Source: Candidatus Hermodarchaeota archaeon
GTDB taxonomy: Archaea > Asgardarchaeota > Hermodarchaeia > Hermodarchaeales > Hermodarchaeaceae
Assembly (NCBI GenBank): GCA_016839365.1
Contig: JAEOUH010000004.1
Span: 1-42,908 of the forward strand
Reading direction: 5' to 3'
DNA length: 42,908 nt
Below, piece by piece: positions 1 through 42,908 of this stretch. The notes beneath the pieces are model-generated. The model saw nothing but the letters and a program-made list of their open reading frames with translations, made no database searches and was not told where the DNA came from. The first letter of the stretch is position 1. Each line of letters begins with the position of its first letter. The translations under genes were made by a program, and so were the position numbers.

Positions 1-1
1 A

Positions 2-268
2 CGAGCTGAACTCAAAGGCATCACTTCGAATATCGAAGACATCATCGCTTACATCCTTTTCCCACAGCCTGCCCTCGAATTCTTCGAGCACCGCAAAGAC
101 CAAGAAGCCTTAAGCAAGCTAACTCCTGAGTTGCAGGCCGCAATAACTGCCGCACTACTCGAAATGCAGCCTGAACCACTGAAGATGCCGACAATCCGTC
201 GATCTAATAAAAATGGATCGAATCCTTGGGTGCTTACTGGACGTCGAGAAGCTATGGGTTATGATTAA
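2..268 (+). CDS. C-terminal fragment of biotin-dependent carboxyltransferase / pyruvate carboxylase subunit B-like protein (5' truncated by window)
   Basis: Open frame from base 2 reads RAELKGITSNIEDIIAYILFPQPALEFFEHRKDQ...GRREAMGYD*; C-terminus resembles PycB/oxaloacetate decarboxylase alpha; directly followed by a biotin carrier gene. Confidence 0.75.
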   Translation, partial: RAELKGITSNIEDIIAYILFPQPALEFFEHRKDQEALSKLTPELQAAITAALLEMQPEPLKMPTIRRSNKNGSNPWVLTGRREAMGYD

Positions 269-293
269 AGAAAATAGCGTGGAGGAGCCCTAA

Positions 294-875
294 TTGACAC
301 GAAAATATAAACTCACCATCAACAACCAAACAATCAACGTTGAAGTTGATGGGCCCACCAATGGGATCCTCTCTATCACCATCGGTGAAATCACCTTCCC
401 CGTCCAAGTGACGGACACTAATTCAGATTCAGGGAAATATAATGTCAAAGTCGGCGACAACAAGCACACACTCCACTTGAAACCTCAGCCTAGTGTTCCA
501 GGATATTCTGTTAAAGTGGAAAAGAATACCTATGCTGCTCAACTCATATCGCTTACTCATTCAACGACTCGTCCAATTTTGGCTCCAACTGTTTCCACTG
601 AACCCACAGCCATTACACCATCTACTAGACCACCAAGTGCTATAGCCCAAGAAGCGAGTGAACCGGGTACTGTAGCCGCCCCGTTGCCAGGACGCGTTCT
701 AGAAGTTCGCGTAGTAGAAGGCGCAGCTGTTAAAGCGGGCGATGTTCTGCTGGTCTTAGAAGCCATGAAGATGGCAAACGAAATACTGGCCCCACAGGAT
801 GGTACAGTGAAAGCAGTTCACGTCAAAGCCGGAACTGCGGTGGAAAAGGGACAACCTATGGTGAGTATCATATAA
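294..875 (+). CDS. Biotin carboxyl carrier protein (biotinyl-lipoyl domain)
   Basis: 193 aa, TTG start, biotinylation motif EAMKMANEI near C-terminus, variable linker, follows carboxyltransferase. Confidence 0.93.
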   Translation: MTRKYKLTINNQTINVEVDGPTNGILSITIGEITFPVQVTDTNSDSGKYNVKVGDNKHTLHLKPQPSVPGYSVKVEKNTYAAQLISLTHSTTRPILAPTVSTEPTAITPSTRPPSAIAQEASEPGTVAAPLPGRVLEVRVVEGAAVKAGDVLLVLEAMKMANEILAPQDGTVKAVHVKAGTAVEKGQPMVSII

Positions 876-975
876 TGGGAATTGCGGTTTAATCAAAGCT
901 AACAAAACCGTTTCTGGGTTCGGAGAAGTATTTAATAGAGAAATTAGGGCACCTTTTTTTGGGGTATCGTTAGAC

Positions 976-1110
976 ATGGCTTGCCCAATGCATGATGCTA
1001 CAAATAATGTGTGTCAACAACTCCAGCGGAAATTTCCGGAAGGTGCCCGAACTCCTTGTGAGTTCGTAAATGATCCTGCTCAGTGTCCCATCTGTATGAT
1101 GTCTTCCTAA
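976..1110 (+). CDS. Small Cys-rich protein (44 aa), putative metal-binding
   Basis: ATG...TAA reads MACPMHDATNNVCQQLQRKFPEGARTPCEFVNDPAQCPICMMSS; five Cys incl. CPIC; below the ORF-track length cutoff. Confidence 0.5.
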   Translation: MACPMHDATNNVCQQLQRKFPEGARTPCEFVNDPAQCPICMMSS

Positions 1111-1238
1111 TCCGCAGGTGGGACCCTTTTCCTTTTCACCCAACAGTCTTCTATGAGCTAGTATAGAGTAGCATTTAGGCAAGATTGTAAAGTGCCAAAA
1201 CCATTAAAGCACCTGCACCCTAACTGAACAAGCGAATC

Positions 1239-2933
1239 ATGGGATGGCGAAGTCCAATGGGTACGAAAGAGAAACAATCTGTGTCGCAAACGAAACGAGA
1301 CTGGGAAAACAATACCCTGAAAGAGACTCTTGACAAATCCCCCGAACGTCGCGAACGATTCATCACAACATCGAGTCGTCCAATTGCCCGAATATACACT
1401 CCAATTGACATTGCAGATTTTAATTATGAAGAACACTTAGGATTTCCTGGTCAATACCCGTATACACGTGGCGTCTACCCCACGATGTACCGTGGTCGAT
1501 TATGGACTATGCGGATGTTTTCGGGGTTTGGTACAGCAGAACAGACAAATACCCGGTTCCGATATCTCTTGGAGCAGGGACAAACCGGACTTAGTGTCGC
1601 GTTTCATCTTCCAACTATCCAGGGGTACGACTCTGATGACCCCATGTCCAAAGGAGAAATCGGTGTCTGTGGCGTTGCAGTCGATTCGCTGGCTGATATG
1701 GAGATTCTTTTCTCGCACATTCCACTGAATAAAGTAACAACTTCGATGACCATCAACGCCCCTGCAGCAGTTCTCCTTTGCTTCTACATCGCTGCAGCAG
1801 AAAAACAGGGCGTTTCTTCGACCCAAATCGGTGGCACCATCCAAAATGACATCTTGAAGGAGTACCAAGCTCAAAAGACTTGGATATTTCCCCCTGACCC
1901 ATCCATGCGGATTATCACCGATATTCTTCAGTTTTGTACGAAAAAAGTGCCCCGATGGAACACCATTAGCATCAGTGGGTACCATATCCGCGAAGCAGGG
2001 GCTACTGCTGTGCAAGAAGTTGCTTTTACCCTCGCAAATGGTCTAGCGTACGTCCAAGCAGGGGTCGATGCGGGTTTGAAGGTGGATGATTTTGCCCCTC
2101 GGCTCTCCTTCTTCTTTGATAGCCATCTGGATTTGTTCGAAGAAATTGCGAAATTCCGAGTTGCTCGACGGGTCTGGGCACGAGAAATACAGGACCGCTT
2201 TAAGGCAAAGAATCCACGGTCTTATCTGCTACGATTTCATACACAAACGGCAGGTGTCAGCCTTACGGCACAACAGCCCGAAAATAACATTGTGCGAACC
2301 ACCATTGAAGCCCTAGCGGCGATTCTAGGGGGCACCCAATCACTTCACACCAACTCTATGGATGAAGCGTGGGCACTCCCAACAGAGAAGGCAGCTACCA
2401 TTGCCCTTCGCACGCAACAGATACTTGCGCATGAAAGTGGTGTTGCAAACACCATCGACCCCCTCGGGGGCTCATATTTCATTGAAGCGTTAACCAACGA
2501 AATGGAAGAAGAGACTTACAGATACTTCGATCGCATCGAAAAGCTTGGAGGCGTGGTGGAAGCCATCAAGAAGGGATTTTTCCAGCGCGAAATCTCTGAT
2601 TCCGCTTTTCGATTCCAACGTGAAATTGAAGAAAAAGAGCGTATCATCGTTGGCGTCAATGAGTACGTTACTGATGATCAATTGGAAATCCCTGTCCTCA
2701 AGATTGATCCTGAAGTGGAACGAACCCAGCTAGCAAGGCTGCAGAAGACACGGAAAACGCGGAATAATCAGAAAGTCGACCAACTTCTAGGCCAATTACA
2801 GCGTGCTGCAGAGGGAACTGACAACCTGCTACCCCATATCCTTGCAGCTGTTCGTGAATACGCCACTGTTGGGGAAATTTGTAACGCGCTGCGAGACGTT
2901 TATGGTGAATATCAAGAACCTATCATATTCTAA
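1239..2933 (+). CDS. mcmA1: Methylmalonyl-CoA mutase, large (catalytic) subunit
   Basis: 564 aa; [47 protein letters not shown] and [33 protein letters not shown] motifs. Confidence 0.97.
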
Positions 2934-2962
2934 CTATACAAATTATGAAGAGTTGAACGCCA

Positions 2963-3361
2963 TTGACAGAAACTAGAAAAATTCGGGTGTTGATTGCCAA
3001 GCCAGGACTAGACGGACACGACCGTGGCGCCAAGGTTGTGGCACGAGCCTTACGCGATGCCGGCTTTGAAGTCATCTATACGGGGTTGCGCCAAACACCA
3101 GAACAAATTGCAGAAACCGCTCTGCAAGAGGATGTCGATGTTGTTGGGCTAAGCATTCTCTCAGGAGCCCACATGCGGTTATTCCCAGAGATAATGCAGC
3201 TCCTCAAAGAACGCGAGATGGCTGATGTACTTGTTATCGCCGGAGGTATTATCCCTGAAGATGATTTCGAACCCTTGAAGAAGCTCGGTATTAAAGAAAT
3301 TTTTGGGCCAGGGACACCAACTGGTGAAATCGTCGATTTCATTCGAAAACATACCAAATAA
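2963..3361 (+). CDS. mcmA2: Methylmalonyl-CoA mutase, B12-binding subunit
   Basis: 132 aa; [38 protein letters not shown], the DxHxxG cobalamin-binding motif. Confidence 0.97.
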
Positions 3362-3378
3362 TCAACGGAGTGAGCTGT

Positions 3379-4344
3379 ATGGCTCCAGATACGACAGAAC
3401 TGGTCAAACATGTGCTAAAGGGTAATCGTCGAGCCGCAGCTCGGCTCATGACCCTTACCGAATCCTTGTCACCAGAAGCCCATGCAGCAATTAAGCAACT
3501 GTACCCATACACTGGGAAAGCTCATATCATTGGAATTACCGGTCCACCTGGTTCTGGGAAAAGCACTCTTGTGGATAAGCTCATTGAAAAGTACCGCTCC
3601 CATAATCTATCAGTAGGAGTGGTTGCCGTTGATCCCAGTAGTCCATTCACAGGTGGTGCCCTCCTTGGTGACCGCATCCGAATGAACCGTTTTGCCAGCG
3701 ACCATGATGTCTTCATTCGAAGCATGGGATCTCGAGGTCATCTCGGAGGTCTAGCCTGGGCTACTATGGATGTTGTCCATATTTTGGATGCGATGGGCAA
3801 AGATATCATTATGGTTGAGACAGTTGGTGCCGGCCAAGCGGAAGTAGACATCGTTCAGCTGGCAGAAACTGTTGTCTTACTCTCCGTACCTGGTTTAGGC
3901 GATGATATTCAAACTATCAAAGCTGGAATAATGGAAATTGGTAATATTTTCGCAATTAACAAAGCGGACCTCGACGGAGCCGATCGCCGTTTTGTCGAAC
4001 TTCAATCGGCCCTCAGTTTGGGGCAGGAAGGTGACGGGTGGGAACCGCCCATCCTCAAAGTCGTTGCAACAACTGGTGAAGGTATCGAAGACCTTGTGAA
4101 AGCCATCCAAGACCACCATGAATACCTTGTTGAAAGCGAGGAGATTGTTAAAAACCGAGAAAGACGCTGCTACGCACAGCTCGAAACAATCATAGAACGC
4201 AGTTTTATTAGGAAATTACTGATGGATCCTGATGAACGGACCCTATTCGATAAACTAGTCGCGGAAGTAGATCAACGAAAAACCGACCCATACACCGCAG
4301 CCGAACGACTCATTCTTCACCTAATAAAAACACCAAAAAAATAA
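3379..4344 (+). CDS. meaB: MeaB/ArgK-type GTPase, mutase-associated chaperone
   Basis: GITGPPGSGKSTLVDKL Walker A, VVAVDPSSPFTGGALLGDRIRM; ATG at 3379 preferred over the 3370 GTG in the track. Confidence 0.96.
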   Translation: MAPDTTELVKHVLKGNRRAAARLMTLTESLSPEAHAAIKQLYPYTGKAHIIGITGPPGSGKSTLVDKLIEKYRSHNLSVGVVAVDPSSPFTGGALLGDRIRMNRFASDHDVFIRSMGSRGHLGGLAWATMDVVHILDAMGKDIIMVETVGAGQAEVDIVQLAETVVLLSVPGLGDDIQTIKAGIMEIGNIFAINKADLDGADRRFVELQSALSLGQEGDGWEPPILKVVATTGEGIEDLVKAIQDHHEYLVESEEIVKNRERRCYAQLETIIERSFIRKLLMDPDERTLFDKLVAEVDQRKTDPYTAAERLILHLIKTPKK

Positions 4345-4355
4345 ATGGAGTAACT

Positions 4356-5273
4356 CTATGGGTTCCGGCTACGTCCTATCTCAAGGGGCGTTCCCAACCC
4401 AACAGTCGGTGTGCCACCACGAATTTGATAGGGAACCTTCAAATAAGTCGTCACTTCATCAGGAGCCGTAGTTTTAAGAATCTGCACGAATTTAGATGGC
4501 TGCTTCAACCCTGGCACGTCGCCATAGCCCCACCGTAAAACTTGGTCCGCCATGCGTTCACAAGCTGTATGAACCTCAGGAACTGTTCCTCGCCATCCCA
4601 TGAAAAGAACCAGAGTATGTCCGAACTTACGCATGAGGCTGATTAGACGCCGAAAATAATCTAGCGCGGGTTGGGGACCCACACCATCAATGAAATCATC
4701 CACATACGCCATTACCATTCGGATGGTTCCTTTCCCATGCAGTGACGATGTAATATTACTGATCGCAGCGGGTAAACCATCTACTGAGTGAATTTCATCC
4801 GGTTTGCGAGGTGATACCAATAGATTTGGGTTTCCGCCCATACTTTTGATTCGCTGTTGGTATGACGTTCTTACTAATTCCCGTTCAGGATCGCCAAAAC
4901 CTCGATAAGTGAAGATATCCACCCAATGGAATCGATTTACATTACTCGTTTCTAAAAACACCTTGAAAGCGTTGGGCAGTTTTCGCTCACACCATAATGC
5001 AATAGCCACAGGGTCAGCATAAGTGGTTACTAAAAGAAGTGTTTCCCTGTCACGGACATCGTTGGTTAACCACTCAATGGTCAAGCTAGTGGGATCTGTG
5101 AAGGTTTGGTTTTGTACATACATAATTGTCGAGGTGCCTGACATCACGCCAAAATACTGATCAAAACTTTTATTTCCTGTATATAGACGGTATCGGTCTT
5201 CTATACCATCCAAGACGATTCTTGGAGCAGGCCTTTCATTCATTGAAACACATCTCCCACCATAATTATACAT
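4356..5273 (-). CDS. RecA/KaiC-like fold protein with degenerate P-loop (putative)
   Basis: 305 aa; FGVMSGTSTIMYVQNQTFTDPTSLTIEWL sits where KaiC-like proteins have GGxxxGxxxLxxGxxGxGKTxL; Walker B-like MVMAYVDDFID. Confidence 0.5.
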   Translation of the reverse strand: MYNYGGRCVSMNERPAPRIVLDGIEDRYRLYTGNKSFDQYFGVMSGTSTIMYVQNQTFTDPTSLTIEWLTNDVRDRETLLLVTTYADPVAIALWCERKLPNAFKVFLETSNVNRFHWVDIFTYRGFGDPERELVRTSYQQRIKSMGGNPNLLVSPRKPDEIHSVDGLPAAISNITSSLHGKGTIRMVMAYVDDFIDGVGPQPALDYFRRLISLMRKFGHTLVLFMGWRGTVPEVHTACERMADQVLRWGYGDVPGLKQPSKFVQILKTTAPDEVTTYLKVPYQIRGGTPTVGLGTPLEIGRSRNP

Positions 5274-5436
5274 TAGCTACTAGGAGGTAAGCATTTAATG
5301 GGTTTCCCTCCAGTTTGATGAGCTGTTTTTTTCTTCGCGATTTCTGTAATCTCCACGGAGAAGAACTTTTAAGCAGAGCAGTTTCGTGTAACCGCCATTC
5401 AAGACGCCTGTCACCTGAGCCATGGGGGCAATCCAT

Positions 5437-6234
5437 ATGAAAATTATCGTCCCGATCAAACAGGTTCCCGAAATTGCTGAGGTCAAAATAGATCCAGAAA
5501 CGAAAACCCTAGTTCGTGCAGGAGTTCCCTCGATTCTCAACCCCTTTGATGAATTCGCCATTGAAGAAGCTGTTCGCATCAAAGAACAGCTTGGTGAAGG
5601 TGAAGTCATTATCATTACTATGGGTCCTCCGCAAGCGGAAGAAGCTCTGAAAAAATGCCTTGCGATGGGCGGAGACAGGGCCATCCACCTCTCTGATCGC
5701 GCTTTCGCTGGTGCAGATACTTGGGCTACGGCCTATACCATTGCCCAAGCCATCAAAGCCGAAGCCCCCTATGATCTCATTATTTGTGGCAAACAAGCGA
5801 TTGATGGTGATACAGCGCAAGTTGGTCCTGAAATCGCTGAAATTCTGGGTATTCCACAGGTGACCTATGCAGTAAATGTTGAACTCACAGAGAGTAAAAA
5901 GCGCATCAGGGTAAAACGAGAAACAGATGAAGGATTTGAAGTAATAGAATGCCGCTTTCCTGCGCTCCTCACAGCGACTAAAGGGCTTAACGAACCCCGG
6001 CTACCCAGCTTAATGGCCATCATGAGTGCCAGCAAGAAAGAAATCAGACTCGTCACTGCTGAAGCCCTCGGTGGAGATCAAGAGCAGTATGGGCTTCCGG
6101 GTTCACCCACACAAGTGGTGGAAGTTTTCACGCCTGAACAACGTACAGGTGGCATCAAAATCGATGGCACAGAAGATCCTGAGAGCGCCGCGAAGCAACT
6201 CGTTGAGTGGTTGCTGAAAAAGGGGGTCATCTAA
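5437..6234 (+). CDS. etfB: Electron transfer flavoprotein beta subunit
   Basis: MKIIVPIKQVPEIAEVKIDPETKTLVRAGVPSILNPFDEFAIEEAVRIKE...; ATG at 5437 preferred. Confidence 0.96.
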   Translation: MKIIVPIKQVPEIAEVKIDPETKTLVRAGVPSILNPFDEFAIEEAVRIKEQLGEGEVIIITMGPPQAEEALKKCLAMGGDRAIHLSDRAFAGADTWATAYTIAQAIKAEAPYDLIICGKQAIDGDTAQVGPEIAEILGIPQVTYAVNVELTESKKRIRVKRETDEGFEVIECRFPALLTATKGLNEPRLPSLMAIMSASKKEIRLVTAEALGGDQEQYGLPGSPTQVVEVFTPEQRTGGIKIDGTEDPESAAKQLVEWLLKKGVI

Positions 6235-6250
6235 GGTAGGGTGGCTTATC

Positions 6251-7444
6251 ATGTTGAACATCAAAAAAGAAGAATGTACGGGCTGCGGTTTATGTGTGAA
6301 AGTCTGCCCCTTTGATGCCATACACCTTGTCAACGAGAAGGCAGAAGCTGATGAGAAATGCACCCTCTGCGGTGCCTGTGTCAAAGTCTGTCCAGTTGAT
6401 GCCATCTCAATTGAACGCAAACGGGTAGATCCCTCCAAATTCACTGACTACAAAGGCGTGTGGGTATGGGCCGAACAAATCAACGGTGAACTTCGCAACG
6501 TCGTTTTAGAACTGTTGGGAAAGGGCCGAGAACTTGCCGATAAGCTTGGTGAACCCCTTGGCGCAGTTCTGCTTGGGCACAATGTCGGAAATCTCCCGGA
6601 AATCCTCATTCAACATGGCGCGGATGTTGTCTATGTAAGTGATCAAGAAATCCTCGCCCAATACACCACTGAAGCTTATACTGATGTTATCGCCGCCCTC
6701 ATTGTCACCGAGAAACCCAACATTATCCTATATGGAGCCACTGCCAATGGCCGAGATCTCGGACCCCGAATCGCCGCCCGCTTAATACTTGGACTCACTG
6801 CTGACTGTACAGGGCTAGATATTGACGACAAACGGCAACTAGTCCAAACCCGTCCTGCCTTCGGAGGCAATATTATGGCTTCCATCCTGAGCCCATATAC
6901 TCGCCCCCAGATGGCTACCGTCCGACCCAATGTATTCAAAGTCCCCGAACTCGATACTTCCCGGAAGGGCGAAACCAAAAAGGTGGATATCAAGGTCAAC
7001 AAGGCTGCGGTACGCACCAAAATCGTGGACACTATTGTGGAAATGGAGGAAGGCGAACTCAAAGTTGACGAAGCCGAAATGGTGGTCACCTGCGGACGTG
7101 GTATCAAAGACCCCCAAAACATCGATATTGTCGCTAAACTAGCAGATGAACTCAATGCTGCCCTTGGTGGTTCCCGTCCCATTGTCGACCAAGGATGGAT
7201 GAAGCACCATCAGCAGGTCGGCCAATCTGGTCGAACAATCGCTCCGAAACTCTATATCGCCTGTGGGATTAGCGGTGCAATCCAACACCTCGTTGGCATG
7301 CGTACCAGCGATACCATCGTTGCCATCAACAGCGACCCTGACGCCCCCATCTTCACCGTTGCCGACTACGGGATTGTTGGCGATCTTTTCAAAATCGTTC
7401 CTGCCCTTGTTAATGAAATTAAACGGGTCAAAGCACAGAAGTAA
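6251..7444 (+). CDS. etfA: Electron transfer flavoprotein alpha subunit with N-terminal 2x[4Fe-4S] ferredoxin domain
   Basis: CTGCGLCVKVCPFDAI and CTLCGACVKVCPVDAI, then ETF-alpha with YIACGISGAIQHLVGMRTSDTIVAINSDPDAPIF. Confidence 0.96.
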   Translation: MLNIKKEECTGCGLCVKVCPFDAIHLVNEKAEADEKCTLCGACVKVCPVDAISIERKRVDPSKFTDYKGVWVWAEQINGELRNVVLELLGKGRELADKLGEPLGAVLLGHNVGNLPEILIQHGADVVYVSDQEILAQYTTEAYTDVIAALIVTEKPNIILYGATANGRDLGPRIAARLILGLTADCTGLDIDDKRQLVQTRPAFGGNIMASILSPYTRPQMATVRPNVFKVPELDTSRKGETKKVDIKVNKAAVRTKIVDTIVEMEEGELKVDEAEMVVTCGRGIKDPQNIDIVAKLADELNAALGGSRPIVDQGWMKHHQQVGQSGRTIAPKLYIACGISGAIQHLVGMRTSDTIVAINSDPDAPIFTVADYGIVGDLFKIVPALVNEIKRVKAQK

Positions 7445-7537
7445 TTCCAATAGATACGGCCTTTCATCTACATCTATTAGAAATAGAAAGGGATAATTTG
7501 TCACAAGGGTTTCTGAAAGGTTGATTATCAGAGTAGG

Positions 7538-7975
7538 CTAAGCTTCGAGTGGTTTTTGGGCAATGAGTCCACCGAGGATGGCAAGGAAACCGGGGAGCCA
7601 GCTGGTCAAGAGAAGGCCTAGCCAGAGTTGTGGCCAGGTCAAGCCGAATAAAGAATAGGCGAGGAAGGCTGGAACAATGCCTCCGATGATGAGGGCGAAA
7701 ATGCCGATGATAATCAGCCAAATCCTGAACCGGCCAGGACTGCTGGCGAAGACGAAGAACAGAATCATGAATATGAAACCGGTGATAGCGCTAGCGAACA
7801 TTGATGCCATCGTCATGACGGCAAGATCTCGAAGGGGATCACCAGGAGCAAAAATTGCTGCAAGGAGGACGAGAATGAAGATAATGAAGCCAAAGAAGCC
7901 ATTAGTCACCAAGTAGACGAGTTGGAGCACTGCACCTAGAATGACAAGAATTCTGGCTATGGAGTTTCTTTCCAT
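7538..7975 (-). CDS. Small multi-pass membrane protein
   Basis: About four hydrophobic segments; ATG at 7975. Confidence 0.7.
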   Translation of the reverse strand: MERNSIARILVILGAVLQLVYLVTNGFFGFIIFILVLLAAIFAPGDPLRDLAVMTMASMFASAITGFIFMILFFVFASSPGRFRIWLIIIGIFALIIGGIVPAFLAYSLFGLTWPQLWLGLLLTSWLPGFLAILGGLIAQKPLEA

Positions 7976-8067
7976 ATAAATCACCTCCCAAAGCCATGGA
8001 TTATAGCTGAATATCCAGCTTAGGGTGTATTAAAATTACAGGGATAGAGCCCTAGACCGCACCTAGT

Positions 8068-8838
8068 TCATCGTTGAGCAAGCGTGATTAGGTTACGGCT
8101 CTCCAAAGCCGAAAACGGCTGCCTTGAATATGAACTAAACAGCTCAATACGAGTGAAATCAAGGCTGTGGAGTTGTCCTTCCATGATGTGCTGGGAGAGT
8201 TGAAGCACCTGCTGCGAATGAGTCTGAGTTACCCAGGTGTTTCCACGTTTGATGAATCCTGTGAAAACAAGGTGCGCAATCGAGGAACTGGTGAATGGTT
8301 CAAAGAAGCGGACAAAGACTACTTCGTCTCCACCAAGAGTCTTGCCAGATTTTAAGGGAAAGAAGCGGAACTGGGAGTGCTGGATTTCTTCGAAGTTGAG
8401 GATTTGTGAAATGAAGTACCCACCCCTAGAAAGCAACATGTACACGCCTTTAAGGGTCTGTTGTAGAGATTCAAGAGAAGGAAGTAGTGCTAATGAATTA
8501 CCAAGACACAAAATTAAATCAAAAGGACCTTTTACCGTAGTATTTGCTTTCTCCATGTTAGCCACATAGAATTGGACCTGGACATCATTTTCTTGGGCAC
8601 AGACTTGTGCCGCAGAAATCATTTGGGAACTAAAATCGAGGCCAATAACCTCGTGACCCTCTCTTGCCAAGGCCACGGCGTGACGTCCGCTTCCACAGGC
8701 TAGATCAAGAATGCGTGCTATTTTCTTATCATGAATCAAGTTTCTGAGTAGAGGAAGCTCTCGTTGAAGTCGTTGAGCCCAGTTAATAGATTGGTCATAA
8801 ATCAGTGCTAACTCGTCAAAAGCAGTCATGGGTATCAT
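8068..8838 (-). CDS. Class I SAM-dependent methyltransferase
   Basis: RILDLACGSGRHAVALAREGHEVIGLDFSSQMI motif I; 4-nt overlap with upstream gene. Confidence 0.9.
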   Translation of the reverse strand: MIPMTAFDELALIYDQSINWAQRLQRELPLLRNLIHDKKIARILDLACGSGRHAVALAREGHEVIGLDFSSQMISAAQVCAQENDVQVQFYVANMEKANTTVKGPFDLILCLGNSLALLPSLESLQQTLKGVYMLLSRGGYFISQILNFEEIQHSQFRFFPLKSGKTLGGDEVVFVRFFEPFTSSSIAHLVFTGFIKRGNTWVTQTHSQQVLQLSQHIMEGQLHSLDFTRIELFSSYSRQPFSALESRNLITLAQR

Positions 8839-9920
8839 CTAGTCGCTTGTTGGTTAGAATTACTCCAAAAGGCTTCGGAGTCGAATGGAATGTGGTTAAA
8901 CGTGCGTCTGGTGAACGGGCAGACAGCAATGCAGGTTGAGCAGTCACCTCCATTATCACACCAGAACTCATAACATCGTTCGGAGTTAACGGGCCATTTC
9001 AAAACTCCAGGACTATTCGACTTACATGTGGACGTGAAGGTAGGCTCATCCGTGCTGGAGATGGCGTCAACTTCGCACGCTTCGACACACAGTTTGCACC
9101 GACAGCAGAATTCTGTAACACCAAAGTCGATGGGCTTGTCGACTTGGAGGGGCATGTTGGTGAAGATTTTACACAAGCGAACCCGGGACCCAAATTCGGG
9201 GGTAATAAGGAGCCCGTGACGTCCTAGTTGTCCAAGCCCAGCATCGATAGCTAGGGGAACACTAAGGCCTGTGTCATTGGCACATTGAATCGCATCATAA
9301 CCTAAGTTCCGAATGAACTCGCCAAGTAGCGCGAGAACGAAGGCCATGCGCGAATACCCAACACCCGTTGCAGCAGCAGCAGGGATGGCTGGGGAGGTAG
9401 CGATACCTTCAGGTTCCATTTCAATAGCTATTACAATAGCCATGTTGCAATATTCGGGGATATCGACGTTCGAATAGATCCAATTAGAGTTAACCGAACA
9501 TATGCCAGTCATCGAAGCACCAAATAGCTTAGCCGCTCGTTTAACGTAGGAACTCATCTTAGCCGGAGCTTCAACCTCGAAGGGGATTTGAGCAAGATCA
9601 TGGTCAAATTCTGCTACCGGTTTACGGAATTTGGGTATACGGGAGTGGGCAAAGGTGCCATTGTAAGTGTCATGGAGAGTCCAGGCTGCTTCTTCGAGGG
9701 CAAAATCAATGTGTGTATATCCAGGTTTCGGGTTCCGAATATAGTCGGGGATCCGTTCATCGATCATCCGCTGATGACCTGGCCAGTGAGGGTCTGAATG
9801 GACACGATTGAAAATTAAATTGTCTAGGTTATATCGTCGAAGTTGGCTTGGATCAATCGTGTAGGAGGGCTTGTCGAGTCGCCGTATTTGTAGTCGAGTG
9901 AGTCCCATAGTTTTTACCAC
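8835..9920 (-). CDS. Reductive dehalogenase (RdhA)-like cobamide/Fe-S protein without an evident Tat signal
   Basis: GLGQLGRHGLLITPEFGSRVRLCKIFTNMPLQVDKPIDFGVTEFCCRCKLCVEACEVDAI and SNSPGVLKWPVNSERCYEFWCDNGGDCSTCIAVCPFT match the RdhA C-terminal pattern. Confidence 0.82.
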   Translation of the reverse strand: MVKTMGLTRLQIRRLDKPSYTIDPSQLRRYNLDNLIFNRVHSDPHWPGHQRMIDERIPDYIRNPKPGYTHIDFALEEAAWTLHDTYNGTFAHSRIPKFRKPVAEFDHDLAQIPFEVEAPAKMSSYVKRAAKLFGASMTGICSVNSNWIYSNVDIPEYCNMAIVIAIEMEPEGIATSPAIPAAAATGVGYSRMAFVLALLGEFIRNLGYDAIQCANDTGLSVPLAIDAGLGQLGRHGLLITPEFGSRVRLCKIFTNMPLQVDKPIDFGVTEFCCRCKLCVEACEVDAISSTDEPTFTSTCKSNSPGVLKWPVNSERCYEFWCDNGGDCSTCIAVCPFTRRTFNHIPFDSEAFWSNSNQQATR

Positions 9921-9959
9921 CTTAAGCGTTATTTGCCCGTTGAGCCTTTTGAAGGTTCA

Positions 9960-11228
9960 CTAATGACAACACGCCACTTTAACAATTTCCGCGAATCGAT
10001 ATACTTCGGTAAAGGTGTTATAGAAGGGAGTTGGGGCGACCCGTATAACATCGGGTTCTCGCCAATCACAATATATTCCGGCCTTTGTGAGATGTTCAAA
10101 GAGGGTTTTCCCGTTTTGATGGGTTTGGATTGAGAGTTGACAACCGCGTTGATCAGGGTCACGGGGTGTGAGAATGGTGAATTGATCAGTTCCGATTTGG
10201 TCGAGAAGAAATTCTAAGTAACCTGTAAGCTGGAGAGATTTTTCGCGGAGCCGTGGTAGAGTCACTTGATCAAACATTTTCAAGGAGGCATCAAGTGGAG
10301 CAAGCAGAAGGGGAGAGAAGCTGCTGATTTGCCAACCCGCAGCTCCAATGCTTGCATTAATTTCAGGTTCCATAAGGAAGCGGCTTTGAAGTTTATTACC
10401 CCACCATCCTTCAAATCGTGGACGGTCCTGTTCAGAAAAATGGCTTTCGTGTACAAAGCAACCACCAGGACCCCCTGGACCCCCATTCAAATACTTATAA
10501 GTGCACCAAACCGCAAAATCCACTTTCCAATCGTGTAATTTTAATGGAATATTTCCTACAGCGTGCGCCAAATCATATCCAACGATGGCACCATGCTCAT
10601 GGGCCAGATTAGCAATTTCTTTCAACTTGAAGGCTTGTCCGGAATAATAGTTAACACCACCTAAGAGAATGAGTGCCACGGAATCCCCTGTTTCCTCAAA
10701 GAGTGCCTTGAAATCACCAAGGGTAATAGTGGTTCCCCTCTCAGGAGTTACCTTTAACAAAGCATTAGCTGGGTCGATGTGATGAAAGCGCATTTGGGAT
10801 TTGATGGCATACTCATCGCTAGGGAAGGTTTTCTCTTCAATGATGACTTTATAACGGTTTTTTGTTGGTTGATAAAAAGAGACCAGCATTAAATGAAGAT
10901 TAACAGAGAGGGCATTCATCAAGACAACTTCGGATGTTTTTGCCCCAACAATTTTAGCCATGCTTGATTGAAGAGAATCTCCATAAGTAATCCAAGGAGC
11001 ATCAGCTTTGGTGTAGGCTTCAACACCCCACATCTCCCAATCTTTCAGAATTTTTTCAAGGTGCGCCCGTGTTGTTTTTGGTTGTAATCCTAAAGAATTT
11101 CCTAAGAAATAGGTGGCAGGTTTACCTCTGACATCTTTAGGGAGATGAAAGTCATTTCGGTAGTTGGAAAGGGGATCCTTGGCATCCATCTTCGATGAAA
11201 AGGTTTTACTCGCTTCGAATTGTGTCAT
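9960..11228 (-). CDS. kynU: Kynureninase
   Basis: 422 aa PLP enzyme; NSLGLQPKTTRAHLEKILKDWEMWGVEAY, YDLAHAVGNIPLKLHDWKVDFAVWCTYKYLNGGPGG. Confidence 0.95.
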   Translation of the reverse strand: MTQFEASKTFSSKMDAKDPLSNYRNDFHLPKDVRGKPATYFLGNSLGLQPKTTRAHLEKILKDWEMWGVEAYTKADAPWITYGDSLQSSMAKIVGAKTSEVVLMNALSVNLHLMLVSFYQPTKNRYKVIIEEKTFPSDEYAIKSQMRFHHIDPANALLKVTPERGTTITLGDFKALFEETGDSVALILLGGVNYYSGQAFKLKEIANLAHEHGAIVGYDLAHAVGNIPLKLHDWKVDFAVWCTYKYLNGGPGGPGGCFVHESHFSEQDRPRFEGWWGNKLQSRFLMEPEINASIGAAGWQISSFSPLLLAPLDASLKMFDQVTLPRLREKSLQLTGYLEFLLDQIGTDQFTILTPRDPDQRGCQLSIQTHQNGKTLFEHLTKAGIYCDWREPDVIRVAPTPFYNTFTEVYRFAEIVKVACCH

Positions 11229-11364
11229 ATTCTGTCCTCACCCAGCTTTTCTGAAGAAGTATGTGAATTCTTGCAGATTGAAGAAGTTGGTGACTTAAGA
11301 CTATCACATTGAAGGGAGTATGAAGCACAATCCTTTGTTATAGGACTTTGGTTTTGATAATCGT

Positions 11365-12480
11365 TTAGAAGAAGAAGGTGTCTTTGTCCTCGTCATCGGG
11401 TTCTTTGGGTTCTTCTGATTCCTCTTCCTGTTCAGGTGTTGTTTCTGGTGGTTCTTCAGTAAAAGTTGGTTCCTCAAAGATTATCGGTTCTAATGGCGTT
11501 CTAGGTTCGTCTTCGGAAGTGTCTGGTTCGGGTTCGGTAACTGGCTCAGCTTCAGGAGCTTCTTCGGGCTCAGGAACCGGTGGAACAGGCGGGGGTGTCG
11601 TTTCGAGTTCGCCAGGTTCTTCTTCTACTTCGGTTGAAATCTCCTCTTCATCTTCCTCTTCCTCCTCTTCCTCCTCTTCCTCCTCTTCCTCCTCTTCCTC
11701 CTCTTCCTCCTCTTCCTCCTCTTCCTCTTCGTATTCGAGTTCCGAAAAAGGAGTTAGTGTGATATTTCCATCTTCGACTTCGTATAGATAAAGCAGAGGA
11801 ACAAAATCAACGCCACGCATTTTCTCAATTTGGCAACCGATTTGCCAGCCTTCTTCGTCATAGATTTTGTAGAGAGCGATGACTCCATCGGCAATATGCT
11901 CAAGCAGGCGAAGGTCCTCCTCATCGTGAGCCTCACGGGCGAGAGTGTAAAGGAGAATATTCCCATGAGCCTTTTGCTCACGTATTTGATGATGCACGTA
12001 GTTGATGGTATCATCCACTTCACGAGCAGAATGCAGGATAGAGGTGAGAGAATCAACCACACCGCGCAAGTTATCCTTGGGCTTCGTTGTCAAGACCGCC
12101 TTACGGATTGTGTCATGGACGTGCCGTGAATTACCCAGGTCATGTACCGAGAACTCGCTTTCAGGTTCAAACTCACCCCATCCAAATGCATCGGTAAACG
12201 CATCAATGCCAACGAGCTGTTTGGATTTCAGAGCTTTGTCCACATCGATACCTTTGTTGCGAAGTTGGTCGTAGGGAATTCGGAGTGGATATTCCGAACA
12301 GAAAAGATAAGCAAATTCGCCTTTGTTCAAGCCCGTGGCCAGGAAGGTTGTAATGAACGCATCAGGGCGGGTGCCACTATCAACTTCTAGTAAAATCACG
12401 TATCCCCGTGGGACACCGCCGCCTAGCGCCTCGTCGAGTTCAGGAATGCCAAGTGGTGTTTTATCCGACATGTTTTCCAC
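11365..12480 (-). CDS. KaiC-like RecA-superfamily protein with degenerate Walker A and long acidic (poly-Glu) C-terminal tail
   Basis: GIPELDEALGGGVPRGYVILLEVDSGTRPDAFITTFL replaces the GKT loop; Walker B-like RGVVDSLTSIL; C-terminus with a very long Glu run then P/E-rich. Confidence 0.75.
   Translation of the reverse strand: MENMSDKTPLGIPELDEALGGGVPRGYVILLEVDSGTRPDAFITTFLATGLNKGEFAYLFCSEYPLRIPYDQLRNKGIDVDKALKSKQLVGIDAFTDAFGWGEFEPESEFSVHDLGNSRHVHDTIRKAVLTTKPKDNLRGVVDSLTSILHSAREVDDTINYVHHQIREQKAHGNILLYTLAREAHDEEDLRLLEHIADGVIALYKIYDEEGWQIGCQIEKMRGVDFVPLLYLYEVEDGNITLTPFSELEYEEEEEEEEEEEEEEEEEEEEEEEEEEDEEEISTEVEEEPGELETTPPPVPPVPEPEEAPEAEPVTEPEPDTSEDEPRTPLEPIIFEEPTFTEEPPETTPEQEEESEEPKEPDDEDKDTFFF
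11659..11721. repeat. Tandem 9-bp microsatellite (TTCCTCCTC)x7 encoding poly-Glu on the minus strand
   Basis: Seven perfect contiguous units by direct reading, degenerate extension on both sides. Confidence 0.95.
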
Positions 12481-12609
12481 TCAATTGTCCGAAGACAATT
12501 CACTATCAAAAACCTTCTGGTCAAAAATTCTGCTCACTGAAGAAAGTAAGAATTAATTAACACAACCTTACAAGCATTTTAAGGATACTTCAGTAATTGG
12601 AGGAGAAGA

Positions 12610-12792
12610 CTGTCAAAACTGGATTTAGTATGCCCGCTTTACGGTGGAACGAAGTTACGCATTCAAACGATGCGCCTAGGAATGGTTTTTCCTGGTGATG
12701 TGTTTATTCGTTTAGATTGCCTTGATTGTCGGCTTGTGCTCCTATTTTCAGAAGGTGAATCCCTTTTCAGCCATGTATTTGATGATCAATAG
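12610..12792 (+). CDS. Zinc-ribbon-like microprotein or decayed paralog, no ATG/GTG/TTG start
   Basis: CTG codon 6 nt after GGAGGA; reads LSKLDLVCPLYGGTKLRIQTMRLGMVFPGDVFIRLDCLDCRLVLLFSEGESLFSHVFDDQ; resembles the next gene. Confidence 0.4.
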   Translation: MSKLDLVCPLYGGTKLRIQTMRLGMVFPGDVFIRLDCLDCRLVLLFSEGESLFSHVFDDQ

Positions 12793-12941
12793 ACAGAATC
12801 ATTTGAGTAATTAGATTTAGAAGATGCTATTAGGTAAAATTTGATAGTCTTAGTATTTATCGTAATAGCGGGCAAGGTTTAATTATCCAAATTCTGCTAG
12901 TCAAAGTGCAGTAAACGGATATGCTGGAGGCTACAGAAAGT

Positions 12942-13118
12942 ATGTCTAAGCAACAATTAACATGTCCTTTATGTGGAAATACTGAATTTAAGAAAGAAGA
13001 AGGCCGAATGGACAGCCGTTGGGGCGTCACAAGCCACAAGATTACTCTAATGATTTGTACTCATTGTCGATTCATTATGCAGTTTTCGAAAGGTCGGTCC
13101 ATCTTCGACTTTGACTAA
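12942..13118 (+). CDS. Zinc-ribbon small protein
   Basis: MSKQQLTCPLCGNTEFKKEEGRM...LMICTHCRFIMQFSKGRSIFDFD; two CxxC pairs; ATG at 12942 preferred. Confidence 0.75.
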   Translation: MSKQQLTCPLCGNTEFKKEEGRMDSRWGVTSHKITLMICTHCRFIMQFSKGRSIFDFD

Positions 13119-13555
13119 GAATAATCCCGTGTATAATGCTCGGGATCTTCGACAACATTGTATCGATTGCCATCGAGGTCTTCAAACCCAGCCATATAGC
13201 CACCCCAAGGCATTTCCTCAGGGAGCATATGGAAATGAACTCCACGCTCCTTCATCTTCTTGTAAAACGCATCGAGGTCATGGACTTCGAAGGTGATGCC
13301 TGTATCACGCCCGATTTGGTTGAGCTGCCACTCATACCTGATGGGATCTGCATCAGGGTTAGGTTCAACGAGGGCGATTTTTGCCCGTTCATCCGGAGGT
13401 CCAAGTTCCACCCACCCAAACCGTGGTGCATCCAAAATCACCGGAAATTCTAAGATGTCTTGGAAAAATTCTATCGCTGATTCTTGGTTGGAGACGAAGA
13501 CACGAACGGTCCAAACCCGATATATCGCATCTTTTGTTCCTTTTTTGGTTGTCAT
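13115..13555 (-). CDS. VOC (glyoxalase/bleomycin resistance/dioxygenase) family protein
   Basis: WTVRVFVSNQESAIEFFQDILEFPVILDAPRFGWVELGPP...GFEDLDGNRYNVVEDP. Confidence 0.88.
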   Translation of the reverse strand: MTTKKGTKDAIYRVWTVRVFVSNQESAIEFFQDILEFPVILDAPRFGWVELGPPDERAKIALVEPNPDADPIRYEWQLNQIGRDTGITFEVHDLDAFYKKMKERGVHFHMLPEEMPWGGYMAGFEDLDGNRYNVVEDPEHYTRDYS

Positions 13556-13714
13556 AAAGGGTCACTGCAGGTGCTTTAAATCTTAGGTGACATAACTCTT
13601 ACTCTATTGTATAGTCAAGGGAAATAAAACCCTGAAAAGATTCGAATACAAAGGCTTTAATAACCTAAAAACCGGAGTGCCGCTATCAACCCTCGAATGT
13701 GAGGAGGAAACAAC

Positions 13715-14944
13715 ATGGACTTTGAATTTTCCCAAGAAGAAGAAATGTTCCGACAAACAGTTCGGGACTTTGCCCAAAAAGAAATCCGTCCCTACACACG
13801 GGAAATGGATGAAACGGGCAAACTACCCAAGGGACTTGTCAAGAAGATGGCCGACCTTGGACTCCTGGGTATCACAATTCCAGAAAAATACGGCGGACCC
13901 GGCGGCAATTTCATGCTTGCCTGTATTGCAGCAGAGGAACTTGCACGCGCGGATCTTAGTATCGCGATTCCAGTCTTTTATCTTGTCGAAGCTAGCTGGG
14001 CGTGGGTTTTTGCCCGACACGGCACAGAGGAAGCCAAACAAGAAATACTTCCCAAAGTTGCCAAAGGTGAATACTTCTTTGGTATTGCCACCACTGAACC
14101 CGGTGGAGGTAGCGATATTGTAGGTGCAACCAAGACGACGATCACTGAGGAAAGTGACAAGTACGTGGTGAACGGAGAAAAGGTCTACATTAGTGGCGTC
14201 CGCGAATCAACAACCGAAATGAAAGGCCGTTACTTCACCACGGCCTACTTAGATAAGAAAGCATCACCCAAACATCGTGGAATCGCGGCATTCATCCTAC
14301 CGGTAGAAAAAGACACCCCTGGTTTGACTCCAACCCTCTTTGAAGACTGGGGACGGATGGGTATTAGCACCGGTGGCTTCGCCATGGACAACGTGGAAGT
14401 CCCCAAGCACTGGTTAATCGGCGATCCCAAAAAAGGGTTCGTCTACTCCATGGAAGGCTTCTCCGCGGCGCGAGTCATCATCGGCGCCACTTGCATCGGA
14501 TGTGCCCTCGAGGGACTCGAAATCGGCATGAACTACATCCGCCAACGCAAAGCCTTCGGCAAAGAGCTCGGTAAATACGAAGGTATCAGCTTCCCACTTG
14601 CTGAATGGTACAGTAAACTCATGGGCGACCGCCTTGTCATGTACAAGGCTGCATGGCTCATGGACCAAGTTTATGCCGGCAAAACTAAGTACAGCCACTT
14701 CGATGTCGCGCTCTGGACCGCCATGGCTAAACTCCGCGCTCCTATTGACGCCTTCGGCATCCTTAACGAAGTCGCCGACTGGCACGGAGCTTTTGCATAC
14801 ACAAAAGATAGTGAACTGGATCTCGGAATCCGGGGTGTGCGATCATATAGTATCGGTGCTGAGGGCGGTATGAACATCATGCGGCTAATCATTGGTCGTG
14901 AGCTACTCGGCAAAGAATTTGTGCCCTACGATCGTCCGAAATAG
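13715..14944 (+). CDS. Acyl-CoA dehydrogenase
   Basis: FSQEEEMFRQTVRDFAQKEIRPYTREMDETGKLP, ATTEPGGGSDIVGATKT, RQRKAFGKELGKYEGI; SD GAGGAGG upstream. Confidence 0.96.
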   Translation: MDFEFSQEEEMFRQTVRDFAQKEIRPYTREMDETGKLPKGLVKKMADLGLLGITIPEKYGGPGGNFMLACIAAEELARADLSIAIPVFYLVEASWAWVFARHGTEEAKQEILPKVAKGEYFFGIATTEPGGGSDIVGATKTTITEESDKYVVNGEKVYISGVRESTTEMKGRYFTTAYLDKKASPKHRGIAAFILPVEKDTPGLTPTLFEDWGRMGISTGGFAMDNVEVPKHWLIGDPKKGFVYSMEGFSAARVIIGATCIGCALEGLEIGMNYIRQRKAFGKELGKYEGISFPLAEWYSKLMGDRLVMYKAAWLMDQVYAGKTKYSHFDVALWTAMAKLRAPIDAFGILNEVADWHGAFAYTKDSELDLGIRGVRSYSIGAEGGMNIMRLIIGRELLGKEFVPYDRPK

Positions 14945-14950
14945 AACAGT

Positions 14951-14982
14951 GAGTGCAGTTTCGGCACTCCATACCTTTTTTT
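14951..14982 (+). terminator. Stem-loop plus T-tract downstream of acyl-CoA dehydrogenase
   Basis: GAGTGC-AGTTTCG-GCACTC followed by CATACC and TTTTTTT. Confidence 0.5.
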
Positions 14983-15137
14983 CTTGTACGTATTACGCTA
15001 GGCTCTATTCAAGCCTTTGGGAAGAGTTTTAGAAAATAGTACCCTTGCAACGTAGACCATAATACGAGGCTATATACCGCGACTTTTTGCATGGTCGCAC
15101 TGCTGAAAATCGGTACATGGGCAATGATGCCAACGAA

Positions 15138-15641
15138 TTAAGCAAAAGCTAGGATGCCGATGATGATGCCGATCAGCCCGAAGAGGTTTGAATACTCACT
15201 GTTGAGAAATATGGCAACAGAGTAGATGATGATCGCGATGGCAATGAGAAAGAAGAACACCTGTGTAGCGATGCCATGTTGGAATGGGAAGGCGTCGACG
15301 GCGAAGATGGCAAGGGCCGAGAGGAAGGGCATTGCAGCGAGGCCGAGGATGGTTCCAATCCCGCTGATGATGAGGAGTGGAGTTGTTTTGGTGAAAAGGG
15401 TTCGCAATGCGAGAAAGAACGGGATGCTGGCTACTGCTACAAATGTGCAGGTTATCGCGAAGAGGATGTTATGGTGGGGAGTAGGCGCACCGTTGGTGAC
15501 TGTGAGTCCGAGTGAGCTGAAAGTGTTTACGAAGAAGTTGTATCCTGGGAATGGGTAGATGGTCATGAGGATAGCGGTAATGATAATGAACTGTATGGGT
15601 CCGATTATTCCAAGGTAGGCTCCAATTCGTTTCCATGACAT
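15138..15641 (-). CDS. DUF998-like multi-pass membrane protein
   Basis: GIIGPIQFIIITAILMTIYPFPGYNFFVNTFSSLG...PTPHHNILFAITCTFVAVASIPFFLAL. Confidence 0.75.
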   Translation of the reverse strand: MSWKRIGAYLGIIGPIQFIIITAILMTIYPFPGYNFFVNTFSSLGLTVTNGAPTPHHNILFAITCTFVAVASIPFFLALRTLFTKTTPLLIISGIGTILGLAAMPFLSALAIFAVDAFPFQHGIATQVFFFLIAIAIIIYSVAIFLNSEYSNLFGLIGIIIGILAFA

Positions 15642-15896
15642 GGTCAGGTTACATCACCATCCAGTGTTATATTTGAGGTGATCTTTATCTTTCGTGCTGT
15701 TCTCCATTAAATACGGTAATACTGCGTACTAATATTGACACGCTGGTGACTACTTGCAGGAAGATTAGGTTGAAATAGATTTTTGTTGATTAACCAGTTG
15801 TCTTGTTGTAGTTTGATTTGAGAGTTTACAATCATCAAAGAAAAGCTAACCTTTTTCAACAACTTTAACAAAATATTACAACTGGAGGGATTCTCA

Positions 15897-16028
15897 ATAT
15901 CATATCCAACTTGGACTAATTTATATCCAGTAGATGGTCCTTCAATCTGGCAATACTTGATTACTTTTCTTCTGATCGCGATCTTCATAATTGAGCTCTA
16001 TCGTCTTTGGAAATGCAGGCGACCCTGA
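15897..16028 (+). CDS. Possible single-pass membrane microprotein (about 43 aa) with non-canonical start
   Basis: Frame reads ..SYPTWTNLYPVDGPSIWQYLITFLLIAIFIIELYRLWKCRRP*; GGAGGG 7 nt upstream of an ATA codon; no ATG/GTG/TTG near. Confidence 0.3.
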   Translation: MSYPTWTNLYPVDGPSIWQYLITFLLIAIFIIELYRLWKCRRP

Positions 16029-16263
16029 GTCAACGAACAGGCCAAAGAATAGAAGAATATTCAAGTAACCAGTACTTGAGACCAATCACCCTCCATCCTC
16101 TTTTTTTCTACTTCCAAAAAAAGTCTAGAACCGATACTACAAGAAATGACTACAGCTCCTAACAGAAAGGATTCTTCTATCTTCCCCCAATCGGATATAT
16201 ACTTTAATAGAAGTACTTACCAGAAAGAATGTTCCTTATCGTAATAGATTTGGAGGGAGACAA

Positions 16264-18126
16264 ATGGCACTAGTTGACAAAGCTCTATTTCAAAAATTAA
16301 AGGTTACAGCTATTGTGACACTTAAATCAAAAACAAACAAATCATTAATTAATAAAGTTCATAACGAAACAAACTTCGCACAATTTGACCCCCCAGATGG
16401 TGCAATTGACAAAGTCGCTAATCTGCTAAAAGGAAAAGGATTCATCGTAGGACCTAAAGGCCGTTTCAGCATAGTGATTTCAGGATTATTATCGCTCTTC
16501 CATAAAAGATTCTCTGTTAACTTCGCCCGCGAGGAGCTCTCTATCAAAGTACCACCAAAAAACCAGCAATTAAGAATGAGGCATCCAAGACTTCATTATA
16601 TTGTACCAAAGGGTAAACTTGACCCGAAAAAACTAGGAGCTTGGGGAAAACATATTGCCGATATAACAATGGCAGGTGTCAGCCCCATTCAATGTCAAAT
16701 CCACGTGTTCCCACCACATATACCGCCACCACCTTTGGTGCCACCACCGCCTCCACCAATGCCATATGGTCGAATCACACCTCCGAGCGATATATCTCGG
16801 TTATTGAACGCTGATCTTATTCATCCGAAATACACAGGAAAAGGCGTTCATGTAGTCATGATTGACTCAGGATTCTGGCACGTCAAAGAGGATACAAAGA
16901 ACAATTTTCATCTATTTTATGAGTACAATTTATCCAGGCAAGTCCTTAATGAAATCGATGTAATCTTAGCTCCAAATTCAGCGGGTGGGATTTCTTGGAC
17001 TGATGCACAATTAGATGAGGGGGGACATGGTACTGCGATAGCTTCTGGATTGTTTTCAATAGCCCCTAATATCACGTTCACGATGATAAAAGCAGGTGCG
17101 ATTGCATTTAATTTCTTAGACTTAGCTTACTACAGTGGCATTCATCTGGTTGATGGTTTCTTATTAGCTCAAAATATACCGAATAGACCAAAACCAGATA
17201 TAATTCTATTTTGTGCTGGTGCACCTGAAGAATGGTGTGTGCCCGGGCAGACCCAAGGTAATCTGAAACAAGCATTAGAAGGCGCAATAGCCGATGAGTT
17301 GAATAAAGGGACAGTCATTGTTGCGGCATCAGGAAATACCCAAGAACCAGATGGAACTAGTCAAAATTGGGGACCAATCGTCTGGCCTGCTACGTACCCC
17401 GATGTTATTGCTGTAGGTGGTGCCTATCCTGAAGATCCAACACTTGCCCATTCGGATTTAACATGGATAGCCTCCGATGCAGCTTCTAGTGGCACCTCAG
17501 TTCTGCATCCCCCGCGTAAAGTCCCTGATGTGTGTGGATTATGTGGTCCTGTGGTAATAGAGGATTTGTTTGATAGATTTGGGAATCAAATTAAGGTCAG
17601 GTATCCTGCCCCCTATCAAGCCATGCCCACACAATGGGGCTGTATGGCAGATGATAAGATTGGCCAAGGTAATTGTTCATATGATGGGTGGGTTTATACT
17701 ACTGGAACCTCTTGTTCGGCGCCCATGGTGGCTGGTGTTGTAGCGCTGATGCTTGAGAGGATAAGGAAAATTAGTGGGCTAATACTAAGAAGGACCTCAG
17801 GAATTGGACTACGATTACCCCAAGTCTTGCTAAAACAGATCCCATTAGTGCAAGCCACTTACTGGAATAGTGCATCTATCCTGCTTCCACGCTATATAAA
17901 GGAGGTTCTGAAAAGAACTGCGATTGATGTACAACAGGGTGTTAGTGCGAATAACGAACCGACGGGACCAAATGAAGATCCTGCAACAGGTGCTGGTGTA
18001 GTCAATGCTGCTGAAGCCTGCAACTATATCAACTACCGTAATATGAGAAACTCCCTTACTTCAAGATATATCAACTTTAAAGCCTTTGATGGCAGTGCGT
18101 TCCAGTATGGTGATTTCTTCACATAA
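16264..18126 (+). CDS. Subtilisin-like (S8) serine protease with N-terminal propeptide-like domain and Pro-rich linker
   Basis: Asp VVMIDSGF, His EGGHGTAIASG, Asn VAASGNTQ, Ser TTGTSCSAPMVAGVVAL; linker PPHIPPPPLVPPPPPPMPYG; no obvious signal peptide. Confidence 0.9.
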   Translation: MALVDKALFQKLKVTAIVTLKSKTNKSLINKVHNETNFAQFDPPDGAIDKVANLLKGKGFIVGPKGRFSIVISGLLSLFHKRFSVNFAREELSIKVPPKNQQLRMRHPRLHYIVPKGKLDPKKLGAWGKHIADITMAGVSPIQCQIHVFPPHIPPPPLVPPPPPPMPYGRITPPSDISRLLNADLIHPKYTGKGVHVVMIDSGFWHVKEDTKNNFHLFYEYNLSRQVLNEIDVILAPNSAGGISWTDAQLDEGGHGTAIASGLFSIAPNITFTMIKAGAIAFNFLDLAYYSGIHLVDGFLLAQNIPNRPKPDIILFCAGAPEEWCVPGQTQGNLKQALEGAIADELNKGTVIVAASGNTQEPDGTSQNWGPIVWPATYPDVIAVGGAYPEDPTLAHSDLTWIASDAASSGTSVLHPPRKVPDVCGLCGPVVIEDLFDRFGNQIKVRYPAPYQAMPTQWGCMADDKIGQGNCSYDGWVYTTGTSCSAPMVAGVVALMLERIRKISGLILRRTSGIGLRLPQVLLKQIPLVQATYWNSASILLPRYIKEVLKRTAIDVQQGVSANNEPTGPNEDPATGAGVVNAAEACNYINYRNMRNSLTSRYINFKAFDGSAFQYGDFFT

Positions 18127-18189
18127 TCATGTACATTCATATTTTTATGATGCTGTTAACTTAAGATGCCATAGATTGGGAACATTAGA

Positions 18190-18210
18190 TGCTGCATGGG
18201 TGGTGCAGCG
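18190..18210 (+). promoter_or_regulatory. Candidate 5'-leader stem-loop, copy 1
   Basis: T-GCTGCA-TGGGTGG-TGCAGC-G; 57 nt before ATG at 18267. Confidence 0.6.
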
Positions 18211-18257
18211 ATGTTTCATAAATCCCTCCACCTTCAGGAAATCTAGGAAAGTTTAGC

Positions 18258-19238
18258 GTGACAACTATGGACGAGATTGATAAGAAACTCATATTCGAAC
18301 TACTCGTTGATTATCGGGCTTCTTATCAGTCCATGGCGAAGAAACTCGATTTATCTGTGAACGGTGTGAAGAAACGGTTTGAACGGTTGAAAAGTGTGGG
18401 TATCATTCGTGGTGGGCTTTTGGTACCTGTGCCTAGGATGCTAGGGAGTGAGGAGTGGGTGGCGATTTTACGCATGGAAGGATCGAGTACCTCAGAAGAA
18501 CAGCTGGGTAGAGTGGGCGCACACCGTTTGGTTCGAGCAGGGAGTATTTTAACCGATGGAAGCATGCTATGCTTTGGTAGTGTTGGAGGAGCAAAAGACC
18601 TTCAGGAGATTGGGAGTTATTTGCGCCAAGTCCCTGGAGTAGTAACTGTAGAATTTCACACCGTTTTGAATGATCCAGGAAAGAAGTGTGAGTTGACTAT
18701 GGCTGATTTGAAAGTCCTCCGCTGTTTGCGCGAAGAGCCGCGAATACCAATCAGCGAGATTGCCCAACGAACTGGGTTGACACCACGTCGCATCCGGAAA
18801 ATACTTGTAAATTTATTTGGGGAAAACGGTTCGGAGATAACTTTTTACTTGAATTGGGAACCGCGAGGCGTGGCGCACCCCAATGAGGTGTGTTTTCGTC
18901 TGATGGTTTCGTGGAATTTAAACGCCGGCGGATATACGGCATTCATTATTAGGGTTAAGCATGCAGAAGGCAGTGAAGCCCGAAGTCAGATTGTCAATTG
19001 GTTGAAACGCTCATATCCGTTTGAGTTCTGGTATGCTTATGCGTCGGCCTTCGAACCTGTGATTTTTTGCATATTCATGGTTGAGCATTTACGTGAATCA
19101 ATTGACATAGCGAGTGCTGTGACACAATTACCGGAAGCCACTGATGTGTATCCGATTTTCGGATATCCCACGAAAGTCTTTCGAAGCCAAATAGATGACT
19201 ATTTTGAAACACTCTTCAAACAGCTAGATGCGAAGTGA
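18258..19238 (+). CDS. Lrp/AsnC-like two-HTH transcriptional regulator, paralog 1
   Basis: DEIDKKLIFELLVDYRASYQSMAKKLDLSVNGVKKRFERLKSVGIIRGG and second HTH LTMADLKVLRCLREEPRIPISEIAQRTGLTPRRIRKIL. Confidence 0.85.
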   Translation: MTTMDEIDKKLIFELLVDYRASYQSMAKKLDLSVNGVKKRFERLKSVGIIRGGLLVPVPRMLGSEEWVAILRMEGSSTSEEQLGRVGAHRLVRAGSILTDGSMLCFGSVGGAKDLQEIGSYLRQVPGVVTVEFHTVLNDPGKKCELTMADLKVLRCLREEPRIPISEIAQRTGLTPRRIRKILVNLFGENGSEITFYLNWEPRGVAHPNEVCFRLMVSWNLNAGGYTAFIIRVKHAEGSEARSQIVNWLKRSYPFEFWYAYASAFEPVIFCIFMVEHLRESIDIASAVTQLPEATDVYPIFGYPTKVFRSQIDDYFETLFKQLDAK

Positions 19239-19370
19239 TGGACCTGGTTACTCATCATCGAATCGATTTTTGTACGACTTTTTCTTGTTGAGTATTTCTA
19301 GTAATATCCAGTCTAGGGCTTGTATTTTTAGGTAAGGACCTTATAGTAAATCTGGATTCGGACATTGGAA

Positions 19371-19391
19371 CGCTGCATGGGTGGTGCGGCG
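19371..19391 (+). promoter_or_regulatory. Candidate 5'-leader stem-loop, copy 2
   Basis: C-GCTGCA-TGGGTGG-TGCGGC-G; 57 nt before ATG at 19448; loop identical to copy 1. Confidence 0.6.
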
Positions 19392-19438
19392 GTGGTTTCA
19401 CAACGTCATCAAATCGATGTAAACCAGATTAGGTAGGT

Positions 19439-20416
19439 TTGGGAAGTATGGACGAAATTGACAAGAACATCATCTTCGAGTTGTCTGTCAATTATCGTGT
19501 ATCATACCAGACTATTGCAAACAAATACAACCTCTCGGTGAATGCGGTAAAAAAACGTATACAGAAGCTCAAAAGTGACGGGATCATTCGTGGGGGGTGG
19601 TTAGTTCCGATGAATGCAATGTTGGGGATGGAATCTTGGGTTGCGCTGGTAAGAACGGAGGATCCGATTCCCTCGGATGCATTCTTGGATGGTATTGGAG
19701 CACACAAGTCGATCGATTCAGCAAGTATTCTCACGGATGGAAGCATTCTCTGCTTCGGACATTATGCTGGTGCCAAAGGTCTTGAGGAAATTGGTACATT
19801 CTTACGTCAAACTCCAGGTGTTATATCGGTCGATTTTCACACAATCTTATCTGAACCAGGTATGCGTTGTGAATTATCCTTATCAGATTTGAAGGTATTA
19901 CAGTGTTTACGACAGGACCCAAGAATGTCTATCAGTGATATATCTCAAAACACCAGGCTTACACCTCGTCGAATCCGAAAAATCATCCAAAATTTGATTG
20001 ACGAAAAAGGCTCCGAACCAGAACTCTATCTGAACTGGGACTCACGGGGTGGAAGCCGGCCTGATCAAGTGTCCTTCAAGCTTAGTGTGAATTGGGACTT
20101 GAATGCAGGAGGTCACACGGCCTTTATGATAATCATCCGTCACGAAGAAGGTAGAGAATTCCGATCTAAGATTGTTGATATTCTTAAAGAGACCTATCCA
20201 TTTTGGTTCTGGTATTCGTATGCATCGGCCTTTGAACCAGTCATTTTTTGCGTATTTGTGGTTGAGCACATGAGGGAAGCAGGCGATATAATTGAGACCT
20301 TGCGGCAAACACCCGAGGTTGTTTCCGCTAATGCAATTTACGGATATCCAAGCCGACGATATCATAGTGTCATTGATGAGTATTTTGAACAACTATTCAA
20401 ACGCCTAGAAGGCTAG
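19439..20416 (+). CDS. Lrp/AsnC-like two-HTH transcriptional regulator, paralog 2
   Basis: Co-linear homolog of 18258..19238 along its whole length (DEIDKNIIFELSVNYRVSYQTIANKYNLSVNAVKKRIQKLKSDGIIRGG). Confidence 0.85.
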   Translation: MGSMDEIDKNIIFELSVNYRVSYQTIANKYNLSVNAVKKRIQKLKSDGIIRGGWLVPMNAMLGMESWVALVRTEDPIPSDAFLDGIGAHKSIDSASILTDGSILCFGHYAGAKGLEEIGTFLRQTPGVISVDFHTILSEPGMRCELSLSDLKVLQCLRQDPRMSISDISQNTRLTPRRIRKIIQNLIDEKGSEPELYLNWDSRGGSRPDQVSFKLSVNWDLNAGGHTAFMIIIRHEEGREFRSKIVDILKETYPFWFWYSYASAFEPVIFCVFVVEHMREAGDIIETLRQTPEVVSANAIYGYPSRRYHSVIDEYFEQLFKRLEG

Positions 20417-20519
20417 GCAGAACAGGTCGGTTTTTGCCAACTATTGTCAGAATGAATCGTTATTTACCGCCACCAACCTTGTGAGGAGATATATAGCTTG
20501 ACTATTATAAAAAAATCAA

Positions 20520-20641
20520 CCGGGTCTTCAAGGTTCCTTCCCCTCCATTTCGGCACTTCCCGGTCCAAAGAAAATGGGTGGCAATGGACCTTTTTAGGAC
20601 AACGGATTCGGAGTTTACGTTCGATTTCCTTGAAGACCCGG
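20520..20641. repeat. Element closed by a perfect 14-bp inverted repeat, with internal hairpin; candidate structured RNA
   Basis: CCGGGTCTTCAAGG (20520-20533) and CCTTGAAGACCCGG (20628-20641); internal GGTCCA (20562-20567)/TGGACC (20585-20590). Confidence 0.55.
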
Positions 20642-20704
20642 CTTTGGTCAGTGTCCAAGGTCCGTGTCCCTGGTGTCAGTGTCGCTCCCTAACAGTAAGT
20701 GTGA

Positions 20705-20848
20705 TTAGCGTCGTGATGTGACGATTGCAAAGTTGATTCGATCGCGGGGAGTGCCTCGTGGGTTCTTTGCTCCTGTCACAGCGCGTTCTGCAACAGGCAT
20801 TTCGACAATTTTCTTCTTTGTGTGTCCGGTTTCTTTCTTTTCGACCAT
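20705..20848 (-). CDS. Basic microprotein P1 (47 aa), paralog of P2
   Basis: ATG with GGAGG upstream; MVEKKETGHTKKKIVEMPVAERAVTGAKNPRGTPRDRINFAIVTSRR; ungapped similarity to 21203..21340. Confidence 0.72.
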   Translation of the reverse strand: MVEKKETGHTKKKIVEMPVAERAVTGAKNPRGTPRDRINFAIVTSRR

Positions 20849-20908
20849 TTTCTATCAACCTCCTGCCCATGCAGGACAATGATGTATAACCCAGAAATTG
20901 CCTATTAT

Positions 20909-20991
20909 TCGATGGGAGCTCGTCAGTGCAAAAATTCGATGAAAAGAGAAGAAGCGAGCCAACTTTTGCACTCCTTGGTGCAAAAATTCGA
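20909..20991. promoter_or_regulatory. Candidate operator cluster 1: TCGATGGGAG-N6-AGTGCAAA, TTTTGCAC, GTGCAAAAATTCGA
   Basis: GTGCAAAA at 20926 and 20978 (52 bp apart), inverted TTTTGCAC at 20964 (38 bp from 20926). Confidence 0.6.
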
Positions 20992-21202
20992 AAAAAAAGG
21001 ATTTTAGGAAATAAGGGGGGAATTGGGCCCGCACAAGCTCCAAACGGAAGGAACTAAGAAGTGTGGACATCCGCTGCCGGAACGCTGCTACGCCGATCCC
21101 CCGTCAACGGATGAAGAGGTGATCGGAGGTTCTGCAGGCCCAATGTCTTCGCTGCGAGCTGAATCTGGTGATCGTGTGTTCACCATGAGAATTCCTCACA
21201 GC

Positions 21203-21340
21203 TTAGCGTTTGCTTAACGCCAGCATGACTGCGTACCGAGTACGAGGTTTCGCAGTCGGGTGGGGGTTGCGGCAGCCAGCGACAAGGCGCTCACAAGCTG
21301 ACATGTTTTCGAGTTTCTTGTGTTTGTAGGATTTGGCCAT
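21203..21340 (-). CDS. Basic microprotein P2 (45 aa), paralog of P1
   Basis: ATG with GGAGGG 7 nt upstream; MAKSYKHKKLENMSACERLVAGCRNPHPTAKPRTRYAVMLALSKR. Confidence 0.72.
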   Translation of the reverse strand: MAKSYKHKKLENMSACERLVAGCRNPHPTAKPRTRYAVMLALSKR

Positions 21341-21426
21341 CTCAAATCCCTCCAATTGTGTTTGTCACCGGAATCCCCGGGGGGGAACCCCGTTGCAATG
21401 AGATATGGGTAAGGATTTGATATGAA

Positions 21427-21541
21427 TCGATGGGAGTAAAATAGTGCAAATGTCCGCGGTTCAAGCTCAGAAATCAAGAAATTTTGAACCGTTGTGTGCA
21501 AAATAATGTACCAAAATCTGGCATTTCTCCGTTTTTTGCAC
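21427..21541. promoter_or_regulatory. Candidate operator cluster 2: TCGATGGGAG-N6-AGTGCAAA, GTGCAAAA, TTTTGCAC
   Basis: GTGCAAA at 21444 and GTGCAAAA at 21496 (52 bp apart), inverted TTTTGCAC at 21534 (38 bp from 21496). Confidence 0.6.
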
Positions 21542-21643
21542 CAGATTGGCATAATTTTAGTTTTGCAGAACCCATTTGAATAATGTCAAACGAGGTTTCC
21601 GAAAGTTTTTGGGATGTTTTTCTCCCTATCAACTGGTGGTGTT

Positions 21644-22165
21644 ATGCCAAAACAAGATGTCAAGCCGATCGAGGGTCTACAAGCATTACCCCCATTTCCT
21701 GTAGTGTTTGTCTCCGTGCAAGAGAACGTAATGACAGCAGCAGCGTTTCATTTCTTTTCATTCAATTCCCTTTGCGTGATGGTATGAATCCGACCACAAA
21801 CACACACCTTTAGCTTACTACAGCAGGCTAAAGAATTCGGAATAAATATTCCAACGATAACCCAGCTAGAAGAGGTACGTGTCTGTGGGTCCGTGTCAGC
21901 TCGGGATGAAGGCAAATTTGAGAAAACCGGATTAACCAAGATGAAAGGGAAAGTCATCGATACCGTCCTCGTGGCGGAGTGCCCTGTGAACTTGGAGTGT
22001 CGCGTCGTACACGAAGTAGAGTTTGAAGGGAGCCATCGATGGTTTGTCGGTGAGGTCGTTGCAGCTCATGTAGCCGAGGATTACCAGCGGGATCAGGCCC
22101 TGATGTATTGGATGCGAGAGTATCGCCGCGTTGGCCAAGTTTTACTCACCATCAAAGGGCAGTAA
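21644..22165 (+). pseudogene. Flavin reductase / flavoredoxin-like protein interrupted by one in-frame TGA (21785-21787)
   Basis: MPKQDVKPIEGLQALPPFPVVFVSVQENVMTAAAFHFFSFNSLCVMV[TGA]IRPQTHTFSLLQQAKEFGINIPTITQLEEVRVCGSVSARDEGKFEKTGLTKMKGKVID...AECPVNLECRVVHEVEFEG; same frame either side. Confidence 0.75.
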
Positions 22166-22239
22166 GAGAGTTTAGTGAATGGAAAGAGCTTTTCACCACT
22201 AACTAATTGGATAACATAGAAGGCGGAGTTGTTAGCGAT

Positions 22240-22677
22240 ATGAATCCGTTAGAGGAGTTTCCATTCAAGAATATGCGAACGATCGTCGAGTTGGTTGAAG
22301 AAGGCGAAGTTGATGTGAGTGCGATTCGTTCCGCGACGGGACTGTGCAGTTTTGATTCCACCGAGGTGTCGGATATGCTCGCATATCTCACGAGCTTTGG
22401 TCGCGTAGAAGCCGAGGAGGGAGGTTGGGTGCTTCAGAATGCAGAGGTGGAAGCCGTTTATGAGCGGTTCCGGAAGAGTTTTCTTGAGGCAGCTGTAGCG
22501 CTTCTTTCAAAATTAGCAGAAAAAGCAAAGTCGAGTGAACAACTCTCGAAGGAGACAGGTCTTGCACTGGAGACCGTTGAGTTGTACTTACCGTTTCTTG
22601 CCGACATCACTAGGTTAGGTGTTATTAGCCGGTGTTCGACTGAGTATCCTATCATTTGGTGCCAGAAATCAAAGTAG
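22240..22677 (+). CDS. Putative winged-helix/HTH-like protein
   Basis: MNPLEEFPFKNMRTIVELVEEGEVDVSAIRSATGLCSFDSTEVSDMLAYLTSFGRVEAEEGGW...; helical, wHTH-like; track also gives a TTG start at 22207. Confidence 0.6.
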   Translation: MNPLEEFPFKNMRTIVELVEEGEVDVSAIRSATGLCSFDSTEVSDMLAYLTSFGRVEAEEGGWVLQNAEVEAVYERFRKSFLEAAVALLSKLAEKAKSSEQLSKETGLALETVELYLPFLADITRLGVISRCSTEYPIIWCQKSK

Positions 22678-23391
22678 CTGATCGAGCTGGGGCAGGATTT
22701 CACCTGCTTTCCCAGAGAGATGCACGTCAGCTGCGAAGGTGAGTGGCGTTTCTTCGATGTTCACCTCAAGAATTCGTCCCCCCTGTCGTTTTACGAGCAA
22801 AGGGAATGAGGCAGCGGGTTGGACCAAAGCAGAAGTTCCGATTACTAGGATTGTATCAGCTTTTTGAAGTTCAACAAATATTTGGTCCATGATCATTGAT
22901 GGCAGACTTTCTCCGAACCATACAACGTCTGGTCGGAGATTAGCATTACAGGTCGGGCATGTAGGGATGCCTTCTGCGGGTTCTGTTTTCCTTGAATGAA
23001 AGGAGCAGCGAGTGCATTTCAGTGTCCAGATGTCGCCGTGAACCTCTATAACCTTGGTTGAGCCAGCTTTTCGGTGCAGTCCGTCGACATTCTGGGTGAT
23101 TAATGATTTGAGGGTACCATTCTTTTCCCAATTGGCTAAAGTGTGGTGTGCGGGATTTGGTATGCAGGTGGCGATGAGTTTTTGACGCCAGGTATACCAT
23201 TCCCAGACGAGTTGGGGGTCCTGGCTGAAGGCTTGGGGGGTGGCAAGGTCCATGGCATTGTATTGTTTCCACAAGCCATCTTTTCCCCGAAAGGTGGGAA
23301 CATTCGATTCTTTGGAGATGCCTGCACCTGTGAGGACAATGAGGTATTCGGCGTTAAGTAGAAGGTCGGCGGCTTTTTGGAGATGATTCAT
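22669..23391 (-). CDS. Sir2-family NAD-dependent protein deacylase
   Basis: LTGAGISKESNVPTFRGKDGLW, LITQNVDGLHRKAGS, CTRC/CPTC zinc site, VVWFGESLP, VIGTSALVQPAASFP. Confidence 0.96.
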   Translation of the reverse strand: MNHLQKAADLLLNAEYLIVLTGAGISKESNVPTFRGKDGLWKQYNAMDLATPQAFSQDPQLVWEWYTWRQKLIATCIPNPAHHTLANWEKNGTLKSLITQNVDGLHRKAGSTKVIEVHGDIWTLKCTRCSFHSRKTEPAEGIPTCPTCNANLRPDVVWFGESLPSMIMDQIFVELQKADTILVIGTSALVQPAASFPLLVKRQGGRILEVNIEETPLTFAADVHLSGKAGEILPQLDQLL

Positions 23392-23521
23392 GATGAAGCC
23401 TCTACGGTTCCTTGGGTTTTATGTAGTTGGCTTTAATTATTGATCTATTGTTTGGGCAAACGGGGGAAGGATACAGCTTTTATAGGAGAAGTGGTGGATG
23501 CGGCAGGAGAGCTGATTCATC

Positions 23522-24067
23522 ATGTCGGAAGTTAGGTTACCATCTTGGCTTCGTTGGCTGAACTTCATTATTGGAATAGTCGCAATCATTGTCGGTGTTT
23601 CAGTGATTCTATATCCGAGTACCTACGTTGCTTGGGGTCTTGTTATCCTAGGAGCCATTTATCTTTTGAAAGTCATTATCCGTTTGTACGGCGGGGTAAA
23701 ATACGCTCAGTTCCCCCTATGGCAGCAAGCCTTGGGCATCATCATTGGGCTAGTCTTGATTTTCCTTGGGTTGCCGGTCATTCTTATTCCAGGATTTGGT
23801 GACGCATGGTTAAGCATTCTCATCTTAACTGCCCTCCTCTTAGTTGGTGTAGACCAGATTATGACAGGTTTCTTCGTTAAGACGAATACGTCAACTCGAC
23901 GATTCCTGCACATCATCTTTGGCATTATCTTGGTGATTTTGGGATTAGTGAATTACCTATTTGTCGGGTTGGGCATTTGGGTTACCCTGTACATCATCGC
24001 CTTCACACTCGTGATCATCGGTCTTGATTCGCTCATCCAAGGACTAACAGGATACCGCTCCATGTGA
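23522..24067 (+). CDS. Multi-pass membrane protein (DUF308/HdeD-like)
   Basis: Repeated hydrophobic segments IVAIIVGVSVILYPSTYVAWGLVILGAIYLLKV...; HdeD-like pattern. Confidence 0.65.
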   Translation: MSEVRLPSWLRWLNFIIGIVAIIVGVSVILYPSTYVAWGLVILGAIYLLKVIIRLYGGVKYAQFPLWQQALGIIIGLVLIFLGLPVILIPGFGDAWLSILILTALLLVGVDQIMTGFFVKTNTSTRRFLHIIFGIILVILGLVNYLFVGLGIWVTLYIIAFTLVIIGLDSLIQGLTGYRSM

Positions 24068-24093
24068 AACAACATGATTTGGGAGGTTGGTAT

Positions 24094-24645
24094 ATGGGAG
24101 AAGCACTTCGTCGAATAACAAAGGGGCGGGCAATCATTGTTATCTTGCCCAATATCCTCTACTTTGTGATACTTGCCATTGGCCTTGTGATGACTTGGTA
24201 TTTCCCGCAGATACCATGGCAATTCCTACCAGGGACTAATCTGTTATTTCCGTGGCGCCTTGTGGAACTTCTGGGAGGAACAATCCTGTTAATCCTTGCA
24301 GTCATGTTCATCGTATGGGGTGTAATTTCGCTAGGGCGGGACCGATCTTCAGGGACCGAGATAGGGGCAACTCGTCGCTCTTCAAGCCTTGTAATCAGTG
24401 GAGCCTACGCCTATTGCCGCCACCCGCAAACCCTAGGTTTCATTCTCGCGACACCAGCATTTGCCTTGATATTCGACTTTGTACCACTCCTCATTGTTGC
24501 TCTTTTATACACTCCCTTACAGCTCGCCTTACTTGGTTATGAGGAAGTGGAACTACTCCGGCGATTTAGTGACCCCTATGGCACCTACCGTGACGCCGTG
24601 CCGTTTATTATCCCTCGCCGAAAACGGATAGTACCAAGTACATGA
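24094..24645 (+). CDS. Isoprenylcysteine carboxyl methyltransferase-like membrane methyltransferase
   Basis: ISGAYAYCRHPQTLGFILATPAFAL...EEVELLRRFSDPYGTYRDAVPFIIPR. Confidence 0.8.
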   Translation: MGEALRRITKGRAIIVILPNILYFVILAIGLVMTWYFPQIPWQFLPGTNLLFPWRLVELLGGTILLILAVMFIVWGVISLGRDRSSGTEIGATRRSSSLVISGAYAYCRHPQTLGFILATPAFALIFDFVPLLIVALLYTPLQLALLGYEEVELLRRFSDPYGTYRDAVPFIIPRRKRIVPST

Positions 24646-24659
24646 AAAGTGACTAGCCA

Positions 24660-25064
24660 ATGACTTCATTGCCCAAGATTCTGCGATGGACCATCTTAGT
24701 CCTAGCACTGATTCTACTGATTGAAGGCGCCGCCCTCTTTATCGGGATGAATCTTCTCAGCCCAGGAGCTGAGTGGACCCTCCTCAATAACGTCTTGTTA
24801 ATCATCGACATATTCGTTGCTGCAGGACTATTTCGACTCGTGCTCCGACAAACTAATTTCGATAGGTCAATTGGCCTCTTTGTCCTATTAGTCATTTCCA
24901 TCATAACCCACGCCTACCGGACCATTGAATACTTCCTACCAGTTCCCTCGAAATTTATTTTCAACGAGGCTTTGTTTCTCGTCAATGCTCTTAAACTTGG
25001 ATTGGCTATCGCCACATTGATAATCGGTATCTATCTTCAAATCAAGTCGAATCACGAGGATTAG
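24660..25064 (+). CDS. Small multi-pass membrane protein
   Basis: 134 aa, about four hydrophobic segments, co-directional with neighbours. Confidence 0.65.
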   Translation: MTSLPKILRWTILVLALILLIEGAALFIGMNLLSPGAEWTLLNNVLLIIDIFVAAGLFRLVLRQTNFDRSIGLFVLLVISIITHAYRTIEYFLPVPSKFIFNEALFLVNALKLGLAIATLIIGIYLQIKSNHED

Positions 25065-25082
25065 CTGCAGAGCAGAGTATCT

Positions 25083-25529
25083 TCATTCAAGATCTTTAAG
25101 CGCCTGGCGAATCTTCTTGCCTTGCTCCTGCATTTCCTCAGCTGGTGGTGTGGTTCCATAATCGGGACCAGCCTGAATGCGTAGGCCATCGCCCTCGAAT
25201 CGGGGAATGACGTGGATGTGAATGTGGGGGATCTCTTGAAACGCTGCTTTCCCATCAGCCAACCACACATTGATGCCCTCACTACGGATATCAGATTTTC
25301 GCAGGGCGGCAGCAATACGGCCGGCGACTTGGAATAGACGCCCCCCCAGTTCGGGATCAAGATCCTCTAAGCCTGCGGAATGATGTTTGGGGATAACGAG
25401 TGTGTGGCCAGGATTGATGGGACGAACGTCTAGGAAAGCAATGATTTCTTCATCCTCATAGACGATTGTGGAAGGGATTTGTTTGTTAACGATCCTGCAG
25501 AAGATGCAGTCGGCGGACGATTCACTCAT
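25083..25529 (-). CDS. HIT-family hydrolase
   Basis: CIFCRIVNKQIPSTIVYEDEEIIAFLDVRPINPGHTLVIPKHH...IPHIHIHVIPR (HxHxH). Confidence 0.96.
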   Translation of the reverse strand: MSESSADCIFCRIVNKQIPSTIVYEDEEIIAFLDVRPINPGHTLVIPKHHSAGLEDLDPELGGRLFQVAGRIAAALRKSDIRSEGINVWLADGKAAFQEIPHIHIHVIPRFEGDGLRIQAGPDYGTTPPAEEMQEQGKKIRQALKDLE

Positions 25530-25586
25530 AAGGATGACTTAGGACAGCCTATTCATAAATGCCTTTGGTCTGAATATTCGAATAGG

Positions 25587-28172
25587 CTATTCTTCTGATC
25601 GGGCTTGGTTGAGGATGGGATAGATCTGTTCTGCGTTGATTATCGCTTCTCCATCGACTTCATAGTCGGTGGGATGGACAAAGATGGCATGGGTTTGGTT
25701 GCCTCCGACGCCACCATGGTTGCCGATTAATTCTTCATAAGCGGCAACGGAACCGTCAGGATAAACTGGGCTTATAAGTGTGAGATCACCAGCACTTGGG
25801 AACTCGGCCAGTCGCAAGAGTTGTTTGATGCGGATTTCAGGTCGCTCATAAGGAATCAGAGGGTTTATTCCATCTATATTACCGGTTCGTAGTTCAACAG
25901 CCCCTTTTTCTGATAAGAGGATTGGACCACGATTTTGATCCAAGACAATAAGGAAGCCAACTCCTTCATGGGCGACGAGTTTCGAAATAAAGCCAGGAAA
26001 TTGTTTTTCAAAGTCTTGTAAGGTTAGGCGTTCTTTTTGTGTATTGAAATAGACTTGTGCCAGATTACCTGATGCACATACTATGACATCATTTTCACTG
26101 ACCTCTTCACGCATATCAACTCGTTCTTTCTCAGCTTTTTGTCGATAGAAATGGCGTAGTGCAGTTTCGCCCTTCTTACCCTCCACTTCCGCTTTTCCAG
26201 CGTTTAGGTCATCGACGAGTCCACCGACATATCCGACGTGGGCATCTAAGGCTTCAATTTCTCCAACAGATAATTGACCTTCTAGCAAATTTTCAATGAA
26301 GTCTTTAATGGAGATGTTATATCGTTGTTTAAAGGTCCACCCCACAGACTGACCATGGTCTGAGAGGACAAAGAGATGATAGGGGCGAGGAGCTAGATGC
26401 TCGATAGCATGGAGCACTCGCCGAATCTGTTTATCAAGACCCCTAAGAGCCTTCAAAGCATCGCTGGTCATAGGCCCCGAATGATGAGCTATCTCATCGT
26501 ACCCAAGATAAGTAACATATACTCCGGGTACACCCCGGATGATGTCCTGTATCACCATGGAAGTCGCAATGTCACGCATGAAGATGTTCGTCGCTGCCCG
26601 AACCCCAGGATAGAATTTGTGAAACCGATTCATTCGTGGCTTCCGTCGAGTAATAGTTTGTTTGATTATCTGCCCAATTTCTACAATAAGATCCCAGATT
26701 GTATAGATAATACTCCGGTTCATCGCCCAAGGATTGAGTAAATAATAGTAGAGATCTTTACTTCGTCGTTCGCTGGCTTCCGTGTCTTTTTCTTGAAGCG
26801 TTGACATTGTGAAAAAGGAATAGGTGGCATCACCGCTTACTAGGTTACTCACACTGGACCCTCCGTTGCGGAGAATCCCCTGCCCATCGGATGCGCGTTT
26901 ATCGATGAAATGTGCATCTGTCTGTTTGTTTGAGGTCAACATGCGGTCTTCGTTTTTAATGTACCAGCGAAACGCAGGAATATCGTAGTTGTTCCCGTGG
27001 AGAATGCCAGCTTGACAGGAGGAGGTCATTGAGGGGATTCCGCAGTCCCATCCAGTGAGCTCATGGCTGCCACGGTCCAATAACTTCTGAATAGTGGGCA
27101 TATTTTCACGTTTTAGTGCCGCTTGCAGAGCGGGATAGCTTAGCCCATCGATTTCCAAGGCAACGACGCCAGGAGTTTGAGGGATATCTTCGGTTGCTAT
27201 TTCTTTCTGGATTTGTTTAGCAACGTATTGATTAAAGAAGCTACTATCATCATCGAGCCCTACAAGATTAACAATAATCGCATTGAATGCAGCAAAAATA
27301 AGCCCACCAATGAGGGCAGCCGGGATATTAACGACTACAAACCCAGGCAAAAAGACAGAGAGAAGATAAAGTATGAGTCCATTAACAAGGAACATAACCA
27401 CAAAGGAGACGGCAAATCCGATCCACCAGCGGGCAATCCATGAGGCGACTTTGGTGAAGACTGGGCGAATTAGCACGTTGACAAGAGCAATCAAGGCTAC
27501 GACAATATAGATTACCCCTAAAGCTGTGAGAATGTCACCAGAAAACACGCCAGCAACGATAATTCCATTGTACAATATCGTTGTTAAAAGCAGAGCAAGT
27601 GCATTGAGATTCCAGACCAAGATGAAGCGCCCTAGTCGGATATTACCATAGGGTTGATCTTCTAGCTGCCAGATAATAAATGCACCAACAAAGAACACGT
27701 TAATTGCCAACACAATAAAGAACACACCTAATGCCACATCAAGAAAAATAAGAGGGCCGATGACGGTCACAGGATGAAAGAGGTTGAACACATAACTGAG
27801 AACTCCACCAGTTATTGCTAGAAGAGACACAGCGATACCAAGAGGAACAGCCCATTTCTTCCGATACGCTGTCCCCAGGGCTACGATCATGCCAATAAGT
27901 GCAACAAAGGTAAGAGAAACGCCTATTGTAAGAAAAAGGCTGAGAATCAACTGAACGGTGAGACCAGCATTCGTAATTGCTGTCATAATTTGAGCATATT
28001 GGGTAGGATTAGAAACAGCAAGGAGGTTGAGATAATCTACGAAACTGGCGGGGAGTAAACTGATGATCCCACCAATTATCGTGAAAGTAAACATCAGTAC
28101 AAAGTCAATGCCAGCAATGACGCGAACTACTCGAGGGGCTAGGTGCTTTCTTACGGTCTGAGTTTCTGCCAT
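25587..28172 (-). CDS. Multi-pass membrane protein fused to alkaline-phosphatase-superfamily (type I phosphodiesterase) domain
   Basis: N-terminal about 300 aa hydrophobic, then GVVALEIDGLSYPALQAALKRENMPTIQKLLDRGSHELTGWDCGIPSMTSSCQAGILHG, LFVLSDHGQSVGW. Confidence 0.85.
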   Translation of the reverse strand: MAETQTVRKHLAPRVVRVIAGIDFVLMFTFTIIGGIISLLPASFVDYLNLLAVSNPTQYAQIMTAITNAGLTVQLILSLFLTIGVSLTFVALIGMIVALGTAYRKKWAVPLGIAVSLLAITGGVLSYVFNLFHPVTVIGPLIFLDVALGVFFIVLAINVFFVGAFIIWQLEDQPYGNIRLGRFILVWNLNALALLLTTILYNGIIVAGVFSGDILTALGVIYIVVALIALVNVLIRPVFTKVASWIARWWIGFAVSFVVMFLVNGLILYLLSVFLPGFVVVNIPAALIGGLIFAAFNAIIVNLVGLDDDSSFFNQYVAKQIQKEIATEDIPQTPGVVALEIDGLSYPALQAALKRENMPTIQKLLDRGSHELTGWDCGIPSMTSSCQAGILHGNNYDIPAFRWYIKNEDRMLTSNKQTDAHFIDKRASDGQGILRNGGSSVSNLVSGDATYSFFTMSTLQEKDTEASERRSKDLYYYLLNPWAMNRSIIYTIWDLIVEIGQIIKQTITRRKPRMNRFHKFYPGVRAATNIFMRDIATSMVIQDIIRGVPGVYVTYLGYDEIAHHSGPMTSDALKALRGLDKQIRRVLHAIEHLAPRPYHLFVLSDHGQSVGWTFKQRYNISIKDFIENLLEGQLSVGEIEALDAHVGYVGGLVDDLNAGKAEVEGKKGETALRHFYRQKAEKERVDMREEVSENDVIVCASGNLAQVYFNTQKERLTLQDFEKQFPGFISKLVAHEGVGFLIVLDQNRGPILLSEKGAVELRTGNIDGINPLIPYERPEIRIKQLLRLAEFPSAGDLTLISPVYPDGSVAAYEELIGNHGGVGGNQTHAIFVHPTDYEVDGEAIINAEQIYPILNQARSEE

Positions 28173-28326
28173 TAATTGTCTCCTCGGTTACTGAATTTGG
28201 CGTGCTTTGTCATTTGGTTCCTATTATCTTATTACTTTTCTCTAATATCGATGTCTGTGAAGTGCGAAAGCTATTTGTGGAGTCTTCACTGACTGAGTGT
28301 AAGATTCGGTGTTAGGTGTGTTCACC

Positions 28327-30159
28327 ATGAAAGGCTGGACTGGACAGCTATTACGCATTAATCTAACAACAAAGAACGCCACTCCGGAAGCGTATTCGAA
28401 AGATTTTGCCCTCCAATTTGTAGGAGGTCGTGGCTTCGCTGCTAAGATCCTTTGGGATGAGGTGCCACGCGGAACCGATCCCTTATCGCCTGGTAACAAG
28501 TTCATTGCCGCAGCTGGACCTCTTTCGGGACTTTCAATGCCGAATGTTGGAAAGACGGTGGTCGCCGCTAAGAGTCCCCTAACAGGTATGTATGGAGATG
28601 GTAACTTGGGAACCCACTTTGGTTCCCAACTCCGTCGGTCAGGCTTTGACTTGGTTGTCATTGAAGGGAAGGCAGAAGATCCATGCTATGTTCTCATTGA
28701 AGATTCAGATGTCAGCATCCTTGATGCTGATTACCTCTGGGGAATTGGGGCTTTTGAAGCGGAACAGAAACTTGAGGATAGGCATGGCAAAAACATCGGT
28801 ACCCTCATGATTGGTCAAGGTGGCGAAAATCTTGTGAAATACGCCGTGGTTCGGTCAATGATGGGTCGTGCTGGTGGTCGCCCAGGTATGGGTACGGTGA
28901 TGGGGTCAAAGAATTTGAAAGCCTTAGTTGCGAAAGGCAGCAGAACACCTGAAATAGCGGACGTTTCTGCGTTTCGACAACTTGGTCGTGATGGCTTCAA
29001 AGATATTCGTGAAAAACCAGGTTATGACCATTGGATGACTCAAGGGACCATGTTGATTCATGCATGGTGCCAAGAATACAGCGTCCTGCCTAGTTATAAC
29101 TTCAAGGAGGGCCAATTTGAACACGCAGATGCCCTCAACGGCGATACTATGGAGTCTATGAAAGAAAAGACCCGGGGTTGCCCATCATGTACCATGCAAT
29201 GCGGTCACTGTATCAAAGATTCTGAGGGGAAATCAGCGGAATTGGATTATGAGAATGTGGCTCTTCTTGGATCCAACATTGGGCTACGTGACTTGCGTGA
29301 AGTTGCAACATTGAATCGGTTGGCTGATGAATATGGCCTCGACACGATTTCGCTAGGTAACACTATTGGGTTTGCCATGGAGGCGTCTGAGAAAGGCATC
29401 CTCAAGGAGAAACTCGATTGGGGCGATTACCAGGCAACTAGGGATTTAATCCAAGAGATAGCTTTTCGCAAAGGCCCTTTAGGCTCGATGCTTGCAGAGG
29501 GAACACATCAGGTTGCGAAAAAACTTGGTAAGGGTACCATGGACTTCGCTATGCAAATCAAAGGACTCGAAGTGTCCGGATATGATTGCCATGCTGCTCC
29601 GGGAATGGCTCTCGCATTCGGGGTTTGCTCCATTGGAGCGCATCATAAGGAGAGCTGGATAATTACCTACGAAGTAGATGTCGGACGAGAAACTTATGAT
29701 GAAAGTAAGGTAGATAAAATCATTGAATTACAGCGGATTCGTGGCGGGATGTTTGAACAACTGGTTAGTTGTCGCTTCCCATGGATTGAAGTTGGTTTCG
29801 ACCTTGAATGGTATCCGAAGTATTTCACTGCTGCAACCGGGTTGAAATGGAAGCTTGATGATTTCTGGAGCCTTGCCGATCGAGTTTATTCGTTAGTGCG
29901 TGCTTACGCTGTGCGTGAATACAACGGTGAATGGGATCGAACGATGGATCACCCTCCAGCCAGATGGTTCGAGCACCCCCTATCGTGTGGGCCACTGACA
30001 GGTGCAACGCTTGACCAAGACGGTTATGAGAAGATGCTTTCATGGTACTATCAAAAGCGGGGTTGGGATGATCGGGGAATCCCTAAGAAGAAACGACTAG
30101 CTGAGCAAGGATTAGACTGGGTAATCCCCGAGCTTGAAAAGGTCACGACCCTAGAATAA
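28327..30159 (+). CDS. aor: Tungsten-dependent aldehyde:ferredoxin oxidoreductase family
   Basis: MKGWTGQLLRINLTTKNATPEAYSKDFALQFVGGRGFAAKILWDEVPRGTDPLSPGNKFIAAAGPLSG...; CPSCTMQCGHC cluster site; ATG at 28327 preferred. Confidence 0.96.
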   Translation: MKGWTGQLLRINLTTKNATPEAYSKDFALQFVGGRGFAAKILWDEVPRGTDPLSPGNKFIAAAGPLSGLSMPNVGKTVVAAKSPLTGMYGDGNLGTHFGSQLRRSGFDLVVIEGKAEDPCYVLIEDSDVSILDADYLWGIGAFEAEQKLEDRHGKNIGTLMIGQGGENLVKYAVVRSMMGRAGGRPGMGTVMGSKNLKALVAKGSRTPEIADVSAFRQLGRDGFKDIREKPGYDHWMTQGTMLIHAWCQEYSVLPSYNFKEGQFEHADALNGDTMESMKEKTRGCPSCTMQCGHCIKDSEGKSAELDYENVALLGSNIGLRDLREVATLNRLADEYGLDTISLGNTIGFAMEASEKGILKEKLDWGDYQATRDLIQEIAFRKGPLGSMLAEGTHQVAKKLGKGTMDFAMQIKGLEVSGYDCHAAPGMALAFGVCSIGAHHKESWIITYEVDVGRETYDESKVDKIIELQRIRGGMFEQLVSCRFPWIEVGFDLEWYPKYFTAATGLKWKLDDFWSLADRVYSLVRAYAVREYNGEWDRTMDHPPARWFEHPLSCGPLTGATLDQDGYEKMLSWYYQKRGWDDRGIPKKKRLAEQGLDWVIPELEKVTTLE

Positions 30160-30183
30160 CATCCAAGTCTGAGCGATAAAGCA

Positions 30184-30783
30184 CTAGTCTGTCTTATCTG
30201 AAAAAAGGATTCGGAAGACACATTGTGGATCACCTTGTAGGCGTCCTGCGGTTTGCGTAACTCGAGCCACATAGGGGATTTCGAGATTATCAATCCAATG
30301 TTGTAACAGTCCTTCCAGCAAACCTGAAACTAGCTCACAGTACCGTAAATCCATCTCCGCTTCGAAGGTGTCTTGTGAGCAAATGGGACACAAGTCTGTG
30401 CGAAGAAGCAGTGTTCTATCGTCTGTGAATTCTAATGAAGTGGGTGGTTTTCCGGTTGCCAGTGTCCAATTACGTTCTAGATATTCGTCGACCCGGTTTA
30501 GAAATAAATCTGGCGAATTAGGGAAGAAGTCTTCTTGTGGTTTACCATAGCGACTGACGAGCCCTAGGAGGAGTGGGGTTGTCATAGTCTTTCCAAGGGA
30601 ATGAAGGGCAGCCTCAATAGCGGTGGGATTTCCGGCATGTTCAACGGATAAGGCTTCAACTAGACGCAAATAGAAAATAGGCATTAGTGGACCGGAGAAG
30701 AGGGATGGTTTTGGTTCGGGAGTAGGTTCGTTCGGTGTCATGCTGTTTTCCTCCGGATAGTTGGATTGAGTTCCTCCGTTCAA
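30184..30783 (-). CDS. Uncharacterised protein with Cys-containing C-terminus (V4R-like pattern, tentative)
   Basis: CPICSQDTFEAEMDLRYCELVSGLLEGLLQHWIDNLEIPYVARVTQTAGRLQGDPQCVFRI. Confidence 0.5.
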   Translation of the reverse strand: MNGGTQSNYPEENSMTPNEPTPEPKPSLFSGPLMPIFYLRLVEALSVEHAGNPTAIEAALHSLGKTMTTPLLLGLVSRYGKPQEDFFPNSPDLFLNRVDEYLERNWTLATGKPPTSLEFTDDRTLLLRTDLCPICSQDTFEAEMDLRYCELVSGLLEGLLQHWIDNLEIPYVARVTQTAGRLQGDPQCVFRILFSDKTD

Positions 30784-32024
30784 TCGTCGTCATCAGATTC
30801 TGTTTCAGCGGATTCTGCTTTAGCTGGTTTGCCCGTAATTGCAGCCTTCACCTTCTCTCTGCGAGAAGCCTTTGCAGGAACTCGTTCACGAAGCTGCTGT
30901 TCGGCTTCGGCCAGGGGACCCATGGGAATAGTTGCAGGTAATGTGGGTGCTTGTCCGGTTAATTGAGCGATTTCAACTGATTTTTCAGCCCAGAGCACTT
31001 GCGCTGGATGAACTCCAGCTACGCGCCAATAGAAGAAACGATCCCACAACTTTTCTTCGATAGATAATACGCCAGCGGAAAGCGAAACGAGATTTAAGCC
31101 AAGCCGGTTAAATGCTTTAGCTACAATCTTGCGTACTTCGTCACGGATTTCTGCTTCATCCCGTAATGCACTCATAAAATCGTGCTCTGAGAACTTATCG
31201 CGCATCACGTTATCAATTAGCGTTTTAAGATACTCGACGAGTTCTTGTGAGTTCATTGGAATTCGTTGTTCGTGAAGCGTGGAAATCAGTTCCCGAGCAT
31301 CTTCAACATCAAAGGCGAAGAGCAACCCATAGGGTTCTTGGAGTCGGATTGACCGATTGTACACTGTCTTAGCTTCTTTCCCCTCCCCAGTTGTCACTGG
31401 AACATCAAATTCTTCACGCCGCCAAGATTTTCCAGTCCAAGTGAGTCGCGCTAAATCGGAAGTCTGAGTTACGCCAGTATTGGCATATACATGAACCCTA
31501 CCAGTGTAGATGTATACAATATTGGCTTTGAACCCTTGACCCCGCCATCCTGTCTTAATTAAGGGTGAAGGAAAGGTTTCAATGGAATAGGGAGTCTCAC
31601 TGGGTTCCCAAACTTCGTAGACTTTGAACTCTCGATTGCCATTGTGGAATTCCTCGCCATATGCACAACAAAGCCAGTCTGGAGGAACGTAGACCTTTGC
31701 GTCTTTTTCGAGGATTTCGATTTGTTCCATGTCCCGTTCCAAATCCGGTGGATGGTAGATAAACTGGGGGAGGCGTGCATCGGATTCTTGGATTTCGGTT
31801 CCTGTGGCGAGTTTTCGGACAATGGTTTTTCCTGTTGTGAACCCACCAAAGGCTGCAAGCCTGGTTAGCCGGCGTATTGCCCGGATTGCTTGGGCACCCC
31901 GATCCTTATGAGGGGCTTGGATCATTTGCGTCCAATAATTTTGACTACCTACATCTCCAATTGGGATACTGGGATGAGGACCCAGTTGTGGGTCTGGTGC
32001 CATTAAACAGATTGTTTTTGCCAC
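30780..32024 (-). CDS. SPFH/Band7-like (virion-core-protein-like) protein, putative
   Basis: ELVEYLKTLIDNVMRDKFSEHDFMSALRDEAEIRDEVRKIVAKAFNRLGLNLVSLSAG; overlaps upstream stop by 4 nt. Confidence 0.6.
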   Translation of the reverse strand: MAKTICLMAPDPQLGPHPSIPIGDVGSQNYWTQMIQAPHKDRGAQAIRAIRRLTRLAAFGGFTTGKTIVRKLATGTEIQESDARLPQFIYHPPDLERDMEQIEILEKDAKVYVPPDWLCCAYGEEFHNGNREFKVYEVWEPSETPYSIETFPSPLIKTGWRGQGFKANIVYIYTGRVHVYANTGVTQTSDLARLTWTGKSWRREEFDVPVTTGEGKEAKTVYNRSIRLQEPYGLLFAFDVEDARELISTLHEQRIPMNSQELVEYLKTLIDNVMRDKFSEHDFMSALRDEAEIRDEVRKIVAKAFNRLGLNLVSLSAGVLSIEEKLWDRFFYWRVAGVHPAQVLWAEKSVEIAQLTGQAPTLPATIPMGPLAEAEQQLRERVPAKASRREKVKAAITGKPAKAESAETESDDDD

Positions 32025-32086
32025 GATGAAAGCCTCCGTCTCATATCTGCGAATACTTCTAGCTTCAAATAACTATTGGTGGATGG

Positions 32087-32959
32087 TTAAAACCCGGTTA
32101 TCTCATACCGGTCACCAAGTCGTTGTGCCTTTGCTTCTTCTTTGCTCCTCCATTCTTCAATGAATTGCTGCGTCTTCTGTTGGATTGCTGAATTGGCTGA
32201 TTGGGCAATCCAATCCATAGAGATATGGACATGATCCTCTCGAAGGGCGATGGTACGGGCTACAGCATCATAATAGCCTCCCTGCCCTTTCTTTCCGAGG
32301 TATGATATAAACGTGGTAAATAATTTCTGTGCCTTGTTGTTATAGCTTTGAAGCATACTTTCTGGAACAATGGGGATTTGTTTGATGATGCGTTTTCCGA
32401 TGAGATCATAGATGGCCGTTTCTGTTGTTTTTTCGTGTTTGACCCCGCTTTCAAGCAGTGTATAGAAGTCTATGGGTCCTGTGAAGCAACTCTTAAAGAA
32501 CTCATGGCTCGTGCGTTGGAAATCAAGGAGTTCGCCTGTTGCTTTGATGTAGACGACCTCTTGTACGCCATCGGAACGTTCCACCGCCAAGTTGATGTGT
32601 TTTTTCCATTTGGTGTACCCCTGGGGATTTTCCTGCAGTTCAGGAAGAAATACGAGGGGTACATTGAAGAAGACCTTGCTGTGTTTGAGGGCTTTTTCTA
32701 ACTCTCCCTTGTATGGTTCAGTGGGTGGTAGACCTTCGACTTCTGCTACAAATGCGGCGCGATAGCTTGTTAAAATGAAATGGCCGTCCTGCCCCTTCAC
32801 CATGAGGGGGTCGGTGCCAGCCCGGACGCCCTTGGCGATTTTGACTTTGGCCACCAAGAGCAAGGTTTCGTCAGCCTTGGGGAGGATGCTCTTGGCGATG
32901 GTCAGTTTTTCTGTTGGTTCGAGTTCCCAAGTCAATGCGGTTAACCTTCCTGCTTTCAA
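32087..32959 (-). CDS. Uncharacterised protein, possibly PH-like N-terminal domain
   Basis: 290 aa; beta-rich N-terminus (GHFILTSYRAAFVAEVEGLPP...); co-directional with SPFH-like and CDC48. Confidence 0.6.
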   Translation of the reverse strand: MKAGRLTALTWELEPTEKLTIAKSILPKADETLLLVAKVKIAKGVRAGTDPLMVKGQDGHFILTSYRAAFVAEVEGLPPTEPYKGELEKALKHSKVFFNVPLVFLPELQENPQGYTKWKKHINLAVERSDGVQEVVYIKATGELLDFQRTSHEFFKSCFTGPIDFYTLLESGVKHEKTTETAIYDLIGKRIIKQIPIVPESMLQSYNNKAQKLFTTFISYLGKKGQGGYYDAVARTIALREDHVHISMDWIAQSANSAIQQKTQQFIEEWRSKEEAKAQRLGDRYEITGF

Positions 32960-32985
32960 TCTATTGTAGGATTTGGATTATTTGA

Positions 32986-35136
32986 TTATTGTCCAAGAAA
33001 ACGGTTGGCGAATTCAGCAAACTGTGCCATGGTTTCCTTGGTGATGCTGGGTTTTGTAGCTGCGATGGCTTCTTTGAAGTGTGACATACTTACACTGGAC
33101 GCTTCCAGGTTCTTGCGTAGAACTGCTAGAACTGCCTTTCGACACACATTCTGGATATCTGCACCAGAATAACCTTCCGTTACTGAGGCAAGTTGATCGA
33201 GTCTTACATCATCGGCAAGAGGCATGTTGCGAGTGTGGACGGCGAAAATAGCTTGTCGAGCCATCTGATTGGGAGGAGGAGTAAAGATGAAGATGTCGAA
33301 TCGACCGGGTCGTAGCAGGGCAGTATCAATCATATCCGGACGGTTAGTGGCGGCTAACACTACCACGCTTTCAAGTTCTTCCATGCCATCCATTTCAACC
33401 AAGAGTTGGTTTACAATGCGTTCGCTAACACGGCTATCGTATCCCGATCCTCGGCGTGGAGCAATATTGTCGAGTTCATCGATAAAGAGAACCGAGGGAG
33501 CGGCTTGGCGGGCACGTCGGAAGATTTCGGCGATGATTTTTTCGGATTCACCAACCCATTTACTCATCACTTCAGCGCCACGAATACTGATGAAATTCGC
33601 CTGACTTTCCGTAGCAACAGCTTTTGCAATAAGTGTTTTCCCGGTGCCAGGGGGACCAAAGAGAAGAATCCCTTTGGGTGGTGTGATGTTGAACCGGGAA
33701 AAAATATCAGGTCGACTGATTGGTAATTCGACGGCTTCGTGAAGAGCCTGTCTAGCTTGTTCCATTCCACCGATATCATCCCAACAAACCATAGGGATTT
33801 CAACGGCAATTTCCCGTAAGGCGGATGGTTCGACCACTTGTCGGGCAGTTTTGAAATCAGTTGCATTGACCACAATTTGGTTGATCATGTCAGGGGGAAC
33901 TTGCATGTGCTGATCTTGGATTTTCGGCAACACACGGCGTAAAGCACTTAGAGCAGCCTCCTTGACCAGGAAGGCTAGGTCAGAGCCCACAAACCCATGG
34001 GTTCCCTGTGCGAGTTGGTGTAAATCAACGGAGTCATCCAAGGGAACACCCCTTGTATGGACGCGAAGAATGTCATATCGACCATTTGCGTCAGGTACGG
34101 AGATATAGATTTCACGGTCAAACCGTCCTGGGCGTCGAAGGGCGGGGTCAACGGCATCCAACCGGTTAGTTGCCGCGAGGACATAGACCTGGTCTCGGTC
34201 TTGGAGCCCGTCCATGAGGGTCAAAAGTTGGGCAACTATGCGACTTTCCATACCTCCTGATTCGCGTTTAGCAGCAATGGCATCGATTTCATCAATGAAG
34301 ATGATGGCCGGTTTGTTTTTCTCGGCTTCTTGAAAGGCATCTCGAAGGAACTTTTCTGATTCGCCATAGTATTGGCTGACAATTTCAGGACCGTTTATAG
34401 CACGGAAGAAGGCTTCGCTTTCTGTCGCAACCGTTTTTGCCAAAAGAGTTTTTCCACATCCCGGAGGTCCATGCAGAAGCACACCATGTGGTGGTTGAAT
34501 TTTAAGACGGGCAAAGAGTTCCGGATGGCGAATAGGCAGCTCGACGATTTCACGGATTCGTGCTATTACATCGTCTAACCCGCCAACATCATCATATGTA
34601 GCTGTAGCTATCGCGGGAGTTTCTTCAGGGGCAGTTTTTTGAAGTTGAATATCAGTATTGGCTTGGACTATCACGTTTCCAGCAGGAACTGTTTTCGCCA
34701 CATAGAACTTCGCTTCGCCCAGGGCAAACGCTGCACGACCCACTGCAATGATGATATCCTTCTTAATGGGTTTGTTTAACAAATTTGATCTCAGCAAAGA
34801 CGTAGCAAGTTCTTGTCGGTATTCAATTTCTTCGCCTTTGAGCGGTGTTAATACAATACTACGAGCCGGTTGCGCCTCTATGCCATGAAGTGTAACGATA
34901 TCTCCGATGCGAACACCAGCATTCAATCGAGTCAATCCGTCCATTTTAATAACGTTCTGACCATGAAGAGCAGAATCACGTACAGCTAGCGCCGAGACAC
35001 TCTTCTTCCCGACAATTTCAAGCAATGCTCCATCTGCTAGTTGCAGTTGGTCTAATACTGCTGGATCAACTCGAACTGTGAATCGTCCAACATCCACAGC
35101 ACTTGCTTCAGTCACGCGTACCGATGCTGCACTCAT
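32986..35136 (-). CDS. CDC48/p97/VAT-type AAA+ ATPase
   Basis: Double-psi barrel N domain; two AAA modules [22 protein letters not shown] and [22 protein letters not shown] with [14 protein letters not shown] / [15 protein letters not shown]. Confidence 0.97.
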
Positions 35137-35224
35137 GGCTATACACCCACTATGACTCGACAGATGAGGACTCGTTATAACCCTCGCGAGTAGGATATTT
35201 AACTCCGGCGCCTGATAGGAGAAT

Positions 35225-36115
35225 ATGGGTCGAATGACTATGACGTCCCCAAAGCCACCTACTATTCATTTTAACACGGGCCATAATGAAGAGCTTGCTA
35301 TCGATGAACCGGAATTAACCCAGTTGGTGCGTCTACTCGAATTAAATGGTATGCAACCTACAAAGTTGACTACAGCCCTAACACACGAATCCCTTGCAGA
35401 ATGTAAGGTTGTGGTGCTTGGCAATCCTAGGGATTCTCTATTTACTTCAGATGAAGTTTCGGCTCTCGTTTCCTTTGTAGAATCTGGTGGAGGGCTCCTC
35501 ATTGTAAGCGGTGCAACCATTTTTGGGAGAGGAGGGGATATGGCGCGAAAGACAAATCTCAATGAAATCGCAAAGCATTTCCAATTTGAGTTTGCAACCA
35601 AAGCCCTCGCACAGCCAGTAGATGTTTCTGATGAGGTGATTAAGGCCGTTCCCACACACGATCATCCTATACTAGTTGGCATTGGGCCGCTACTTCTGGC
35701 ATCAGGAGTCAGCCTACTGGCAGAAGATACGGAAACACATCTTTTTCGGGCTGCAAATATACCAGGTACACAAACGGTTGCCATTATCACCGAGAAGAAG
35801 GAAGGACGCATAATCGCTTTTGGTGGTGGAACCTTCTTCTTTAACGATTATATTCAGTTAAGTGATCATGAACATCTTCTTGTACAGATTTTTCGATGGC
35901 TTTCAGGTGTCCCCTTGAACCTCCCAGTCCAAAGGCTTTCACCCCAAGGACCCATCTTAGATGAAGCATCTGCTACAGAAGCAATCGCTGTCTTAAGACA
36001 GCAACTGGACAAAATAGAGACAGAACTTTCGAACCTTAAAGAGGTAATTAATACTAGCGTCAAGGAAATGGAAAAACTCGTACGTCTATGTCAAGACGAA
36101 GAAAAAGAGACCTAG
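35225..36115 (+). CDS. DUF4350/GATase1-like fold protein
   Basis: IHFNTGHNEELAIDEPELTQLVRLLELNGMQPTKLT...KVVVLGNPRDSLFTSDEVSALVSFVESGGGLLIVSG. Confidence 0.65.
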   Translation: MGRMTMTSPKPPTIHFNTGHNEELAIDEPELTQLVRLLELNGMQPTKLTTALTHESLAECKVVVLGNPRDSLFTSDEVSALVSFVESGGGLLIVSGATIFGRGGDMARKTNLNEIAKHFQFEFATKALAQPVDVSDEVIKAVPTHDHPILVGIGPLLLASGVSLLAEDTETHLFRAANIPGTQTVAIITEKKEGRIIAFGGGTFFFNDYIQLSDHEHLLVQIFRWLSGVPLNLPVQRLSPQGPILDEASATEAIAVLRQQLDKIETELSNLKEVINTSVKEMEKLVRLCQDEEKET

Positions 36116-36774
36116 TCCTTTGGGGAAACTAGCACTTCAATTCGTAACCGTCGTTCTAACTGGACGGCTTGAAGGTGCTGTAGCCTGAAGTACTCTAGCA
36201 TCACCTGAAACACGGGTTGTCGAAGTTCTTTGGCAAGTTCTTGAATTGATCGGTTTCCATCAATCACATCGAGGAGTGCATGCAGTTCCTCGGGTGTTTG
36301 ACTCTTGGGAACAGTGTGAACACGGACTGGAACATATCGTTCTGCAACAGCATACGGTCGAAACAGTAAATCGATTTGTGGTGCAATTTCACGAAAGTGA
36401 CTTAGATCACCCAGCCAGTTCTCTAATAGCTCGCCATGTTGGCGCTCCATGATGTTAATCAGGGTACGCATACGGTCACGGATGGCAGGCAGGTCATCAG
36501 TGGAGAAGACTGCAACATAGATGTTTTTTCCATATTCTAAGAGGATTTTGACATCTTCACGGTCAATAATACGGAGGCGCCCATCTTCACGTTCAAGAGT
36601 CCGTAATTTTTTTCCATCCTCGGAAATACGACCAATTAAGTCAGAAAGAAACATACTCACCGCAGAGAGGAATCCAGTGACTAAATCAGGCTCCATGTTT
36701 TCGATCTGGAAGTCCTTTTGGAGTAATGTTCGTCCATCTCGATAGACAACATAGAGACTATACAGTTGGGCCAT
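36112..36774 (-). CDS. Longin-like domain protein (putative)
   Basis: MAQLYSLYVVYRDGRTLLQKDF...DLVTGFLSAVSMFLSDLIG...LEYGKNIYVAVFSTDDLPAIRDRMRTLINIMERQHGELLENWLGDLSHFREI. Confidence 0.6.
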   Translation of the reverse strand: MAQLYSLYVVYRDGRTLLQKDFQIENMEPDLVTGFLSAVSMFLSDLIGRISEDGKKLRTLEREDGRLRIIDREDVKILLEYGKNIYVAVFSTDDLPAIRDRMRTLINIMERQHGELLENWLGDLSHFREIAPQIDLLFRPYAVAERYVPVRVHTVPKSQTPEELHALLDVIDGNRSIQELAKELRQPVFQVMLEYFRLQHLQAVQLERRLRIEVLVSPKD

Positions 36775-36836
36775 CCGAACTCAACCTTAAATGATAGTTC
36801 ACTGAAGACGCGAAAAGAGAAAAGCTTTCCGAGACC

Positions 36837-39425
36837 TCATCGAATCCGTTGTGCAATCCGATGGATTTCGCTTATAATTTCCGTTGGTGATGTGAGTTCA
36901 GCACCTAGATAGGTGCGCCCGTGCGTGATATAAGCCATGTAGAAACCTAAGAACGGTATTATCTTGTCTTCTTTTATTCCCACTTCAATGAGATTCGGCG
37001 TATTTAGTTCTTGGGCGCGTTTATGTGCCCAATCAAGAATAACCTCGTGATGCTTTTTCTGTCTTATTGGAAAGAACTCATGGTGAAGGTTGATAGTCAC
37101 AAGAGGGATTCGGTTGTTATTCATCAGGTGACACTGATGAAGCACGTCAGCAATCGCTTCAGGTAACCCAATATCAGGTGTATCGGAGTTAGTCAATTGA
37201 ATATTGGGCAGGAAATCACTAAACACAACAACAATGGGTAAGACATTGGAGTTTCGACGGCGTTCACGTTTAATGGTTTCATGGGCTCGTTTCACTCCTG
37301 CAGCTAAGGGGGTATATCCAGAGAGGCGAAGTGACATTAGCTTGGCGACCAACCGGGTCCAATTCGTAGTAGGTGCTTGTACTTCCACAGCGCCCCAATC
37401 TTTGAGGGCAATGAGTCCAACCCGATCTCGGGTACCTTCTAAACAATTCTTGAATGCAATCAAAGAGAGCTGAAGTTTATCAAAACTGCGAAGCATGGAT
37501 ACACTCAGGTCCACCACAAAGATGATGGTAAGTGGAGTCCAGCTCTGAAACCGTTTTTCCCGAACATCTGGAGGTCGAATACGAACTCTGGGTTTTTCCC
37601 GAAGAGAAAGATCTGTATGAAGAGCAGCGGCTTTAATGGTGGCAGGAATGTGAATATTTCGAGGAGAGCCTCGAGGAAGTCCGGAGCCAAGGAGCACTCC
37701 ACCTTCAGTTTCTCGGGATTGCAGAGACCCAGCCCGTCGTCCAACCTGGCGAATTGACCATTTGGGTGCCCGTTGTCGACCAAAATATCGAGGCTCAAGA
37801 AAATCTTCCAAGTCAAAGAGCGGTTTCCCTTCATCCATTCGAATGAAAGAGGAGGTAACCGATGGTGAACTTGGACTAGAGGGTTGAGAGGAAGATTTCG
37901 CTAACTTTTGTGGTGTGGAACTAACGGCAGCAGGACCTGTTGAATCACCCTCATGTTTCGCTCGACGATACTTTCCTGTAGTGTCAGGAGGTTGGCTGCC
38001 TTGGGCCAGTGCAGGCATCACTGATCCAGGGCGTTTATGATAGCGGTAAATACGTTCCAGTGCCATGACGAATCCGACTGCAATTACTCCGCCGATAACG
38101 AAATTAATGGGCCATGGAAGTGGTATAAGGAGGCCGATGGCAGCCGCGATAACCATATAGAAACATACGAACCCAGTATATGAGCAGCGTCCCCCAGGAC
38201 CACGCCTGGGTGGGGTTCCAAAAAAACGCTCACCGTCGTGACTACTGTCCAAAGGATGGTGTTGCTTGAACTTGCTGGTAAGTTTTTGATATTCATCCTT
38301 CGTGTAAGGCGCTTTGTCTTTAGCTTGGGGATTTTGCGTCTTCGTCTTTTTTCGCGCTTCCTTCATTGCATCTTGAATGTCATTTCGGTTAGGAGGTTCG
38401 AGAATACCACGCTGCCGAGTGCGATGACTGAGCGCAAGGGGCGCTACAATTTCCACATCTTCGGCTGTGATGGATGTCCGTCCATCAAACGCAGCAAAGG
38501 CCATCGCAGTCTTGGCAATCACAATATCTGGGCGAGCCCCATCAACTTGTAGTCGAGTGGTCAACTGGGCAATGACCTGCATAACTTCATCTGAAATCTC
38601 CACGGTCTTCATCTTTTCTCGAGCGGCAATGATTTCAGCTTGGAGTTTTCCTTCTTGTTCAGCCCATTTTTTATGAAGTTCTTGGGGATTCCTTTCAAAT
38701 TCAATATTTAATCGGATGATTTCAACGCGTTCTTCAGGAGAAAAGGGGCGTTGGATTGCAACGTGAAGGGGGAATCGGTCCAGTAATTGAGGACGTAGTT
38801 CTCCTTCTTCTGGGTTCATTGATCCAACAAAGATGAATCGAGCAGGATGGCTGACTGAGATGCCTTCTCGTTCAACAACATTGACACCAGTTGCTGCTGC
38901 ATCAAGAAGTGCGTCCACGATGTGGTCAGGGAGAAGATTGACCTCGTCTACATAAAGGATATTTTGGTTTGCATCAGCAAGAATTCCAGGTTTTAGAGCC
39001 GCTTCTCCTTCACGGATAGCCCGTTCTACATCTAAACTTCCGACTACACGGTCTTCAGTGGCACTTAGCGGGAGATTTACCACACGCATTTTTTGCATTT
39101 GAGTGTTCAGTTTTTTATTCTTCGCAAGTTTTGCCATACAAGTGCCACATAGTCCAGTGGGGTCATTAGGATCACAACGAAACTGGCAGTCGGTTACGAC
39201 AGGAATATCAGGCAACAGCGCAGCAAGAGAGCGAACAACGGTAGTTTTTCCTGTACCTTTTGGACCTGTAATGAGAAGGCCTCCAATGTTAGGGTTGATA
39301 GCATTGAGTAGAAGAGCGAGTTTTAGTTCGTCATGATTAACGAATGCCGTGAAGGGCAGAACGCTACGTGTAGTGTTGCTCGCTTCTGGTACCAACCCAA
39401 GAACCTCTACCTCTCCTGCCCTCAT
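36837..39425 (-). CDS. Mg-chelatase-like AAA+ ATPase / VWA fusion with central hydrophobic hairpin
   Basis: [61 protein letters not shown]; central [53 protein letters not shown]. Confidence 0.92.
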
Positions 39426-39534
39426 TCCACTTATAGAATTTTGGGAAGATGCACCACTTCCAAAGAATAGGTGATAGAAGAAGGTGAAGACATTTGGGCA
39501 AAAGCTTTAGTTTTCTGAAGTCCTCCTTTTATCC

Positions 39535-40053
39535 ATGTCAGCCCAGCCCTCGAAGGATCTCCGCAGTGGTTTAGCCGCAGCATACGAGGCAGCACGTAAC
39601 TACCTACGTTATATCCTCACCGAGCTCACCCCTGAACAAGCTTCAAAAGAGCCCGCCCCTGAGTCCCGCACGATTCTGTATTATTTAACACATATCGCCA
39701 ATTCCGAACTGTATTGGCTGGCAGCATCAGGTCGTAAAGTTGTGGTGTACGCAAAAACTGTTCCGCTAGATATTGCCAAAGACCGCTTAGAAGATGTTTG
39801 GAAACGCATCCTCAGAGAGCTTAGGGAATGTCCAGAAGAGGAACTAGTTTTTCAACCGCCAACTCAGAAAGAAAAACCGAGTCTAGGCTGGGTGGTATCT
39901 CACATCACCTTACATACATTGTATCATTCTGGTGAGATTATCTATGCACGTTATGCTGTTGGAGGATCTGATCTTCCTAACGATGAGCTTGAAGAGTATT
40001 GGGGAAAAATGATAGACTCCATTGTGTATCTAACATTTTTTACAAAACAATGA
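39535..40053 (+). CDS. DinB-like four-helix bundle protein
   Basis: SGLAAAYEAARNYLRYILTELTPEQASKEPAPESRTILYYLTHIANSELYWLAAS...VSHITLHTLYHSGEIIYAR. Confidence 0.8.
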   Translation: MSAQPSKDLRSGLAAAYEAARNYLRYILTELTPEQASKEPAPESRTILYYLTHIANSELYWLAASGRKVVVYAKTVPLDIAKDRLEDVWKRILRELRECPEEELVFQPPTQKEKPSLGWVVSHITLHTLYHSGEIIYARYAVGGSDLPNDELEEYWGKMIDSIVYLTFFTKQ

Positions 40054-40087
40054 AGTTTCCTCTTCCCTTTTCGGTCCAATCCCTTGA

Positions 40088-40618
40088 TCAAGGCACCAGC
40101 TTTTTCAGCGTTTTTTCAAATATCGAGTAAGAAGCGGGATCGAAGAGACAAAAGACAATATGGCGAAGTGTCGATTTTGTGTTCTTCACATGATCAATTG
40201 TTGTTGAAAGAATTAGATTTGCTGCTTGCGCCTTGGGAAACCCGAAAATCCCAGTGCTAATAGCAGGAAATGCGATGCTGCGTAATTGTTTACTTTCAGC
40301 AAGCTTTAACGCGTTTTCAACTGCGCTAATCAGTTTAGGCTCTTCATCTCCTTCACCCCAGCGGGGACCAACGGCATGAATTACGTACCGTGCTTTCAAA
40401 TTACCACCAGTGGTCAGGATTGCTGTCCCAACTGATGTGCCCCCAATATCATCGCATTCCCTTTGGATTGCTGGTCCTCCTCTTCGTCGAATGGCACCCG
40501 CCACACCTCCTCCCATTTGTAACGATTCATTGGCAGCATTAACAACCGCGTCAGTTGCTAGGTCAGTAATATCCCCTTGAACAAGTTCGATGGTGACTCT
40601 GTTGACCAGCTTTTGCAT
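40088..40618 (-). CDS. Macro domain (ADP-ribose-binding/hydrolase) protein
   Basis: VQGDITDLATDAVVNAANESLQMGGGVAGAIRRRGG...AFPAISTGIFGFPKAQAA. Confidence 0.96.
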   Translation of the reverse strand: MQKLVNRVTIELVQGDITDLATDAVVNAANESLQMGGGVAGAIRRRGGPAIQRECDDIGGTSVGTAILTTGGNLKARYVIHAVGPRWGEGDEEPKLISAVENALKLAESKQLRSIAFPAISTGIFGFPKAQAANLILSTTIDHVKNTKSTLRHIVFCLFDPASYSIFEKTLKKLVP

Positions 40619-40709
40619 ACTCCAACACCCATCTGACCAACCACTACGCGCAAACAGCCTAATATCTCGGATTAAAGGTTTCCCCCAATGAGAAAACAGC
40701 CCTTCAAAA

Positions 40710-41375
40710 TTACGGGAATAGGGGGAGCATTCCCCATCCAGTTATTCCTGAAATGAGTATGAACACCCAGCTGATAGCGATGAATACACCACCAGTGACA
40801 AGGAAGCCACGTTTGGCGCGAGGATCGACTAGCCCTAAATGCGCATCGAGGTATTCAGTTTTGAAGCTTAATCGCACATAATAGATGGCAGCAATTGCCA
40901 CAGGAACCCAGATGATATCAACGAAGGTGAAGAGAACAGCAATAGCTCCAGCAATTCCGAAGAGCCAGAAGTCTGCTATGACAAAGCCGACCGTTTCCCA
41001 GACTACGCCCACTATCATTGCGAGGGGTTCACGAATTCGTCCCAAAGATTTAGAGCGTCCGATGTAGCCAACGATGAGGGCTTCTGGTGCACGAACAGCA
41101 ACAATTCCAGGGATGAAGATTGCAGGTAGGCCCACCGCGGTGATCAAAACCCCTTTCCCGATGAGTTGCCCAATGGTTGTGATGATGAGTCCGAATGCTG
41201 GCCCGTAAAGAATGGAAACCGCGAAAATCAGAACTGACGAGGTATCAATTGAGCCAATAGGTGGTGGCAGCACAACGGCAAACATCGCCATAAAAGCCAT
41301 CAGAGCGCCTAGTACACCAATAGTCGCTACATACAGGGAACGGGGGGCGTGCTTTTCCGCTAGTAAATCGTTCAT
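40710..41375 (-). CDS. ECF-transporter S-component-like membrane protein
   Basis: DTSSVLIFAVSILYGPAFGLIITTIGQLIGKGVLI... multi-pass. Confidence 0.6.
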   Translation of the reverse strand: MNDLLAEKHAPRSLYVATIGVLGALMAFMAMFAVVLPPPIGSIDTSSVLIFAVSILYGPAFGLIITTIGQLIGKGVLITAVGLPAIFIPGIVAVRAPEALIVGYIGRSKSLGRIREPLAMIVGVVWETVGFVIADFWLFGIAGAIAVLFTFVDIIWVPVAIAAIYYVRLSFKTEYLDAHLGLVDPRAKRGFLVTGGVFIAISWVFILISGITGWGMLPLFP

Positions 41376-41505
41376 GGTGATTGGCTCCTCAACAAAATCC
41401 TGATTCTATACATGGCGTATATAAGCCTTGTGTAAAATGCCGTAGACTCAAAAAGGAAGAATTATCTAGAACTTTACAGGTTCAACCCAGTGAGGGATTG
41501 TTGTA

Positions 41506-42051
41506 ATGGACGACAATTCTGACAAACTCATTCACCAGCTATTTACTAACATCTCTGCTCTAACTCGCACTCGTAATTTTGGTCGATTAGTTCCAGAAGT
41601 AGGAGGGAATTTTGTGGCGTGTGAAACTGGGGCAACTAAACTATCCCAGGTTGCAGGATTGACCGGGCGTATCATTTTAGTACGAGGTGAACCAGAGCCG
41701 ATCGGTGAAGTCGAACTGGGCTGGGCACCCTTTATGGGGCGAGTCCTATTGAAAGCTCATAGCCTGAATAACACTATCCATTCAGCTGTGTCATTGAAAT
41801 ATTCTACAATTATTGTCGATGCAGCGCGTCAAGCAGAGTTACAGGTTGTGGGATTCCGTCTAGGAGAAAACAAGCCTATTCCCAATTGTATGACGTTGGA
41901 GGCACTCAATAAGTTGGGATTCGTACCAGAGGTATTATTTGACTGGGGAGCCCATGGAATCGAACCGCTCGTTGTTGTGTTTGGCGAGACCCCTGCTGTT
42001 GTCACCAAACGTGTACGAGCGATCCTATCGAAATTAGCCATTGATGAGTGA
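41506..42051 (+). CDS. thiN: ThiN-type thiamine-phosphate synthase domain protein (stand-alone)
   Basis: LVPEVGGNFVACETGATKLSQVAGLTGRIILVRGEPEPIGEVELGWAPFMGRVLLKAHSLNNTIHSAVSLKYS...VLFDWGAHGIEPLVVVFG. Confidence 0.8.
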   Translation: MDDNSDKLIHQLFTNISALTRTRNFGRLVPEVGGNFVACETGATKLSQVAGLTGRIILVRGEPEPIGEVELGWAPFMGRVLLKAHSLNNTIHSAVSLKYSTIIVDAARQAELQVVGFRLGENKPIPNCMTLEALNKLGFVPEVLFDWGAHGIEPLVVVFGETPAVVTKRVRAILSKLAIDE

Positions 42052-42811
42052 CAGGAGCTTGACCAACAATCCAAGAAAAAAATCAGAACATACAAATGAA
42101 GTGAGTCAAGCGTTTGGTGCAATTGCTCCATTCTATGATGCCTGGTACCAGTCGCCCGTCGGAGGTTATGTCTGGGCTGTTGAAACAGAAGCGATACAAG
42201 CCCTACTTCCAGAACCCCAAGGTGGAGTCGCGTTAGAAGTAGGTGTTGGAACTGGAATGATAGCAACTTTTGTCCAAAACCCCTTACTACAATTTGTGGG
42301 TGTTGATGTTGCCTGGCAAATGCTAGCTGTCGCTCATCAAAAACTCCAAAAAACGGAAAACCTACATCTAGTGCAGTCCGATGGAGAACATCTTCCTTTT
42401 CGAAAGAAATGTTTTGACCTAGTATTAGCCATGACCGTGCTTGAATTCGTTCCAGACCCGGAACAAGTTCTATCCGAGATTCATCAATGTCTACAGCCTT
42501 TTGGGCATCTTCTATTGGGAATACTCACATCAACAAACCTATGGGCCGTTGAACGACGAATCCGGAGTTTCATTCAACCTGATGTCTTCAGGTATGCCCA
42601 GTTTCCAAGCCCATGGCAGGTTATCCGCTTACTGTATCGGAATGGATTTTCACAGGTTCAGTACAGGGGCTCTGTGTATGCACCTACATTTACACCGACA
42701 CGCTTGCTTCCAAGGTTTGCTTCCTTGGAATCGACATTGGGAACAAGGTGGTTGAGTCGTGCCCTAGGTGCTTTCCTTGTGTTTTCCGCTAGACGAAGTG
42801 TGATCAGGTGA
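42044..42811 (+). CDS. Class I SAM-dependent methyltransferase
   Basis: FGAIAPFYDAWYQSPVGGYVWAVE...VALEVGVGTGMIATFV; ATG 42044 overlaps preceding stop. Confidence 0.88.
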   Translation: MSDRSLTNNPRKKSEHTNEVSQAFGAIAPFYDAWYQSPVGGYVWAVETEAIQALLPEPQGGVALEVGVGTGMIATFVQNPLLQFVGVDVAWQMLAVAHQKLQKTENLHLVQSDGEHLPFRKKCFDLVLAMTVLEFVPDPEQVLSEIHQCLQPFGHLLLGILTSTNLWAVERRIRSFIQPDVFRYAQFPSPWQVIRLLYRNGFSQVQYRGSVYAPTFTPTRLLPRFASLESTLGTRWLSRALGAFLVFSARRSVIR

Positions 42812-42908
42812 TTTGATCTGTATAGCGTGTATACGGGTCTTCTCCAGGTTTGAGACGCTCTGACTTTTCATCAGTCTCAATAATCACATGCTTCTTTTTA
42901 GTGAAAGC
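42804..42908 (-). CDS. C-terminal fragment of an unknown CDS entering from the right edge
   Basis: Minus frame open to the edge: AFTKKKHVIIETDEKSERLKPGEDPYTRYTDQIT*; overlaps the methyltransferase end by 8 nt. Confidence 0.45.
   Translation of the reverse strand, partial: AFTKKKHVIIETDEKSERLKPGEDPYTRYTDQIT

Follow-up and report, generated by a model that had tools for sequence, protein, structure and literature searches.

A conserved hairpin, probably an mRNA leader stem-loop, precedes two paralogous Lrp/AsnC-like regulator genes in an archaeon

Two tandem genes for Lrp/AsnC-like proteins, here called A and B, are each preceded by a copy of the same short hairpin within the 42,908-nucleotide stretch of archaeal DNA that was analysed (the window). 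The balance of the evidence tips modestly toward a cis-acting stem-loop in the 5' untranslated leader of each mRNA. Selection on the element, its robust fold, its presence ahead of these two genes alone, and a covarying stem-loop in the leaders of a sister group of regulators together make RNA the most likely form in which it works. We infer the transcription start, the presence of the element in the mRNA, its effect on expression and its binding partner.

The regulator genes and their genomic setting

18267 to 19238, forward strand: gene A, a tandem HTH-RAM-HTH-RAM Lrp/AsnC-like protein of 323 aa (Pfam, AlphaFold2, Foldseek)
19448 to 20416, forward strand: gene B, a paralog of A with a 59% identical protein (sequence comparison)

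The combination of an N-terminal HTH with a RAM domain that marks the Lrp/AsnC family is found twice in both A and B, which are internally duplicated proteins with two HTH and two RAM-like domains. Gene A has Pfam matches to HTH_24 and HTH_AsnC-type families, and its AlphaFold2 model reached a pLDDT of 93.0. The top whole-chain Foldseek match was the siroheme decarboxylase NirDL (E 1e-13, TM 0.56), followed by Lrp/AsnC regulators. The likeness to NirDL (PDB 4ch7, 4czc) lies in the tandem HTH-AsnC fold; identity is 14-15%, and the A/B family retains basic recognition-helix residues, which would suit DNA binding. Because the recognition helices are intact, with their basic residues retained across the regulator family, A and B are read as DNA-binding regulators.

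About ten paralogs of these regulators are present in the same genome. Its 25 Ras-family matches (18 with E below 1e-29), its two adjacent Snf7 genes and a CDC48 gene inside the window point to an Asgard archaeon; no archaeal 16S was found in the genome bin.

Sequence, rarity and conservation of the hairpin

18191 to 18209, forward strand: leader hairpin copy A, GCTGCA-TGGGTGG-TGCAGC (sequence, motif search, folding)
19372 to 19390, forward strand: leader hairpin copy B, GCTGCA-TGGGTGG-TGCGGC (sequence, motif search, folding)

Both 19-mers were found exactly where the initial annotation had placed them, and its distance of 57 nt from the end of the hairpin to the start codon was confirmed for copy A (ATG at 18267) and copy B (ATG at 19448). 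The identity of the two spacings, which it had also emphasised, is partly expected, since the region aligns without gaps.

The 13-mer core of the element, GCATGGGTGGTGC, has two exact matches in the genome (2,225,025 bases), and these are the two leader copies; with one mismatch allowed there were two more matches, and a reversed-pattern control gave none. No further copy of the hairpin 19-mer with up to three mismatches occurs in the window (expectation 0 in 100 shuffles), and the other genome sites matching the palindrome GCTGCA-N7-TGCAGC with one mismatch lie within ORFs, none of them being intergenic. A regulon-wide motif was rejected on the grounds that neither the exact core nor one-mismatch palindromes are present in other intergenic regions. 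The element is a conserved, gene-specific stem-loop 5' of a coding region, with only two copies, one per paralog.

The leaders of A and B share a run of 16 contiguous identical nucleotides, against at most 11 nt anywhere in the alignment of the coding regions. At fourfold-degenerate sites that encode the same amino acid, 19/73 are identical (26%), meaning that silent divergence is saturated; the flanks of the hairpin are 39% identical upstream and 47% identical (27/57) in the spacer. The asymmetric centre TGGGTGG, identical at 7/7 positions between the copies, is as well kept as the arms. Because the 16-nt identity stands against saturated silent sites, the element is under purifying selection and is not a remnant of recent duplication. 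The two copies differ by T.G to C-G at the base of the stem and T-A to T.G within it. That both differences preserve pairing, which had been put forward in favour of RNA, was borne out; as both are single-sided transitions, they give weak support to RNA and do not constitute covariation.

Predicted folding and position in the leader

Each hairpin is predicted to form 8 pairs around a GGGTG loop. The extra outer pair noted earlier for both copies (T/G in A, C/G in B) was recovered, together with an inner T-G pair. In each copy the inner 7 pairs had pairing probabilities above 0.98; for the outermost pair the value was 0.34 (copy A) and 0.93 (copy B). Relative to dinucleotide shuffles, the local hairpins are unusually stable (z=-3.05 for A, z=-3.39 for B), and the leaders as a whole are not (z=-0.20 and z=-1.14). 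A general excess of leader structure across the regulator family was not adopted, the stability of these leaders being marginally above that of control genes (p=0.057).

Larger structures that would enclose the hairpins were also predicted:

18174 to 18224, forward strand: possible extended leader stem-loop of gene A (outer GATT/AATC, middle GGAACAT/ATGTTTC, apical hairpin)
19355 to 19415, forward strand: possible extended leader stem-loop of gene B (outer GATT/AATC; predicted folding alone)

For gene A the extended form had an MFE of -18.6 kcal/mol (z=-2.37 on 18171-18228), with a probability of only about 0.1 for the GATT/AATC outer stem in longer context; for gene B the outer stem fell to about 0.005 once downstream context was included. 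In longer context, then, neither outer stem proved robust.

Two putative promoter elements and two small reading frames share this region:

18140 to 18147, forward strand: putative TATA box of gene A, TATTTTTA
19323 to 19330, forward strand: putative TATA box of gene B, TATTTTTA
18196 to 18246, forward strand: small uORF from hairpin A, MGGAAMFHKSLHLQEI, probably incidental
19377 to 19436, forward strand: small uORF from hairpin B, MGGAAVVSQRHQIDVNQIR, probably incidental

The 8-mer TATTTTTA lies at a similar distance 5' of both hairpins and nowhere else in 18001-19500. If these copies are TATA boxes, the start site would fall upstream of the hairpin, before the GATT...AATC stem, with transcription expected to begin near 18170 (A) and 19353 (B). 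The uORFs, which in both copies begin MGGAA inside the hairpin, are probably incidental.

With this geometry, a stem-loop would lie near the 5' end of the mRNA, at constant distance from the start codon and once per regulator gene. The level of the regulator would then most likely be set at the mRNA, through ribosome loading or mRNA stability, and the constant GGGUG loop would probably be recognised by a protein or an RNA, possibly by the regulator itself. The fuller version of this last idea, in which paralog-specific leader stem-loops are bound by the regulators themselves and transcription factors autoregulate through RNA and not DNA, is considered unlikely.

Related leaders in other genomes

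A covariance model built from both copies, a check that the initial annotation had proposed, was searched against 59 genomes; it recovered both copies and yielded no third copy and no covariation among orthologs. Because no third copy was found, the A/B hairpin is without true covariation. One match in genome G041 (E 0.0084), antisense within a ribosomal S4e-like gene, was taken as chance. A contig search for a closer ortholog of A or B returned only distant Lrp N-termini, and a search for viral copies of the hairpin found none.

The regulator L026, from the congeneric genome G003, is a syntenic relative that adjoins the same acyl-CoA dehydrogenase, is 49-52% identical and has recognition helices nearly the same as those of A and B. 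Its leader lacks the A/B motif, as well as any counterpart to the ATG of the A/B uORFs; at the expected leader position it has a stem-loop of its own, GGATTCGAACCCT...AGAGGGTTAATCC (L026:1399-1438, z=-3.18). Short candidate hairpins with weak energies were present for L027, L045 and L028. Immediately upstream of gene A, the window contains a subtilase-family peptidase of 620 aa (16264-18126), and in G003 no such gene separates the dehydrogenase from the regulator.

Orthologs of another paralog in this regulator family (L015, L029, L030, L031 and L080, one each from genomes G000-G004) form a sister group with a leader stem-loop of 58-59 nt in 5/5 congeneric genomes, the copy of L015 lying at L015:1409-1466. 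This stem-loop begins 29-30 nt past a TTAAA box and ends 34-35 nt short of the start codon. Its outer helix, CGAG[T/C]AG/CT[A/G]CTCG, contains one compensatory pair (T-A to C-G), for which the shuffle control is weak, as 105/500 shuffles match this single variable pair. All members share a TCCC bulge and an AGC/GCT helix, the latter displaced by 3 nt in L015. Comparison of the five sequences by hand revealed further exchanges in the apical helix: beside the CTGA/T[C/T]AG core, G-C in L015 and L031 stands against A-U in L029 and L080, and pairing is likewise retained in the swaps C-G vs G-U and G-C vs U-A. In L015, L029 and L080 the apical helix has a predicted probability of about 0.9-1.0, as does its core in L031; the helix of L030 is weaker. 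A covariance model of the sister element gave strong matches to these five leaders only (E 1e-22 to 1e-28), and the four weaker matches that were inspected, each inside an ORF or overlapping the start of a gene, were taken as chance. With one compensatory outer pair and several apical ones, against two single-sided changes in the A/B hairpin, the sister leader stem-loop appears the better supported of the two elements, and it lends support to the RNA reading of the A/B leader. A conserved TGCAG...TTTA..TTAAA promoter-like block precedes the stem-loop in the sister group.

Alternative explanations

Next to the promoter of a gene for an HTH protein, an inverted repeat looks like a classic operator. 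In the main rival reading, which we regard as possible but not probable, the palindrome is a DNA site by which the Lrp/AsnC-like proteins A and B regulate their own promoters and those of one another. GCTGCA/TGCAGC forms a good dyad in both copies, the recognition helices are intact, the two HTHs of each chain might read the two GCTGCA half-sites, and the predicted location just past the start site would fit a repressor or roadblock; TGCAGC is also present 5' of the TTAAA box in L015, L029, L031 and L080. Archaeal Lrp proteins moreover mostly autoregulate, with imperfect inverted repeats as binding sites (PMC2995911), and the operators of LrpA, Ss-LrpB and Ptr2, like the A/B dyad, are inverted repeats close to the promoters of Lrp-like genes (PMC2995911). 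However, known archaeal Lrp sites are imperfect inverted repeats of 13-17 bp with an AT-rich centre (PMC2995911), whereas the A/B dyad spans 19 bp around a G-rich, asymmetric and conserved TGGGTGG. The complete conservation of this centre also speaks against an operator; the argument is not decisive, because a site lacking symmetry could suit a protein whose two HTHs differ. Other intergenic copies are absent from the genome, and in the sister group another stem-loop, one that covaries, stands at a fixed distance from the start codon. Finally, because the recognition helices of L026 are near those of A and B, a DNA operator should persist in L026, and it does not.

The remaining readings are minor. 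Leader-peptide translation of the MGGAA uORF could steer the main ORF: ATG GGT GGT GCR GCG is present in both copies with the A/G difference at a third codon position, the main ATG lies 71 nt 3' of the uORF ATG in both, and the stop codon precedes the main ATG. Conservation, however, reaches 5' of the uORF ATG (GCTGC) and includes the wobble positions of GGT GGT, the peptides diverge past five residues and L026 has no ATG in its leader, so that this explanation is very unlikely. A shade more doubtful is the view that tandem duplication or local gene conversion left the element as a relic without function. The tandem arrangement of the paralogs and their alignable upstream regions would suit this view; it would have to account for 16 identical nucleotides amid saturated silent sites and diverged flanks, and a conversion tract so short and centred on the hairpin is unlikely. 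Least probable is a transcription attenuator or terminator hairpin: copy A appeared terminator-like in a simple scan, but shuffled sequence yields one such match by chance (1.0), and a T-run is lacking in copy B, where the tail reads GTGGTTTCAC.

Relation to known systems and significance

The initial annotation had viewed the hairpin as a regulatory leader element, perhaps an RNA thermometer, a riboswitch-like structure or an autoregulatory element; a conserved element that is most likely RNA remains from this proposal, autoregulation is possible, and the thermometer and riboswitch classes are not supported. RNA thermometers such as ROSE and fourU are hairpins in the 5' leader, as the A/B element would be, but this class was rejected because the start codon and the SD lie outside the A/B hairpin. 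No riboswitch signature was detected, and no Rfam family matched above its gathering score in the window.

Archaea have few known cis-regulatory RNAs (PMC7247131). The leaders of archaeal S15 and eL15 ribosomal-protein genes (PMC7247131) are likewise short, structured and lineage-restricted, and there, too, the controlled protein binds nucleic acid; they differ in that A and B encode Lrp/AsnC-like proteins, whose leaders match no Rfam family. Limited full-text searches found no published leaders of Asgard transcription factors. Gene-specific leader stem-loops are known as a kind, and the A/B hairpin is a further candidate case in an unusual place. Two candidate leader elements in one regulator family, in the archaea closest to eukaryotes, offer a small test case for control at the level of the mRNA.
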